A stretch of DNA of 64,000 nt, from assembly GCA_016841965.1 (NCBI GenBank), contig JAEANN010000015.1:1-64000 (forward strand), in the 5' to 3' direction. The position numbers were made by a program, and so were the translations under genes. Source of the DNA: Candidatus Roseilinea mizusawaensis (GTDB lineage Bacteria > Chloroflexota > Anaerolineae > J036 > Brachytrichaceae). Every line of letters starts with the position of its first letter. Position 1 is the first letter of the stretch. Below are positions 1-64,000 of the stretch, piece by piece. The notes under the pieces are model-generated. The model was not told the origin of the DNA. It searched no databases and saw nothing but the letters and a program-made list of their open reading frames with translations.

Positions 1-707
1 TGACTTCCTTCCACCCTTCGCCCCGAATGCGGATGAATACCCCATCGGTCGAGACATTGCCCTGTTCCTTGACCGGATCAACCCGGCATGGCGTCATCTC
101 AGGCCTCTCCCCGCTTGCCGGCGCAACAGCATGGGCCTGCGCCACTTCGGCCTCGCGCATGGCGTCAATCCTCGCCCCCGCGCCTTCGCTGATGCGCCGC
201 ACGCTGTCCCCCGATATGCGCCAGCCTGTGATCACCTCATACGCCTGCGCAGCACGGTCAAATGACGGCGCTTCCAGTCCCAACTGCAACGCCGCCCGTG
301 CTGCGCCTTCACTCCACCGGTCAGCTCTCAGGCGCAGCACGTGATCCAGGGGGAAAAACCGTCTGGCCGCACCCGTTCGGACAGACGTAGTAGCTGCGCT
401 CGATCCGGCTTTGTCCTTCCAAGCCGTTGACCTGCTTGCCGCGCCGGCCTTTCAGCCGCATCGGCTTGCCACAGCTCGGACAGAGCGGCTGGGTGATGTC
501 TGCACGGTGCGGGCGTTGATTGATCAGAATCTCCAATCCGCGGCCCATCAGCGCCTGTCGCACCTCGCGGGCCTTGGCTTCGATCTCAGCGAACGTGGTG
601 TCCGGATGCTGGTCATACCATGTCTCTAATTCTTCATAGGCCTGGGCGGCCAGGGCCAGGAACTGCTCGCGCCGCTGTGCGTAGCTGGTTACGGTTGATG
701 TCTTCAT
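1..707 (-). pseudogene. ISKra4-like transposase, frameshifted and cut by window edge
   Basis: The N-terminal part begins at the ATG whose complement lies at 705-707 and carries a zinc ribbon (CPSCGKP, then YYVCPNGC). In the original frame it terminates soon after FPPGSR. A +1 shift in the G5/A5 run at 349-358 restores the family continuation FFPLDHVLRL. That second frame stays open to position 1 and contains the segment around SFDRAAQAYEVITGW and the catalytic-region start VSTDGVFIRIRGEGWKEV. This order is typical of ISKra4-like transposases (ISLre2/UPF0236 is the alternative). The rest of the element lies outside the window and no terminal inverted repeat was recognised. The shift may be a mutation, a sequencing error in the homopolymers, or programmed frameshifting. 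Confidence 0.72.
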
Positions 708-779
708 GCCCCTTATTTTGCCCTCGCTGCAGAAAAAGTCGCCCACATTTCTGCGCTACACCCATGGCAGGCTGGGCCA

Positions 780-808
780 TTGACAGAGCCGGCAAGTTTC
801 CATATACT
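780..808 (+). promoter_or_regulatory. sigma-70 promoter of the trp operon
   Basis: A TTGACA -35 box (780-785) and a TATACT -10 box (803-808) are separated by exactly 17 bases. Transcription would begin near 815, just before the T-box leader, so the regulatory RNA and trpEGD would be on one transcript. Confidence 0.75.
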
Positions 809-837
809 CCCGCCATCAACTGAACAGTGCAAAAGGC

Positions 838-1137
838 GAAGAACAAGACGAGTACACTTCGCAGAAGCGAACAGAGAGCCTGGCCCTGCGCTGAAAGCCG
901 GGTACGTGGAGCGAAGCAGAATGGACTTGGGAGCCGCAATCTGAACACAGGCAACACTGTCTGTCAGTAGGAAAGCCGGAGCCGTCACCGTTACAGGACG
1001 GAGCGCATGATTGTGCGCGTGAACGAGTGCGCGAGCGCCTGTGTCGCCGCTATAAGGCAGAGCAAACCGGCGCCGCGAACTAGGGTGGCACCACGAGCAA
1101 ACATCTCTCGTCCCTATGGGCAGAGATGTTTTTGTTT
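838..1137 (+). promoter_or_regulatory. Tryptophan-specific T-box leader upstream of trpE
   Basis: The leader shows T-box stem I signatures (AGAGAGC, then GCTGAAAGCC) followed by GAA-TGG-A-CTTGGGAG, which places a TGG (Trp) specifier codon at 922-924. The T-box proper is AGGGTGGCACCACG at 1082-1095. The antiterminator can be drawn fully: TAGGG (1081-1085) pairs with CCCTA (1112-1116) and ACGAG (1093-1097) with CTCGT (1107-1111), leaving the standard 7-base bulge TGGCACC. The bulge TGGC would pair with a GCCA tRNA end, matching a G discriminator base as known for bacterial tRNA-Trp. Uncharged tRNA-Trp should stabilise the antiterminator and switch on trpEGD. T-box leaders are best known in Firmicutes but have also been reported in Actinobacteria and Chloroflexi. 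Confidence 0.93.
1100..1133 (+). terminator. Intrinsic terminator of the T-box leader
   Basis: AACATCTCT (1100-1108) pairs with AGAGATGTT (1122-1130), with an inner CCC/GGG pair and a run of five T at 1129-1133. It uses the same bases (1107-1116) as the 3' half of the antiterminator, so the two structures exclude each other. Confidence 0.9.
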
Positions 1138-1181
1138 GCCCATCGGCAAGACCGGCGGGCCAAAAGATAAAAGGAGCACGG

Positions 1182-2768
<1,587 letters not shown>

Positions 2769-2769
2769 T

Positions 2770-2863
2770 CCGATTTTGGATTTGGGATATGGGATTTTGG
2801 ATTGCGTCTGACGTGTTGCGCGTTGCGTATTCTGACTTCTGACTTCTGACTACTGGCTACTCA
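2770..2863. repeat. Heptanucleotide tandem array filling the trpE-trpG spacer
   Basis: The whole spacer is made of degenerate 7-base units. The first part is of the TTTTGGA type (GATTTTGGATTTGGGAT) and the second is a run such as GCGTTGC, GACTTCT, GACTTCT, GACTACT. Nothing else is seen in it except possible weak translation signals just before trpG. Confidence 0.75.
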
Positions 2864-2865
2864 CC

Positions 2866-3432
<567 letters not shown>

Positions 3433-3433
3433 C

Positions 3434-3512
3434 GCTTTTGGATTTTGGATTTTAGGTTTTAGATTTTGGATTTGGACTGCTCCAAAATCCAGAATCAGAA
3501 ATCGCAAATTGA
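3434..3512. repeat. Heptanucleotide array with inverted copies in the trpG-trpD spacer
   Basis: Forward TTTTGGA-type units (3436-3475) are followed by the inverted form (TCCAAAATCC from 3481). GATTTTGGA and TCCAAAATC could form a stem around GGACTGC. The array runs up to and possibly into the 5' end of trpD. Confidence 0.7.
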
Positions 3513-3516
3513 ACAG

Positions 3517-4539
3517 ATGATTCAACAGGCAATCTCCAAATTGTTCAGTCATCAGTCGCTGACCGCCGAAGAAGCAGAAGCGGTGATGGACACGATCATG
3601 TCCGGGGCAGCGACGCCGGCGCAAATCGGGGCATACCTGGCTGCGTTGCGTATGAAGGGCGAGACGGTGGACGAGATCGTTGGTAGCGCGCGCGCCATGC
3701 GCGCCAAATCGATGCGCATCCCTACGCAGCGCGCCAACCTGGTGGACACCTGTGGCACCGGCGGGGATCGATCCGGCACATTCAACATCAGCACAACAGC
3801 CGCTTTTGTGGTGGCCGGCGCCGGTGTGCCGGTGGCCAAACACGGCAACCGCGCCGCCAGCTCGCAATCCGGCAGCGCCGATGTGCTGGCCGCGCTCGGC
3901 GTCAACATCGCCATTACGCCGGAGCAAGTGGCCCGGTGCATTGATGAGATCGGAATCGGCTTTGCTTTTGCCCCAACCCATCACCCGGCCATGAAACACG
4001 CAGCCGGCCCCCGGCGCGAGATCGGCGCGCGCACAATCTTCAACTTGCTCGGTCCCCTCACCAACCCGGCCGGCGCCCCGCGCCAACTGCTGGGCGTCTT
4101 CAACCGCAACCTCACCGAGACCATCGCCCGCGTGTTGCGCGACCTGGGATCGGAGCGCGCCATGGTCGTCTGCGGGCCAGACCACGTCGATGAACTGGTC
4201 ACCACCGGCCCAAACCAGGTCAGCGAATTGCGCGATGGCCAGGTGCGCACCTACGAAATCAACCCGCACGACTACGGCTTCAGCTTTGCCTCGCTGGACG
4301 AACTGGGCGGCGGCACGCCAGAATTCAATGCCTCGATCGTGCGCAGCATCCTGGAAGGGCGCGCGACGCCGGCGCGCCACAACGTGGTAGCGCTGAACGC
4401 GGCTGCGGCGCTGTACGTGGCCGGCGCAGCCAATGATCTGCGAATGGGCATCGAGATGGCCCAAGAATCCATTCACGGCGGCGCGGCGCTGGACAAGTTG
4501 AACCGGCTGGTGGAGATCACCAATGGCTTTGCGGCGTGA
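3517..4539 (+). CDS. trpD: Anthranilate phosphoribosyltransferase
   Basis: Transfers phosphoribose from PRPP to anthranilate. The start is placed at ATG 3517 (MIQQAISKL) because family alignments normally begin there. An upstream in-frame ATG at 3466 would add 17 residues encoded purely by repeat. The product is 340 residues, typical of the family. Motifs are DTCGTGGDRSGTFNIST (PRPP and metal binding), KHGNRAASSQSGSADVL, and the anthranilate-site region HHPAMKHAAGPRREIG. No trpC, trpF, trpB or trpA follows, so the rest of the pathway must lie elsewhere. Confidence 0.95.
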   Translation: MIQQAISKLFSHQSLTAEEAEAVMDTIMSGAATPAQIGAYLAALRMKGETVDEIVGSARAMRAKSMRIPTQRANLVDTCGTGGDRSGTFNISTTAAFVVAGAGVPVAKHGNRAASSQSGSADVLAALGVNIAITPEQVARCIDEIGIGFAFAPTHHPAMKHAAGPRREIGARTIFNLLGPLTNPAGAPRQLLGVFNRNLTETIARVLRDLGSERAMVVCGPDHVDELVTTGPNQVSELRDGQVRTYEINPHDYGFSFASLDELGGGTPEFNASIVRSILEGRATPARHNVVALNAAAALYVAGAANDLRMGIEMAQESIHGGAALDKLNRLVEITNGFAA

Positions 4540-4560
4540 GCGTTGACCTGAAGCAAAATG

Positions 4561-4767
4561 TTAAGGCTCGATCACGATTGCGCGTAGGGTGACAAGACCA
4601 TCTGGCAGCAATTCGCCGCCGGACGTGTAGGCCGGCAGGCGTTCGCGCGACTGCGTCTCGTACAGCCCAACCTTGACACGGTACCGGCCGGGCGGTGCGT
4701 CAGCGCGAACAGGCAGCGAGAGCTGATCGGGCACAATGTCGCCGGCCAGCCAGTGCTCTGAAGGAAA
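4561..4767 (-). pseudogene. C-terminal remnant of a large Chloroflexota-type membrane protein
   Basis: Reading towards the left, about 68 residues starting at FPSEHWLAGDIVPDQLSL and including APPGRYRVKVGLYETQS and RLPAY resemble a beta-sandwich tail often found at the end of Chloroflexota GT39-like membrane proteins. No matching transmembrane part or good start lies upstream, because nurA begins divergently at 4830. It is probably the last piece of a deleted gene. The family assignment is from memory of the motif pattern. Confidence 0.45.
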
Positions 4768-4829
4768 GGTCAACGCGCGACGCACGCGGCTGTCTCGACA
4801 TCTTTGAACGCCTGTTCTACAATGGCCCC

Positions 4830-6038
4830 ATGCCAACCGACTTCCGTGCGATCCGCGCGCAAATTGACCAGACTGCGAACCGCTTTCGATCGGCGCATAC
4901 CGCGCGGCGCGAGCAAATGGACCGGCTGCTGCAAGTGTTCAGGCCGGGTTTCGACACCGATGCGCTAACCGCCGCTTGCGTCGCCGTCAGCAGCGACACC
5001 GGCCTGCGCTGGAATGGCGCGCTGTTCAATCTGGGCGAAGCCATCAACCACCCCGTCCCGTGTGGCAAGGAGCCGGAGCAATATGCCTTGATTGCGTCGG
5101 ACGGGTCACAGATCATGCCAGATCGCCACCGGCCTGTGTTGTTCGCGCTGATCCAGATCGCGTGCGCCTGCGTGGTGTACGGCTGCCGCAAAGATGATTC
5201 GCCTGCGCTGGCCGAAGCAGTGCGACGAGCGGGCGACAAAGACATCCAGATGATAGGCGAAGATGCGTTATTGCGCGACGACTCGGATGACATTGTGAGC
5301 GCCGGCGAAATCGCGCTAGAGCGCGATCTGCGCGAGATCGAAGTGCTGGCCGAACGATGCGAGGCGTTCCATCAGGCCGGTGTTCGCGTGATCGCGCTGG
5401 CCGACGGCGCGCTGGTCCCATTCTCGCTGTTGAACGATGCGCGCCTACGCCCCGGCGACACACGGTTAGCGCGCTTCATCGCCGCGCTGAGTCGCCTGCG
5501 CGAGGCCGGCGCGCTCGTGGCCGGCTACATTGCGCGGCCCGGCAGCAACGCCCTGGCACAGACCTGCGCGCTGGCCGGCGTGCCGTATCAGGATGCGGCG
5601 GCAGCAGTCCGCCGGCGAGATGATCGCGCACGGCTTGTGCTCGACCGCCACTTATTGGAGCACACACTGCCCGCTCGGCACCGCACAGCCTGTTTCACCC
5701 CCACCTGGACGATCAACAGCGCAGACTTCCTAGGCCGCGACAACCACACCATGCGGGCGTTCTACCTGAACGTTGGGCGGGGCAAGCCGGAGATTGCGCG
5801 GGTGGAGTTGCCGGCCTGGTGCGCCGACACTGACAACTTGAATGCACTCAGCGGCATTATCGATCGGCAAAGTCGCCTAGGTCAGGGATATCCCTTTATC
5901 TTGAAAGCGGCGCACGAAGAAGCAGTGCTGACTCGGCAGGATCAGCGCGAAATCGAGAGGCGCCTGCAAAACGAGTTGCAACAACAAGGTCTGCTCTCAA
6001 CACCGTCTCCGAAACAAGAGGCTAAAGACAGACGCTAA
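4830..6038 (+). CDS. nurA: NurA-domain nuclease
   Basis: NurA proteins are 5'-3' nucleases that act with the HerA translocase in DNA end processing. The 402-residue product starts at ATG 4830 (MPTDFRAIRAQ). The family metal-binding signature appears as ASDGSQI with the conserved Asp at residue 91, and the C-terminal part has YPFILKAAHEEAVLT, matching the usual end motif. It heads a same-strand set with a HAS-barrel-like gene (6131) and herA (6724). That linkage strongly supports the call, since overall NurA similarity is low between phyla. No strong ribosome-binding site is seen. Confidence 0.85.
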   Translation: MPTDFRAIRAQIDQTANRFRSAHTARREQMDRLLQVFRPGFDTDALTAACVAVSSDTGLRWNGALFNLGEAINHPVPCGKEPEQYALIASDGSQIMPDRHRPVLFALIQIACACVVYGCRKDDSPALAEAVRRAGDKDIQMIGEDALLRDDSDDIVSAGEIALERDLREIEVLAERCEAFHQAGVRVIALADGALVPFSLLNDARLRPGDTRLARFIAALSRLREAGALVAGYIARPGSNALAQTCALAGVPYQDAAAAVRRRDDRARLVLDRHLLEHTLPARHRTACFTPTWTINSADFLGRDNHTMRAFYLNVGRGKPEIARVELPAWCADTDNLNALSGIIDRQSRLGQGYPFILKAAHEEAVLTRQDQREIERRLQNELQQQGLLSTPSPKQEAKDRR

Positions 6039-6130
6039 ACTTGATGGGGCGTCGCCGCTTTCAACACGCCTGGCAATAACGAGGCGCTCAATCACCGAGA
6101 GATCGGCCGATATACATCGAGAGAACGACC

Positions 6131-6727
6131 ATGATAGGTAGAGTCATCCAGGCCAACATGCGCAGCTTCGTGTTCGGCACGCGCGTGCCCGAAAGCGACG
6201 TGCCCGTTTTCGGCGCGCTGGTGAAGACATCGATCCGCCACCGTCAGGCCACCCTCTATGGCCTGATCTACGACATCGCCGTGAATGAAGACGACGACGG
6301 CATGACTCGCATGTTATCGGTGGCCGAGGACGCGCGCGAAGAGGACATCGACTGGCAGCGCAGCCGGCTGATCCCACTCAACGTCAGCGTGCTGTGTGTG
6401 GGCTATCAGGAACAGGGCGGGCCGATTCATCGGCAGTTTCCGCCCCAGCCCCCAATCGCCTTGAGTGAGATCGAGTGCTGTGAAAACGATGAGCTGATTC
6501 AGTTCACCGAGCAACTGGATCACTTTCAACTGGTGCTGGACGCGCGCGATACGTCATGCGACGAATTGCTGGCGGCCAGCATCTCACAGGCAGCCGGCGC
6601 ACGACAAGCCGGCTTGCGCCGCGATTTTGTTGTAGGGTGCGGGCGTGAACTGGCCCGTCTGTTGATGGGCGACGCCTTGCGCATCGAGCGGATCATGAGA
6701 CGCATTCGCTGGGACGAACGAGCATGA
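6131..6727 (+). CDS. Small HAS-barrel-like protein linked to HerA
   Basis: A 198-residue protein whose N-terminus (MIGRVIQANMRSFVFGTRVP, then VPVFGALVKT) resembles the HAS beta-barrel found at the front of HerA and ATP synthase subunits. No P-loop is present. Its TGA overlaps the herA ATG (ATGA at 6724-6727), indicating translational coupling. It may be a separate barrel subunit or adaptor of the HerA-NurA machine. The HAS-barrel reading rests on short motifs and context and should be treated as moderate. Confidence 0.65.
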   Translation: MIGRVIQANMRSFVFGTRVPESDVPVFGALVKTSIRHRQATLYGLIYDIAVNEDDDGMTRMLSVAEDAREEDIDWQRSRLIPLNVSVLCVGYQEQGGPIHRQFPPQPPIALSEIECCENDELIQFTEQLDHFQLVLDARDTSCDELLAASISQAAGARQAGLRRDFVVGCGRELARLLMGDALRIERIMRRIRWDERA

Positions 6728-8463
6728 CAAACAGAATGGACGACACAGACACAATCCGCGTCCTCGACGATATCTTGAGCGACCGTAATCCACTCGCGCC
6801 GCCGGGGCAGGCGCGCGCATCGGCCCAACCTGTTCGCCGCCGGCTGGGCGTGGTGGTCGGCGGCTCGCTGAACGACGGGCTGGATGTCAAACTCGACCGC
6901 GACACGTATACCGAGGGTCTGGCAGTCGGCTCTTACGTCACGATCGACGGTCAAACCGATCGCAAGTTTTTCGGCCTGATCACCGACATCCGGCTCGACG
7001 CAATAGACCCGAACGCGCAGAAGATGCCGCCGCCGGCCGGCAACGATCTGCTGGCGCAGGTGTATCGGGGCACCACAGTATTCGGCGCACTACAGGTCAA
7101 GCCCATGCTGATGTTGGACCGTGACACGGGCGACCCCAGGCCGGTCAAGACGGTGCCGGCGCACTTCACGCCGGTGTATAGCGCAACGCCAGAAGAGGTG
7201 GAAGCCATCTTTGCCGCAGACAACGCCGGCAAAGCCTATGAGATCGGGCAATCGGTGGATGACGACAGTATCAAGATCAAGATTGATCTGGAGCGCTTCG
7301 TCGAACGGTCGAGCGCCATTTTTGGGCGCAGCGGCACCGGCAAGACATTTCTCGCCCTGCCATTGCTGGCCGGGGTGATCCGCAACGAGGTAGCTTCGAC
7401 GCTGATCTTCGACATGCACAACGACTACGGCTACACGCTGAAAGGCGACAAGGGAAAACAACTGAAGGGCCTCAAACAACTGGCAGCAATAGCTCCCCGC
7501 ATTGTCATTGCCACACTTGACGAGGAATCATCTCGACGGCGCAATTCGCGCCCCGATTTTGCCTTGCGGATTGGCTACGAGCAGATTGAGCCGGAGGATA
7601 TCGAGACGCTTCAGAAGACTTTGTCACTCAGCGACGTGCAAGTCAACGCTCTCTTCGCATTGCACCGCGAGTACAAGAAAGAGTGGTTGCATGTCTTGGC
7701 CGGTGAAAGCCAAGACAGCCGGCTGGACGAAGTACTTGAGCGAAGCAAGATCCTTGACGGCACTTTCAGCGCGATGCAACGCAAAATCAAGAAATTGCTT
7801 GGGCTGAAATTTCTGCAACCATACGCCGCGGACGACTTTGTTGGGCGCATCCTGGATCATCTGACGCGTGGGGACAGCGTTGTCATTGAGTTTGGCGGGA
7901 CCGATAGCCTTGAAGCATATGTGTTTGTCTCGAATTACATCACCCGGCGGATTCACGACAGATATGTGCGCCTAAAAGAGCTTGCTGAAGGCGGCAGCGG
8001 AACTATGCCGCGCCAACTGGTCATCGCGGTCGAAGAAGCGCACAAGTTCCTTGACCCCGAAGTGGCTCAGCACACGATCTTCGGCACCATCGCGCGCGAG
8101 CTGCGCAAATACAATGTGACGCTGCTGATCATCGACCAGCGCCCCAGTCAGATCGACAGCGAAGTCATGTCGCAGATCGGCACACGCATCACCTGTGCGC
8201 TGAGCGACGAGCGCGATATTGCCGCCGTGTTTACCGGCGTGAGCGGCGCGCAACAACTGCGCAGCGTACTGGCTTCGCTCGACAGCAAGCAACAGGCGCT
8301 CATCATGGGCCATGCGGTGCCGATGCCGGTGGTAGTGCGCACGCGCGAGTACGGCCAAGCGGTGTACCAGGAGTACGCCAGCAGCGCGCTCAGCCCGGAC
8401 GACCGCCACGCGCGCAATGCAAAGCTGCTGGGCCGTGACGAAGAGGATGCGCTGGTGCGGTGA
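6724..8463 (+). CDS. herA: HerA-type DNA translocase/helicase ATPase
   Basis: A 579-residue FtsK/HerA superfamily ATPase (DUF87). An N-terminal barrel comes first (RLGVVVGGSL to FFGLITDIRL, roughly residues 38-90). Walker A is GRSGTGKT at residues 201-208 and Walker B is LVIAVEEAH near residues 432-440 with Glu437/438. Further conserved segments are LIFDMHNDYG, IARELRKYNV and LLIIDQRPSQIDSEVMSQ. HerA forms hexamers that pump DNA for NurA during double-strand break end resection. That role is established in archaea and assumed for the bacterial pair. Confidence 0.92.
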   Translation: MTNRMDDTDTIRVLDDILSDRNPLAPPGQARASAQPVRRRLGVVVGGSLNDGLDVKLDRDTYTEGLAVGSYVTIDGQTDRKFFGLITDIRLDAIDPNAQKMPPPAGNDLLAQVYRGTTVFGALQVKPMLMLDRDTGDPRPVKTVPAHFTPVYSATPEEVEAIFAADNAGKAYEIGQSVDDDSIKIKIDLERFVERSSAIFGRSGTGKTFLALPLLAGVIRNEVASTLIFDMHNDYGYTLKGDKGKQLKGLKQLAAIAPRIVIATLDEESSRRRNSRPDFALRIGYEQIEPEDIETLQKTLSLSDVQVNALFALHREYKKEWLHVLAGESQDSRLDEVLERSKILDGTFSAMQRKIKKLLGLKFLQPYAADDFVGRILDHLTRGDSVVIEFGGTDSLEAYVFVSNYITRRIHDRYVRLKELAEGGSGTMPRQLVIAVEEAHKFLDPEVAQHTIFGTIARELRKYNVTLLIIDQRPSQIDSEVMSQIGTRITCALSDERDIAAVFTGVSGAQQLRSVLASLDSKQQALIMGHAVPMPVVVRTREYGQAVYQEYASSALSPDDRHARNAKLLGRDEEDALVR

Positions 8464-8529
8464 AGCCGGCCGGCTCACCCAGATGAGCGTTAGCCGCTGC
8501 CGAATCTTCAATAGCCTGCCAACAGCACA

Positions 8530-9288
8530 TCAGCGCAAGATTTGGCTGAGGAACGCGCGGGTGCGACTCTCGCGCGGATTGGCGAAAAACTCGTCGGGCG
8601 TGTTTTGCTCAACGATGAGGCCTTTGTCCATAAACACGATCTCGTTCGCTGCATTCCGGGCAAAGCCCATCTCGTGCGTGACGACCACCATGGTCATGCC
8701 CTCGCGCGCCAGCTCCAGCATCACGTCCAGCACTTCCTTGATCATCTCGGGGTCAAGTGCAGAAGTTGGCTCGTCGAACAACATGACTTTGGGGTTCATA
8801 GCCAGGGCGCGGGCAATGGCCACCCGCTGCTGCTGACCGCCAGAGAGCTGGCCGGGATAAGCATCCGCTTTCTCAGGAATGCCTACCCGTTCCAGTTGTG
8901 CACGTGCGATACGGTCAGCTTCACGCGCGTCGCGCCGGCGCACAACCTTCTGCGCCAGGGTGATGTTTTCGAGGGCGGTCAAATGGGGAAACAGATTGAA
9001 CTGTTGAAAAACCATGCCGACTTCAGCACGGATGGCATTGATATCCTTGTGGTTGTGGGTGAGCTTCATGCCATCTACCCAGATTTCGCCGCTGGTGGGC
9101 GTTTCGAGGTGGTTGATGCAACGCAGCACGGTCGATTTGCCCGATCCACTAGGGCCGATGATCACAACCACCTGGCCACGCGCCACGGTCAGGCTGACGC
9201 CGTTCACTGCCTCGACATGACCGAATCGCTTAACCAGGTTGCGAATGACAATCATGTCCTGGCCGTTGCCGTTAGCTGCCGCGCCCAT
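8530..9288 (-). CDS. glnQ: Polar amino acid ABC transporter, ATP-binding protein
   Basis: ATPase of a GlnQ/HisP-type importer. Walker A is GPSGSGKST, the signature is [15 protein letters not shown], Walker B is [13 protein letters not shown] and the switch His lies in [12 protein letters not shown]. The first ATG gives 252 residues and overlaps the end of the permease gene by 17 bases. An internal ATG at 9255 ([12 protein letters not shown]) would give the usual N-terminus and is an equally likely start. It is last in the minus-strand order binding protein, permease, ATPase. The substrate is a polar amino acid by family, not further resolved. Confidence 0.93.
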
Positions 9289-10147
9289 CTTTGCCTAGCC
9301 GGGCCTCCACACCCTTGACAATCAGAGAAAGCACAATCGTCATGCTGAGGTAAACGAAGGCCAACGTGTTGTAGGTCTCTGGATAACGGAATGAGGCAGC
9401 CACATACAGGCGAGCCTCTTGGGTAATGTCGCGCACACCCAGCACCGACACCAGCGACGAGTCTTTGAGCATGGCGATGAAATCATTGCCCAGTGGAGGC
9501 AACACGCGACGCACCGCCTGCGGCAGAATCACATAGCGCATGGCCTGGAAATAGCTCATGCCCAGCGAGCGGGCCGCTTCCATCTGCCCCCGCCCAATTG
9601 ACTGAATGCCGGCGCGAAAGGTCTCGGCTTCAAAGCCGCCATAAGCGAACGCCAATGCAATGATCGCCCGGCCCAGCAAGGTGACATCTTGTGTGTTGGC
9701 CTTTGAGAGGAAATTATCTGCGCCGAGCAGCGGGGACAAGGCATCACCCAGTGCATTCGTCAGTGTGAAGAAGGCCGGCGTCAGCACAAAGGCCACATAG
9801 AAAATCCACACCAGGATCGGCAGGCCGCGGATCACCTGCACGTACAGCGTGGCCAGATTGTAGATGACAGGGTTCTTCGACACGCGCCCCAGCCCGGCAA
9901 TCAGGCCGATGACAATCGCCGACGAGAAGGCCACCAGCGTGACGAAGATCGTTGTCATGATGCCGCGCGCCAGTTTATCCAGAATGACCGTGTATAGCTC
10001 GTTGGTCAGAAACTGGTAGAGCAGTGTGACGCCGGCCAGGACAAGCAGCAACAACCACCACGGCAACTGCGCCAGGCGCCCGACAAAATTTCCCTGTGCG
10101 CTCGATGGAGATGATGTAGAAGAAACAGCAGCCATGTGGATTAACAA
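9272..10147 (-). CDS. Polar amino acid ABC transporter, permease protein
   Basis: A 291-residue His/Glu/Gln/Arg-type permease with hydrophobic segments and the EAA-like coupling loop [20 protein letters not shown], the contact site for the ATPase. The N-terminal extension (Ser/Ala-rich, about 35 residues) is cytoplasmic. An ATG 12 bases further in (MAAVSS) is an alternative start. One permease gene implies a homodimeric channel or a partner encoded elsewhere. Confidence 0.92.
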
Positions 10148-10213
10148 TGGCGCAGTGCTGATCGGGCTGACGCGGCTTGCGCCGTGTCAGCCCGACAAAG
10201 TTCTCCAAGCGGA

Positions 10214-11080
10214 TCAAGGCGCCGGCGTTGGGCCGGGCTTGATGTCGTCGTAGGTCAGGTTGAACTCTGGGCCAAACCACTTGTCGTTGATCTTCTGCAG
10301 GGTGCCATCTTCGCGCATGGACTTCAGCGCTGCGTTGAAGGGTGCTACCAAATCAGACCCCTTCGGGAAGATGAAGCCCAGCTCCTGCCCAACCAGAAAC
10401 CCCGGCAACAGGCGGATCTGATCGGCGTTCACACCCACATAGCCTTGGCCGGCAGTGTCGTCGATGATGACTGCATCGGCGTCCTTCGAGATCAGCGCCT
10501 GCACGGCGTCGCCAAATGTGTCGAACGCCATCACGCGCGCTTCGCCCACCAGCTTAATGGCCTCTTCGTAGTTCGTTGTGCCCTTCTGAGTGGCCAGCTT
10601 CAAGTTGGCGTCATTCTTGAAGGCTTCGATACTGTCCACGCGCGTCTCATCCTTGCGCACCATCAGACGCTGCTGAACTGAGATGTAACCATCCGAGAAA
10701 TCGACCACCTTGGCGCGCTCGTCGGTGATGGTGATGCCGTCGGCTGCCATGTCGAACTGGCCGGCAGCCACTGCAGCAATCATGTTGTCCCAGGCGATTT
10801 CCTGAAACACCGGCTTGCAATTAAGGCGCTTGCAAATCTCGGCCAGGGCGTCGTAATCCCAACCGGCCGCCTCGCCGGTATCGAGACGAACAAAGTTAAA
10901 GGGTAGATAGGCATTCTCAATGGCGACTTTGATTTCTCTGCCTCCTAGATCGGGCAGCCCGCTCGACGCCGGCGCCTGAGCCGGGGTTGGCAAAGCGCGC
11001 GGCGCGGCGACACAGCCGGTGCTGATCACACCTGCCAGGGCTACGAGACTGACCGTTTGAACAATGTTCCTGATCTTCAT
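10214..11080 (-). CDS. Polar amino acid ABC transporter, substrate-binding lipoprotein
   Basis: A type II periplasmic binding fold protein. The chosen ATG ([10 protein letters not shown]) has GAGG six bases upstream; several ATG/AGG triplets of an ATGAGG repeat and a GTG at 11110 lie further upstream in frame. A lipoprotein signal ends at ISTGC, followed by an Ala/Pro linker. Mature motifs include [41 protein letters not shown] and a C-terminal lobe ending [11 protein letters not shown]. 288 residues. It delivers a polar amino acid to the permease encoded downstream. Confidence 0.93.
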
Positions 11081-11395
11081 GTGCATCCTCATCCTCATCC
11101 TTAATCTCACTCAATAATCTGACTCAATCTGACTCAATCTGACTCAATCTCACTTACTTAGCATTCCTGTGCGCAATAAAATAAAACAGTGCGATGTAGC
11201 ACGGAAACAGCGCACTGGGCTTGGAAGAAGATTCTACCGCAGGATCGACTGAATATCGTCTACCTGCTGCACGACGGGCGCATCAAAAGACGACACCCAC
11301 GCTCGGTTGATTGTCCGCCCGATGCGACAAAGCCGGCGCGCACATGCATCAAGCCGCCAAACCGACACGTAGTATGCTTGCCCCAACAAACACCT
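11081..11395. other. Intergenic region with 10-base tandem repeat
   Basis: Between the divergent binding-protein and HAD genes. It contains three perfect copies of GACTCAATCT at 11121-11150, flanked by degenerate copies (TCAATAATCT before, CTCACTTACTT after). The 10-base period places the copies on one DNA face, and each holds TGACTCA-like sequence. The remainder (11160-11395) shows no structure or coding signal that I can support. Confidence 0.6.
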
Positions 11396-12493
11396 ATGAT
11401 TCTGCTTCTAGACATGGATGGCACGCTCATCGATGATCGCGGCTACCGGGCGGCCATTGACGCAACCCTCACTCACTATTGCCGGCGACATTGCCTGCCT
11501 GTGTTCACGCCTTCGGATGAGGATGTGACCGTGCTGCACGCGCATGGATTCAGCAACGAATGGGACTCTATCGCTTTCCTGGCCGGCGTGATCCACGCAG
11601 AAACCTACCGGGCCGGGCAAAACAGGCCAGACCGACCGGATTTTCAGATGTGGACGCGCCGCACCGCAGGCAGGCCAGGTCTGCCCAATGAGCGCGCGCG
11701 CGAGGCGCTGTTGGAACACGGCCCGGCCGAATTGAGCGGTCTATTTCATGAATTGCTGGATCATGTGACGGATACGCAGCGCTCTGAACTGACGCGCATA
11801 TTCGCCGAATTCATCCTCGGCTCAGAGTTGTTCGCCAGCCACTACAGGCTGTCTGCTGAGCTAAACACACCATCGTTTCTGGCCACACTGGATCGCCCCC
11901 TGGTCAACGCAGCCAGCCTCGACATCATCTGCCGGCACGCATCGTGCATCTACACGGCTCGACCGAGTCTTGCTCCTGATGGACATCCGCCAGTGCACCC
12001 ACCCGAAGCCGAGATTGGGTTGGAGTTACTGGGGCTGGAAAATCTGCCACTGATTGCGCTGGGGCAAATTCAGTGGATCGCCGATCAACACGGCGAGCGC
12101 GTCTATGATCTGACCAAGCCGGCGCCGGTTCAGGCGCTGGCAGCCATGCTGGCATCGCAACATGTCACGCCGCTGCTTGCGCTGCAGGCAGCCTATCACC
12201 TGTGGAAGTCGGGCGAAGGTCACAGCAGCTTCGCGCGCCTGCACGATCAAGATGTATTCGTCGCAGAAGACAACGCCGGCGGCGTGCGGGCCTGCCACGA
12301 AGCTGCTAGGTTGCTGCAGCGGCATGGCATTGAAATACGGGTGCATGGATTGGGAATCGCAACTGCGAGCGCCAAACGCGAGGCGCTAGCGGCGGTGTGC
12401 GAGAGCGTTTACGACAATGTGAACGACGCCCTTGCAGACTGCGCGCGGCGCGCCGGAGCGCCAGCGCCGGGCGTTACAGGCCAGAATTCTTGA
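11396..12493 (+). CDS. HAD-superfamily hydrolase
   Basis: Starts at ATG 11396 with motif I in MILLLDMDGTLIDD, the Asp nucleophile and acid/base of HAD phosphatases. A later acidic motif, DVFVAEDNAGGVRACHEAA, matches motif IV (the Mg-binding acidic pair and following Gly). It is 365 residues, longer than typical phosphoglycolate phosphatases (about 220), with a large insertion between motifs I and III that should form the cap and substrate site. The substrate cannot be inferred. The next gene starts within 10 bases, so the pair may be co-transcribed. Confidence 0.75.
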   Translation: MILLLDMDGTLIDDRGYRAAIDATLTHYCRRHCLPVFTPSDEDVTVLHAHGFSNEWDSIAFLAGVIHAETYRAGQNRPDRPDFQMWTRRTAGRPGLPNERAREALLEHGPAELSGLFHELLDHVTDTQRSELTRIFAEFILGSELFASHYRLSAELNTPSFLATLDRPLVNAASLDIICRHASCIYTARPSLAPDGHPPVHPPEAEIGLELLGLENLPLIALGQIQWIADQHGERVYDLTKPAPVQALAAMLASQHVTPLLALQAAYHLWKSGEGHSSFARLHDQDVFVAEDNAGGVRACHEAARLLQRHGIEIRVHGLGIATASAKREALAAVCESVYDNVNDALADCARRAGAPAPGVTGQNS

Positions 12494-12499
12494 AGCAAG

Positions 12500-13291
12500 G
12501 TGGCGCGTGCGATGTTGACAGCGCGGAAAAACCGTGTCCTCAACTGGCTGATCTATCGAACGCTCGTGTACGGGCCGGCGCGACGACATTTTTCCCGTAT
12601 CCGCCTGCGGCAGGCCACGCCCAACCCGCAACGCAACGGCCCGCCGGTGATCCTGTTTGGCAATCACAGCTCGTGGTGGGATGGCTACATGGTCATGCTG
12701 CTGAATGAGCAGGTCTGGGGTCTGGATGCCTATATCATGATCGAGGAAGCGCAACTGGCCCGTTATCAGTTCTTCAGACTTTTGGGCGGATTTTCGGTGA
12801 ACCGGCAAAACGGGCGCAGTGCAGCAGCTAGCATCACCTACAGCGCCGACCTGTTGAATAACAAGCCAGGGCGCATGTTGGTGATCTTTCCGCAAGGCGA
12901 AATTCTCGCCAACGATCGCCGGCCACTGATCTTTTACTCTGGCGTCGGCCACCTGGCGCGCCGCGTGCGTGATGTCCGGTTTTATCCCCTAGCCCTGCGC
13001 TATGAATTTATCGGCGAACAAAGGCCAGAGGTATTCCTGAGTGTGGGCACGCCGCTGCACTTTGCAGACAGTTCCGCCACACCGAAAGATATTGCGGCCT
13101 CTCTTGCACAGGCGCTGACCAACGAACTCGATAGGCTGCGAGATGACGTGATCGCCTACCGCTTACAGTCATTCACAACAGTGATAAGCGGGGTGCCAAG
13201 CATCAATCGGCTGTGGGACTCGCTGCGAGGCAAACCGCCAATGCACGAGGTCGGCGCGGATAACGATAACGCGAACCCCAGACAAGCCTGA
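12500..13291 (+). CDS. PlsC-like 1-acyl-glycerol-phosphate acyltransferase
   Basis: Family motif I is NHSSWWDG (the NHX4D catalytic pair) and motif III is IFPQGEI. The product is 263 residues from GTG 12500; the ATG at 12512 is an alternative. The family acylates lysophosphatidic acid or related lysolipids at the membrane. The substrate here is uncertain because many PlsC-fold proteins act on glycolipids or carotenoids, and a diacylglycerol glycosyltransferase is encoded close by at 13884-15002. Confidence 0.85.
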   Translation: MARAMLTARKNRVLNWLIYRTLVYGPARRHFSRIRLRQATPNPQRNGPPVILFGNHSSWWDGYMVMLLNEQVWGLDAYIMIEEAQLARYQFFRLLGGFSVNRQNGRSAAASITYSADLLNNKPGRMLVIFPQGEILANDRRPLIFYSGVGHLARRVRDVRFYPLALRYEFIGEQRPEVFLSVGTPLHFADSSATPKDIAASLAQALTNELDRLRDDVIAYRLQSFTTVISGVPSINRLWDSLRGKPPMHEVGADNDNANPRQA

Positions 13292-13388
13292 CCCCCAAAG
13301 CGCCGTATATAATCACCGATATATTCTGAGTTTTCCTGCGCGCAGCGCAGCACACTTGCAGCAGAAAAGAACGGTAAAGGTGAACTCA

Positions 13389-13823
13389 ATGAAACTCGAC
13401 TTGCAAGTCCGCGACGATCAGTCTCAGGCCGCTACGCTTCTGGAAGAAGAAACCGCCAGCATCAACATGAGCGTCGTCGATGATGCATCGTTCGCCCCTC
13501 CCCGGCGCCCGGGCAACAGGGACATGGACGACAGCGAAGACACTGTGGATGCCGACGATTTTGATGAAGACTTCGACGAAGATTTCGATGCGTTCGAGGA
13601 TGACGAAGACGAAGAGGACGAGCTGGCGGATGACGATTTCGAAGATATCGAATCGCTTGAGGAACTCGACGAACTCGAAGATATCGATGAAGGCGATGAA
13701 GGCGATGACGAAGAGGAATTGTTCATAGACCTGGAGGAGGACGAGGAAGAGGACGAAGAAGACGAAGACGAGGAACTCCTCTGGGATGACGATGACGAGG
13801 ACGAGGAAGACGACGACCTGTAG
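13389..13823 (+). CDS. Highly acidic small protein of unknown function
   Basis: Start ATG 13389 has AAAGGTG upstream. The first 45 residues are ordinary (MKLDLQVRDD, a Pro/Arg patch near 37-44). From about residue 46 to the end almost every residue is Asp or Glu: by hand count 79 of 144 residues are acidic and only 5 basic. The tail would be disordered and strongly anionic, like DNA mimics, histone-chaperone tails or the acidic tail of RNA polymerase delta, but no folded domain of those families is visible. It is a separate transcription unit with a strong terminator directly after it. Confidence 0.8.
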   Translation: MKLDLQVRDDQSQAATLLEEETASINMSVVDDASFAPPRRPGNRDMDDSEDTVDADDFDEDFDEDFDAFEDDEDEEDELADDDFEDIESLEELDELEDIDEGDEGDDEEELFIDLEEDEEEDEEDEDEELLWDDDDEDEEDDDL

Positions 13824-13852
13824 CCTGTGTCGCGCGCTACAATACGCTGCTC

Positions 13853-13884
13853 AGCAGCCAGGCCGGCATGGCCTGGCTGCTTTT
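13853..13884 (+). terminator. Rho-independent terminator after the acidic-protein gene
   Basis: A perfect 12-bp stem, AGCAGCCAGGCC (13853-13864) with GGCCTGGCTGCT (13870-13881), loop GGCAT, followed by TTTT. The same hairpin directly follows the convergent glycosyltransferase gene, so it may separate both units, although no T run follows it on the minus strand. Confidence 0.9.
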
Positions 13885-15002
13885 CAGTCCCCCGCCAATC
13901 GCGCGACGATTTTGGCAATTTCAAGCGCTGAATCAGGCTTGGCCAGCGCCGCCGAAGCGCGGCTCAACGCCTCAAGCCGGCCCGGCTCGGACAACCACTG
14001 GCGAATTTGCTTGACAACTACCCACGGGAAGGGGCACCACGCGCCGGCCCCGCGAGTGACCACGTAATCAACATTCCCCTCTTCCTGCCCCGGCACGCGG
14101 TCATAGAGGATGATCGGCAAGCCGGCAATAAAACCTTCTGCGATTGTGCCCGGGCCGGCCTTGGTCACCAGAATGTCAGCAGCGCCCATCAGTTCCGGGA
14201 CGTTGTCTACAAAACCAAACACACGCATGGGGATGCGTGGGTTGATAAACTCCAGATTGTGCTTGACCCTCTGATTACGCCCACACACAACGATCAATTG
14301 CACCGGCAAATTGCTGAAAGCGATCTCGCGCGCCGTGAGTTCCAGTCTGCCCATCCCATCGCCTCCGCCCATCAAGAGCACAACCGGCATGCTCTGATCC
14401 AGCCCCAGGGCCTCGCGCGTTTCTCTGCGCTTGCCAAGACGCTGTTGGAAATCGGGCAAAACCGGTTGGCCGGCGACAATCACTTTCTCGGCGGGCACCA
14501 GGTTCGCAATGGCATCGCGGGCCGACTCTTCGTTGGGCACGATGCAATAATCCACATCGGGCGCATAGTGTGCAGCATGCCCGGCTACCAAGTCGGTGAC
14601 CACATTCATAAACTTGGCTGGATTTCCCAGGCGGTGGATCACCGACGGCATGGTCTGGTTATAGACGAGATGGCACGACACATACACATCTGCGGGCGCA
14701 GTCTTGATGATGTCCTCGGCCAGCTTGTCACTGATAGGCTCGAATGCACGCCGAATGGCGACCACTTGCCGCCGGCCATTGCTGATATGAAAGCCCAGCG
14801 CGTATAACATACGCCCATAGGTAACCCACATCGGGTAATCGATATCGAGCCGGCCCAGCAAAGGCGGCAGCAAGCGAAACCCGTTCACAAACTGTATTTC
14901 GTAGCGATCGGCGTAGAGCATCCGAATACCGGCGGCAATAGCCTGCGCTGCGCTACGATGGCCTCCACCGGCGTCCGCATATAACAGCACGATTCGTTTC
15001 AT
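13884..15002 (-). CDS. MGDG synthase-like diacylglycerol glycosyltransferase
   Basis: A GT28-type glycosyltransferase of 372 residues starting MKRIVLLYADAGGGHRSAAQ. The GGGHRSAA motif is the lipid-acceptor signature of plant MGDG synthases and bacterial UgtP. The C-terminal nucleotide-sugar site is seen in VLLMGGGDGMG, FVDNVPELMGAADILVTKAG and GPGTIAEG. It should glycosylate diacylglycerol at the inner membrane face to make membrane glycolipids. The sugar donor (UDP-glucose or UDP-galactose) cannot be told from sequence. The DUF951 gene lies about 100 bases upstream on the same strand. Confidence 0.88.
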   Translation of the reverse strand: MKRIVLLYADAGGGHRSAAQAIAAGIRMLYADRYEIQFVNGFRLLPPLLGRLDIDYPMWVTYGRMLYALGFHISNGRRQVVAIRRAFEPISDKLAEDIIKTAPADVYVSCHLVYNQTMPSVIHRLGNPAKFMNVVTDLVAGHAAHYAPDVDYCIVPNEESARDAIANLVPAEKVIVAGQPVLPDFQQRLGKRRETREALGLDQSMPVVLLMGGGDGMGRLELTAREIAFSNLPVQLIVVCGRNQRVKHNLEFINPRIPMRVFGFVDNVPELMGAADILVTKAGPGTIAEGFIAGLPIILYDRVPGQEEGNVDYVVTRGAGAWCPFPWVVVKQIRQWLSEPGRLEALSRASAALAKPDSALEIAKIVARLAGD

Positions 15003-15106
15003 ATGAGCACGGGCCTCCATGAAGTTATCAATGTCTGTACTGACACCCGAACCGCAAATCTGCGCGGGCACGGCTATCGTAGGTACGGCTGGCGTGGCAA
15101 GCGCGA

Positions 15107-15319
15107 TCAAGCCGATGAGTCAGCGCGGGAACGCTTGCTGGCCAGCCGACGCTCTAACTCGCGCCGGCTCAGTAGCACTTTATGCCCACACGTCAGGCAC
15201 TTCAGCCCAATATCTGCGCCAACGCGAACCACACGCCACTCGTAGCCTCCACACGGATGGGGTCTGCGAAGCCTGACCACATCATCCAGTTCGAGAGGTG
15301 TGATCTGAATAGGGGACAC
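15107..15319 (-). CDS. DUF951 family protein
   Basis: A 70-residue protein with the family pattern: [18 protein letters not shown], then [19 protein letters not shown], then a basic end. Three Cys (HPCG, and the pair in CLTCGH) suggest a small metal-binding or RNA-binding beta domain. The function of DUF951 is unknown. The gene is upstream of and co-directional with the glycosyltransferase. Confidence 0.88.
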
Positions 15320-15481
15320 GCTTGGATTATACCGCCGGGGCGCGCCCCGGCGCCACGTCTATCACAGCGCTCAGACTGATAATGACATCACACAAACGAC
15401 GCGGTCAACCCCAAGCTACGCGCCTCATCAGGCGGCTCATTAAACGAAAGAAGAGATCAAGACAAAAGGAGAGATCACATC

Positions 15482-16129
15482 ATGCAAGTTCTTGTGTTAT
15501 GCGATGACTACTGGCATCCCGCGCGTGTGCCGCGCGCAGGACTGGCGCCACTGAGCGCAGGTTTCACGCTGGATTGGATCGCACAAGCCGGCGATTGGTC
15601 GGCTCAAAAGATGGCCGGCTACCAGGTCGTCGTGCTCACCAAATCTAACAACATGTCATCGACCGACCAAACGCCATGGATGAGCGACGACGTCCAGCGG
15701 GCGTTTGCGGACTACGTGCGCGCCGGCGGCGGCCTGCTGGTGATGCACTCTGGCTCGGCCGGCTACGCCGAGACGCCCATCCTGCGCCGGTTGATGGGCG
15801 GTGTATTTATGGAACACCCGCCTCAATGCCATGTGACGTACACGCCACGAGCAGGACATCCTCTGACGACGGGTAGCGCACCGTTCACCGTCACAGACGA
15901 ACATTATGTGATGGCATTCGACGATGCGCAGGCCGAAGTATTTCTAACCGGCACATCCGAGCACGGAACTCAGCCGGCCGGCTGGACGCGCATAGAGGGC
16001 AAGGGGCGGGTGTGTTTGCTCACACCAGGGCACAACCTAGACGTGTGGCTGCACCCGGCTTATCAGGCCATCATCCGCAACGCGCTGCGCTGGTGCGGTC
16101 GAAATGACGGGCCGGCAAAAGTACAATAG
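15482..16129 (+). CDS. ThuA-like (type 1 glutamine amidotransferase-fold) protein
   Basis: A 215-residue protein with a ThuA pattern: MQVLVLCDDYWHP at the start, a Gly-rich turn in VRAGGGLLVMHSGSAGY, the conserved HP of PRAGHPLTTG, and KGRVCLLTPGHNLDVW near the end. AAAGGAGAG lies about 10 bases before the ATG. ThuA proteins are linked to trehalose and other sugar metabolism, but their reaction is undefined. The gene ends four bases before the LarA-like gene, suggesting one operon. Confidence 0.8.
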   Translation: MQVLVLCDDYWHPARVPRAGLAPLSAGFTLDWIAQAGDWSAQKMAGYQVVVLTKSNNMSSTDQTPWMSDDVQRAFADYVRAGGGLLVMHSGSAGYAETPILRRLMGGVFMEHPPQCHVTYTPRAGHPLTTGSAPFTVTDEHYVMAFDDAQAEVFLTGTSEHGTQPAGWTRIEGKGRVCLLTPGHNLDVWLHPAYQAIIRNALRWCGRNDGPAKVQ

Positions 16130-16133
16130 CTTC

Positions 16134-17408
16134 ATGTCCCACTCAAGTTCATCTGACAACCCGTCTGTGTTAAGCGATCAGCAGGTACTTGAAAAGGTCG
16201 AGGCCGGACTATCCGCCCTGAATACTGCCGGCCGGCGTGTGCTCGTTCTCGTTCCCGACAGCACGCGCACCTTCCCATTGCCGCTCATGCTGCGCGCCGT
16301 GTACCGCGCCGTTGGCCGCCAGGCCAGCGCATTCGACGTGATGATTGCGCTGGGCACGCATCAGCCAATGAGCGAACAGGCCATTGACCAGCTCATCGGT
16401 ATGAGCGCCGCCGACCGCGCACAGTTGCATAACTTTCGGGTGATGAACCACGAGTGGCACGTGCCCGGCACACTGACGCAGATCGGGATTGTTCCGGCTG
16501 CCGAAGTGCGGGCCATCACGAAGGGGATTTTGACTGAGGATGCGCCGGTCGTCATCAACCGGGCTGTGCTTGAACATGACCACATCCTCATTTGTGGGCC
16601 GGTCTTTCCGCACGAATCAGTTGGCTTCAGCGGCGGCAACAAGTACCTGTTCCCCGGCATCGCCGGCATGGAGACGATCAGCACGTTTCACTGGCTCAGC
16701 GCCATGCTGACCACGATGAACGTGATCGGCAAACAGGACACGCCGGTGCGGGCGCTGATCGATCGCTTTGCGCAGGCAGTGCCCACACCCGTGTCGTGCG
16801 TCGCTTCGGTCGTCAGCCCGGCCGGCGTGCATGGCATCTTTGTGGGTGATGCCCAGTCGGCACAGCGACAGGCTGCCCAGCTTTCGGCGCAAATCCACGT
16901 CGCATATCTGGACAGGCCCGTGCACACCGTCATTGCAGCCGTGGCCGACCTGTACGACGACCTGTGGACGGCCGGCAAAGGCATGTACAAGTCGGAGCCG
17001 GTGGTGCAGGACGGCGGGCGGGTCATCATCTACGCGCCGCGCATCCGTGAAGTCAGCTTTACGCACGGCCAATGGCTGGATGAGATCGGCTATCACGTGC
17101 GGGACTATTTTGCGTCGCAGATGGATCGCTTTGCCCACGTGCCGCGGGTAGCCATGGCCCACAGCACCAACGTCAAGGGCGCCGGCGCCTTTGATCCAGC
17201 CAGCCAGATCGAAACACCGCGCATTCAGGTCGATCTCGCCACCGGCATCCCCGAAGAACGGTGCCGGCGCATCAACCTGGGCTACGTCGATCCGGCAACA
17301 GTATCGCTTGAGGAATGGGAGCGCCGGGCGGCGTCCGATGATGGTATCCTTGTGATTCATCATGCCGGGGAGAAACTGTATCGGCTGCGCGGGGGAGAGC
17401 CGGCCTGA
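16134..17408 (+). CDS. LarA-like protein (DUF2088, nickel-pincer racemase fold)
   Basis: LarA of lactobacilli racemizes lactate using a nickel pincer cofactor. Equivalent residues are present: PDSTRTFP near the start, His76 in LGTHQPMSE, His160 in VFPHESVGFSGG, and Lys170 in GGNKYLFPG (the pincer-carrying Lys in LarA). 424 residues from ATG 16134. Homologues have many substrates (other 2-hydroxyacids and sugar acids). No larB, larC or larE cofactor genes are nearby, so nickel-cofactor dependence relies on genes elsewhere. The pairing with ThuA suggests a sugar-acid substrate; that part is inference. Confidence 0.85.
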   Translation: MSHSSSSDNPSVLSDQQVLEKVEAGLSALNTAGRRVLVLVPDSTRTFPLPLMLRAVYRAVGRQASAFDVMIALGTHQPMSEQAIDQLIGMSAADRAQLHNFRVMNHEWHVPGTLTQIGIVPAAEVRAITKGILTEDAPVVINRAVLEHDHILICGPVFPHESVGFSGGNKYLFPGIAGMETISTFHWLSAMLTTMNVIGKQDTPVRALIDRFAQAVPTPVSCVASVVSPAGVHGIFVGDAQSAQRQAAQLSAQIHVAYLDRPVHTVIAAVADLYDDLWTAGKGMYKSEPVVQDGGRVIIYAPRIREVSFTHGQWLDEIGYHVRDYFASQMDRFAHVPRVAMAHSTNVKGAGAFDPASQIETPRIQVDLATGIPEERCRRINLGYVDPATVSLEEWERRAASDDGILVIHHAGEKLYRLRGGEPA

Positions 17409-17447
17409 GCGGCGCTCGACGCGCTGCGCGTGCCACTTCTAAAGGCC

Positions 17448-18980
17448 ATGTCCAGACGAATCACGAGTTTCTTTGAGTTGTTGCTGTTGTTCGTCGTCAT
17501 CCTGGCATTGGGACTGGGTGTGAACTGGATCGACACATCTGCCGCAAGGTCCGCGATCGCCAGCAGGCCGGCTGAGCCGCCCATCTTGCCGCAGTCCGCC
17601 GAGTCAATGCCGGCGCAGGCGGCAGAAGTCCCGACGCGGGAAGTCACTACAACACCTGCCGAACTGTTGGCCACGCCAGACACGCAAGCTGCGAGCGAGA
17701 TGCTGACACCCACCGCAGCAATCTTGCCCACGGCGGTGGCTACGCCGGTGGCCTTCGCTCCCCAGGTCGAGCTGGAAGATCAAGATGCGCCACTGCTGGT
17801 CCAGGCACCTGGCACGGTCAACGTTTTGATTCTCGGCAGTGATGCCGCCGCCGACGACCGCTATGCCCGCACCGACACGATGATCATCGCCAGCATCAAC
17901 CCCGACCTGCCCTCGGTGAGTATGCTGTCATTGCCGCGCGACCTGCAGGTGCGCATCCCCGGCCGAGCCGACGACCGGCTGAACATTGCCTACGAACTGG
18001 GTTACATGCGCGAATATCCCGGCGGCGGGCCGGCCTTCCTGGCTGCCGTATTGCGCAAGAACTTCGGCATCCGCATCGATCATTTCATCCGCGTGGATTT
18101 CGCCGGCTTTGTCAAAGCTGTCGATACGCTGGGCGGCGTGGATGTGATCGTGGAGTGCGAATTGCACGACACCTTCCCTGATAACACCTCACCGACCGGC
18201 AAGAGCGATCTGGATGTCTACCCCGGCATCGCCTCACTGAGCGGCAAACAGGCGCTGTGGTACGCCCGATCCCGCTGGTCTACGACCGACTTCGATCGCG
18301 CCCGCCGGCAGCAAAAAGTGCTGCGCGCCCTGTTTGCCAAAGCCCGCAGCAGCAATCTCTTACAGAGCGCATTCGGCCTCTATAACGATTTCCGCGAGAA
18401 CGTGGAGACCAGCATCGGCATTGGGGACCTGCCATTCTTCATCGATATCGTCAGCCGGCTAGACGATCTCGCGATCAAGAATCGCGTGGTGACCTACCCG
18501 GTGATCAAAGCCTTCACCCGGCCCGATGGCGCGCAGGTGTTGTTGCCAACACAGGACACCATCCCATACATTGCCGAATCATTGTCGCCGCCGGCGGGCA
18601 ATCGCGCCCAAAGCCGCCCGCTGGTGGAAGTGATCAATTTGTCTGGCCGGCCAGATATGGAAAAGGTCGCGCAAGAACGGCTGATCTGGGAAGGATTCGG
18701 CGTGTACCACACCGAGCCGGTTAGCCAAACCGTTCAACCCAACACACAGATCATCAACTACGCCACAACTGCGAAAGGGTCGCCGATCCCCCGCCTGGCC
18801 AGCATCTTCCGAGTAACCCGGCAGAACATCGAGGCCGACCCGGATCCAAGCAGTCCAGTGGTGGCCCGCATCGTGCTGGGCAAAAACTACAACTCGTGCC
18901 CCGCCACGTCGAACATGGCCGGCGATGTGCCGCTGGCGCCAGCCACGGATATGATTCCCATCGCGACGCCTGCGCCGTAA
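17448..18980 (+). CDS. LytR-CpsA-Psr (LCP) family cell envelope protein
   Basis: The product has a short cytoplasmic start, one transmembrane segment (FFELLLLFVVILALGLGV), a Pro/Thr/Ala-rich linker, the LCP domain and a LytR C-terminal domain. LCP signatures are VLILGSDAAADD, ARTDTMIIASINPD, SMLSLPRDLQVRIPGR, LNIAYELG and YARSRWSTTDFDRARRQQ, with the pyrophosphate-binding Arg and Asp residues present. The C-terminal VEVINLSGRPDMEKVAQ region is the LytR_C domain. LCP enzymes attach lipid-linked glycopolymers to peptidoglycan or proteins outside the cell. A GTG at 17430 is an alternative start. Confidence 0.93.
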   Translation: MSRRITSFFELLLLFVVILALGLGVNWIDTSAARSAIASRPAEPPILPQSAESMPAQAAEVPTREVTTTPAELLATPDTQAASEMLTPTAAILPTAVATPVAFAPQVELEDQDAPLLVQAPGTVNVLILGSDAAADDRYARTDTMIIASINPDLPSVSMLSLPRDLQVRIPGRADDRLNIAYELGYMREYPGGGPAFLAAVLRKNFGIRIDHFIRVDFAGFVKAVDTLGGVDVIVECELHDTFPDNTSPTGKSDLDVYPGIASLSGKQALWYARSRWSTTDFDRARRQQKVLRALFAKARSSNLLQSAFGLYNDFRENVETSIGIGDLPFFIDIVSRLDDLAIKNRVVTYPVIKAFTRPDGAQVLLPTQDTIPYIAESLSPPAGNRAQSRPLVEVINLSGRPDMEKVAQERLIWEGFGVYHTEPVSQTVQPNTQIINYATTAKGSPIPRLASIFRVTRQNIEADPDPSSPVVARIVLGKNYNSCPATSNMAGDVPLAPATDMIPIATPAP

Positions 18981-19044
18981 GAACGCGCACTCAAAAAAGC
19001 CTGTGTCCCGACTAACGCCGACGGCCCAGGGTTGCAATACCGTC

Positions 19045-19488
19045 TCAGGGTATTGGCGTCGGGGTGTCCGTCGGAGGCTGCGTGGGCATCTCAGTCGGTT
19101 CTGGGGTGGGCGTATCGGTGACAGTGGGCGGGGGTGTCTCGGTGGGGCTGGGTGATGGCGTGGGCGTGATGGTGGGCTGGCTCGTGGCCGTGGCCTGTGG
19201 AGCCGGCGTATCCGACGGCTGCGGGGTGATGCTCGGCGGCACAAACTGGGTCGGCATATCGCCGAAGGTGGGTGTGGGAGGCAGAGGCGTGAAAGTCTGG
19301 AGCAACGACGGTGCGAGCGCGCGAGTAGGTGTCGGCGTGGCACGATCGGGCTGACCGGGCTGCGCAATGAGCAGGGCGGCGATCCCGATCACATAGCACG
19401 GAATTGTCAACAAGATAATGCCGATGAGGATGCTGTAAACAGTGCGCCGGCTGGACAGCCGATTCGATAGTTGCTGCATTGGCTGCAA
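19045..19488 (-). CDS. Single-pass membrane protein with Thr/Pro-rich extracellular tail
   Basis: 147 residues with a short basic N-terminus, one hydrophobic helix (YSILIGIILLTIPCYVIG) and a tail of about 90 residues rich in Thr-Pro dipeptides (DTPTPEPTE, DTPTPIP). Such tails are common in Chloroflexota surface proteins and may span the wall or be glycosylated. There is no folded domain. The coding strand is chosen because the opposite frame would give an unlikely Gly/Val repeat protein. Function unknown. Confidence 0.6.
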   Translation of the reverse strand: MQPMQQLSNRLSSRRTVYSILIGIILLTIPCYVIGIAALLIAQPGQPDRATPTPTRALAPSLLQTFTPLPPTPTFGDMPTQFVPPSITPQPSDTPAPQATATSQPTITPTPSPSPTETPPPTVTDTPTPEPTEMPTQPPTDTPTPIP

Positions 19489-19634
19489 TTATAGGAGTTT
19501 GGCATGGGTGTAGTATCATCCCTCGTCTGTGGCCTGCGGTCACCTTAAGACTACACACAATCGCCAAAGCATCTTTTGGCGCGGCAACTGTGATAACTGA
19601 AATGTCTCAAGGAAACTCACACCGGGAGCGGTTC

Positions 19635-22600
19635 ATGTTTCAACCCGTCTCATCGCAACCTAACTTCGCGGCGCAACTCGCCGAGCAAGAACGCGACGTG
19701 CTGGCGTTCTGGGCGCGCACGCGCGCCTTCGAGCGGCTGCGCGAAAAGCTGGCCGGCGCAGCGCAACAATATTCCTTCCTCGACGGCCCTATCACAGCCA
19801 ACAACCCGATGGGCGTTCATCACGCCTGGGGCCGCACATACAAAGACCTGTGGCAGCGCTACCATGCAATGAACGGCCGCGACCAGCGTTGGCAAAATGG
19901 TTTCGACTGCCAGGGCCTATGGGTAGAAGTCAACGTCGAGAAAGACCTCGGCTATACCAGCAAACGCGACATCGAAGCGCACGGTGTACAACGCTTCATC
20001 AACCTGTGCAAGCAACGGGTGTTGAATTCGGCGGCGTTGCAGACCGAACAATCGATCCGCCTCGGCTACTGGATGGATTGGAACGACCCGACCGAGCTGC
20101 GCATGATGGCCGAACGCATCGTGGACAACCCGGAACAAATGATCGCCGTTGAACGCAACGGCACACTGATTCGCGGCAGCGTCGAACAACTGGTTGGACA
20201 ACTTGGCTCGCCAGAGCTGGGCGGTTCCTACTTCACGTTCAGTGATGAGAACAACTACCAGATCTGGGGGATGCTGAAGAAGTGTTACGAGCGCGGCTGG
20301 ATTTACAAGGGCAGCGATGTGATTCCCTGGTGCCCGCGCTGCGCCACCGGCATCAGCCAGCACGAAATGGACACCGAAGGGTACAAGGATCGCGCCGACA
20401 CCTCAGTCGTTGCGCAGATGAAACTGCGCCGCGTGGAGGCCTCGCGCGCCATCTGGCGATCGGAGAGTGCACGCGCAGCGTTCGAGACGGCAGACAATAA
20501 ATATCTGCTGGCGTGGACGACAACGCCATGGACGCTGCCGGCGAACATTCTGGCGGCGGTGGGGCCAAAGCTAAAGTACGCGATTGCGCGCCAGGCGCAC
20601 GAGGTGTATGTGCTGGGCGCGCAAACCTTAAAAACGCTTAAAGGCGACTACGAGGTGCTGGGCGAGATTGAAGGCAGCGCCTTGGTCGGCTGGACTTACG
20701 AAGGGCTGTTCGACGACCTGCCGGCGTGGGCCGATGCGTCGCAACAATGGCGCGACCGGCATCCCGGCCAGCCGGCATTCGAACACCAGGTCATCCCATG
20801 GGACGAAGTCAGCGAAGCCGAAGGCACAGGCATCGTGCACATCGCCCCCGGCGCCGGCCCAGAAGACTTCCAACTCGGCAAGCAATTCGACGCCCCATCA
20901 ATCGCGCCGCTGGCCGAAGACGGCTTCTATCTGGACGGCTTCGGCCCGCTCAGCGGCAAGTTTGCCCACGACGTTGCCGAACTCATCATCCAACTGCTGC
21001 GCGACAGGGGCCGCTTCTATCGCGCCGACCAGTACGTCCACCGCTATCCGCATTGCTGGCGCGACGGCACCCCCCTGGTATACCGACTGGTAGACGAGTG
21101 GTACATCTCGATGAACGAGTTGCGCCACGAAATGATCGAAGTCGCCAAACAAATTCGCTGGATTCCCGATTTTGGCCTCGAACGTGAACTCGACTGGCTG
21201 CGCAACATGCACGATTGGATGATCTCCAAGAAGCGCTATTGGGGACTGGCCTTGCCGATCTGGGAATATCCAGATGGCTCGTTCGAGGTTATCGGCAGCA
21301 AAGAAGAGCTGAAAGCGCGCGCGGTGGAAGGATGGGAGGAATTTGAAGGGCATACACCACACCGCCCGCACATCGACAAGATCAAAATTCGGCATCCAAA
21401 AACCGGCCTGATCGGGACGCGCATTCCCGACGTAGGCAATCCCTGGCTCGACGCCGGCATCGTGGCCTACTCTACCCTGCGCTATCGCAACGATCCCGAC
21501 TATTGGCGCAAGTGGTTCCCCGCCGACTTCATCACCGAGAGCTTCCCCGGCCAGTTCCGCAACTGGTTCTACTCGTTGATCGCCATGAGCACCGTGCTGG
21601 AGAACAAGCCGCCCACACGCACGGTGCTCGGCTTCGCCACCTTGCTCGACGCTAAAGGAAAGCCGATGCACAAATCGTCGGGCAATATGATCGAGTTCAA
21701 CGAGGCTGCTGATCGAGCCGGCGCAGACGTGATGCGCTGGCTGTACGCGCGACAGGCCTACGACGACAACCTGTTGTTCGGATGGGAAGCCCTTGACGAG
21801 GTGCGGCGGACACTGTTTATCCCGCTGTGGAATGTATACGCCTTCTTCGTGAACTACGCCAACATCGACAAGTGGGAGCCAAGCACACAGCCGGAAGCGC
21901 AAAGCCGTCCCCCGGCCTATAGCTCACTCGACCGCTGGATCCTCGCCCGGCTGAGCCAGGTCACCAGCCAGGCGCGCGCGGCGCTCGATGATTACAACGC
22001 CCGCGCGGCGGCGCTGGCCATCGAGAAGTTTGTCGATGACCTGTCCAACTGGTATGTGCGGCGCTCGCGCCGGCGCTTCTGGCGCAGCGAGTCGGACGCC
22101 GCCGGCCGGGCCGACAAACAAGCCGCCTACGCCACGCTGTATCGCGTGCTGACAACGCTGTGCCGATTGATGGCCCCCTTCACCCCCTTCCTGACCGAAG
22201 CGATGTGGCAGAACTTGGTCAACCGGCAAACTGTTCAGCACCCCGCCGACGCAGCCGAGGTCCAATCTGTGCATCACCAGCCCTACCCGGTCGCCGATCC
22301 GCTGTCTGATGATGAGGTGAAGCTGCTGCGCGATACGGCCATCGCCCGAACGATGGTCAACCTGGGGCACAGCACGCGCGCACAATCTGGCTTCAAGGTG
22401 CGCCAGCCGCTGGCCCGCGCTCTGGTGGTAGCCGACACCTATTCACAGGCCGCGATTCGCGCCCAAGAGGACGTGATCGCCGAAGAGCTGAACGTCAAGC
22501 GAATCGAGTTTGTCGAGCGCGAAGGCGAACTGGTGAGCTACAAGATACTGCCCGATAACAAAAAACTCGGCCCACAGTTCGGGGCGCTGTTCCCACAGGT

Positions 22601-23087
22601 GCGCAAGGCGCTGTCGGCGTTGGACCCCAACCAGGTGGCTGCGGCGGTAAAAGCAGGAGAGGCGGTGGAAGTGCAGCTTGACGATCGCACCGTATCGCTG
22701 CCGGCCGGCGACATTATCGTGCAGGCCATGCCACGCGAGGGCCTGGTCGTCGCCGGCGAGAATGGCATCGTCGTAGCGATGGATACCGCACTGACAGAAT
22801 CGCTGGTGTATGAAGGCTTGGCGCGTGAGGTGGTGCGCCGGATCAACGACCTGCGCAAGTCCGCCGGACTCAATCTGACCGACCGCATCATCACAACTTA
22901 CACGGCCACACCCCGACTGGCTGCGGCAATCGACGCATTTGCCGCATATATCCGCGATGAAACACTGTCAGTCACATTACAGCATGCACAGACGCCATCC
23001 GACATCACCGGACAAACGGCCAGCGACACCTTTGACGGCGAATCGCTTACAATTGGGGCTGTGCGTGCGCCGACAAATGCACGATGA
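19635..23087 (+). CDS. ileS: Isoleucyl-tRNA synthetase
   Basis: A class Ia synthetase of 1150 residues. ATG 19635 has GGGAG seven bases upstream. The HIGH-region equivalent is MGVHHAWGRT after LDGPITANNP, and the KMSKS-loop equivalent is GKPMHKSSGN, both divergent from the textbook forms but matching one IleRS subgroup. An editing domain lies between (for example LAWTTTPWTLPANI). The C-terminus has an anticodon-binding helical domain (RRSRRRFWRS) and a tail. No T-box leader was seen upstream. It heads the ileS, fusion gene, lspA, PH-SHOCT, murA cluster; ileS next to lspA is a common bacterial order. Confidence 0.95.
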   Translation: MFQPVSSQPNFAAQLAEQERDVLAFWARTRAFERLREKLAGAAQQYSFLDGPITANNPMGVHHAWGRTYKDLWQRYHAMNGRDQRWQNGFDCQGLWVEVNVEKDLGYTSKRDIEAHGVQRFINLCKQRVLNSAALQTEQSIRLGYWMDWNDPTELRMMAERIVDNPEQMIAVERNGTLIRGSVEQLVGQLGSPELGGSYFTFSDENNYQIWGMLKKCYERGWIYKGSDVIPWCPRCATGISQHEMDTEGYKDRADTSVVAQMKLRRVEASRAIWRSESARAAFETADNKYLLAWTTTPWTLPANILAAVGPKLKYAIARQAHEVYVLGAQTLKTLKGDYEVLGEIEGSALVGWTYEGLFDDLPAWADASQQWRDRHPGQPAFEHQVIPWDEVSEAEGTGIVHIAPGAGPEDFQLGKQFDAPSIAPLAEDGFYLDGFGPLSGKFAHDVAELIIQLLRDRGRFYRADQYVHRYPHCWRDGTPLVYRLVDEWYISMNELRHEMIEVAKQIRWIPDFGLERELDWLRNMHDWMISKKRYWGLALPIWEYPDGSFEVIGSKEELKARAVEGWEEFEGHTPHRPHIDKIKIRHPKTGLIGTRIPDVGNPWLDAGIVAYSTLRYRNDPDYWRKWFPADFITESFPGQFRNWFYSLIAMSTVLENKPPTRTVLGFATLLDAKGKPMHKSSGNMIEFNEAADRAGADVMRWLYARQAYDDNLLFGWEALDEVRRTLFIPLWNVYAFFVNYANIDKWEPSTQPEAQSRPPAYSSLDRWILARLSQVTSQARAALDDYNARAAALAIEKFVDDLSNWYVRRSRRRFWRSESDAAGRADKQAAYATLYRVLTTLCRLMAPFTPFLTEAMWQNLVNRQTVQHPADAAEVQSVHHQPYPVADPLSDDEVKLLRDTAIARTMVNLGHSTRAQSGFKVRQPLARALVVADTYSQAAIRAQEDVIAEELNVKRIEFVEREGELVSYKILPDNKKLGPQFGALFPQVRKALSALDPNQVAAAVKAGEAVEVQLDDRTVSLPAGDIIVQAMPREGLVVAGENGIVVAMDTALTESLVYEGLAREVVRRINDLRKSAGLNLTDRIITTYTATPRLAAAIDAFAAYIRDETLSVTLQHAQTPSDITGQTASDTFDGESLTIGAVRAPTNAR

Positions 23088-23157
23088 ACATCGCAATGAA
23101 TGCGCCGGCCTCGCCGGCTAATTCGCTGCCGACAACTGCTACAAGAGGGAGTGCGCG

Positions 23158-25014
23158 GTGTCAGATCTACCAGCCAGTCAGCAATCAGCGCCGGCGCTTG
23201 GGCGCCAGCCCATCTACCCAACGACAGACATTGATCTTCAAGATGACGCGGGCAAAACCCAGTTTCCATCTTTAACGCCGGGAGAGGCGCGCGCTGCGCA
23301 TCAACTGCTGACCCAATTCGACCGGCTAGATGCCCGCAACATCATCGCTTTGCTCGGCCCGCGTTGGTGCGGCAAGAGCACAGTGCTCAATGCCTTGCTC
23401 GCTCCTGCACCTGGCCGGCGTATCCGCACACCGGATCATCGCAAAGTGATCGGTATGCTCATCGATGCCGGCGCGATCAATACAGCCGAGGGCAAGTCGC
23501 CCTGGCACCATCTGGTGCTAAACGTGCTCGAACTGCTGGCATCGCACGCCATGCCCACCGAGCGCAAGCTCATCAACGACTTGCGTTCGGAATTGCTGCG
23601 GGCAACACGCTCCGGCGCACGAGCAGATTCAGACAACCGGCTGGCCATTGCCGCATTCGCGCATCACTTCCGCACCGCCTATCCCCGCCTGGTGATGAAC
23701 GTGTTCTCACTGTCGAATGCAGTGCTGGTGGTTGGCATTGACCATCTAGACCGCGCGCCGGCCAGCCAGATCACCGAGTGGCTCGAAGCGGCCAACTACT
23801 TTCTCAGCGCGCCGGGCTGTGCAGTTGTCGCGTGCGCCGATGACGCTGCCCTCATCGCCAAATTACACCAGAACACCAATCCCATCCCATACCAAGACAC
23901 CCCGCCGGCCATGACCAACGAGGCCGTGCTGGACAAATGGCTGCCTCGACGCGTGACGATTGAAGTGCTCAGCCCAGCCATTAGGCCAGCGCCATCTCCC
24001 AGAGCTGCCCGCGAGTCGCTCAAAGCAGCAGAAGCGTCAAATCAGGGCCATCAAACCATACCGCCGGCTTGCATGAACATCATCACATCCGCCTTGGAGC
24101 CTGATCGCCGGCTGATCGAGGTGGCCGCCGACAACTGGCGCGCCGCCATGCAAGCAGTGATCAAACGCGCGGAAGACGGCATCGGCAACGCCATCTCGTC
24201 TACCCTGATTGCCAAGCTGGTCGCGCTTCAAGCATTGTCGCCGCAGTTGTTTGACGCAGGACGATACAACGCCCGCCTGTTGGTTACGCTGGAGCAACAG
24301 TTGCGCGGCGAGATACACGTCCCCCCCGGTGACGATTGGTATGGCGCAGTCAGCCAGCATTCGGCCCTAAGATCATTGTTGAGCGCGAGTCCATTGTTCT
24401 CCGAGGTGGCATTGCCTGATTTGGCGGCTGCATTGAGGCTGACATACGCTGGCCGGGAGGCCGAATCTGACCGGCCAACCGCAGCACCGTCGCACGCGTC
24501 CGTGCCCGCAGCACACCCTGCCGGCGCAGGGATCATCGCGCCGGCCAACCTTGACGCCGCCCAAGAGAGCACGACGCAGCCCTTCACACTGGGGCTGCCG
24601 GCATGGATATCGGCGATTGTGGCCGGCGGCGTGTTCATTATCGATCGCCTCGCTAAACTGCTGGTGGTCGCAGCGCAGCCTGAAATTATCTATACCAGCA
24701 TGGCCGGCGCAACGGCTACATCGAACGCGCTGGCAGTGGGCGCCGAGTTATTCGGCGTTGCCCTATGCGCGCTCATCCTACTGTTTTGGGGCGGTGCGCG
24801 ACCACAGCGGCTGTACTCGATCAGCCTGGGATGCATTCTCGGCGCGCTGACATCTAACTTATTCGACCGGCTGGCGTATGGGCACGTGCTCAATTTCATT
24901 CACATCGCCAACCTGCCCGTGTTCAACGTGTCTCATGTGGCGCTGCTAAGCGGGGCGCTCCTGCTGGGCGTATCGCTGTTGCGCAACGGGCTGAGCCGCC
25001 AGCCACAGCCTTGA
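23158..25014 (+). CDS. KAP-like P-loop NTPase fused to a degenerate LspA-like membrane domain
   Basis: 618 residues from GTG 23158. The N-terminal half resembles a KAP NTPase: Walker A GPRWCGKST near residue 65 and Walker B VLVVGIDHLDRAPAS followed by LEAANYFLSAPGCAVVACADD. After a variable linker, residues from about 480 on contain several membrane segments that follow lipoprotein signal peptidase order: IIDRLAKLLV (like the D-Q-x-x-K motif), GALTSNLFDRLAYGHVLNFI and PVFNVSHVALLSGALLL. Asp570 aligns with the first catalytic Asp, but the second (FN-x-A-D) is His593, and the DF of G-x-V-x-DF is NF. The domain is therefore probably not a protease. A true lspA lies 46 bases downstream, suggesting origin by duplication and fusion. 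Confidence 0.75.
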   Translation: MSDLPASQQSAPALGRQPIYPTTDIDLQDDAGKTQFPSLTPGEARAAHQLLTQFDRLDARNIIALLGPRWCGKSTVLNALLAPAPGRRIRTPDHRKVIGMLIDAGAINTAEGKSPWHHLVLNVLELLASHAMPTERKLINDLRSELLRATRSGARADSDNRLAIAAFAHHFRTAYPRLVMNVFSLSNAVLVVGIDHLDRAPASQITEWLEAANYFLSAPGCAVVACADDAALIAKLHQNTNPIPYQDTPPAMTNEAVLDKWLPRRVTIEVLSPAIRPAPSPRAARESLKAAEASNQGHQTIPPACMNIITSALEPDRRLIEVAADNWRAAMQAVIKRAEDGIGNAISSTLIAKLVALQALSPQLFDAGRYNARLLVTLEQQLRGEIHVPPGDDWYGAVSQHSALRSLLSASPLFSEVALPDLAAALRLTYAGREAESDRPTAAPSHASVPAAHPAGAGIIAPANLDAAQESTTQPFTLGLPAWISAIVAGGVFIIDRLAKLLVVAAQPEIIYTSMAGATATSNALAVGAELFGVALCALILLFWGGARPQRLYSISLGCILGALTSNLFDRLAYGHVLNFIHIANLPVFNVSHVALLSGALLLGVSLLRNGLSRQPQP

Positions 25015-25060
25015 TGTGCGATCTCTACGTGCGCCCGATTAAGACTTCAGTGACGTTTTA

Positions 25061-25633
25061 ATGAAAAGTGAATCGTTCCGCAAGCTATCTCCACTCGACC
25101 GGGTGCTGCTCTTCATTGTTGCCCTGATTGCGCTGGCAGCCGACCAGATCAGCAAAGTGCTCGTGCAGACAAACATTCCACTCGGCATGACAGTGCCGAT
25201 TGCGCCATTCCTGACGCCATACCTGACCTTCACCCATGTGCAGAACACAGGCGCTGCATTCAGCCTGTTTCAAAACGCCAACTGGTTTTTTATCATCGTC
25301 GCCACCCTCGTAGCCGGCCTGATCGTGTACTACACCCCGCGCCTGCCGCCCGGCGATAAGCTGTCGCGCGCCGCGCTCGGCTTACAACTGGGCGGAGCCG
25401 TGGGCAACCTGATTGATCGTCTGCGCTTCGGCTATGTGACCGATTTCATTCATCTGCAAGTGCCGGAGATCGGATTTGACTGGCCAGTTTCGAACATCGC
25501 CGACATTTGCATTGTGTCCGGCGTGATTCTGCTGATCGCCTGGAGCGCACTTCAAGAACGCGCCCAACAACGCGCACAAGCCCAACAAGAACAGCAGAGC
25601 CAGCAAACAACGCAGGAAACCGCCGGAGAGTAA
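25061..25633 (+). CDS. lspA: Lipoprotein signal peptidase (signal peptidase II)
   Basis: An aspartic protease of the inner membrane that removes signal peptides of lipidated prolipoproteins. 190 residues. Motifs are ALAADQISKVLVQ, FTHVQNTGAAFSLFQ, GGAVGNLIDRLRFGYVTDFI (first catalytic Asp) and VSNIADICIVSGVILL (second catalytic Asp), with four membrane segments. A Gln-rich charged tail (about 25 residues) extends beyond the usual end. It would process the lipoproteins encoded in this window (amino acid and sugar binding proteins, and the 34405 lipoprotein). Confidence 0.96.
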   Translation: MKSESFRKLSPLDRVLLFIVALIALAADQISKVLVQTNIPLGMTVPIAPFLTPYLTFTHVQNTGAAFSLFQNANWFFIIVATLVAGLIVYYTPRLPPGDKLSRAALGLQLGGAVGNLIDRLRFGYVTDFIHLQVPEIGFDWPVSNIADICIVSGVILLIAWSALQERAQQRAQAQQEQQSQQTTQETAGE

Positions 25634-25709
25634 CCCCCACATCAGTTGACAGACAAGCAACTGCGCGCCCAAGACAATCTGCAAGTTCTGCAGGTTAAGG
25701 AGCATTGAC

Positions 25710-26366
25710 ATGGCCGGTTACGTCGAAAGCCTTCTCGGCGCTAATGAAAAGATCATTATTCGTCGCCGACAGCACTGGTTGATCTGGGTGCCCCGGCTGG
25801 TTCTGTATGCGCTGATCGCAGTTGCGATTGCAGTCGCCAGCGCGCTCACGGGGATGCTGACAGGCGGCGTCGGCGCTTTCGGCATCGTATTTGTGCTCAT
25901 CCCCCTGCTTATGATGGTCAAAGAGTGGATCGACTGGTGGACTGAAGAATACATCGTCACCAACCGCCGCATCATCCAGTCCGAGGGGTTCATCAACAAA
26001 CACGTCGTTGATTCATCGCTGGAGAAGATCAACGATGTCGTGCTGGCGCAATCAGTGCTGGGGCGGATTTTTGACTACGGCGACATCAAAATCTTGACCA
26101 GCAGCGACATTGGGGTCAACCGGCTGGACAAGCTGGCCAGGCCGGTGCAGTTCAAAATCGCCATGTTGAACGCAAAAGAGGCGCTGCGGCAAAGCAGCGA
26201 CAACGAAGACCTGGGCGCAGCGCAAACAGCCCAAGGCGGTGCAGGCAAACTAGGCTTGACCGAAATATCCGACCGGCTTGAAGAACTGGAAGATCTGCGC
26301 AAGAAAGGGTTGATCAGCGAGCAAGAGTTCCAGACCAAGCGCGCCAATCTTCTGAAGCGGGTTTGA
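25710..26366 (+). CDS. Membrane PH-domain (bPH2) protein with SHOCT tail
   Basis: 218 residues. It has two hydrophobic segments (LVLYALIAVAIAVASAL and FGIVFVLIPLLMMV), then a bacterial PH domain (EEYIVTNRRIIQSEGFIN, SLEKINDVVLAQS, FDYGDIKI), then a C-terminal SHOCT motif (LEELEDLRKKGLISEQEFQT). Such proteins are thought to be small membrane-anchored scaffolds. The exact role is unknown. It lies six bases upstream of murA and is likely co-transcribed. Confidence 0.85.
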   Translation: MAGYVESLLGANEKIIIRRRQHWLIWVPRLVLYALIAVAIAVASALTGMLTGGVGAFGIVFVLIPLLMMVKEWIDWWTEEYIVTNRRIIQSEGFINKHVVDSSLEKINDVVLAQSVLGRIFDYGDIKILTSSDIGVNRLDKLARPVQFKIAMLNAKEALRQSSDNEDLGAAQTAQGGAGKLGLTEISDRLEELEDLRKKGLISEQEFQTKRANLLKRV

Positions 26367-26372
26367 GGGAGC

Positions 26373-27647
26373 ATGTCTGAGTTCATCATTCAGGGCGGGG
26401 CGCGTCTGCGCGGCGAAGTGCAGTCGTCGGGCAACAAGAACGCCACACTGCCCCTGCTGGCTGCCTCCTTGTTGACCGATCAACCTGTGACGTTTCACAA
26501 CGTCCCGAATATCCGCGATGTGCAGGCCATGCTGAAGCTACTACAGTCGCTGGGGGTGTCTGCAGAGTGGATCGGGCCAAACAGTGTGCGCCTGCAGGCA
26601 GACCAGGTCAATCAATGCCAGCTAGACCCGGGGGTGTGCAAAGAGATTCGAGCCAGCATTCTGCTGGCCGGACCAATGCTGGCTCGCACCGGCCATATCA
26701 AATTGCCACCGCCAGGCGGCGATGTGATCGGACGCCGGCGCGTAGACACACATTTCCTGGCGCTGAAAGCGCTGGGGGCCGACCTGCGCGTCGATGGCGG
26801 GTTTGAGCTATTCGCGCAGCGGCTGGCAGCCGCCGACATCATGCTGGATGAAGCCAGCGTGACAGCGACGGAGAACGCCATCATGGCAGCGGCGCTGGCA
26901 GCGGGAGAGACTGTCATCCGCAACGCAGCCAGCGAACCACACGTGCAAGACTTGTGCCACTGCCTCAATAAGATGGGCGCGCGCATCCGGCATATCGGCT
27001 CTAACACGCTCAAGATCGAAGGCGTGCCACACCTCAATGGCGCCGAGTTCACCATCGGCGCGGATAACATCGAGGTCACCAGCTTCATCGTTATCGGCGC
27101 GTTGTGCGGCGACGGCATATGGATTCGCAAGGCAAGCCCCGAACACTTGCGCATGACACAACTGATGCTGGGACGCATCGGCATCCGCTTCGAAATTCAT
27201 GGGCCGGATGTGTATGTGCCGGGCGACCAGCCCCTGCGCGTCGAGCCTGAGCTGGACGGGGCGATCCCCAAAATCGATGACAACCCCTGGCCAGCCTTTC
27301 CGGCCGACGCAATGAGCCTGGCAATTGTGGCCGCCACCCAGTCGAACGGCACCGTGCTTTTCCACGAGAAGATGTTCGAAAGCCGGCTGTACTTTGTGGA
27401 CAAACTGATCAGCATGGGTGCGCGGATTGTGTTGTGCGATCCACATCGCTGTATCGTGCAAGGCCCCAGCCGGCTGCACGGCGAAACAGTGCAAAGCCCC
27501 GACATCCGCGCCGGCGTGGCGTTGGTCATTGCTGCATTGTGCGCCGAAGGCCGCAGCACCATCTCAAACATTCAGCAAATCGACCGGGGCTACGAACGCT
27601 TCGATGAAAAGTTGCGCGCGCTGGGAGCAGACATCGAGCGCAGATAG
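26373..27647 (+). CDS. murA: UDP-N-acetylglucosamine 1-carboxyvinyltransferase, Asp-type
   Basis: First committed step of peptidoglycan synthesis, adding enolpyruvate from PEP to UDP-GlcNAc. 424 residues. Conserved motifs are [26 protein letters not shown], and later [15 protein letters not shown] and [17 protein letters not shown]. The active-site loop reads [13 protein letters not shown], so the usual Cys (Cys115 in E. coli) is Asp117 (codon GAT at 26721-26723). Asp enzymes are known from mycobacteria and chlamydiae; they remain active and are not alkylated by fosfomycin, so intrinsic resistance is expected. It presumably cooperates with the LCP protein and LspA region in envelope building. 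Confidence 0.96.
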
Positions 27648-27656
27648 GGCGCAGCC

Positions 27657-28451
27657 CTACGACGACGCACCACTATAGCGGCGCACGCCGGCCTTCCACA
27701 GACGAGACGACACCCACACGGCCAGGACTCCAAGCGCAAGGAAGCCGGCAGTTTCCCACCAGGCCAACTCGCCGCGCAAGCCCTGCAAGGGCACAGTTGT
27801 CGCCACAGCAATCGGAATGACAAACGTGATGAGCAAGCGCAGCCAAAACGGATACACCTGAGCCGGAAAGCGCCCGGCATCCATCAACGCAGCCAGTATG
27901 GTCACGTTGTTGTCAAAACGGGTGAACCAGAACGTCACAGCGATCATCACAATCCACAAGCTGTATAACACGGCGGCGCCGGAGACCGTCAGAGCAAGGA
28001 ATGTAGCGATATTGGCCGGCGTAGCAACCCGGCCGCTCATGCCCAGTCCCGCGACAATCAACACAACAGCAATCACGAAATCCCACAGCCGCCACAACTC
28101 GATGCGCGTGACGCTGACGAGGAACTGGCTGTTGGCCGGCTGTAGGAACGTGTAGTCCAGCGAGCCATCGCGCAAGCCCTGGTTGAATTTCTCTGTGTTG
28201 GGCCACACAATGATGGACATCATCGTGTTCACCAGCCGCCACACGCCAAGCAGCGCGACCAACTCAGCCGGCCCCCACCCGCCCAACTCATTCGTGTTCG
28301 CAAAGATAATGGCCAGACTGGTCAGCTCCCAGCCAAGCCACATCAAGTTGAGCAAGATCTGCACCACTGCCTCGCTGCGGTAGGCCAGCGCGACCTGAAC
28401 GTTTAGTCTGAGAAAGGCGCCAATGATGCGCAACGCATTCATCCCATCCAC
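27657..28451 (-). CDS. ABC-2 type transporter permease (second subunit)
   Basis: 264 residues with about six membrane helices (for example FVIAVVLIVAGLGM and TAGFLALGVLAVWVSS). The pattern NTEKFNQGLRDGSLDYTFLQPANSQFL is typical of the COG3694-type permeases that pair with a COG4587 permease and a COG4586 ATPase. It ends convergently with murA, 10 bases away. The substrate of these heteromeric exporters is unknown. Confidence 0.85.
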   Translation of the reverse strand: MDGMNALRIIGAFLRLNVQVALAYRSEAVVQILLNLMWLGWELTSLAIIFANTNELGGWGPAELVALLGVWRLVNTMMSIIVWPNTEKFNQGLRDGSLDYTFLQPANSQFLVSVTRIELWRLWDFVIAVVLIVAGLGMSGRVATPANIATFLALTVSGAAVLYSLWIVMIAVTFWFTRFDNNVTILAALMDAGRFPAQVYPFWLRLLITFVIPIAVATTVPLQGLRGELAWWETAGFLALGVLAVWVSSRLWKAGVRRYSGASS

Positions 28452-28460
28452 CTCCTGTGA

Positions 28461-29255
28461 TTACGCCCCAACAGCCGAGAATTGCCTGACGCCGGCGCGC
28501 CAAACAAGCCGAAAGATGACCCAAGCCAGCGCCAGCCACACACTCTGCATGCCAAAATTCAGCGCTATGTCTTGCGGGCCGAGCTTGCCAAGAATGAGTT
28601 GAATGGGGAAATAGAGCGTGTAGGGGAAAGGCAGCAGCCTGGCGATCGTCTGCAACACGGGCGGCAGCAGCGCCAGCGGCACAAAGTGGCCGGCAAACAA
28701 CATGAACACCGCCGAGTAGAAGTTCCACAGCGCCCACACCCGCGTCGTCCAAAATGCCACCAGCGCCAGCGCAGAGCCAAGCAGAAACAAAATGCCAAAC
28801 GCCACGATCAGAGCCGGCACGGCCAGAAGCAGATAGAGCGCGTTCAAGTTCAGCGCCGGCCGGAAGAGCAGATAGAGCACCAGCCAAATCGGGACCAGCG
28901 CAATCAGATTCAGCGCCTTGAAAGCAATATTGTTAACCAATACCTGCGTTAGCACCGGGTGCGCTGGCAACAGCAAGCGATTGGATAGGTTGCCATTCTG
29001 AATTTCGGGCGCCAGCACATGGATAGTAATCTGGCTGGTCAACACATCCACCACCAGCAGCACCATGTAATAGGCGGCAAAATCATTCGCCGTCAGCCCA
29101 TTGACATTTCCCTGGGTCTGGGCCACCGTCGTCCATACTGCAAGATAGACAACCGGCGACACCAACCAGAACAGCAGATACATGAGCAGGTTGGCGCGAT
29201 ACTGCCACTGCTCGGCCCAGTTCAAAGCCCATAAACGCCTGAAGATTTCAAACAT
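28461..29255 (-). CDS. ABC-2 type transporter permease (first subunit)
   Basis: 264 residues with about six helices and the family segment HVLAPEIQNGNLSNRLLLPA after the second helices. It fits the COG4587 partner of the adjacent permease. The gene is 9 bases from the next permease and 28 bases from the ATPase, consistent with one operon on the minus strand. Confidence 0.85.
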   Translation of the reverse strand: MFEIFRRLWALNWAEQWQYRANLLMYLLFWLVSPVVYLAVWTTVAQTQGNVNGLTANDFAAYYMVLLVVDVLTSQITIHVLAPEIQNGNLSNRLLLPAHPVLTQVLVNNIAFKALNLIALVPIWLVLYLLFRPALNLNALYLLLAVPALIVAFGILFLLGSALALVAFWTTRVWALWNFYSAVFMLFAGHFVPLALLPPVLQTIARLLPFPYTLYFPIQLILGKLGPQDIALNFGMQSVWLALAWVIFRLVWRAGVRQFSAVGA

Positions 29256-29283
29256 AGCTGTTGCGGATTGCCTGATTCACGGC

Positions 29284-30345
29284 TCACTCGTTGAACGCTC
29301 GTTCATTGAACGCTCGTTCGATCACGTCCTCGATGGGCGGTTCCTCGATGGTGAGGTCTTGAACCGGCTGTTCGGCAAGCAGTCGAGCCGTGATCGCGGG
29401 CACCTGATCGGCCGGCACTTGAAGGCGCTTCTTGCCGGTCTCATCTTCACCTGGCAACACGGTTCCATATGCGTCCAAGACACAGTCGTCGCAGCCGCCC
29501 AGATGCACGCTGATGATCTTGTATGGCGCGATGCGGCGGCTTAATTCATTCAATCCGCCGTCGTAGCGCAACATGCCGTGATGGATAATGATGACACGTT
29601 CACAGAGGGCCACGACATCGGCCATGTAGTGGCTGGTCAGAATAACCGTGGCGCTGTTACGACGGTTGTACTCTTTCAAGAAAGCACGAATACGGGCCTG
29701 CGCGCCCACATCCAGGCCGATCGTCGGCTCGTCCAGAAAGAGCACGCTGGGCCGGTGCAACAGAGAGGCAGCCAACTCGCACTTCATGCGCTCACCCAGC
29801 GACAGGTTGCGCACCGGCTTGCGGATAATCGGCCCCAATTCGAGCAGATCGTCCAGCTCCTGAAAAGATCGCTTGTAATCAGCGTCGCTGAGACGGTAGA
29901 TCGCTTTATTGAGGAGGAAAGAGTCAGCCGCCGGCACATCCCACGCCAGGCGGTTGCGTTGGCCCATCACCAAAGTCATCGAGCGTAGATAGCCGGCCCG
30001 TCGCTCCCAGGGTGTATAACCCAACACGCTCGCGCGGCCCGAGGTTGGGTACAACAGCCCCGACAGCATCTTCAGCGTGGTAGTCTTGCCGGCGCCATTT
30101 GGACCAAGAAAGCCAACGATCTCACCCTGATCAATCTGGAAGCTGACGCGCTGCACCGCATGAACTTCCTTGAACTTGCGCTTGAAGAAACTCTTCACTG
30201 CCGCGCCAAGACCAGCCTCGCGATCGGCGACTTTGTAGGTCTTGCTCAACTCTTCGACAACGATAGGCGGTTTGCCGTTGACGCCAGAGACCGGCAAAGC
30301 CGGCCTGGCCGTAAGTGCAGATCGATGGGCAGGTTGAGGCTGCAT
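29284..30345 (-). CDS. ABC transporter ATP-binding protein (COG4586-like)
   Basis: 353 residues. Walker A is GPNGAGKTTT, the Q-loop lies in MTLVMGQRNRLAWDVP, the signature is NLSLGERMKCELAAS, Walker B is VLFLDEPTIGLD and the switch His lies in LTSHYMADV. The N-terminal region with VKSFFKRKFKEVHAV is typical of COG4586. The last 11 residues (ERAFNERAFNE) come from a 15-base tandem duplication at the very end of the gene. It powers the two permeases encoded downstream. Confidence 0.92.
   Translation of the reverse strand: MQPQPAHRSALTARPALPVSGVNGKPPIVVEELSKTYKVADREAGLGAAVKSFFKRKFKEVHAVQRVSFQIDQGEIVGFLGPNGAGKTTTLKMLSGLLYPTSGRASVLGYTPWERRAGYLRSMTLVMGQRNRLAWDVPAADSFLLNKAIYRLSDADYKRSFQELDDLLELGPIIRKPVRNLSLGERMKCELAASLLHRPSVLFLDEPTIGLDVGAQARIRAFLKEYNRRNSATVILTSHYMADVVALCERVIIIHHGMLRYDGGLNELSRRIAPYKIISVHLGGCDDCVLDAYGTVLPGEDETGKKRLQVPADQVPAITARLLAEQPVQDLTIEEPPIEDVIERAFNERAFNE
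29291..29320. repeat. 15-base direct duplication at the 3' end of the ABC ATPase gene
   Basis: TTGAACGCTCGTTCA at 29291-29305 is followed by a copy differing only in its last base (29306-29320). It encodes the repeated pentapeptide ERAFN just before the stop codon. Confidence 0.85.
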
Positions 30346-30568
30346 ACTGTGTTATCCAGCACAAGAGTTAGATTCCAACGGGTTGAGAGTCCGACGCGGC
30401 GAAGCAAGTCAGTATACCAATATCGGCGCGGCAGCAGGATAAAGTCGCAGAACATGCATTCGACAACATCAATCCATCGTTAGGCGGAGGCCACATTGAG
30501 CTTTTCGCACAATTCAGAGGATAATGCCGCCTCGCACTGAATAGACGGCAGTGGTGGAGTAGTGCATC

Positions 30569-31411
30569 ATGTTTGCAGCCATTGACTTCGGGCTGACCAA
30601 CATCGACATCGTTGTGCTCGATCCAGAAAGCCACACGGAGCGATTTGCTACGCTGCCAGGCGCCGGCAGCGTGGATATGCCACAACTCGAACGTGCAATC
30701 GCCTGGATGGGTCATCGGCCCGAAGCGTTCGTGCGGATCGGCGTGACCGGCGGCCAGCACCGTAAACTGCCCGACACGATTGGCCAAACGCCCATTGTGA
30801 AAGTAGATGAGATCACGGCGATTGGGCTGGGCGGACTGCACCTGGCAGACAAAAAGCAGGCGCTGGTTGTGAGCGCCGGCTCGGGCACAGCGATGATCGC
30901 TGCGCGAGGCCATCACACGCAACACACCACCGGCAGCGCTGTCGGGGGTGGCACACTACAAGGCCTGGGAAAGCTATTGCTGGGCACCAGCGACGCCCAA
31001 CAAATCGATCATCTGGCCCAGCGCGGCAACTCTAACGTACCAGACCTGACACTGATCGAAGCAACCGGCGGGGCATTGGGCCAGCTGCCTGCCGACGCCA
31101 ATGCTGTGAACTTCGGGCGTTTTGCCCGCCCTGGCACATCAGCCACACGGGAGGATATCGCGGCTGCTCTGGTCGTGATGGTCGGCCAGGTGATCGCAGT
31201 CATCGCCATCAACGCTGCCCGCGCCGAACAACTGGACGATATCGTAGTCGTTGGCCATTTGGTAGATTTGCCCAGTGTGCGCAAAGTTCTCGATACTGTC
31301 GCCGGATACTATGGCGCAAGTATCGTCATCCCTCCCCGGCCGGGCTTTGCCACCGCGCTGGGCGCGCTCATCACAATCATGCAAAACCAGGTTGACACCG
31401 CTTGTGGTTAA
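30569..31411 (+). CDS. coaW: Type II pantothenate kinase-like protein
   Basis: A 280-residue actin-fold (ASKHA) kinase. The phosphate-1 motif is FAAIDFGLTNIDIVVLD. VVSAGSGTAMIAARG and TGSAVGGGTLQGLGKLLLGT match the phosphate-2 region and the GGGT-x-x-GLG stretch of the CoaW/PanK2 family. Type II enzymes phosphorylate pantothenate at the start of CoA synthesis and are usually poorly inhibited by CoA. The first motif (GLTN instead of GGT) is somewhat divergent, so substrate certainty is moderate. A divergent ABC operon lies upstream with a 223-base gap in which no RNA gene or clear promoter was recognised. Confidence 0.75.
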   Translation: MFAAIDFGLTNIDIVVLDPESHTERFATLPGAGSVDMPQLERAIAWMGHRPEAFVRIGVTGGQHRKLPDTIGQTPIVKVDEITAIGLGGLHLADKKQALVVSAGSGTAMIAARGHHTQHTTGSAVGGGTLQGLGKLLLGTSDAQQIDHLAQRGNSNVPDLTLIEATGGALGQLPADANAVNFGRFARPGTSATREDIAAALVVMVGQVIAVIAINAARAEQLDDIVVVGHLVDLPSVRKVLDTVAGYYGASIVIPPRPGFATALGALITIMQNQVDTACG

Positions 31412-31656
31412 GCCGGCCATAGGGTGCAGCCAGTCGACAGGTTGGGCGCTTAACACGCTGAACCAAAACCGCGCAGACTTTATCCAGGCGCGCGCAGCAT
31501 ACGCTACAGCGCGCGGCCCGATACCGCCCGGCGTCGCCGAGCAACATCTCTGCGCACCTTCATCTCTGTTGCAGACGCCTCTCACCTTGCCATGTTAAAA
31601 AATATCGGGATGTTAGAGCGGGGATAAAGGCAAAGAAAAGCAAAAAAAAGCAAAGC

Positions 31657-32850
31657 ATGAAGACTGTTCACATCGTTATGAGTCTGGCCGGCGCTGCGGC
31701 GCTGGCAGCGCTGGCGTGGGTGGCCCTCCAGCCCGGCCAGTACCCACTGGCCAGCGCCCGCATCGAAGCGGCCCAAGCCGATCTTGATCTGAGTGGCTAT
31801 GCGCGCGCGTTTGAACCGCGCCCTTTTGTTTTCCCTGCCGATCATGGGCCACATCCCGAATATCAGACAGAGTGGTGGTATTACACCGGCAACCTGCAAG
31901 ACAGTGCCGGCCGGCAGTTCGGCTATCAGTTCACCATCTTTCGGCGCGCTCTAACTGCTGAACCTATCACCCGCGCTTCGAATCTAGCCTCGAACCAGGT
32001 GTACTTTGCGCACTTCGCGTTGACCGATATCAACGCACAACAGCACATCGCCGCCGAGAAGTTCAGCCGGGGCGCGGGCGGCCTGGCCGGCGCATGCGCG
32101 CGCGGCGCAGCCATCCCATGCAACGACAACATATCCTTCCGCGCCTTTATCGAGGATTGGTCGGTGACCGCGCTGGATGACGAAGGCAGCACAGTGCGCA
32201 TCCTCGCCCGCCACGCCAATCACCACCTGGATTTGACACTGCGCGCCGTCAAGCCGGTGGTGTTGCATGGTGATCGTGGGCACAGCCCCAAAGGCGCACA
32301 ATCCGGCAACGCCTCTTTCTACTATTCATTGACCCGCATGCAAACAGAAGGTGAAGTCGGCTTCGATGGAAATAAGTTCTCTGTCACCGGCCTGAGCTGG
32401 ATGGATCATGAATGGAGCACCAGCGCCCTGGGCGAGAATGCGCTCGGCTGGGATTGGTTTTCCATCCAACTGGACAACCAACACGAGTTGATGCTCTTCC
32501 AGATTCGCAACGCCGACGGGTCGCTGGAGCCGGCTTCATCGGGCACACTGATCGACGCAGCCGGCCAGACCACACGCCTGACACTTGCCGACTTCACCCT
32601 GGAACCGCAAACGCTGTGGCGCAGCCCAACCAGCGGCGGGGAATATCCGGTGCGCTGGCGCATTCGCATTCCTGCCCACGAGATCGATCTGACCGTCGAA
32701 GCGCGAACGCCGGCCCAGGAAATGAACGTCTCGATCATCTACTGGGAAGGGGCAATCCGCGTGACGGGCACAGCCGGGGGTCGGGCTGTCACCGGACAGG
32801 GCTATCTGGAGATGACCGGCTACGCGCAATCGATCAACGGCAAATTCTGA
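31657..32850 (+). CDS. AttH/CrtC-like lipocalin-domain protein
   Basis: 397 residues with an N-terminal hydrophobic helix (VMSLAGAAALAALAWVAL) acting as signal or anchor. The family signature appears as HPEYQTEWWYYTGNL, FGYQFTIFRRAL, YFAHFALTDI and GLSWMDHEWSTS, as in AttH and carotenoid 1,2-hydratase (CrtC) proteins with two lipocalin-like barrels. No carotenoid genes are nearby, so a hydratase role is not supported. It is better called a secreted or anchored lipid-binding or modifying protein. It ends 16 bases from the convergent radA gene. Confidence 0.82.
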   Translation: MKTVHIVMSLAGAAALAALAWVALQPGQYPLASARIEAAQADLDLSGYARAFEPRPFVFPADHGPHPEYQTEWWYYTGNLQDSAGRQFGYQFTIFRRALTAEPITRASNLASNQVYFAHFALTDINAQQHIAAEKFSRGAGGLAGACARGAAIPCNDNISFRAFIEDWSVTALDDEGSTVRILARHANHHLDLTLRAVKPVVLHGDRGHSPKGAQSGNASFYYSLTRMQTEGEVGFDGNKFSVTGLSWMDHEWSTSALGENALGWDWFSIQLDNQHELMLFQIRNADGSLEPASSGTLIDAAGQTTRLTLADFTLEPQTLWRSPTSGGEYPVRWRIRIPAHEIDLTVEARTPAQEMNVSIIYWEGAIRVTGTAGGRAVTGQGYLEMTGYAQSINGKF

Positions 32851-32865
32851 GGCAGCCGGCACAGA

Positions 32866-34281
<1,416 letters not shown>

Positions 34282-34326
34282 GCCGCCAGTGTAGCACAAA
34301 CGTTCTGCAAGAGCGCCGACACGGGC

Positions 34327-34378
34327 AATCCGTCAATCGTCAATTGACAATCGTTCAATTGTTCAATCGTCCATTGTC
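34327..34378. repeat. Heptanucleotide array between radA and the lipoprotein gene
   Basis: GTCAATC, GTCAATT, GACAATC and GTTCAAT-type 7-base units in mixed orientation, which can also form short hairpins (CAATTGACAATCGTTCAATTG). The array occupies most of the spacer between divergent genes, where promoters would be expected. Confidence 0.7.
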
Positions 34379-34404
34379 ACCCTCACACAGGTATACTCTT
34401 CGCG

Positions 34405-35700
34405 ATGATTGCTACTGCAACACGATTAGTCTTCGGCGCGATGATACTGATCGGCCTGTTGTCGGCTTGCCAAAACGCTGGCGGCGCACCACTCAGCGCC
34501 GTCAGCGTGGAACCATCGGTGATCAGCCCCAACGCAGACGGCACAGACGACCTGGCGCGCATCACATATCGCGTGAACGCGCCGGCGCGCATCAGCATCT
34601 ATCTGACCGGCGCCGACGGCGCGCGCTTCGATCTGCGCCGTGACGTGCAACGCTCTCCCAGCCCGGCGCCTTACGAAATTCTCTTCAACGGTGTGGCGAA
34701 TGGCCGGCTGATGGCGAACGGTAACTACACCTGGCACGTCGAGGCTGTCAGCGATGCCGGCGTCACCTCCTTCAGCGGCACCTTGCGCATCGCGCAGGCC
34801 GACATGCCCTTTCCAAAAATCGAAGACTTCACGCTGTCCAGTCCGATCTTCACACCCAACCGCGACGGCATCGACGACCGTGTGTACATCAATGTGTATC
34901 TGACAGCGCGGGCGCGCCTGAACGTATACGTGGTGGGCGACAACGGCTTCCGCTACGAGGTGCAGCGCCGCGAGGGCCTGCAACTCGTTTCAGACAGCGC
35001 CGAGTTAGCGCCGGGGCGCTACAGCTACGACTACGACGGCGGGATCGACCTGGGGGCCGATCCGCCGCCCAACGGGGTGTACACCCTCGTCGCTCAAAGT
35101 CAGGACGCCATGGGACAGAGCGATACGGTGACAGCTTCACTCACGATCACCCAGAGCGGCCGGCCGAATGCCGAGATCGTGGTGCAGCCCGACGGCAGCG
35201 GCGTGCAGTGGGCGCGCGCAGCCGGTGCGGCATTGCCCGGCAATCCCAACGAAACCCAACGCCTCACATTCGGAATCGGCGAAACGCTTTACTTCACAAT
35301 GGCAGTGCGCAACACCGGCCTGGTGCCCATCCGCACTGCCGGCCCTTTCGACCCGAACGACTGCTATCGCATGGATGAAAACCGCTACACCAAAGGCTTC
35401 CCCCAGGAGCCAGGGGTGTTCCGTGTCGGCGTGGACTACGAAACCAACACCGGCAGCGACCATCCATGGCGTTGGGGCGTCGGTTCGCTCGATGATCTGG
35501 ACATCGTGATGCGCGATGGGCAGCCGCTGTACTATCTCGCGCCGGGCAAACAGGTGCTGGTGCGGGGATGCATTCGGCTCACGCAAGTGCCGGTGCGCAA
35601 TCCGTTCTACGTGTGGGCCTCGCTCATCCACGAAGACGTGGAGATCGCCGCCATCAATAACCGCGTGTCGCCGGTGTTGATCCAGTTAGTTCAGCCGTAA
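34405..35700 (+). CDS. Secreted lipoprotein with FlgD-Ig-like repeats
   Basis: 431 residues with a lipoprotein signal ending LLSACQ. Two Ig-like repeats carry the calcium-type signature seen in surface proteins: VISPNADGTDDLARITY and IFTPNRDGIDDRVYINV. A C-terminal beta-rich region (residues about 270-431) of unknown family contains Cys in NDCYRMDENR and RGCIRL. It is probably a cell-surface structural or binding protein. The next gene is a GT2 glycosyltransferase, but no functional link is demonstrated. Confidence 0.8.
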   Translation: MIATATRLVFGAMILIGLLSACQNAGGAPLSAVSVEPSVISPNADGTDDLARITYRVNAPARISIYLTGADGARFDLRRDVQRSPSPAPYEILFNGVANGRLMANGNYTWHVEAVSDAGVTSFSGTLRIAQADMPFPKIEDFTLSSPIFTPNRDGIDDRVYINVYLTARARLNVYVVGDNGFRYEVQRREGLQLVSDSAELAPGRYSYDYDGGIDLGADPPPNGVYTLVAQSQDAMGQSDTVTASLTITQSGRPNAEIVVQPDGSGVQWARAAGAALPGNPNETQRLTFGIGETLYFTMAVRNTGLVPIRTAGPFDPNDCYRMDENRYTKGFPQEPGVFRVGVDYETNTGSDHPWRWGVGSLDDLDIVMRDGQPLYYLAPGKQVLVRGCIRLTQVPVRNPFYVWASLIHEDVEIAAINNRVSPVLIQLVQP

Positions 35701-35738
35701 GCGGCCCGCTGCGGTTACACTTGCAGAGCACATCAATC

Positions 35739-36614
35739 ATGACCTGCGCTGAACTGGCCGTCGTCATTGTTTCGTGGAATGTGCGCGCGTTGTTGCGCGA
35801 CTGCTTGGCCTCACTCTTGCGCGAAGCGCCCATCGACACAACAGTGATCGTGGTAGACAGTGCATCGACCGACGGCACACCGGACATGGTGCGAGCCGAT
35901 TTCCCGGCAGTCCACTTGATCGCTTGCGCCGAGAACATCGGCTATGTGAGAGGCAACAACTTGGGGCTGCGCGCGCTGGGGCTGACGGATGGGGCGCCGG
36001 CCGGAGACCAGACCCTGCCGGCGAGTCGCCAATCGCCGCGTTTTGTCTGGTTGCTCAACCCCGACACCGAGGTGCTTCCCGGCGCTGTCTCGATCCTGCT
36101 CGACTTCATGCGCGAGCATCCGCGTTGCGGATTATGCGGCCCGAAATTGATTCACCCCGATGGCAGCCTGCAACATGGGGCGTTTGAATTTCCCGGCCTG
36201 ACGCAGCTCTTGTTGGAAACACAGCCGGTATTATGGCGTTTTCGCGGCAGCAGGCTGGATGGCCGCTACGCCGGCCGGCAATACGAATCCGGCCAGCCTT
36301 TCCCCATCGGCCATCCCCTTGGTGCAGCCATGCTGGCGCGGGCCGAAGCAATCGCGCAGGTCGGGTTGCTCGATCCCAAATTCGAAATGTACTCCGAAGA
36401 GATCGACTGGGCCATGCGGATGAAGCAGGCCGGCTGGGAACGCTGGTGCGTGCCGGCGGCGGTCGTCAAACATTACGGCGGCGCCAGCAGCGGGCAGGTC
36501 AGTGAGCGCGCCGAGCGCATCAAGTGGCGCAGCCGGCTGCACTATTATCACAAGCACTACTCCCCACTCAAGCGATGGCTTGCCACACGTCTGGTGCTGC
36601 ACCTCTGCGCTTGA
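35739..36614 (+). CDS. Family 2 glycosyltransferase
   Basis: 291 residues. GT-A fold signatures are LAVVIVSWNVRALLRDCL, TVIVVDSASTDGTPDMV, NIGYVRGNNLGLRALG and the metal-binding NPDTEVLPGA, with acceptor-side motifs HPDGSLQHGAFEFPG and MYSEEIDWAMRMKQAGW. It resembles rhamnosyltransferase-like GT2 enzymes that build surface polysaccharide. The ATG at 35739 is preferred over a TTG at 35721. Donor and acceptor are unknown. Confidence 0.9.
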   Translation: MTCAELAVVIVSWNVRALLRDCLASLLREAPIDTTVIVVDSASTDGTPDMVRADFPAVHLIACAENIGYVRGNNLGLRALGLTDGAPAGDQTLPASRQSPRFVWLLNPDTEVLPGAVSILLDFMREHPRCGLCGPKLIHPDGSLQHGAFEFPGLTQLLLETQPVLWRFRGSRLDGRYAGRQYESGQPFPIGHPLGAAMLARAEAIAQVGLLDPKFEMYSEEIDWAMRMKQAGWERWCVPAAVVKHYGGASSGQVSERAERIKWRSRLHYYHKHYSPLKRWLATRLVLHLCA

Positions 36615-36646
36615 CCCCTACCCGTCTCAACACAAGTATCACGCGC

Positions 36647-36691
36647 CGAGAGCACTCTCAACGAGAGCACTCTCAACGAGAGCACTCTCAA
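36647..36691. repeat. Three perfect 15-base tandem repeats with internal dyad
   Basis: CGAGAGCACTCTCAA occurs three times head to tail. Each unit holds the palindrome GAGAG-CA-CTCTC, so each copy could form a small hairpin or bind a dimeric protein. The array lies between the 3' ends of two convergent genes. There is no T run, so it is not a canonical terminator. Confidence 0.9.
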
Positions 36692-36721
36692 CGATGACGC
36701 TGGATGAAGTCCACAGCCCGT

Positions 36722-37312
36722 TCAGCAGCCGATCAGACGGCCCTGCGAAGGCGTGAAACGTTCGGCAGACAAAATGACCCCACTTGCGCCGGCGCCTTCC
36801 CGCTTGCCAACCTGATCGCCGGCGGCTGCGGGCTTCGCTCTGGCCTGAGCTTTGCGCCACTCGCGCAGACGGGCAATCTCGTCTGGCAAAATGGCATAGC
36901 GCGCCGCCGATTGAATCAGATGATCGACCAGCGTCGCCGAGAGCTGGCGGCACAAGTCGCCGGCATCTGTGAAAGCGTGCCACTTGGCGTGCCGTGACAG
37001 CTCGCGGGCAAACGCCTCGCCGGCCGGTGTGCGCAAGACATCGCGTTTGGAGAACAGGATCGGCGCATGGCCGGCGCGCCGGGCGACCTGCCATTCCAGC
37101 CCAACCGGCGCGCGCACATCGCAGCCCAACAGCAGCAGATGAATGTCCGCCTGCGCGACCGCATCGAGATCAGGTTCGCAATCATCCAGCGGTGTCTGGG
37201 CCACACGCCAGCCCAGTGAGGTTGGAACTTCGGGAATCAGCCGGCTCAGCGCCTCGCGCTCATCCATCAAATCGGAAGCGGCTGAGATGTAAATCAGAAC
37301 GCGGTCTGTCAT
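36722..37312 (-). CDS. DUF4062/TIR-like domain protein
   Basis: 196 residues from MTDRVLIYISAASDLMDERE. This start matches DUF4062 and related TIR/nucleoside-deoxyribosyltransferase-like domains (hhhS-x-x-x-D-h-x-x-ER). The segment ADIHLLLLGCDVRAPVGLEWQVARRAGHAPILF contains a Gly-x-Glu-Trp that sits where such folds carry a catalytic or ligand-binding Glu. The C-terminal 60 residues are basic and unlike known domains. These domains occur in NTPase-linked signalling and defence proteins; here the domain is alone beside purF. Catalytic activity is inference only. Confidence 0.55.
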   Translation of the reverse strand: MTDRVLIYISAASDLMDEREALSRLIPEVPTSLGWRVAQTPLDDCEPDLDAVAQADIHLLLLGCDVRAPVGLEWQVARRAGHAPILFSKRDVLRTPAGEAFARELSRHAKWHAFTDAGDLCRQLSATLVDHLIQSAARYAILPDEIARLREWRKAQARAKPAAAGDQVGKREGAGASGVILSAERFTPSQGRLIGC

Positions 37313-37358
37313 TCGAGCATACTCTGCTTGGTCTTGCAGGGGGACCCTGTCACAGGCC

Positions 37359-39020
37359 CTAGCCCCACGTCGCTTCAAACAGCATCTTGTCGCGCTCGTC
37401 GCTGAAAAGCCAGTTGGGAATGCGAATCGGATACACGCCGGAGAAGCAGGCCGTGCAGTTGCCGATCTCATGGTGGGCTACACGATCGTGCACAGTTGCG
37501 TCAGCAGCATCTCCATTCGCGACCCACATGCCATCTTGCACAGCGCGGATCATGCCGTTTAAGCTGAGGTAAGCTAGGCTGTCCGCGCCGATCTGCTTGC
37601 AGATTTCCTGCACACCCATACGATGGGCGATCAACTCTTTATAGGTCGCCATGTCCACGCCCATGAAGCAGGGGTGACGCACCGGCGGCGACGACACTCG
37701 CACATGCACTTCACGCGCCCCGCCGTCGCGCACCAGTTGAATCAGCGGGCCGACCGTGTTGCCGCGCACGATTGAATCGTCGATCAACACCACGCGTTTG
37801 TTCTTCAGGTTGGCAGTGAGCGGGTTGAATTTAAGGTTGACGCCCAGCTTGCGCAGTTCGTCGTCCGGCTGGATGAATGTGCGGCCGATATAGCGGTTCT
37901 TGGTCAGCCCCTCGCTGAAAGGGATTCCGGACTCTTGGCTGAAGCCAATGGCGGCGGGCGTCGCCGAGTCTGGCACGCCAAACACAATATCGGCGTCGGC
38001 GGGCGCCTCGCGGGCGAGTTGCCGGCCCAGCCGCTGGCGCACCTCGTGAATCACCTGGCCCTGCAAACACGAATCCGGGCGCGCGAAATAGACGTACTCG
38101 AAAATGCACAGCGCCGGCAGCGCAAGCTCGCGCCCCTGGGTCGAGGTAATCCCGTTACGATCCAGCCGCACGATTTCGCCAGGCTTCACCTCGCGGATGA
38201 ATTCCGCGCCGACTGTCATCAGTGCGCACGATTCAGACGCGACGACATACCCGTCGTTGCCCAACGCGCCCAGGCACAGCGGCCGCAGACCGTGCGGGTC
38301 ACGCGCGGCATACACAGCGTCACGGGTCAGAATCACCAGGCAATACGCGCCTTCGGCCACCTGCATAAAGGCGCGAATGCGCTGCTCCCACCGATCGCTT
38401 GGATTTGCAATTTTGGATTTTGGATCTTGGACTGTGGATTTGCCGTTGGCGGGCGCGGGGACGCTTGCCGGCAGAAAATCATCGCGCGCCCTGTCGTCCC
38501 ACACTTCCGGCGGCGCGGCCAGCATCTGCGTGATGACCTCGCTATCGGTGGTGGAAGAGAGACCGACACCGCGCTCGAGCAGCCGGCGGCGCAATTCCAG
38601 CGCGTTGGTCAGGTTGCCGTTGTGTCCCACACCCAGCGGGCCGTAGATCGTCTCGATCAGATAGGGCTGCGCGTTGCGAAGATGGGAGGAGCCGGTGGTG
38701 GAGTAGCGCGTGTGGCCGATGGCCAGGTGCCCCTTCAGCGGGCGCAGATTGTCCTCGTCGAAGACCTGCGCCACCAGCCCCATGTCTTTGTGGATGTAGG
38801 CCGCCCGGCCATCGCTGGTGGCAATGCCGGCGCTCTCTTGCCCGCGATGCTGAAGGGCGTACAACCCGAAGAAGGTCAGGCGGGCCACATCACGCCCCGG
38901 CGCGTACACGCCGAAGACGCCGCAGGCCTCGTGGGGGCCATCGTCAGCATTTGGATTTTGGATTTGGGACTGGCGATTGGCAATTGACGATTGAGAATTG
39001 ACGATTGACAATTGATCCAT
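37359..39020 (-). CDS. purF: Amidophosphoribosyltransferase with repeat-derived propeptide and loop
   Basis: First step of purine synthesis, making phosphoribosylamine from PRPP and glutamine. 553 residues, longer than the usual 460-510. The N-terminal nucleophile is Cys33 in EACGVFGVY, so a 32-residue propeptide must be removed; most of it (residues 4-23) is encoded by a heptamer array. A second array encodes about 15 residues near 195-210 (GKSTVQDPKSKIANP). The PRPP site is VVLIDDSIVRGNT. Cys in ALCIFEYVYF, RHPCFMG and GNCTACFSG match the [4Fe-4S] ligands of Bacillus-type PurF. It starts 9 bases after purC. Confidence 0.95.
   Translation of the reverse strand: MDQLSIVNSQSSIANRQSQIQNPNADDGPHEACGVFGVYAPGRDVARLTFFGLYALQHRGQESAGIATSDGRAAYIHKDMGLVAQVFDEDNLRPLKGHLAIGHTRYSTTGSSHLRNAQPYLIETIYGPLGVGHNGNLTNALELRRRLLERGVGLSSTTDSEVITQMLAAPPEVWDDRARDDFLPASVPAPANGKSTVQDPKSKIANPSDRWEQRIRAFMQVAEGAYCLVILTRDAVYAARDPHGLRPLCLGALGNDGYVVASESCALMTVGAEFIREVKPGEIVRLDRNGITSTQGRELALPALCIFEYVYFARPDSCLQGQVIHEVRQRLGRQLAREAPADADIVFGVPDSATPAAIGFSQESGIPFSEGLTKNRYIGRTFIQPDDELRKLGVNLKFNPLTANLKNKRVVLIDDSIVRGNTVGPLIQLVRDGGAREVHVRVSSPPVRHPCFMGVDMATYKELIAHRMGVQEICKQIGADSLAYLSLNGMIRAVQDGMWVANGDAADATVHDRVAHHEIGNCTACFSGVYPIRIPNWLFSDERDKMLFEATWG
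38400..38443. repeat. In-frame heptanucleotide array inside purF
   Basis: TTTTGGA-type units (GATTTGCAATTTTGGATTTT, then GGATCTTGGACTGTGGA) encode STVQDPKSKIAN on the minus strand within the glutaminase domain. This is an extra loop relative to the conserved flanks. Confidence 0.8.
38949..39016. repeat. Heptanucleotide array encoding the PurF propeptide
   Basis: TTTTGGA-type units change into GATTGGC/AATTGAC-type units and together encode residues 2-24 of PurF. No other in-frame ATG lies between the array and Cys33, so translation has to pass through it. Confidence 0.8.
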
Positions 39021-39029
39021 CTTGCTGTT

Positions 39030-40007
39030 TCAGTTTTCCAACCCGGCTTGTAGCAGGCTTGCGCGCCAGGCTTGCAGGGCGCGAATGATGCGCGGCTCGG
39101 CAGGAACTTCAGCCGGCGCAAAGGTCTGGCCGGTGAGCTTTTCATAGGCAGCCATGTAACGGGCTGCCACCTGTGCCACAAAGTCAGGCGGCATGGCCGG
39201 CGGCTCGCCATCGCCACGGTAGCCGCGCGCGGCATACCACTGGCGCAGGAATTCCTTGTCGAAGTGCTCCGGTTCGCCAGCCGCATACGATTCTGCCGTC
39301 CAGTAGCGGCTGGAGTCCGGCGTGTGAATCTCATCGATCAGCACCAGTTGGCCGTCGCACAGGCCGAACTCATACTTGGTGTCGACCAGGATCAAGCCGG
39401 CGCGCCGCGCAATGTCCTGTCCGCGCGCGAACAGCGCCAGCGCCATCTGTTCGACCTGCTCCCACAGGCCGGCCTCGAGCAGGCCGCCGCGCACAATTTG
39501 CGCGCGGGTGAGTTGCTCGTCGTGCGCCCCGCCGGTTGCTTTGGTGGTCGGCGTAATGATGGGCTGCGGCAAGGGATCGTTCTTGCGCAGGCCATCGGGC
39601 AGCGGGATGCCATAGGGCGCGCGCTCGCCCTGCGCGTACAGATGCCACAGCGAGGTCTTGGTGACGCCGGTGATGTACCCGCGCACCACCACTTCCACCG
39701 GCAGCGAGGTCGCCTCGCGGGCGATGGTCACGTTGGGGTCCGGCACGGCCACTACGTGATTGGCGACAATGTCGCGCGTCTGTTCGAACCACCACGCGCT
39801 GAGTTGATTGAGCACCTGGCCTTTGTGTGGGATCAATCCCAGCACCCGGTCAAAGGCCGAGATGCGATCGGTGGTGATCAGGACACGATAGCGCCCAACG
39901 GGATAGATGTCGCGCACTTTCCCGGTTTGTTTGCCGACCCAGCCGGGCACGGTCACGCCGGCCAGCGCGGTTGGAATCGCTTGCAACAGTTGGTCGTGTG
40001 TGAGCAT
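39030..40007 (-). CDS. purC: SAICAR synthetase
   Basis: Phosphoribosylaminoimidazole-succinocarboxamide synthase of purine synthesis. 325 residues, of the longer type. Motifs are VGKQTGKVRDIY, ITTDRISAFDRVLG (the family S-A-F-D signature), PVEVVVRGYITG, ATGGAHDEQLT, and LVDTKYEFGLCDGQLVLIDEIHTPDSSRYW. It is first in the purC-purF minus-strand operon. The 146-base upstream region holds two direct copies of CAACGCCGCGT and no purine riboswitch that I can recognise. Confidence 0.96.
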   Translation of the reverse strand: MLTHDQLLQAIPTALAGVTVPGWVGKQTGKVRDIYPVGRYRVLITTDRISAFDRVLGLIPHKGQVLNQLSAWWFEQTRDIVANHVVAVPDPNVTIAREATSLPVEVVVRGYITGVTKTSLWHLYAQGERAPYGIPLPDGLRKNDPLPQPIITPTTKATGGAHDEQLTRAQIVRGGLLEAGLWEQVEQMALALFARGQDIARRAGLILVDTKYEFGLCDGQLVLIDEIHTPDSSRYWTAESYAAGEPEHFDKEFLRQWYAARGYRGDGEPPAMPPDFVAQVAARYMAAYEKLTGQTFAPAEVPAEPRIIRALQAWRASLLQAGLEN

Positions 40008-40153
40008 GATCGCAGACGCACCCGATGCGCAGGAATAGGCACATGATACATGCTCTTGCGCAAGTTCCAGAACAAGCGCCGGCGTCTACTCAACGCCGCG
40101 TGTCAACGCCGCGTCGCCAGGCGGGCATACGCGTCCATCCCACCCTGAGCGGG

Positions 40154-41188
40154 TCAAGCACTTTCACGCACCACAAGACGGGGCTGCAGCATGAGAGAGG
40201 TAGCCGTAGTCGTTCGGCCCTCACGCCGGGCGTGAATCACGCGATGCAATTCGCGCACAGCCAGCCGGCCCAAGTCCATTAAGTCGTGGTGCACAGTCGT
40301 CAAGGCCGGCCTGAAGAAAGCAGATTCAGGAATATCGTCGAAACCGACCACGGCCAGAGTATCGGGCACCCGTCGCCCCACGCGCTCAGCAGCCTTGAGC
40401 GCCCCAAGCGCCATCTGATCATTGCTGGCGAACACCGCATCGAGGGAGGGAAACTGAGCGATGAGCCTGAGAAGGCCGGCATGACCACTCTCAGCGCTCC
40501 AGTCACCTTCAACAACCTGCCGGGAATGGCGCGGCAAATGGGCAGCCGCCAAAGCATCCTGCCAGCCCAATCTGCGCTGTTGCGCCGACCACAGGGCCAT
40601 TGGCCCGGTGATGATGCCGATGCGCCGATAGCCACAGCCGACCAGATGCTGGACAGCCAGCCAGGCGCCATGCCGGTTATCCACACTGATCACCGCTGAA
40701 CCGGGCTGGGCTTGCATGCTGAGAAAGATGACGGGCAAATGCGGCTCGATCTGTTGATGGAAAGCGCGCTCTCGCTCGCCGGTCAATTCAGGATATGCCC
40801 AGATCACTCCCGCCACATTTTGTGAAATCAGGTTACTAGCCACGCGATCGTAATCAGCCGGCGCGGCAGGATCGACGATTTGCAGCATGAGATGCCAGCC
40901 TAACTCTGTAGCTTGGCGCTCGATGCCGGCCAGCAATTGCGCCGGGCCAAACAACTGAAAACCGCTGGCCACAACACCCAACATTTGAGTGCTTTGGGCA
41001 GCCAGACTGCGGGCGATGCCGCTGGGACGATAGCGAAGCCGGGTGACCACAGATTGAACCCGCGCGCGCGTCTTTTCAGCGACATCGGGGTGGCCGTTCA
41101 AAACGCGCGAAACGGTCTGCACAGAAACGCCGGCTTCGTGGGCGACTTCACGAATTGTGATACGACGCCAGTGATTGACTTTTGCCAT
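40154..41188 (-). CDS. LacI-family transcriptional regulator
   Basis: 344 residues. The N-terminal helix-turn-helix is ITIREVAHEAGVSVQTVSRV with hinge LNGHPDVAEKTR, followed by a periplasmic-binding-protein-like sugar domain (MLGVVASGFQLFGP, DAVFASNDQMALGAL, VVGFDDIPES). It is divergent from the sugar ABC operon at 41554-46006, which it most likely represses until the sugar binds. The effector is unknown. Confidence 0.94.
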   Translation of the reverse strand: MAKVNHWRRITIREVAHEAGVSVQTVSRVLNGHPDVAEKTRARVQSVVTRLRYRPSGIARSLAAQSTQMLGVVASGFQLFGPAQLLAGIERQATELGWHLMLQIVDPAAPADYDRVASNLISQNVAGVIWAYPELTGERERAFHQQIEPHLPVIFLSMQAQPGSAVISVDNRHGAWLAVQHLVGCGYRRIGIITGPMALWSAQQRRLGWQDALAAAHLPRHSRQVVEGDWSAESGHAGLLRLIAQFPSLDAVFASNDQMALGALKAAERVGRRVPDTLAVVGFDDIPESAFFRPALTTVHHDLMDLGRLAVRELHRVIHARREGRTTTATSLMLQPRLVVRESA

Positions 41189-41228
41189 GTCTGTGGTACA
41201 CTGTGAGCGTTACCGGGATTTTACGACA

Positions 41229-41243
41229 AAAAGCGCTTCGGCG
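41229..41243. promoter_or_regulatory. Candidate LacI-family operator
   Basis: The perfect 8-base palindrome AAGCGCTT (41233-41240) is the core typical of LacI/GalR operators and lies between the divergent regulator and sugar operon. A weaker half-symmetric GTGAGCGTTAC (about 41201-41211) may be a second site. No -35/-10 pair could be assigned with confidence. Confidence 0.4.
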
Positions 41244-41272
41244 CTATGTGTCGTTGCGCCAGGAGGAGCTGG

Positions 41273-41557
41273 ATGAGCACCAAGATGTGCGAACGCCGCG
41301 TGACGGGATGGGCCGGCCCGGCTATCGCGCGTTTCAGCCACAGCTTCTGGAACAATCAGCGCCCCAGTGCGCACCCCGTCCGGTACCCCGTCCCTCCCCC
41401 ACCGCCGTCATCGCGTGAGCCAGAGTCCTCCAATTCGGTGTCAAGCGAGCACTGCTTGCTGAACGCAGGCCAGCAGCGCCCGCTGTTACACGTCGATCGT
41501 CAATTGATAGTCAAAGGAAGATCGCCCATTTGGCAAGCAAAAGGAGAGGAAGCATGA
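41273..41557 (+). CDS. Possible small leader ORF before the sugar-binding protein
   Basis: A 94-codon frame whose ATG follows AGGAGG at an ideal distance and whose TGA overlaps the start of the binding-protein gene (ATGA at 41554-41557). The predicted product (MSTKMCERRVTGWAGP, a Pro run near 45-49, a basic end) has no recognised domain. The strong ribosome-binding site and stop-start overlap suggest translational coupling, but chance is possible in GC-rich DNA. Confidence 0.3.
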   Translation: MSTKMCERRVTGWAGPAIARFSHSFWNNQRPSAHPVRYPVPPPPPSSREPESSNSVSSEHCLLNAGQQRPLLHVDRQLIVKGRSPIWQAKGEEA

Positions 41558-42897
41558 AGACGAAGTACAGTTTGATCGGCCTACTGACTGCAGCCGGCGT
41601 GTCGCTGGCAGCGTGCGCTGCGCCCACGGCGCAACCGGCGCAGCCTGCGCAGCCAAGCGAGCCGGCCGCCACGCAAGCCGCCGCGCCGGTTGAAATCAGC
41701 CTGCGCTGGCGCACCCGCCCCGACAACAAAGAAGAAGCCGATGTCTATGCCAAAATCAGCGATGAGGTGGCCCAGAAACTGGGCGTCAAGCTGACGTATG
41801 AGCCGGGTGGAAGCGAAACGTCGAGTTATCAGGATGTGCTGCGCACCGAACTGGCCGCCGGCACCGCCCCCGACGTGTTCTGGATTCCCGGCACCGACAT
41901 TGCCGACTTTGTCCAGCGCGGCCTGCTGCTGGACTTGCGCCCCTACGCCAACGCGACGCCGGGCTACAGCGACTCGAATTACTACCCCGAACCGATGTTC
42001 CACTTGACCTACAACCCTGAGACCGGCAAGCCGGGCGAGGTGTTGTGGGGTCTGCCGCGTGACGTGTCCACGTTCGTCTTGTACTTGAACATGGACTTGA
42101 TCAATGAAGCCGGCGCGCCCGACCCGCGCGAACTGGCCAAAGAAGGGAAATGGGACTGGGCCGCCTTCAAGAGCACAGCCGAGAAAGTGAACGCGCTGGG
42201 GGGCGACATCAAAGGCTATGGCATGAACGCTTGGTGGGGGCCGTATGGCGCGTTTATGAACGCTGCCGGCGGCGGGTTCTTCAACGCAGAGCGGAACGCA
42301 TGCAACCTGAACAGCAAAGCATCGCTGGAGGGATTGGCTTTTGCGCGCGGCCTGTACGACGCCGGGATTGCCGTGCCCTATGGTGAAGATAGCGAGCCGC
42401 CTTTCCGCGCCGGCAAAGTCGGCATGTTCCAGAACGGCCGCTGGGCAACGCCGGGCATTAGCACCGTGACATTCAACTGGGATGTGGTGGAGCTGCCCAA
42501 AGGGCCAAGCGGTCACATGGGCAACTGGCTGTTCTGGGGCGCCTATGTGGTGAATAAAAACACCAAACACCCCGAAATAGCCTGGAAATTGGTGGATGCC
42601 CTGACTCAGGCTGATGTTCAGGCGCAGGTAGCCGCGCGCGGCACCAACATCCCCAGCCGGGTCGGTGAATCCGTGTTTGCCGAGTTTCTGAAGATTTTGC
42701 CGGACAAGAACAACCAGGCTTTCTTGAACGGACTGGCCGACAAGCCCACTGCCGAAGGCCCATTGTGGACCGGAAGCTGGCCCGATTTCGATCAGGTCAT
42801 GGGCGCGAAAGTCAGCGACGTGCTGACCGGCAAACTTTCGGTCGAAGAGTTTGGCAAGACTGTGTGCGACGAAGCCGGCAAAGCCTTCAAACAGTAA
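41554..42897 (+). CDS. Sugar ABC transporter substrate-binding lipoprotein
   Basis: A family 1 extracellular solute-binding protein of 447 residues. AAAGGAG precedes ATG 41554. The lipoprotein signal ends SLAACAAP and is followed by a Gln/Pro/Ala linker. Mature motifs are GTAPDVFWIPGTDIADFV, LLDLRPYA, PRDVSTFVLYLNMDLINEAG and FRAGKVGMFQNGRWA. It is followed by two permeases but no ATPase gene, so a shared MsmK/UgpC-type ATPase probably serves it. The sugar is unknown. Confidence 0.93.
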   Translation: MKTKYSLIGLLTAAGVSLAACAAPTAQPAQPAQPSEPAATQAAAPVEISLRWRTRPDNKEEADVYAKISDEVAQKLGVKLTYEPGGSETSSYQDVLRTELAAGTAPDVFWIPGTDIADFVQRGLLLDLRPYANATPGYSDSNYYPEPMFHLTYNPETGKPGEVLWGLPRDVSTFVLYLNMDLINEAGAPDPRELAKEGKWDWAAFKSTAEKVNALGGDIKGYGMNAWWGPYGAFMNAAGGGFFNAERNACNLNSKASLEGLAFARGLYDAGIAVPYGEDSEPPFRAGKVGMFQNGRWATPGISTVTFNWDVVELPKGPSGHMGNWLFWGAYVVNKNTKHPEIAWKLVDALTQADVQAQVAARGTNIPSRVGESVFAEFLKILPDKNNQAFLNGLADKPTAEGPLWTGSWPDFDQVMGAKVSDVLTGKLSVEEFGKTVCDEAGKAFKQ

Positions 42898-42925
42898 CAG
42901 AGCATCCGGCCTCTAGCCTGTCGTC

Positions 42926-42975
42926 AATCAGCCAGCATTGCTTCGCCGCGCGCGCAGCGCTGCTGGCTGATTTCA
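42926..42975 (+). terminator. Attenuator-like stem-loop after the binding-protein gene
   Basis: AATCAGCCAGCA (42926-42937) pairs perfectly with TGCTGGCTGATT (42961-42972), followed by a short T-rich stretch (TTCATTT). The GC-rich loop can pair further. Lying between the binding protein and permease genes, it may lower permease expression, a common arrangement in ABC operons. Confidence 0.6.
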
Positions 42976-43032
42976 TTTAGGACTCTCAGCACGAATGAGG
43001 CAAGTCGGCATGAGGCCGGCGCCAAAAGCGCT

Positions 43033-44715
43033 ATGACCCGCAGCACATTTGCATCTGCTTCCAGCGCGCCGGGCAGTGGGCGCGCGCTGACTTTGCTCGC
43101 AGGATGGCACGTCGCTCTATCTGTCGCGCTGGTGGGCGGCGCACTGGCAACGCTGAACAGCGCCGCAGCGTCTGAAGCGCTGCGCATCGCTGCGGCGATT
43201 GGTCTGGCGCTGGCGGCGTCGGGCAGCGCCGCGGCGACGCTCTTCATCGCGCGGCGCAATCATCTGGGACGCACGTTGTCTCTGGTTGTCAACTACATCG
43301 TTTTCTTGGCCTGTTTGATCGGCCTGGCGCATACACTCGGCGTTTTCATGGGGCTGGACGATCTGGCAGACTACATGGCGCGCGGTTTCCCATTTGGCAT
43401 GGGAGCGTTGTTTGTCGTTGGCTACTTCATCTCCACGACAGCGCTGCATGAACGGCCGGTGTCTCTGGCCCGTCGCAATTTAGGCCGCGTGTTGATGGCG
43501 CTCGGCGCAATTGGTTTTCTGTTGACCGCCGGCGTTGTGCCGGCGCTGGCTTCACTGCCCGGCAAATATATCAGCGGCAACCTGCTGCCGCTGGCGCTCA
43601 CAGCCGGCGTCATGACAACGGGCTATCTGTTGTGGAGCATGTGGCGAGGCGAGAGCGCGCGAGCGATGGGAGCCAAAAACATACATACCGAGCGGCTGAA
43701 CGGCTGGCTCTTTCTTTCGCCCAACCTGCTTGGCTTTATCTTGTTCTTTGCCGGGCCGCTGTTGTTCTCGCTCTACGTCAGCTTCACCAACTGGGATTCT
43801 TTTAACAAACGCGACTGGGTTGGGCTGGACAACTATCGGCGCGTGTTCAATCTCACCGTGCAGGCGTTGAAAACCGCCAATCAGCCTGCCGGCGACGTGA
43901 TAGACGTGCGGGTGTACGACGAACTGCTGCGCGCAAATTTGTTCGGCCAGAGCTATCTGATCGGCGCAGAAGACAAGCGCTTCTGGATCTCGCTGCGCAA
44001 TACGCTTGTGTTCGGGTTATTGGCCGTTCCGTTGGCCGTGATCCCTGCGCTGGCGCTGGCTGCTCTGTTGAATAGCCGGCTGCCAGGCATGCGCTTCTAC
44101 CGCACGCTGTACTTCATACCCAGCGTTGCGGCGGTCGTCGGCGTCGCGTTGATCTGGCAATGGATGTACAACTCGCAGGTCGGCTGGATCAACTACTTCA
44201 TCACCAACGCCATCAGTCTGATCAACAGCGTGCTCGGCTCGAATATCAAAGACCCGCAGATTCGCTGGCTGGCCGACAGCGACTATGCGCTACTGTCGGT
44301 GGTGATCATGAGCGCGTGGCAGTGGCTGGGTTTTAACACGGTGTTGTTCCTGGCCGGCCTGCAAACAATTCCCCGCGAACTGTATGAAGCCGCCACAGTG
44401 GACGGCGCCAATCCGGGCCAGCAGTTTTTCAACGTCACGCTGCCCATGCTCGCCCCCACCACCCTATACGTGCTCACCACAACGACAATTCAAGCCTTGC
44501 AAGTGTTCGATCAAGTATTTATCGTCAGCAATGGCACAGGCGGACCGGGCACTTCAACGCTGACGATGACGCTCAATCTGTATCAGAACGGCTTCCAGAG
44601 TTTTCGCCAGGGTTACGCCAGCGCCCTGGCATGGGTGCTGTTCGTGGTGATCTTTGCCTTTACGTTATTCCAGTTTCGCCGACAGCGACGCGCAAGCGGC
44701 GCCTATGATATGTGA
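43033..44715 (+). CDS. Sugar ABC transporter permease with N-terminal membrane extension
   Basis: A MalF/UgpA-like permease of 560 residues, about 250 more than usual. The core begins near residue 220 (LNGWLFLSPNLLGFILFF) and contains TNWDSFNKRDWVGLDNYRRV and the coupling loop YEAATVDGANPGQQFFNVTL. The first 215 residues form an extra hydrophobic domain with about six helices, followed by WSMWRGESARAMG. There is also an insert of about 45 residues after the NYRRVF segment (TVQALKTANQPAGDVIDVRV). The role of the extension is unknown. Confidence 0.9.
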   Translation: MTRSTFASASSAPGSGRALTLLAGWHVALSVALVGGALATLNSAAASEALRIAAAIGLALAASGSAAATLFIARRNHLGRTLSLVVNYIVFLACLIGLAHTLGVFMGLDDLADYMARGFPFGMGALFVVGYFISTTALHERPVSLARRNLGRVLMALGAIGFLLTAGVVPALASLPGKYISGNLLPLALTAGVMTTGYLLWSMWRGESARAMGAKNIHTERLNGWLFLSPNLLGFILFFAGPLLFSLYVSFTNWDSFNKRDWVGLDNYRRVFNLTVQALKTANQPAGDVIDVRVYDELLRANLFGQSYLIGAEDKRFWISLRNTLVFGLLAVPLAVIPALALAALLNSRLPGMRFYRTLYFIPSVAAVVGVALIWQWMYNSQVGWINYFITNAISLINSVLGSNIKDPQIRWLADSDYALLSVVIMSAWQWLGFNTVLFLAGLQTIPRELYEAATVDGANPGQQFFNVTLPMLAPTTLYVLTTTTIQALQVFDQVFIVSNGTGGPGTSTLTMTLNLYQNGFQSFRQGYASALAWVLFVVIFAFTLFQFRRQRRASGAYDM

Positions 44716-44739
44716 GCGAGACGCCTTGCGGCGTCTCGC
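44716..44739 (+). repeat. Perfect inverted repeat between the two permease genes
   Basis: GCGAGACGCC-TTGC-GGCGTCTCGC starts immediately after the stop codon of the first permease. There is no T run, so it is more likely an mRNA stability or processing hairpin than a full terminator. Confidence 0.7.
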
Positions 44740-44779
44740 GGCCTTGTCTGATTGACAATTTCACTCCGAGACCTGCGCC

Positions 44780-46006
44780 ATGAGCTACCGAGCCATACGC
44801 GCTATGCGCGGCCTTGCCATCTACGCCATCCTGAGCGTGTTTGCGGTTGTCATGCTCTTCCCGTTTCTGGTAATGGTGTTCACGTCACTTAAGACCGCCT
44901 CCGACACGTTCAGTTATCCGCCGCGCCTGTTGCCTGGAGAGCACGTCACGATCGAGATGCCGGGCTTCGAGCGACCGCTGCCGCTCTACAACATCACGGC
45001 TGAATCGGGAGAGACAAAACAAATGGCGCTGGTGGAAGAAAACATTCGTGTCGGGGTGTTTGCTCCACTCGACCCCGCCGGCCGGCCCAACTTCAACCGC
45101 ACTGTCATTCGGCGCTTTGGCGAAGTCAAACTGGCCGGCGGCGCAGAGGGCAAGCAAATCGTGATCGATGGACAGACTGCGCCGGTCTACGAAGTCGAGT
45201 CAGACGGCCAGATCGCAGAGATGATTGTGCTCACGCGCACAACCGTCGGCCAATTTATCAATCCGGCCAATCCCAGTGAGACTGTGCTGGCGAATGTGCG
45301 ACTCAGCCAGCCGGTCATGCGTGTCGCAGCCCATCCTGAAAACTACGCCGAAGTAGTCAACCTGCTGGGCTTCGACCGCGCGTTGACCAACACGGCGATG
45401 ATCACCCTTCTGACAGTTATCGGCCAGATTTTCACCAGCGTGCTGGGCGGATACGCCTTTGCCCGATTGAAGTTCCCCGGACGCGATCAGATTTTTCTGT
45501 TGTATCTGGGCACGATCATGGTGCCCTTTGTGGTGCTGATCATCCCGTTGTATCAGCTCATGGTGGCGATCGGCTGGGTGAACGCCATGCCGGCATTGAT
45601 CCTGCCCTGGCTATACACGGCGTATGGCACTTTCTTGATGCGGCAGTTCTTCATCACAATTCCAAAAGAGATCGAAGAAGCGGCATTGATCGATGGCGCA
45701 TCGCGCTGGTCGATTCTGACGCGCATTTTTATCCCGGCCAGTGTGCCGGCACTGGCCACCCTGGCGACCTTCACCTTTCTGTATGCCTGGAACAGCTTTT
45801 TCTGGCCGCTGGTGGTGGTGAACACCGGCAACACACGCGCCCAAGTGTTGACCCTGGCGTTAAACGTGCTGCGCGGACGCGCCAGCGACAGTCCCAATCT
45901 GATCCTGGCCGGCGCTGCGATTGCAGTAATTCCGCCCACGCTTGTGTTTATTCTTGCCCAACGCTATTACGTGGAAAGTGTGACCAGCAGCGGCGTGAAG
46001 GGATAG
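44780..46006 (+). CDS. Sugar ABC transporter permease with large extracytoplasmic insert
   Basis: A MalG/UgpE-like permease of 408 residues (usual about 280). The first helix (LAIYAILSVFAVVMLFPFLV) leads to TSLKTASDTFSYPPRLLPG, as normal. About 130-140 residues of beta-rich sequence (roughly residues 55-195, including EENIRVGVFAPLDPAG and QIVIDGQTAPVYEVESD) then interrupt the family before NLLGFDRALTNTAMITLLTV. The coupling loop is EIEEAALIDGASRWSILTRI. The insert is predicted outside the cell, where it could contact the binding protein. Confidence 0.9.
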   Translation: MSYRAIRAMRGLAIYAILSVFAVVMLFPFLVMVFTSLKTASDTFSYPPRLLPGEHVTIEMPGFERPLPLYNITAESGETKQMALVEENIRVGVFAPLDPAGRPNFNRTVIRRFGEVKLAGGAEGKQIVIDGQTAPVYEVESDGQIAEMIVLTRTTVGQFINPANPSETVLANVRLSQPVMRVAAHPENYAEVVNLLGFDRALTNTAMITLLTVIGQIFTSVLGGYAFARLKFPGRDQIFLLYLGTIMVPFVVLIIPLYQLMVAIGWVNAMPALILPWLYTAYGTFLMRQFFITIPKEIEEAALIDGASRWSILTRIFIPASVPALATLATFTFLYAWNSFFWPLVVVNTGNTRAQVLTLALNVLRGRASDSPNLILAGAAIAVIPPTLVFILAQRYYVESVTSSGVKG

Positions 46007-46009
46007 CCT

Positions 46010-49000
46010 TTAGCCGGCGCTTGCGGCCCGAATCCCATTCACAAACAGCTTCAGCCCAGACAGGCCGGCCTCGCCCCTGTGCCGGCGCGGATGCTGCCAG
46101 TCGAAGATGTGATTTTCAGGGTGCGGCATCAGCCCCAACACGTTGCCGGCCGTGTTGCACAGACCGGCGATGTTCGCCACCGAGCCGTTCGGGTTGCCGG
46201 GATAACCCACCGGCCCGCCGGCTGCATCGGTATACGTCAACGCAATCAAGCCCCTGCTTTCAAGACGGCGCAACGTGTCATCGTCACGCACGGCCAGCCG
46301 GCCTTCGCCATGCGCCACCGGGCAATAGATCAATTCATCCATGCCGCGCGTGAACAGGCACGGGCTGGCCGGGTTCGCCTTGAGATACACCCAACGGCAC
46401 TCGAAGCGCCCCGACTCGTTGAACGTCAGCGTCACATCCCGTTGGGTCGCGGGGTGTCCATCGTCTCCGGGCAACACGCCCGCTTTCACCAGCGCCTGAA
46501 AGCCGTTGCAAATGCCCAGCACCGGCCGGCCATCGGCCACAAAGCGCGCCATCGCATCGCCCAGCCGATGGCGCAGGTCGAGCGCCCACAACACGCCGGC
46601 CCCCAGGTCGTCGCCGTAGGAAAAGCCGCCCGGCACAACCAGCATGTGATAGTGCAGCAACTCGCGCTCGCCGGAGATCAGTTGATTGACATGCGCGATC
46701 TCCGGGTCGCCGCCGGCCAGCTCGCAGGCCAGCGCCGCATCGCGGTCGCGGTTGGTGCCGGTGGCATGCAAAATCAACACGCGCGGGCGCGGCTTGACCA
46801 GCGGCGCAGCGTAAGCGGTGCGCAAGGCCGATGGGGTTTGGTGTGGCGGATTGGGTTGCGCCGGCGCTTCTCCACGCCAGGCGCGTTCCAGATCGGCAAC
46901 CGGCGTGTGGATCAACGCACCGCTCTGCCCGCCGATCACCAGTTCATCTCCCGCGCTCACTGCGCCAATCGCGGCATACGGTGCGCCGGCCATCAACAAC
47001 TCAAATTGCGCCGCGTCTTCAGGCCGCACTTCAACGATGAAGCGCGTCAACGACTCGGCATACAACGCCACCCAGTCGCCAAAAGCAGGATCGTCGCTGC
47101 GTTCGTTGATTGGCGCGCGGCCGAGATCGACCTGCGCGCCCAGCCGGCCGGCCAGACACATCTCGGCCAGCGCGACGGCTATGCCCCCCTCTGAGCAATC
47201 GTGACACGATTGCACCAGGCCGGCGGCAATCGCGCGATGCAGCGCGCGCATCCGCTCCAACCCATCCGTCACCGGCTGTGGCGGACTTTGGATTTTGGAT
47301 TTTGGATTTTGGATTGACGATTGAGGATTGACGATTGACGATTGAGTGTCGCGCAATCCAAAATCAGAAACCGCAAGTCCCAAATCGCATACGGCTGCGC
47401 CGCCGAATTCGGCGCGCGTGTCGCCCACCACATACAGCAGGTTGCCCGGCTGTTTCAAATCCATCGTGCAGGTGCGCGTCACATCGGGAACAATGCCGAG
47501 CGCCGAGATCAACAACGTGCCGGGGATGGCGTGCTTGCGGCCGTCCGCGCCGGTGTACTCGTTGTTCAGGCTGTCTTTGCCGGAGATGAACGGCGCCTGA
47601 TACGCAATTGCCGCGTCATAGCAGCCCTGCGCGCAGCGCACCAGGCTGCCCAGCCGGTCGGGCAAGTTCGGATTGCCCCAACAGAAATTGTCGAGCAGGG
47701 CAATGCGATCTGGGTCTGCGCCGACGGCCACCGCGTTGCGTATGGCCTCATCCACCGCCGCCCACGCCATCGCATAGGGGTCGAGGTCGCTGTACTGCGG
47801 GCAAATGCCGACCGACAACGCCACAGCAGGAATTGCCGATTTTGGATTTGAGATTTGGGATTCGGGATTGCGCGCTCCATACTCCGTATCCCGTATTGCG
47901 TGTTCCGACTTTTCTTCTGTGCTCTGTGCTCCGTGCCCTGTGTTCTGACTACTGACTACTGACCTCTGACTACTGTCTACTGGAACCAGCACCGCCGCAT
48001 CGCTGGGGCCGTGATTGTCCACACCCACCAGCGGCTTGACCGCCCCACCGCCCTGGACTTCGTGATCGTAGCGGCGCACGACCCTCTCTTTGCTGCGAAT
48101 GTTCGGATGAGACAGCAGCGCAAGCAGAACATCGCCAACCGATGATTGACGATTGCTGATTGACGATTGACGATTAGGCGCACGGGAATCGTCACTCGTC
48201 AATCGCAAATCGTAGATGGCCGTGAGTTTGCGACGCGGGATGCCGTTGTGCAGAAAATCCATCGACAGGTCGGCCACCGGCTTGCTGCCGTAGAACAGCT
48301 TCAGCCGGCCGGTGGATTCGAGCTGCCCGATTTGCACCGCCTCGATGTCCTGACCATCGCAGATGGCTTTCAGCAACGGCCACTTCTGCGGCGGGACGGC
48401 CAGCACCATGCGCTCCTGGGCTTCACTCAACCAGATCTCCCAGGGGCGCAGGCCGGGGTACTTCAGCGGTACCGTCTCAAGCTGCACCTGCACGCCGAGG
48501 TCCTTGGCCATTTCGCCCACCGCCGAAGACAGGCCGCCGGCCCCACAGTCGGTGATGGCGTTGTACAGGCGCTCATCGCGCGCGCGCAGAATCACTTCCA
48601 GCGTTTGCTTCTCATGGATGGGATGCCCGATCTGCACGGCGCTGCCGGCAATCTGGCCGGTGGCCTGATCCATCTCCATGCTGGAGAAGGTCGCCCCGCG
48701 CAGGCCGTCGCGGCCGGTGCGCCCGCCCACCACCACGATGTGATCGCCCGGCTGCGGGTTGGAGGGGTGCGCGTCGCGCGGAAGAATGCCCAGACAGCCG
48801 CAGAACACCAGCGGGTTGGCTGTGTAGCCGGGGTGATACAGAATCGCGCCGTTGACGGTGGGGATGCCCATCTTGTTGCCGTAGTCTTCGATGCCGTGAA
48901 CCACGCCATCGGCAATGCGGCGCGGGTGCAGCACGCCGGCCGGCAGCTCCGTTTCGGGCAGATCGGCCGGCCCGAAGCACAGCACATCGGTATTGGCGAT

Positions 49001-50059
49001 CGGGCGCGCGCTGACGCCCAGAATGTCGCGCACCACACCGCCCACGCCCGTGTTCGCCCCGCCAAACGGCTCCAATGCGGAAGGATGGTTGTGCGTCTCA
49101 ACCTTAAAAGCCAGATCGAACTGCTCGTCGAAGGCAACGATGCCGGCGTTGTCCACAAATGCCGAGCGCACCCAGGGTTTGTTGATCTCTTCCGTCGCCG
49201 CGCGGATGTACTCGCGCAGCAACCCGTTGACGATTTTGGATTTGGGATTTGGGATTTGGGATTTGGGATTCTGGATGTGGGATGGATCTCCCCCTTCAAC
49301 GCGAAAGTCGATCAGCGCCTTGAAGGTTTTGTGCACGCAATGCTCGCTCCAGGTCTGGGCCAGCATTTCCAGCTCGGCGTCGGTGGGATCGCGCTCCTCA
49401 TCCTGGAAGTAATCGCGGATGGCGCGCATCTCGTCCACGTCCAGCGCGAGCCGGCGCTCGCGGCTCAGGCGCAGCAAGCCATCCTCGTCCAGATTGGTAA
49501 TGGGGACGACCTCTACGGTGTCGTCAACAGGCTGGTACGGGACAAAGGGCGCAGTGATCGATTGATCGATGCTGTGGCGCTCGATGACAGGGTTGGAGAA
49601 GACTTCGACGGCCAGGCGACGCAGTGCATCGGGGGTCAGGTCGCCCCACAGCAGAAAGCACGCGCCGGTCGCAGCGCGTTCGAGGCCGGCCACACCGAGC
49701 AGTTGCGCGGCGCGCAGCAGGTTTTCCGCCGCTGGATCGGTCACACCGGGCAGCCGCGTCACCTCAATCACATGATCGGGCGCGGTAGCCTGGATGTAAG
49801 ACGAGCGGGACGGCTCGCCGTCTGCCTCCTCCGCTTCCACGAACTCATACGCTTCCGTGACCGGATCGGCCAGCAGCGCCTCGGCCAGCCGGCGCGCCTG
49901 CTGCGCAGAGAACGTCCCGCTCAAAAAGTAGAGGCGCATTTCCTGGCAGCCTTGCAGACCGACAATGCCGAGCTGGCGGGCAATCTCGACGTGTCTGCTG
50001 CCGGCGGCAGCCGGACGATCGCACTGTGTGCGGACTTCGACGCGCAGTATTCGTGTCAT
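46010..50059 (-). CDS. purL: FGAM synthase, PurL fused to PurQ, with four repeat-encoded inserts
   Basis: 1349 residues. The N-terminal two PurS-like halves ([10 protein letters not shown], and [11 protein letters not shown]) are followed by the PurL synthetase ([37 protein letters not shown]) and a C-terminal glutaminase ([12 protein letters not shown], Cys1184 in GICNGFQ, and MPHPENHIF). It converts FGAR to FGAM with ammonia from glutamine. Heptamer arrays add in-frame peptides near 49230-49287, 48140-48214, 47835-47993 and 47284-47389, about 20-55 residues each, at junctions between conserved blocks. GAGGG precedes the ATG. It is convergent with the sugar operon. Confidence 0.95.
47284..47389. 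repeat. In-frame heptanucleotide array in purL (fourth insert)
   Basis: A TTTTGGA-type run turns into GATTGAC-type units and then into the inverted orientation (CAATCCAAAATCAGAAA). On the minus strand it encodes [14 protein letters not shown] and neighbours between the [10 protein letters not shown] and [11 protein letters not shown] segments. Confidence 0.85.
47835..47993. repeat. In-frame heptanucleotide array in purL (third insert)
   Basis: About 160 bases of unbroken 7-base periodicity moving through TTTTGGA, ATTCGGG/ATCCCGT, TCTGTGC/TCCGTGC and TCTGACT/ACTGACT families. It encodes about 50 residues rich in Ser, Gln, Asn, Glu and Arg between LVPVDSS and AVALSVG. Confidence 0.85.
48140..48214. 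repeat. In-frame heptanucleotide array in purL (second insert)
   Basis: GATTGAC-type units followed by AATCGTC, ACTCGTC, AATCGCA and AATCGTA units encode about 25 residues ([18 protein letters not shown]) between KLTAIYD and [11 protein letters not shown]. Confidence 0.8.
49230..49287. repeat. In-frame heptanucleotide array in purL (first insert)
   Basis: At least six TTTTGGA/TTTGGGA-type units encode [19 protein letters not shown] between FRVEGGDPS and [10 protein letters not shown], close to the start of the synthetase domain. Confidence 0.85.
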
Positions 50060-50108
50060 GTGCTTATCCCTCGGTGAGGGCGTACCATATCACGACTTGT
50101 CACTCATC

Positions 50109-50143
50109 GAAAAGCAAACAGGCGCGGTTGATACCGCGCCTGT
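50109..50143 (-). terminator. Rho-independent terminator after the rhodanese gene
   Basis: ACAGGCGCGG (50118-50127) and CCGCGCCTGT (50134-50143) form a perfect 10-bp stem with loop TTGATA. On the minus strand it is followed by TTTGCTTTT, so it ends the rhodanese transcript before purL. Confidence 0.85.
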
Positions 50144-50171
50144 CGATGCGTAACGATATATCTGGCCGGCA

Positions 50172-50774
50172 TTACCTGCCGCTGGCAGTGGGGAAGCCGG
50201 CTGCGCGCCACTGATTCATGCCGCCGGCCATGCTGGTGACGCGCGTGAAGCCGGCTTGCAACAGGATGTCGCGCCCCTGCTGGCTGCGATTGCCCGACCG
50301 GCATACCACGACGATCTCTTTGTCCTTCGGCACATCCGTCACACGTTGCGCCAACGTGCCCAACGGAATGAGCGTCGCACCTGGGATATGCACAGCGTCC
50401 CATTCATACGGCTCGCGCACATCCAAAATGAAAGCGCCTTGCTCGCGCATGGCAGCGGCCTGTTGCACCGAGATTTCAGCCGGCAGTGGAGCCAACGCAG
50501 CCGGCGCCGCAGGTTGCTGGGCGACAGCAGCGTTCGGGACGGCGGCAGTGGCCACACTGGCCGGTGCAGGCGCGTTGTTCTGCATCAGCACAAGCGCCAG
50601 CAAAGCAGCCAGCACGACCAGGCTGGCAATCCCGGCATACATTACCACAGGGGGCGAGGTGCGCGCCGCGGCAAAAGACGCTTTTGGCGCAGTGTGCGCG
50701 GTATATGGGGCAGCCTGCCGCGTGCTGTGTTTCCTGCCAGCATGAGACTGTTTGGCGTGTTTGTTTTTGCTCAT
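50172..50774 (-). CDS. Membrane-anchored rhodanese-domain protein
   Basis: 200 residues. A basic N-terminus of about 40 residues is followed by a transmembrane helix (GIASLVVLAALLALVLM), an Ala/Pro linker and a single rhodanese domain (EISVQQAAAMREQGAFILDV, REPYEWDAVHIPGA). The active-site loop is VVCRSGNRSQQG with the catalytic Cys. It likely acts outside the membrane in sulfur transfer or redox handling. The partner is unknown. Confidence 0.92.
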   Translation of the reverse strand: MSKNKHAKQSHAGRKHSTRQAAPYTAHTAPKASFAAARTSPPVVMYAGIASLVVLAALLALVLMQNNAPAPASVATAAVPNAAVAQQPAAPAALAPLPAEISVQQAAAMREQGAFILDVREPYEWDAVHIPGATLIPLGTLAQRVTDVPKDKEIVVVCRSGNRSQQGRDILLQAGFTRVTSMAGGMNQWRAAGFPTASGR

Positions 50775-50830
50775 TGTGATCCTTAGATGCGTGACAGATC
50801 AAATGGTAACAGGCTGATGCGCGCCACCAC

Positions 50831-51814
50831 TTACCACACCTGATGCACCAGCGGCTTGATGTGCCGGCTGTATAGGTCGCTCACCTGCGCCATGATTTCG
50901 GGTGGGAGCGCAGGCAGATCAGCCGCCGCCACATTTTCCTCGACCTGGGCAGGCCGTTTGGCGCCGGGGATGGCACACGTGACGGCGTCAAACATGAGAA
51001 TCCAACGCAGGGCGAACTGGGCCATGCTCATGCCGGCCGGCACAAGCGGGCGCAACAGCTCGACCGCGCGCAGACCGGTCTCGAAGTCCACGCCGGAGAA
51101 AGTCTCGCCGCGATCAAACGCCTGGCCCTGCCGATTGAAGGCGCGATGATCGTCCGGCGCAAAGGTGGCGTCGCGCGTCATCTTGCCGGCCAACATGCCC
51201 GACGACAACGGCAAGCGCGCCAGGATGCCGACCTTGCGCTCTTTCGCCAGTTGAAAGAACAAGTCGGCCGGGCGCTGCCGGAAGATGTTGAAGATGATCT
51301 GCACCGACTGCACGCCGGGGTACTCGATGGCCTTGATGGCCTCTTCCACCTTTTCCACGCTGACGCCGTAATAGCGCAGCTTGCCCTGCCGAACCAGATC
51401 GTCCAGCGCGTCGAACACCTCTGGCATGTAATAGACCTGGGTAGGCGGACAATGTAACTGCACCAGATCGAGGGCGTCGGTTGCGAGATTGCGCAGACTG
51501 CGCTCGACAAAGGCAGTCAGATTGGTACGCGTGTAGCCCTCGGCCACGTGCGGGTTGAGCCGCCGGCCGGCTTTGGTGGCAATGATGATCTGCTCTTTGC
51601 GCTCACGTTTCAGTTGCGCCAGCAGCCGTTCGCTGCGCCCGTCGCCGTACACATCGGCGGTGTCGAAAAAGTTCACGCCCAGATCGACGGCGCGATGCAG
51701 CGCGGCCAGCGACTCGCGGTCGTCCACCGCACCCCACGTGCCGCCGATCGCCCAAGCGCCAAAGCTGATGGCAGAGATGTTCCAGCCGGTGCGTCCAAGT
51801 TCTCGGTATTGCAT
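50831..51814 (-). CDS. Aldo/keto reductase
   Basis: 327 residues of the (beta/alpha)8 NADPH-dependent family. The N-terminus is MQYRELGRTGWNISAISFGAWAIGG. The catalytic Asp and Tyr lie in NFFDTADVYGDGRSERLL and the catalytic Lys in IIATKAGRR. The cofactor end is ALRWILMFDAVTCAIPGAKRPAQVEEN. It is similar to the Tas/YajO-like subgroup. The substrate is unknown, although the GH29 gene nearby suggests carbohydrate metabolism. Confidence 0.93.
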   Translation of the reverse strand: MQYRELGRTGWNISAISFGAWAIGGTWGAVDDRESLAALHRAVDLGVNFFDTADVYGDGRSERLLAQLKRERKEQIIIATKAGRRLNPHVAEGYTRTNLTAFVERSLRNLATDALDLVQLHCPPTQVYYMPEVFDALDDLVRQGKLRYYGVSVEKVEEAIKAIEYPGVQSVQIIFNIFRQRPADLFFQLAKERKVGILARLPLSSGMLAGKMTRDATFAPDDHRAFNRQGQAFDRGETFSGVDFETGLRAVELLRPLVPAGMSMAQFALRWILMFDAVTCAIPGAKRPAQVEENVAAADLPALPPEIMAQVSDLYSRHIKPLVHQVW

Positions 51815-51818
51815 CTTT

Positions 51819-51857
51819 CGATTTTGGATTTTGGATTTGAAATTTGCGGAATCTGAG
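51819..51857. repeat. Heptanucleotide array upstream of the aldo/keto reductase gene
   Basis: GATTTTGGATTTTGGATTTG followed by degenerate units, directly in front of the minus-strand start codon at 51814, where the ribosome-binding site should lie. Confidence 0.75.
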
Positions 51858-51873
51858 ACAGGTTGTAGGCATT

Positions 51874-52029
51874 CTAAGGGACTGTGCGCCGGGCCGGTTC
51901 CGCGCCGTAGCGTTCAAACTCGTCGCAGGCGATGTCCTGCCGGCGCGGGTCGAGGCCGATATAGGGGCGACGGTGTAGCCGGCCATACACCCATCGGCTG
52001 CCACAGATAGGCAACTCTAGCGACTTGGC
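51874..52029 (-). pseudogene. Possible gene remnant of 51 codons
   Basis: A minus-strand frame open from after a stop at 52030-52032 to TAG at 51874-51876. It reads KSLELPICGSRWVYGRLHRR followed by PYIGLDPRRQDIACDEFERY. The residue mix looks protein-like, but no start codon with a ribosome-binding site and no family was recognised. It may be the end of a lost gene. Confidence 0.25.
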
Positions 52030-52053
52030 CTACATGCGCCGGCTTGCCCTACC

Positions 52054-53316
52054 CTACATTCGCATCATCTTCGACTCGAACAGAGCGTGGTCGAACGGCG
52101 CGTTGAGTTCGGGCAAGCGCTGGTGGCCGGTTTGATAAGCATTGACCGAAGCGATGCGCGCAGCGTCTGTGTTGAGTTCAAGGGTCAGTTCACGCGCCGT
52201 CACCGCCGGCAAGGCATGGATTTTTTTGTGGCCGATGGTGCGCCCGGCTGCGATCTCGCGCCCGCCGGCGCGCACGACGTAGCCATCCACATGCTGGCCG
52301 TCGTCCAGCGCCTCCTGCAACACCAGATGATCGAATAGGACCGGCTGATCGAACTCGATCGTCACCACCGCGCCGCGCTGAGTGAGGCGGGCCGGCATGG
52401 GCCGGGCGAAACGGCGCTTGATCTCGCCGGCCATCTCCATCAGTCGCCGGCAGTCCGCGTCATCCAACAAGCCGTCACGGTTGGGCGGCACGTTGAGCAG
52501 CAGGTTCGCGCCCAACCCGACCGAGCGATAGTAGATACCCAGCAGATGCTCTGCGCTTTTCAAGGTGTGCAGGTCGTCGTCGTGCCAGAACCAGTGCTGA
52601 CGAATCGGCACGTCGCACTCCGGCGGCATGTAAGACTTGGGCGCGGCGTCCTTGCGACCGGTGTAGATCGACACGCTCGTGTCATCCACGACGTAGTAGC
52701 AGGGGTCGGCAGCCAGGCCGTCTTCGTTGCCCACCCAACGGATGGTGGGCCGGCCCATGTTGAAGATCAACGCATTGGGTTGATGCTGGTCGACCACGGC
52801 CATGATGGTCTCCCAATCATAGACGCGCCCTTCCGAACCGGCGCCGTCAAACCACAGTTCGAACAAGGGGCCATAGCGCGTGCACAACTCGGTGAGCTGA
52901 CGTGTGTAGAAACGGTCGTAGGCCGCCGCATCTGGGTAGCACGGCTCGTGGCGGTCCCAGGGTGAGAGATACAGGCCGAGCGGCATACCCAGGTCATGAC
53001 ATGCTTGCGCCACTTCGGCCACCACATCCCCCTTGCCGTCTTTCCACGGCGCAGCGCGCACGCTGTAGTCGGTGGTGTCGGTCTGCCACAGACAAAAGCC
53101 ATCGTGGTGTTTGGCAGTGAAGATAAGATAGCGCGCGCCGGCTGCCTGCGCCGTCTGTACCCACTGACGCGCGTCGAGCCGGGCCGGGTTGAAGCCGGCC
53201 GGGCTGAGCGTGCCGTCACTCCACTCCTTATCGTAGAACGTGTTGATGCCGAAATGGCAGAACAGCCCGAACTCGGCGGCTTGCCAGGCCAGTTGTTGAG
53301 GGGTCGGTTTCATCAT
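52054..53316 (-). CDS. GH29-like alpha-L-fucosidase
   Basis: 420 residues starting MMKPTPQQLAWQAAEFGLF. Family features are FCHFGINTFYDKEWSDG, YLIFTAKHHDGFCLWQT, DVVAEVAQACHDLGMPLGLY, LSPWDRHEPCY and the nucleophile region LFELWFDGAGSEGR. There is no signal peptide, so it would act in the cytoplasm on imported fucosides. The C-terminal beta domain is shorter than in many GH29 enzymes. The exact glycoside is unknown. Confidence 0.88.
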   Translation of the reverse strand: MMKPTPQQLAWQAAEFGLFCHFGINTFYDKEWSDGTLSPAGFNPARLDARQWVQTAQAAGARYLIFTAKHHDGFCLWQTDTTDYSVRAAPWKDGKGDVVAEVAQACHDLGMPLGLYLSPWDRHEPCYPDAAAYDRFYTRQLTELCTRYGPLFELWFDGAGSEGRVYDWETIMAVVDQHQPNALIFNMGRPTIRWVGNEDGLAADPCYYVVDDTSVSIYTGRKDAAPKSYMPPECDVPIRQHWFWHDDDLHTLKSAEHLLGIYYRSVGLGANLLLNVPPNRDGLLDDADCRRLMEMAGEIKRRFARPMPARLTQRGAVVTIEFDQPVLFDHLVLQEALDDGQHVDGYVVRAGGREIAAGRTIGHKKIHALPAVTARELTLELNTDAARIASVNAYQTGHQRLPELNAPFDHALFESKMMRM

Positions 53317-53347
53317 CTGCGAAGATTTTAGCTTGCCTGCTCGCAAA

Positions 53348-53935
53348 TCAGGGTTGCTGCGAAGCTGTGAAAGGCAGGTTGTCTGTGTTGAGATTGGCCG
53401 CCAGGATGTTGCAGAACAGCGCACCCTGTTCAATCGCGTCATCCAGCGCGACGTGCGTGTGCGGCTGCGCATCGAACCACGCTTTGGGCATGTTGCGCTT
53501 TGCTACGCTGCGAAAATCTGTCTTCATCACCGCCATGGCATAGCTCTTCAGATCGAGCGCAGCATAGCCGAACGGGCTTTCGCCCACAAAGCGCAGCAGA
53601 TACCAGTACATCCACATGAAGTCGTAACTGGCGGGAAAGGCGACGAAGATGGGCCGGCCTGTAAGCTGCTTCAGCCACGCCACGTAGTTGTGCATGGCTT
53701 TGTCCGGCGGCTGCGGGTCTTTGCGCGCAGCGGCCCAGGCGTCGGGGTGCTGTTGCCACCACGCCATCGTCACCGGATGGCCGGTGGCGTTTGACAGCGT
53801 TTCGAGGTTCGCGGAGAAAGTTCCGAGCAACGTCTTGTCCGGCAAAAAGGCCGCAGACGCAAAGCTCAACATCGAGTGCGGGCCGGGGATGGGGCCGTCG
53901 GTCTCGACATCGGTGCTGACATAGATTTCGCGCAT
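53348..53935 (-). CDS. DnaQ/RNase T-like 3'-5' exonuclease
   Basis: 195 residues from [20 protein letters not shown], which carries the ExoI D-x-E motif (DVETDG). The later [18 protein letters not shown] gives the ExoIII H-x(4)-D pair, and [17 protein letters not shown] lies in the middle. It probably degrades RNA or DNA 3' ends. It is 32 bases upstream of the fucosidase gene; the association looks incidental. Confidence 0.85.
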
Positions 53936-54083
53936 GGGGCTGACTGTAGCACCAACCCGGCATCCAGGCCGGGCAGGCTGTTCGAAGCAGGCAGCGGCCT
54001 GCAACACCCCTCTCTCCCCATCGCTGGGGCGCACCTTATCCCTCCCCCCGTGCAAGCAAACCCAAACGCACTCAGGTAGCTTG

Positions 54084-54281
54084 CTATGCCGGCTGCTGCT
54101 CAGATTGCAGCGCGCGGACTCTGGCCAACAGATTCTTGACCACTTGCTCGCGTGTCTCCAGCATGTGCTTGTAGCCCAGACGGTCTGTGTGGCGAATTTC
54201 AGCGCGCAACTCGGCGACCTCGGCTTCGAGGATTTCCACCAGAATTGCCTGCTCGTCCGGCGTGATCCCCAGGCGCAACAT
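54084..54281 (-). CDS. Small coiled-coil protein of unknown function
   Basis: 65 residues from [20 protein letters not shown], with AAGGAGA six bases upstream of the ATG. Almost entirely helical heptads ([16 protein letters not shown], then [17 protein letters not shown]). The good ribosome-binding site supports a real gene. No family recognised. Confidence 0.65.
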
Positions 54282-54460
54282 GGCAGTCTCCTTCGCCTTT
54301 GGGCAACCTGAACCCATCAATCCGTTAGACGCCGCGCTGTTGTGAAGTGAAGGCGTGTTCACTATAGCGCTGCCGCTTCAGATACCCCTTCCCCCTTGCC
54401 CGCTAACGCATGCGAAAGCCTGGGCAACCAGCCGGACCATTCTGAGGATCATCACGCGCT

Positions 54461-55306
54461 CTACAGGTCGCGCTTGCCGAACTGCCGCAGCGCCAGCAGG
54501 AGCGCCCCCAGCGTGTAGACCAGCGCCCACACCAACATGCCTGTGCTGGGCACCGACACCACCGAAAACGGCGTGATCGACACCTCGCGGATCAGCGGCG
54601 GCTGCATCACATACGAGGCCAGTTGCCACAGCGCCTCGCTCGGCACGATCAGGCTGGCGATGATGCCAAAGTTCTGCGTGGTTACGTTGCCTAGCACCGC
54701 GCCGAGTTGTTCGAGCCAACCGCCGATGAACGCCAGCCCATATAGCCCGAACACCATGACACCAGTGGCCAGTGTGCTCAGCCGCGTACCGCCCAGGATC
54801 GACAGCGTCATCAGCAATGTGCCTTCGAGCAGCATCAGGGCCAGGCCGGCCGGCGCATTCTGCACCTCAAACCCGGCAATCGCCCACGCGATGAGCATGA
54901 CCCCGCCGGCCATCATCACCAGGTACAGCGCCAGCACCACCCAGAAACCCAACCACTTGCCGAGCACGATCGACGCGCGGCGTACCGGCTTGGTCACCAA
55001 TGTCTGGATGACGCCCGAGCGGATGTCGCCTGCCAGCGTATCCACCGGCATCAACACGGCCATCATCACCATCAGGAAGTTGACCGCGTACAGGCCGGCC
55101 ATCACCAGAAAGCTAAGGCCGACATTTTGCTGCGCACGCGACGGCGTGAAGCCCAGACCCCCTCCGATCATGTCCCGGTACACAAAGTAAAGCCCCACGC
55201 CAAAGACGACCAGAAACGCCACGCCAAGAATCAACGCTGCAAGCGCTACCTTGCGCCCTTTCACCTCGTGCAACGTGAGATGCGCCACTGTCAGAATTCC
55301 CCTCAT
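54461..55306 (-). CDS. ABC-2 type exporter permease
   Basis: 281 residues with about six helices. The N-terminal LTVAHLTLHEVKGRKVALAA and the loop DIRSGVIQTLVTKPVRRASIVLGKW match NosY/ABC-2 permeases. Its ATG overlaps the stop of the ATPase gene (ATGA at 55303-55306), so the pair is translationally coupled. It is the last gene of the ECF sigma operon. Confidence 0.88.
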   Translation of the reverse strand: MRGILTVAHLTLHEVKGRKVALAALILGVAFLVVFGVGLYFVYRDMIGGGLGFTPSRAQQNVGLSFLVMAGLYAVNFLMVMMAVLMPVDTLAGDIRSGVIQTLVTKPVRRASIVLGKWLGFWVVLALYLVMMAGGVMLIAWAIAGFEVQNAPAGLALMLLEGTLLMTLSILGGTRLSTLATGVMVFGLYGLAFIGGWLEQLGAVLGNVTTQNFGIIASLIVPSEALWQLASYVMQPPLIREVSITPFSVVSVPSTGMLVWALVYTLGALLLALRQFGKRDL

Positions 55307-56217
55307 CCCGGCCTCTCGTCCTCGCCCATGACTTCGAGAAACAATTCCTCAAGCGACTTGTGATCGGCAGCCAGTCGATAGATCGACACGCCCTGCGCCA
55401 CCAGCCAGCGCGCGATATCCGGCAGTGTCGCCTCGTCCGAGGCAGTCAGCCGCACCAGCCCATCGACTTGCCGCACGTCCCGGCCAAACTGCGCCAGGCC
55501 GGCCAACAGGGCAGCATCGACATGGCCCAGCTTCAGTTCCACAGTGACATCGCCGGCCTGCTCGGCCAGCGCCATCTCCCGCACCACACAGCCGCGCTTG
55601 ACAAACGCGACGCGATCGCAGGTCACTTCCACCTCGCTCAGCAGGTGAGAGTTGACAAACACGCTGGCGCCCTGCTCGCGCAATGCGACGATGATGTCGC
55701 GCACCAGAAAGCGCCCCAGCGGATCCAGACCGGAAGTCGGCTCATCGAGAAAGACCAGATCGGGTTGGTTGAGCAGCGCCTGCGCCAGCCCGATGCGTTG
55801 CAGCATCCCTTTGCTGTAGCCACGCAAAGGGCGGTCGGCGGCGTCGAGCAGATCAACCCGTTCGAGCAGCTCTTCAATCCGGCGGGTCAACACGCCGCCG
55901 GCCAACCCATACAGCCGGCCATGAAAACGCAGAAACTCGCGCCCGCTCAGCCAGTCCTGGAAACGGAAGTGCTCGGGCAGAAAGCCCATCTTCGCGCGCG
56001 CCTTCACGTCGCCCAGCGGCGCGCCAAGCACCTGGCCCACGCCGGCCGTCGGTGTAACCAGGCCAAGCAGCATCTTCATGGATGTGGTCTTGCCCGCGCC
56101 ATTCGGGCCGAGAAAGCCAAAGACCTCACCCCGGCCAACGGTCAGGGTGAGGTCATCAACAGCCACTTTTGAGCCGAACGCTTTACGCAGGCCGGCCGTT
56201 TCGATGACGGAGTTCAT
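55303..56217 (-). CDS. ABC exporter ATP-binding protein
   Basis: 304 residues from MNSVIETAGLRKAFGSKVAV. Walker A is GPNGAGKTTS, the signature RGYSKGMLQRIGLAQAL, Walker B LVFLDEPTSGLDPLG and the switch His lies in VNSHLLSEVE. The C-terminal 70 residues are the regulatory tail common in BcrA/NatA-type exporters. Start and stop overlap both neighbours by four bases. The substrate could be an antibiotic, lipid or ion by family range. Confidence 0.93.
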   Translation of the reverse strand: MNSVIETAGLRKAFGSKVAVDDLTLTVGRGEVFGFLGPNGAGKTTSMKMLLGLVTPTAGVGQVLGAPLGDVKARAKMGFLPEHFRFQDWLSGREFLRFHGRLYGLAGGVLTRRIEELLERVDLLDAADRPLRGYSKGMLQRIGLAQALLNQPDLVFLDEPTSGLDPLGRFLVRDIIVALREQGASVFVNSHLLSEVEVTCDRVAFVKRGCVVREMALAEQAGDVTVELKLGHVDAALLAGLAQFGRDVRQVDGLVRLTASDEATLPDIARWLVAQGVSIYRLAADHKSLEELFLEVMGEDERPG

Positions 56218-57224
56218 TGCATCGAGTTTGCCATTTCGACCAGTGTGGTCTGGTCGATATTGCCGGTTGCCGCATATACCGTATCGCCTTCGGACCACAA
56301 CAGCGTAGCGCGTTGCGCCACCTGCTCGTCACCCACTGCGACCGGGCTGCCTCCTTGTCCGGTTGTGAGGATGAGCAGACCTGTGACGCCACGCACCTGC
56401 ACCTCGCTCACGGTGGCCGCATTGGCGGGAATGGGCAACAACAGGGTACTGCTCCAGTCGATGGATTGGGCCAGCCGGCGCGCTTCATCCGGCGCCATGC
56501 CCGAGACACGCAGAGCCAGTTCGCCCAGCTCGGCCAGCTTCACACCCTCTGGCAAAACGATCTCTGGGTTGCGCGCCTGCATGAACACCACACTGCTCGC
56601 GCCCCGCTCGGGGCCGCGCTGATATACCAGCGCCACCACCGGTGGCTTGGTAACCGTGACCGCTGCGCCGTCCAGTTCTGCCGGGATGGTGACATCCTGC
56701 ACACCCAGCGCATCGACAATCGCTTGCAGCCGGGCGATATCGGCGGTGAAGCGCACCACGCCTTCGCCCTGCACCACGATTTGCGGCCCGCTCAAATGAT
56801 CGGGCACACGGGCCGGCGCGCGCACTGCAATGCCGGCCAGTTGGCTCGCCTCGGCCAAGCTGCTCACGGTCTGAGGGTCGGCCGGCTCCCGCAACACTTC
56901 CACGCTGCTGCTCAGCATCGACTCGATGTCGAGCTGGCCCTCGCGCAGTTGCGAGATCAACTCGGGGCTGATGCTGACAGCCGTGATGCGCTTGACGCGG
57001 AACAGGTTCAGGAATTCCTGCGCCAACACTTGCGCACCCGGCGACACGATCAGCGCCACAATCAGGATGCCGGCCAGTCCTGCCAGGGCCAGCTTGCCAT
57101 TCAGAAATCGCTGGGGCGCGGTTGACATCCGTGTTGCCCCGGCACGACTCAACCTTTGCTTCAGGTCGCGCTTGAATTCCGGGCGCGGATCTTCGCGCAA
57201 CCGGGTCATGAATTCATCTTTCAT
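56214..57224 (-). CDS. DUF4367-type single-pass protein, putative anti-sigma partner
   Basis: 336 residues. The cytoplasmic N-terminus of about 40 residues (MKDEFMTRLREDPRPEFKRDL) is followed by one transmembrane helix (LALAGLAGILIVALIVS) and a large extracytoplasmic part with FLNLFRVKRITAVSI and C-terminal beta-rich sequence (VRGVTGLLILTTGQGG). No zinc-binding HXXXCXXC anti-sigma motif is present. Its place 18 bases after the ECF sigma gene, and its topology, suggest that it restrains the sigma factor. That role is inferred. Confidence 0.7.
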   Translation of the reverse strand: MKDEFMTRLREDPRPEFKRDLKQRLSRAGATRMSTAPQRFLNGKLALAGLAGILIVALIVSPGAQVLAQEFLNLFRVKRITAVSISPELISQLREGQLDIESMLSSSVEVLREPADPQTVSSLAEASQLAGIAVRAPARVPDHLSGPQIVVQGEGVVRFTADIARLQAIVDALGVQDVTIPAELDGAAVTVTKPPVVALVYQRGPERGASSVVFMQARNPEIVLPEGVKLAELGELALRVSGMAPDEARRLAQSIDWSSTLLLPIPANAATVSEVQVRGVTGLLILTTGQGGSPVAVGDEQVAQRATLLWSEGDTVYAATGNIDQTTLVEMANSMQ

Positions 57225-57242
57225 TTGCTCATCTCCATTGGG

Positions 57243-57821
57243 TCACTGATCTGCCGCATCCCATTGCCGCCTCAGCGCCTGCACGGTCCGGCTGATGATG
57301 GTGCCAACGTTGGACTCAGTCAGGCCAGTCTGGCATGCGATGTCACGGTTGGTCATCCCGGCGCCATACTTCAGCGCCAGCAATTCGCGCTCGCGCGCCG
57401 GCAGCCGCGCCAACAGATACGCCAGCCGAGCACGCTCGTCATGCTCCTCCGCTACCCGATCGGGAAGCCGGGCGACGTCGTCCGGCCGGTCAGGCGAGTC
57501 ATCGAGAGATAGCTCGACGCGCTGTCGGCGAAAGTAGTCCGTCGCCACATTGCGCGCAATGCTGAACAACCAGGTCGAAAAGCCGGCTCGATCATGGCGG
57601 TACTGATCGCGTGCGCGCCACGCCTTTTCGAATGTCGTGGATGTGAGGTCCTCGGCCTCCGCAATATCGCCCACGCGATAGACGAAAAAGTTGTAGACGC
57701 GCGGCAGCAATGATTCGTATAGCGCGTCCCAGTCTGGTGGCGCGGCCGCTTCGCGCGGTCGCGCGGATTCTGTCCGTGGGATCAGGCGTCTCAGTCGCAC
57801 GATGCTGTCCTGTATGGCCAT
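57243..57821 (-). CDS. ECF-type RNA polymerase sigma factor
   Basis: 192 residues from MAIQDSIVRLRRLIPRTES. Region 2 is YNFFVYRVGDIAEAEDLTST followed by FEKAWRARDQY, with FSTWLFSIARNVATDYFRRQ. Region 4 is LPARERELLALKYGAGMTNR followed by DIACQTGLTESNVGTII. It opens a coupled operon with a membrane protein and an ABC exporter, so it probably responds to an envelope signal and activates its own operon. An AT-rich TATATT lies just upstream on the minus strand. Confidence 0.93.
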   Translation of the reverse strand: MAIQDSIVRLRRLIPRTESARPREAAAPPDWDALYESLLPRVYNFFVYRVGDIAEAEDLTSTTFEKAWRARDQYRHDRAGFSTWLFSIARNVATDYFRRQRVELSLDDSPDRPDDVARLPDRVAEEHDERARLAYLLARLPARERELLALKYGAGMTNRDIACQTGLTESNVGTIISRTVQALRRQWDAADQ

Positions 57822-58165
57822 ACTTGTAGAAATATACGCAGGGCCGGCGCCAGTATCACACAGCAGGTGGGGCGAATTTTCCTGGAACAGTTGGCGTGCA
57901 CAGCGGGGCGAACTCGGCGGCTCGCCCAACCCTGACTGCGCGCAACACTTGCGTTGCGCCATTTCAACGCAGAGCCTACAATACACCTGCGCCAACAAGC
58001 CATGAAATCACACAATCCCGGCGCACCTCACGGCCCTCGCCCTGGTGACCGCCAGCAACCGCCAGCGACAGCCAGTATCAGCCAGCGACAAACATCACGT
58101 AGCAATACGGCCCTTTGACACTGGCACTTGAGCGAGCCAATCACTACTATGAGGTCTGGTCATTT
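57822..58165. other. Divergent intergenic region between the sigma operon and hydrogenase operon
   Basis: It contains imperfect copies of CCGCCAGCAACCGCCAGCGA and CAGCCAGTATCAGCCAGCGA at about 58049-58091. No consensus promoter could be assigned on either strand. No RNA gene or convincing small ORF was recognised. Confidence 0.5.
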
Positions 58166-58747
58166 ATGGTCGAACTCCTGCTTATCCTCGTCATTGCCGC
58201 CGTCGCCTGCGCCATACAGGCGATTCGCGCAGAGCGGCTGCTGAACTCGGCATTGTGGCTTGCCGGCGCAAGCGCGTTCATTGCCATGATCTTCTACAGC
58301 ATGGGCGCGCGCGAAGTCGCCATTATCGAGCTGAGCGTGGGCGCCGGCCTGGTGACCGTGTTGTTTGTCTTTGCCATCAGCGTTGCCGGCGATGAGTCGA
58401 TCGAAGGCAGACCTGCGGTGCCACGCGCGCTGGCCGTCATGCTGGCCGGCCTGTGTGTCATCGGCCTGATCTGGCTGCTGCGCGATCTCACAGCCCCAAC
58501 ACCAACAGCCGCCAGCGCCAGCGCTCTCACCAATGCCCTGTGGCACGAGCGTGCGCTCGACGTGCTTGCACAAGTGGCGCTGATCTTCACCGGCGTTATC
58601 GGGCTGCTGGGACTGCTGGCCGAGCCGCGGAGTGCGCACGCAGCCGAAACCCACACAACGCCGGTCGAGGGGAGCCAGCAGAAAATAGCGGCGCGCGCCA
58701 CGACCGAGTCGCCGCTCGAACTCCAAAAGGAGGCAGCCCGCCCATGA
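58166..58747 (+). CDS. Membrane subunit of group 4 hydrogenase, NuoJ/MbhD-like
   Basis: 193 residues from MVELLLILVIAAVACAIQAI; a TTG at 58115 would add 17 residues. Several helices include the conserved LWLAGASAFIAMIFYSMGAREVAIIELSVG region that resembles NuoJ and MrpB-type subunits. The C-terminal 40 residues are charged and non-membrane. Its TGA overlaps the ATG of the next gene. It should form part of the proton or sodium channel of the complex. Confidence 0.75.
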   Translation: MVELLLILVIAAVACAIQAIRAERLLNSALWLAGASAFIAMIFYSMGAREVAIIELSVGAGLVTVLFVFAISVAGDESIEGRPAVPRALAVMLAGLCVIGLIWLLRDLTAPTPTAASASALTNALWHERALDVLAQVALIFTGVIGLLGLLAEPRSAHAAETHTTPVEGSQQKIAARATTESPLELQKEAARP

Positions 58748-59055
58748 GCCTGTCACCCCTCGCCATCGTCCTGCTGGCAGTCACCCTGCTGCTGGGAGTC
58801 GGATTCTACGGCCTGCTCGTCGCGCGCAATCTGATCAAACTCATCGTGGTGTTGCAGATTCTGGCCAAGGCGGCCATGCTGGCATTCGTGGCCGCCGGCT
58901 ACGGGCAAGAACACATGGGACTGGCGCAGAGCATGGTCGCCATGGTCATTGTGGCCGACACGGTCGTGGCCGTGATCGCCCTGGCACTGGCCGTTCAGGT
59001 ACGGCGTCATTACGGCACGCTCGACGTGCGCAAACTCACTACCCTGCGAGGTTGA
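58744..59055 (+). CDS. NuoK/MrpC-like membrane subunit
   Basis: 103 residues with three helices (LAIVLLAVTLLLGVGFYGLL, LIKLIVVLQILAKAAMLAFV, MVAMVIVADTVVAVIALALA). The membrane-buried charged residues and three-helix size match NuoK and MrpC. It overlaps the upstream gene by ATGA and lies four bases from the next gene. Confidence 0.85.
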   Translation: MSLSPLAIVLLAVTLLLGVGFYGLLVARNLIKLIVVLQILAKAAMLAFVAAGYGQEHMGLAQSMVAMVIVADTVVAVIALALAVQVRRHYGTLDVRKLTTLRG

Positions 59056-59059
59056 TCGC

Positions 59060-60808
59060 ATGGCAGCACCATTCATCACACTCACCATCGGGCTGCCCTG
59101 GCTGGGCGCGCTGGCGGTCTGGATCGCCGGCGACCAGCACCCCAAAGCCCAGCACGCGCTGGCCGTGTTGTTTGCTGTGGCCGGCGGGCTGAGCGGACTG
59201 GCCCTGCTCACCACAACCGGGGCCGAGGTTGCCATCCGCCTGCCGGTAGGCGGGGCGTTTGGCGATTTCACCTTCGTGGCCGACGGGCTGGGCGTGTTCC
59301 TGGCAGTGATCGCCACCGTGATCGGCAGCCTGGCTGTGATCTTCTCGGTCGAGTACATGAAGGGCGAAGCGCAACTGGGCCGCTACTACGCCTTCGTTCT
59401 GCTGTTCATCGGCGCCATGGCCGGCTTGGCCCTCACCGGCAGCCTGTTGCTCTTGTTTTTCTTCTGGGAAGTGACGGCGCTCACATCGTATGCCCTGATC
59501 TCGTTCCACAACGACGACCCCAAAGCCGTCGCCGGCGGCATCAAGGCGCTCCTCATGACCCAACTGGGCGGAGTCGGGTTGCTGGCCGGCGCGCTGCTGA
59601 TCTATGCCCACCTGGGCAGCTACGACATCAGCGCGTTTCTGGCCGGCGCGGATGCGCTGCCCCCCGATCTGCGCGCCCTCATCGCATTTGGCTTCCTGGC
59701 GGCCGCGGCCGCAAAGTCGGCGCAGGCGCCATTCCACACCTGGCTGCCCGATGCCATGGAAGCGCCAACGCCGGTGAGCGCACTCATCCATGCCGCGACA
59801 ATGGTAAATGCCGGCGTGTACCTGCTGGCGCGCTTCTTCCCCGCCTTCGAGAGCGTGCCGGGTTGGAGCACCGCCGTGGTCATCATCGGCATGGTGACGG
59901 CGCTGCTGGCGGCAGTCATGGCGCTGGTGGCCGACGATCTGAAGCGCGTGCTGGCCTACTCCACCGTCAGCCAGCTCGGCTACATGGTGTTCGCCATCGG
60001 CTGCGGGTCGGTGCTGGCCGGCCAATTTCATCTGTTCAGCCACGCCGTGTTCAAGGCGTTGTTGTTCCTCGGCGCAGGTGCAGTCATTCATGCGATCGGC
60101 ACGCGCGACATGCACCAGATGGGCGGGCTGGGCAAACACATGCCGCTGGTGCGGGGTGTGTTTGTCATCGGCGCGGGTGCGCTGGCCGGCATTCCCATCT
60201 TGAACGGCTTCTGGAGCAAAGAACTGATCCTCGAGACCGGCCTGGCGCATGGCCCACTGTGGGGGTACATCGGCATGTTGATCGGGGCCGGCCTGACCGC
60301 CTTGTACACGGCGCGCATGGTGTGGCTGGTGTTCTATGGCGAACCGCGCAGCCATCATCATGCCCACGACGCGCGGCCAGCCATGGCGATTCCGCTCGTC
60401 CTGCTGGCCGTCGGCACCCTGACGACCTGGCTCTTGTTCGGGCCGTTTGGTGCGCTGCTGGCCGAAGCTGTGCCCGGCTTGCACGAGGAGTCTACACTGG
60501 ACTTTGTCACAAAGGTGGTCAGCGACCCGGCCACGCTGCTGGCGCTGGGTGTGGTCGCCATCGGCTTGCTGGCCTGGCAACAACGCAGCCGGCTATCGCC
60601 CATCGCCGCCGGCCTGCGTGCCCTCGAGCAGGCGGCCAAACAAGGCTTCGGGTTCGAGGCCATCAACCGGTTTGTGGCGCGCATGACGCGCAGCGCGGCA
60701 ACGGTTTTGCAGCGCACCCAGACCGGCGAGTTGAACTGGAATGCCGCCGGCATCGCCGGGGCACTACTCATTGTGCTCATCATCCTGGCCGGGGGAGGGA
60801 CGCGCTGA
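59060..60808 (+). CDS. NuoL/MrpA-like proton-pumping antiporter subunit
   Basis: 582 residues. Key ion-path motifs are present: LLFFFWEVTALTSYALISFH (conserved Glu), AKSAQAPFHTWLPDAMEAPT (conserved Lys and His), MVNAGVYLLARFFP and KRVLAYSTVSQLGYM. It ends without the long amphipathic NuoL arm but with a final hydrophobic helix. Proton_antipo_M family. It couples electron transfer at the hydrogenase module to ion movement. Confidence 0.92.
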   Translation: MAAPFITLTIGLPWLGALAVWIAGDQHPKAQHALAVLFAVAGGLSGLALLTTTGAEVAIRLPVGGAFGDFTFVADGLGVFLAVIATVIGSLAVIFSVEYMKGEAQLGRYYAFVLLFIGAMAGLALTGSLLLLFFFWEVTALTSYALISFHNDDPKAVAGGIKALLMTQLGGVGLLAGALLIYAHLGSYDISAFLAGADALPPDLRALIAFGFLAAAAAKSAQAPFHTWLPDAMEAPTPVSALIHAATMVNAGVYLLARFFPAFESVPGWSTAVVIIGMVTALLAAVMALVADDLKRVLAYSTVSQLGYMVFAIGCGSVLAGQFHLFSHAVFKALLFLGAGAVIHAIGTRDMHQMGGLGKHMPLVRGVFVIGAGALAGIPILNGFWSKELILETGLAHGPLWGYIGMLIGAGLTALYTARMVWLVFYGEPRSHHHAHDARPAMAIPLVLLAVGTLTTWLLFGPFGALLAEAVPGLHEESTLDFVTKVVSDPATLLALGVVAIGLLAWQQRSRLSPIAAGLRALEQAAKQGFGFEAINRFVARMTRSAATVLQRTQTGELNWNAAGIAGALLIVLIILAGGGTR

Positions 60809-60809
60809 C

Positions 60810-62333
60810 ATGGCACTGTGGACTTCTTCCCTTCATCCTTTCCTGTGGCTGATTGTGATCCCGGTGCTGGCGTCGCCGGTGGTGTATCTGGCCGGCCGGC
60901 TGGCCGGGGCTGCCCTTGCGCGTTGGCTGGCCTTGATCGCGTTGATCGTCACCTGCGCGCCATGCGTGCTTGCTGCCCAGGAGCTTGCTGCGAATGGCGC
61001 AGCAACGTTCACTCTCGGCCTGGTCCAGCTCCAGTTCGACGGCCTGAGCCTGTTACTGGCGGGGCTGGCGCTGGGTTTGGGCACCAGCGTCACGCTCTTC
61101 TCGAACGCTTACATGCGCGGCGAGACAGGCGAAGAAAAGTATTACGCCGCACTGCTGGCGATGATCGGCGTGATGGTAGGGCTGGGCTGCGCCAACGACT
61201 TGTTCAACCTGTGGGTGTGGTTCGAGGCGATGGCCGTGTCATCGTACATGCTGGTCGCGTTCTACCGCGACCAGCCGGCGTCGTTGGAAGCAGGGGTGAA
61301 GTATCTGGTTCAGAGCGCCGCCGGATCGGTGCTGGTGCTGCTGGGCATCGCCGCCGTGTTTGGCGCAACGGGGCAATTGAGCCTGGCAAGCATCGCGGAC
61401 AGCGTCCGACAAGCCGGCGCAACGCAGGCAACATCGGCGGGATTGCTGGCCGCCGGCGCATTGATGACGGTGGGCTTTGGCGTGAAAGCCGCCCTCGTTC
61501 CCTTGCACACCTGGCTGCCCGACGCCCATTCGCAGGCCCCCAGCGGAATCAGCGCCATGCTGTCGGGCGTGGTAATCGAAGCCGGGTTGATCGCGCTGCT
61601 GCGGGCCGTGTCTGCACTGCTGGGCGAAGGCGACGCTGTGGCGCGCTTCGGCCAACTGCTGTTGCTATTCGCCGCCCTGAACATGATGCTGGGCAACCTG
61701 CTTGCGCTGAAGCAAACGCAGGTCAAGCGCATGCTGGCCTTCTCCAGCCTGAGCCACATGGGCTACATGCTGCTCGGCTTTGGCGTGGCGGCCTATACCG
61801 GCCAGAGCGCAGCCGCGCAGGGCGGTATGTTCCACATGCTCAGTCACGGGCTGATGAAGGGATTGGCCTTCCTGGCTGCCGGCGCCTTGTTGTACACACT
61901 GTATGTAGCAAAAGGCGCGCACGGGCCGCTGATGGTCAATGATCTGAACGGCGCAGCGCGGCGCTACCCGCTGGCTGCACTGGCGCTGGGCGTTGCCGTG
62001 CTGGGGCTGGCCGGCTTGCCGCCGTTGGTTGGCTTCATGTCGAAGTGGCAGATTTTCGTGGGCGGCTTTCAGGCCGGCGACACACTGGTTGCGTTGCTGG
62101 TGATCTTTGCCGCGCTGAACAGCGTGCTGTCGCTGGCGTACTACGCGCCGCTCGTCAATGCCATGTATCGGCGCGAACCATCACACGCGGTGCGGTTGGG
62201 CGCAGCAATGCCGCCGACGATGATCGTGCCGCTGGTCGTCATGAGCATTCTGGTCATCGCGCTGGGCGTGTGGCCGACGCTGATCGCATGGTTGACTGAG
62301 CCGGCGGGACAGGCGCTGTTGGCCGGGTGGTGA
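60810..62333 (+). CDS. NuoM/N-like antiporter subunit
   Basis: 507 residues from MALWTSSLHPF, starting one base after the previous stop. Second Proton_antipo_M subunit: FNLWVWFEAMAVSSYMLVAF (Glu), VKAALVPLHTWLPDAHSQAP (Lys/His), and LKQTQVKRMLAFSSLSHMGY. Two antiporter-like subunits in one operon fit Mbh-, Hyf- or Hyc-type complexes with more than one ion channel. Confidence 0.92.
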   Translation: MALWTSSLHPFLWLIVIPVLASPVVYLAGRLAGAALARWLALIALIVTCAPCVLAAQELAANGAATFTLGLVQLQFDGLSLLLAGLALGLGTSVTLFSNAYMRGETGEEKYYAALLAMIGVMVGLGCANDLFNLWVWFEAMAVSSYMLVAFYRDQPASLEAGVKYLVQSAAGSVLVLLGIAAVFGATGQLSLASIADSVRQAGATQATSAGLLAAGALMTVGFGVKAALVPLHTWLPDAHSQAPSGISAMLSGVVIEAGLIALLRAVSALLGEGDAVARFGQLLLLFAALNMMLGNLLALKQTQVKRMLAFSSLSHMGYMLLGFGVAAYTGQSAAAQGGMFHMLSHGLMKGLAFLAAGALLYTLYVAKGAHGPLMVNDLNGAARRYPLAALALGVAVLGLAGLPPLVGFMSKWQIFVGGFQAGDTLVALLVIFAALNSVLSLAYYAPLVNAMYRREPSHAVRLGAAMPPTMIVPLVVMSILVIALGVWPTLIAWLTEPAGQALLAGW

Positions 62334-62372
62334 GTGGCGAAACGAAGTGCGTATCCTCATGGGTGAACAGCA

Positions 62373-62684
62373 ATGGAAGTGATTCTGATTCCGCCGATTG
62401 CCTTTGTGTTGTACATCGCGCTGGCCGGCGTGCTGTTCGGCTTTGGGCGTGTGCTGGCCGGCAAGACCAAAACATCTGCCATGAAAAGCAGCACCTACGC
62501 CAGCGGCGAGGAAGCACCGACTGTGCAAGCCGTGCCCGGCTACCGGCAATTCTTCACCGTGGCGCTGTTCTTCGCCGTGCTGCACCTGGGTGTGCTGATA
62601 TTGGCGACCGGCGCCGGCAGCCCGGCCATGCTCGTCATGCTGGCCGGCTTGACGCTCGCGCTATTGGCTTTGATCTTGGGTTAA
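62373..62684 (+). CDS. Small NuoA-like membrane subunit
   Basis: 103 residues with three hydrophobic segments (PIAFVLYIALAGVLFGFG, FTVALFFAVLHLGVLILAT, MLVMLAGLTLALLALILG). The loop STYASGEEAPTVQ resembles the conserved YECG-type loop of NuoA, lacking the Cys. Assignment to NuoA is by size, topology and place just before the NuoB-like gene. Confidence 0.6.
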   Translation: MEVILIPPIAFVLYIALAGVLFGFGRVLAGKTKTSAMKSSTYASGEEAPTVQAVPGYRQFFTVALFFAVLHLGVLILATGAGSPAMLVMLAGLTLALLALILG

Positions 62685-62703
62685 CGCTCAGCAAGAGGCT
62701 CAC

Positions 62704-63219
62704 ATGAATATCAATCCCGAACGCATGTGGGAGGACGCCCTGGAAAAGTTAAAGACCTGGGCGCGCATTAACTCGCCATGGGCCATTCACTACAACAGCG
62801 GCTCGTGCAACGGCTGCGACATCGAAATCCTGGCCACGCTCACCCCGCGCTATGACCTGGAGCGTGTGGGGGTCAAACTGCAGGGCAGCCCGCGCCACGC
62901 CGACATCCTGATCTGCACCGGCCCGGTGACGCTGCAATCGCGCGAGCGGCTGAAGCGCATCTATGAGCAAATGCCGGAGCCAAAATTCGTCGTGGCCGTC
63001 GGCTCGTGCGCTATTTCCGGCGGCGCGTTCCAGGGGTGCTACAACGTTGTCGGCCACGTCGATGCCGTCATTCCGGTCGACGCCTACATCCCCGGCTGTC
63101 CGCCCCGCCCTGAAGCCATCATCGACGGCGTGGTGAAACTGCTGGAGAGCCTGAAGAAAACAGACAGCAGAGCACAGAGCGCAGAGAACAGCGCACAGAC
63201 GGCAGACAGCGAGCACTAG
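62704..63219 (+). CDS. Group 4 [NiFe] hydrogenase small subunit (NuoB-like)
   Basis: 171 residues. The proximal [4Fe-4S] ligands are visible: NSGSCNGCDIEILATL (C-x2-C as in hydrogenases rather than the CC pair of NuoB), VVAVGSCAISGGAFQGCYNV and AYIPGCPPRPEAII. The last 18 residues after LESLKK are encoded by a heptamer array (DSRAQSAENSAQTADSEH). It transfers electrons from the large subunit. The upstream and downstream genes are in the same operon. Confidence 0.9.
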   Translation: MNINPERMWEDALEKLKTWARINSPWAIHYNSGSCNGCDIEILATLTPRYDLERVGVKLQGSPRHADILICTGPVTLQSRERLKRIYEQMPEPKFVVAVGSCAISGGAFQGCYNVVGHVDAVIPVDAYIPGCPPRPEAIIDGVVKLLESLKKTDSRAQSAENSAQTADSEH

Positions 63220-63250
63220 ACGACGCAACACGCAACACACAATACACAAC
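63160..63250. repeat. Heptanucleotide array at the hydrogenase small-subunit tail and spacer
   Basis: CAGAGCA, CAGAGCG, CAGAGAA, CAGCGCA, CAGACGG, CAGACAG units encode the end of the small subunit. After the stop, CGCAACA, CGCAACA, CACAATA, CACAACG-type units fill the spacer to the next start. Confidence 0.8.
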
Positions 63251-63251
63251 G

Positions 63252-63719
63252 ATGAAAGACGCAACAGCTTTGCTTCAAGCCGCTGAATCGATCCTGGCCC
63301 CGTGGGCCAAAGAGACCATGCGCCCGGATGCAGCGCGGCTGGATGTGGTGATCGCGCCGCCGGATATCGTGCCGGCAGCGCGGGCGCTGCACGCAGCCGG
63401 CTGGGGTTTCCTGACTGCCATCACCGGCCTCGATCTGGGCGTGGAGACGGGCAAGTTGGAAGCCCTGTACCATTTCTGCGAAGGGCCGGCGCTGGTGAAT
63501 CTGCGCGTCACGTTGCCGCGCGACACCCCCGTCATCGACAGCGTGTGCAGTGTGATTCCCGCCGCCAGCTTCTTCGAGCGCGAACTGAGCGAGATGTTTG
63601 GCATTACCGTGAAGGGCACACCGCACCCCGAACGACTCTTCCTGCCCGAAGACTGGCCGGATGGCGTGTATCCCTTGCGCAAAGACTTCAACCCGGACAG
63701 ACTGAGAACTGAAGGGTAA
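63252..63719 (+). CDS. NuoC-like hydrogenase subunit
   Basis: 155 residues of the respiratory-chain 30-kDa family: FLTAITGLDLGVETGKLEAL, HFCEGPALVNLRVTLPRD, IPAASFFERELSEMFGITVK and a final DWPDGVYPLRKDF. It is separate from the large subunit (in HycE-type enzymes the two are fused). It stabilises the large subunit in the peripheral arm. Confidence 0.9.
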   Translation: MKDATALLQAAESILAPWAKETMRPDAARLDVVIAPPDIVPAARALHAAGWGFLTAITGLDLGVETGKLEALYHFCEGPALVNLRVTLPRDTPVIDSVCSVIPAASFFERELSEMFGITVKGTPHPERLFLPEDWPDGVYPLRKDFNPDRLRTEG

Positions 63720-63729
63720 TCAGGTTGAT

Positions 63730-64000
63730 ATGGAAGCGAACAAATTTATCGTGCCGATTGGGCCACAGCACCCGGCGCTCAAGGAGCCGGGCCACTTCGA
63801 GTTCACTGTGGATGGTGAAGTCGTCACCGACGCAACCATCCGGCTGGGCTATGTGCATCGCGGCGTCGAGCGCGGCACAGAGGATCGCACGTGGGTGCAG
63901 AACCTGTACCTGATCGAGCGCATCTGCGGCATTTGTTCGCACATCCATGCGACCGCCTATGCGCTGGGGGTGGAGAAACTGGCCGGGGTCAGCGCGCCGC
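63730..64000 (+). CDS. Group 4 [NiFe] hydrogenase large subunit, partial (NuoD-like)
   Basis: Only the first 90 residues are in the window (MEANKFIVPIGPQHPALKEP onwards). RLGYVHRGVERGTEDRTWVQ leads to LYLIERICGICSHIHATAYA, which holds the first CxxC nickel-ligand motif of [NiFe] hydrogenases; complex I NuoD lacks these Cys. The second CxxC pair lies beyond the window edge. Confidence 0.92.
   Translation, partial: MEANKFIVPIGPQHPALKEPGHFEFTVDGEVVTDATIRLGYVHRGVERGTEDRTWVQNLYLIERICGICSHIHATAYALGVEKLAGVSAP

Follow-up and report, generated by a model that had tools for sequence, protein, structure and literature searches.

What does a gene wedged between ileS and lspA do when its product joins a P-loop NTPase to a membrane domain that resembles the very peptidase encoded next to it? 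The locus lies in a window of 64,000 nucleotides (the whole stretch of DNA analysed) from Candidatus Roseilinea mizusawaensis, and an earlier note, made from its letters, had read the gene as a fusion of a KAP-like NTPase with a noncatalytic signal peptidase II (LspA), placed in an ileS–lspA slot. The motifs quoted there are all found in the window protein and the gene order is as described (Table 1); the reading frame of 618 codons is single and free of internal stops. Pfam matches KAP_NTPase to the N-terminal half and Peptidase_A8 to residues 492–608, and the downstream lspA scores 120 bits against TIGR00077, above the cut-off. On the 3' side of lspA, the window carries a bPH_2-SHOCT protein and a MurA-like gene (25710–27647), as do the window's genus and genus g8; no matches to these two genes lie beside lspA in other genera.

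Table 1. Features of the fusion gene and its neighbours (positions in the window; residues of the 618-residue protein)
Feature	Position	Strand	Remarks
Fusion gene	23158..25014	+	618 aa: pseudo-KAP NTPase, linker and pseudo-LspA
P-loop NTPase domain, KAP/RdrA-like	23260..23982	+	residues 35–275; Pfam KAP_NTPase, AF2 model
Walker A GPRWCGKS, residues 67–74	23356..23379	+	intact in window protein, broken in several orthologues
Walker B region LVVGIDHLD, residues 190–198	23725..23751	+	Asp195 retained, His196 replaces second acid; class KAP alignment
Helical lid / C-terminal NTPase part, residues 300–435	24055..24462	+	aligns colinearly with KAPs of the class; NPR (sensor 2) missing
Disordered fast-evolving linker, residues 436–476	24463..24585	+	pLDDT 34–52; dN/dS ~0.8 (window vs L031)
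Pseudo-LspA membrane domain, residues 477–612	24586..24993	+	Peptidase_A8 profile; AF2 vs 5dir_B
Asp496	24643..24645	+	LspA DxxxK Asp (S. aureus D21); invariant
Asp570	24865..24867	+	LspA NxxDR Asp (S. aureus D109), no dyad residue; invariant
Asn579	24892..24894	+	aligns with first dyad Asp, S. aureus D118; Asn 21/25, Asp 1/25
His593	24934..24936	+	aligns with second dyad Asp, S. aureus D136; His 25/25
ileS, upstream neighbour	19479..23087	+	
lspA (signal peptidase II)	25061..25633	+	intact, both catalytic Asp kept

The LspA fold of the C-terminus is borne out by profile and model alike. Peptidase_A8 matches the whole protein at E 1.4e-11 and residues 474–618 at 5.7e-13, and the match recurs in 24 of 25 members. 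The AF2 model of the domain (pLDDT 84.5, pTM 0.79) takes the fold of LspA, aligning over 126 residues with 5dir_B (Z 15.0, rmsd 2.9), followed by 6ryp (Z 14.5) and 6ryo (Z 14.0), the next unrelated fold reaching only Z 6.7; by hydropathy, membrane segments occur solely after residue 476.

The positions of the catalytic dyad were mapped by alignment to the LspA of Pseudomonas aeruginosa and Staphylococcus aureus, the sequences of the solved structures. In S. aureus LspA, the dyad consists of Asp118 and Asp136, and D118N and D136N each leave 0% activity (PMC6952399). The fusion has both positions substituted, and the Asn at the first is the same D-to-N change as in the inactive S. aureus D118N. 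The earlier note was thus right that His593 occupies the place of the second catalytic Asp and mistaken in keeping the first, as Asp570, which it took for the survivor, aligns with the NxxDR Asp of LspA. None of the 25 orthologues retains both catalytic Asp and a single one (L035) retains the first, while the family's true LspA proteins keep both, together with the NxG motif, in 24/24 aligned proteins. The loss of catalysis that had been proposed is consistent with the replacement of both positions, and prolipoprotein cleavage is probably not a conserved function of the fusion.

What surrounds the lost dyad has been kept to a large degree. The S. aureus study listed 14 conserved LspA residues (PMC6952399), and the window protein matches D21, K25, G102, N106, D109, R110, V116, F132 and N133 in S. 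aureus numbering; at the A135 position it has Ser, the orthologues having Ala in 19/25. N52 and G54, the NxG motif of the beta-cradle/extracellular loop, are absent from it, and the motif is missing across the fusions apart from one chance string in L047, the region being variable and 26–50 aa long. The pocket residues D496, D570 and H593 are each present in 25/25 orthologues, K500 in 24/25 and R571 in 20/25, and the 12 alignable LspA-conserved columns are conserved at a mean of 0.85, against 0.53 in the domain (permutation p 5e-5; 25 orthologues).

At the other end of the protein, residues ~35–435 form a KAP/RdrA-like P-loop NTPase, as the earlier note had suspected: KAP_NTPase matches the window protein at E 4e-5 with 23–24 bits, against a gathering score of 20, and 24/25 members at E<=0.01, and the NTPase in the AF2 whole-protein model is closest to RdrA (8hr8, Z 16.2, 229 residues aligned), with matches to other STAND/AAA folds as well. 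Aligned with seven KAPs from the class, the fusion is colinear over the P-loop, Walker B, the helix that follows and the helical lid, and the differences fall on the catalytic motifs. Position 196, directly after the Walker B Asp, is H, R, K, Q or N in 25/25 fusions vs D or E in 7/7 class KAPs, and the Arg-bearing sensor-2 NPR motif is gone. Walker A, though intact in the window protein, is broken or altered in L033–L036 (one genus), L044, L050 and L051 and one residue short in L049, with at least 6/25 orthologues having it broken; most members have Walker A and the Walker B Asp intact. The label "ATP-dependent" of the earlier note cannot be upheld, and because of the Walker A losses, the missing Walker B acid and the missing sensor-2 Arg, ATP hydrolysis by the fusion appears unlikely. 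ATP binding would not be family-wide, and nucleotide binding and slow hydrolysis are possible in the members with an intact Walker A and Walker B Asp. Elsewhere in the class Anaerolineae, KAP NTPases with a C-terminal FGE-sulfatase (SUMF1-like) domain were seen (L060, L061, L138, L140 and L142), the C-terminus being Pfam-confirmed for L060 and L138 and read from the sequence for the other three.

Degenerate motifs have not released the gene from constraint. Between the window and L031, dN/dS is ~0.26 for the whole gene, 0.21 for the NTPase and 0.14 for the pseudo-LspA, compared with 0.11 for LspA and ~0.8 for the linker, and judged from these sequences both halves of the fusion are under purifying selection. 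In L033 and L035, a pair lacking Walker A, NTPase dN is 0.16 with dS near saturation, and the low dN implies that constraint persists even without the P-loop.

Protein searches, first in 99 relatives and afterwards in the family's 28 genomes, found the fusion in 27 of the 28 (Candidatus Roseilinea relatives, Anaerolineae), counting two in which a contig end cuts it (G012 and G018); the lone genome without it, G019, is 78% complete. The clade's named records are Thermoflexales and Candidatus Roseilinea MAGs, and the family is one of Chloroflexota from hot springs and fresh water. Outside the family, no fusion was detected in 396 genomes sampled from the class or in 400 from the phylum, the matches there being true LspA or ordinary KAP proteins. 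The search among other Chloroflexota that the earlier note had called for thus finds the gene conserved among relatives and in no other sampled family, and its recurrence rules out a frameshift or misassembly. Phage and plasmid records gave no match to the fusion, which speaks against a mobile or phage origin.

The order ileS–fusion–lspA is kept in every genus except g2, and at nine loci the fusion and lspA overlap, stop with start, by 1–8 bases, the start codons being script-chosen. In g2, the fusion still follows ileS and a true LspA gene is present elsewhere in the genome, which shows that the fusion need not be closely linked to lspA; in the fusion of this genus (L052:5001–6632), a repetitive Ser/Thr/Ala-rich linker takes the place of the helical lid. 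The fusion gene has been vertically inherited in the ileS–lspA slot. In a tree of 71 sequences, all 25 pseudo-LspA domains form one clade (100/99) on a long branch, apart from every true LspA, and the family's LspA is a separate clade within which they do not nest. This placement supports a single ancient origin of the pseudo-LspA and speaks against a young tandem duplicate of the adjacent lspA; the duplication of the neighbouring gene envisaged earlier is possible and unsupported, and, the branch being long, descent from that gene is only plausible.

How closely the fusion is tied to LspA in function is a separate matter. The earlier note had proposed a partner of lipoprotein processing; what supports a partnership with LspA is synteny, and in mirror-tree comparisons the partial rate correlation between the two after removing IleS is weak (r 0.13 and 0.20), with little signal beyond phylogeny and a weak case for specific coevolution. 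The gene order above all, together with the LspA pocket, plausibly links the fusion to lipoprotein maturation. The pathway itself is not missing: lgt is present in the window's genome, where four LGT-family genes were matched (G000: C16, C45, C48 and C34; L163–L166), two strongly and two weakly, together with one true LspA. Additional LspA-like genes were observed elsewhere: two intact-looking lspA genes in tandem in a different family of Anaerolineae (G082, L059:3139–4302), adjacent double lspA matches resembling this pair in G577 and G636, and in G022 a second, very divergent LspA-like gene outside the ileS slot (L162:2934–3428).

The explanation that we favour, at a probability of about one half, is that the fusion is a double pseudoenzyme, specific to this family and anchored in the membrane, in which the LspA pocket survives for binding or regulation and which plausibly tunes or senses lipoprotein maturation. 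We are led to a binding or regulatory role because the chemistry is lost in both halves, the pocket is invariant and selection continues. By LspA topology, the NTPase domain is predicted to be cytoplasmic, and in the model the disordered linker joins it to the four-helix LspA-fold bundle. Such a protein would neither cleave prolipoproteins nor hydrolyse ATP as a conserved function; its retained pocket (DxxxK, NxxDR and FN, with His for a dyad Asp) may bind LspA itself or a ligand, for example a lipid or a lipidated signal peptide, and on the cytoplasmic side the domain derived from KAP would relay this binding or scaffold it, so that, most plausibly, the fusion would tune or sense lipoprotein maturation alongside the real LspA. 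The more specific proposal that a two-pseudoenzyme membrane device, a dead KAP-type ATPase with a dead LspA carrying an Asp-to-His change, regulates or senses lipoprotein maturation beside the genuine LspA is one we put forward only tentatively.

Alternatively, the LspA-like part could be a mere membrane anchor for a KAP-type signalling NTPase, in which case its descent from LspA and its location beside lspA would be incidental. KAP relatives in the class bear other C-terminal modules such as FGE-sulfatase, so swapping at this end does occur, and the absence of excess covariation with LspA and the persistence of the fusion apart from lspA in g2 would both be expected. An anchor, however, requires no invariant intramembrane D496, D570 and H593, nor K500, all of which exceed the conservation of the domain, and the decay has hit the P-loop rather than the LspA pocket; we regard this explanation as rather unlikely. 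A novel catalytic or metal-binding site built from Asp496, Asp570 and His593 is improbable, too: the three are invariant and ionisable, their positions cluster around the LspA active site, and His stands for the dyad Asp in 25/25 instead of a random mix of residues, but the Asp at 496 and 570 are conserved in ordinary LspA as well, perhaps as structural residues, which leaves His alone as new, and the substrate-holding beta-cradle has been lost.

KAP and RdrA-like NTPases are known from anti-phage systems (RADAR RdrA, QatA), and one may ask whether the fusion is a conflict or defence protein whose LspA-like part senses envelope damage or diverts an LspA inhibitor such as globomycin. RdrA is the closest solved fold of the NTPase and there is a weak match to QatA, but vertical inheritance at one housekeeping locus in 27/28 genomes, with housekeeping genes on either side, the lack of phage and plasmid matches, the degenerate NTPase and the missing beta-cradle with its globomycin-contacting Asn and Gly make this very improbable. 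An assembly artefact, frameshift or decaying gene would account for degenerate motifs in both halves and can practically be dismissed, as the ORF is intact in ~25 independent assemblies, dN/dS is well under 1 and residues are invariant.

If the fusion does act as a binding or regulatory pseudoenzyme, a family-wide, selected LspA without its catalytic Asp, joined to a nucleotide-binding-type domain, would imply that the LspA scaffold is usable for binding alone, and the protein would be a natural instance of the D-to-N change that kills LspA in the laboratory. LspA is an antibiotic target, and we know of no dedicated protein regulator of it, nor of any described pseudo-peptidase regulator of the lipoprotein pathway. 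Our search of the literature for an LspA paralogue, pseudoenzyme, or fused or inactive version found nothing relevant and no counterpart of this architecture, in agreement with the earlier note.

Among known systems, RdrA of RADAR (8hr8, 8fnt) shares the fold of the NTPase core. It combines two Walker B Asp (DD) with sensor 1 and an Arg in sensor 2 (PMC9994260), whereas in the fusion only the first of these Asp is left and NPR is missing; RdrA also has a large helical C-terminus and no membrane domain. With KAP NTPases (PF07693; e.g., the KAP-FGE-sulfatase proteins L060 and L138 of the class), the fusion has in common W116, the helix that comes after Walker B, and the P-loop, Walker B and helical lid, which run colinearly, whereas it lacks the acid after the Walker B Asp, the sensor-2 NPR and the FGE-sulfatase, and its membrane helices are found solely in the C-terminal LspA-like domain. 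The KAP family is described as having membrane helices inserted within the P-loop domain; hydropathy finds none there in the fusion, and several class KAPs are likewise without them. From signal peptidase II (PF01252 Peptidase_A8; 5dir, 6ryo, 6ryp), the fusion differs by Asn579 and His593 in place of the catalytic Asp, the missing NxG/beta-cradle and the large N-terminal NTPase, and with it, it shares the four-helix fold, DxxxK, NxxDR, FN and the position next to ileS.
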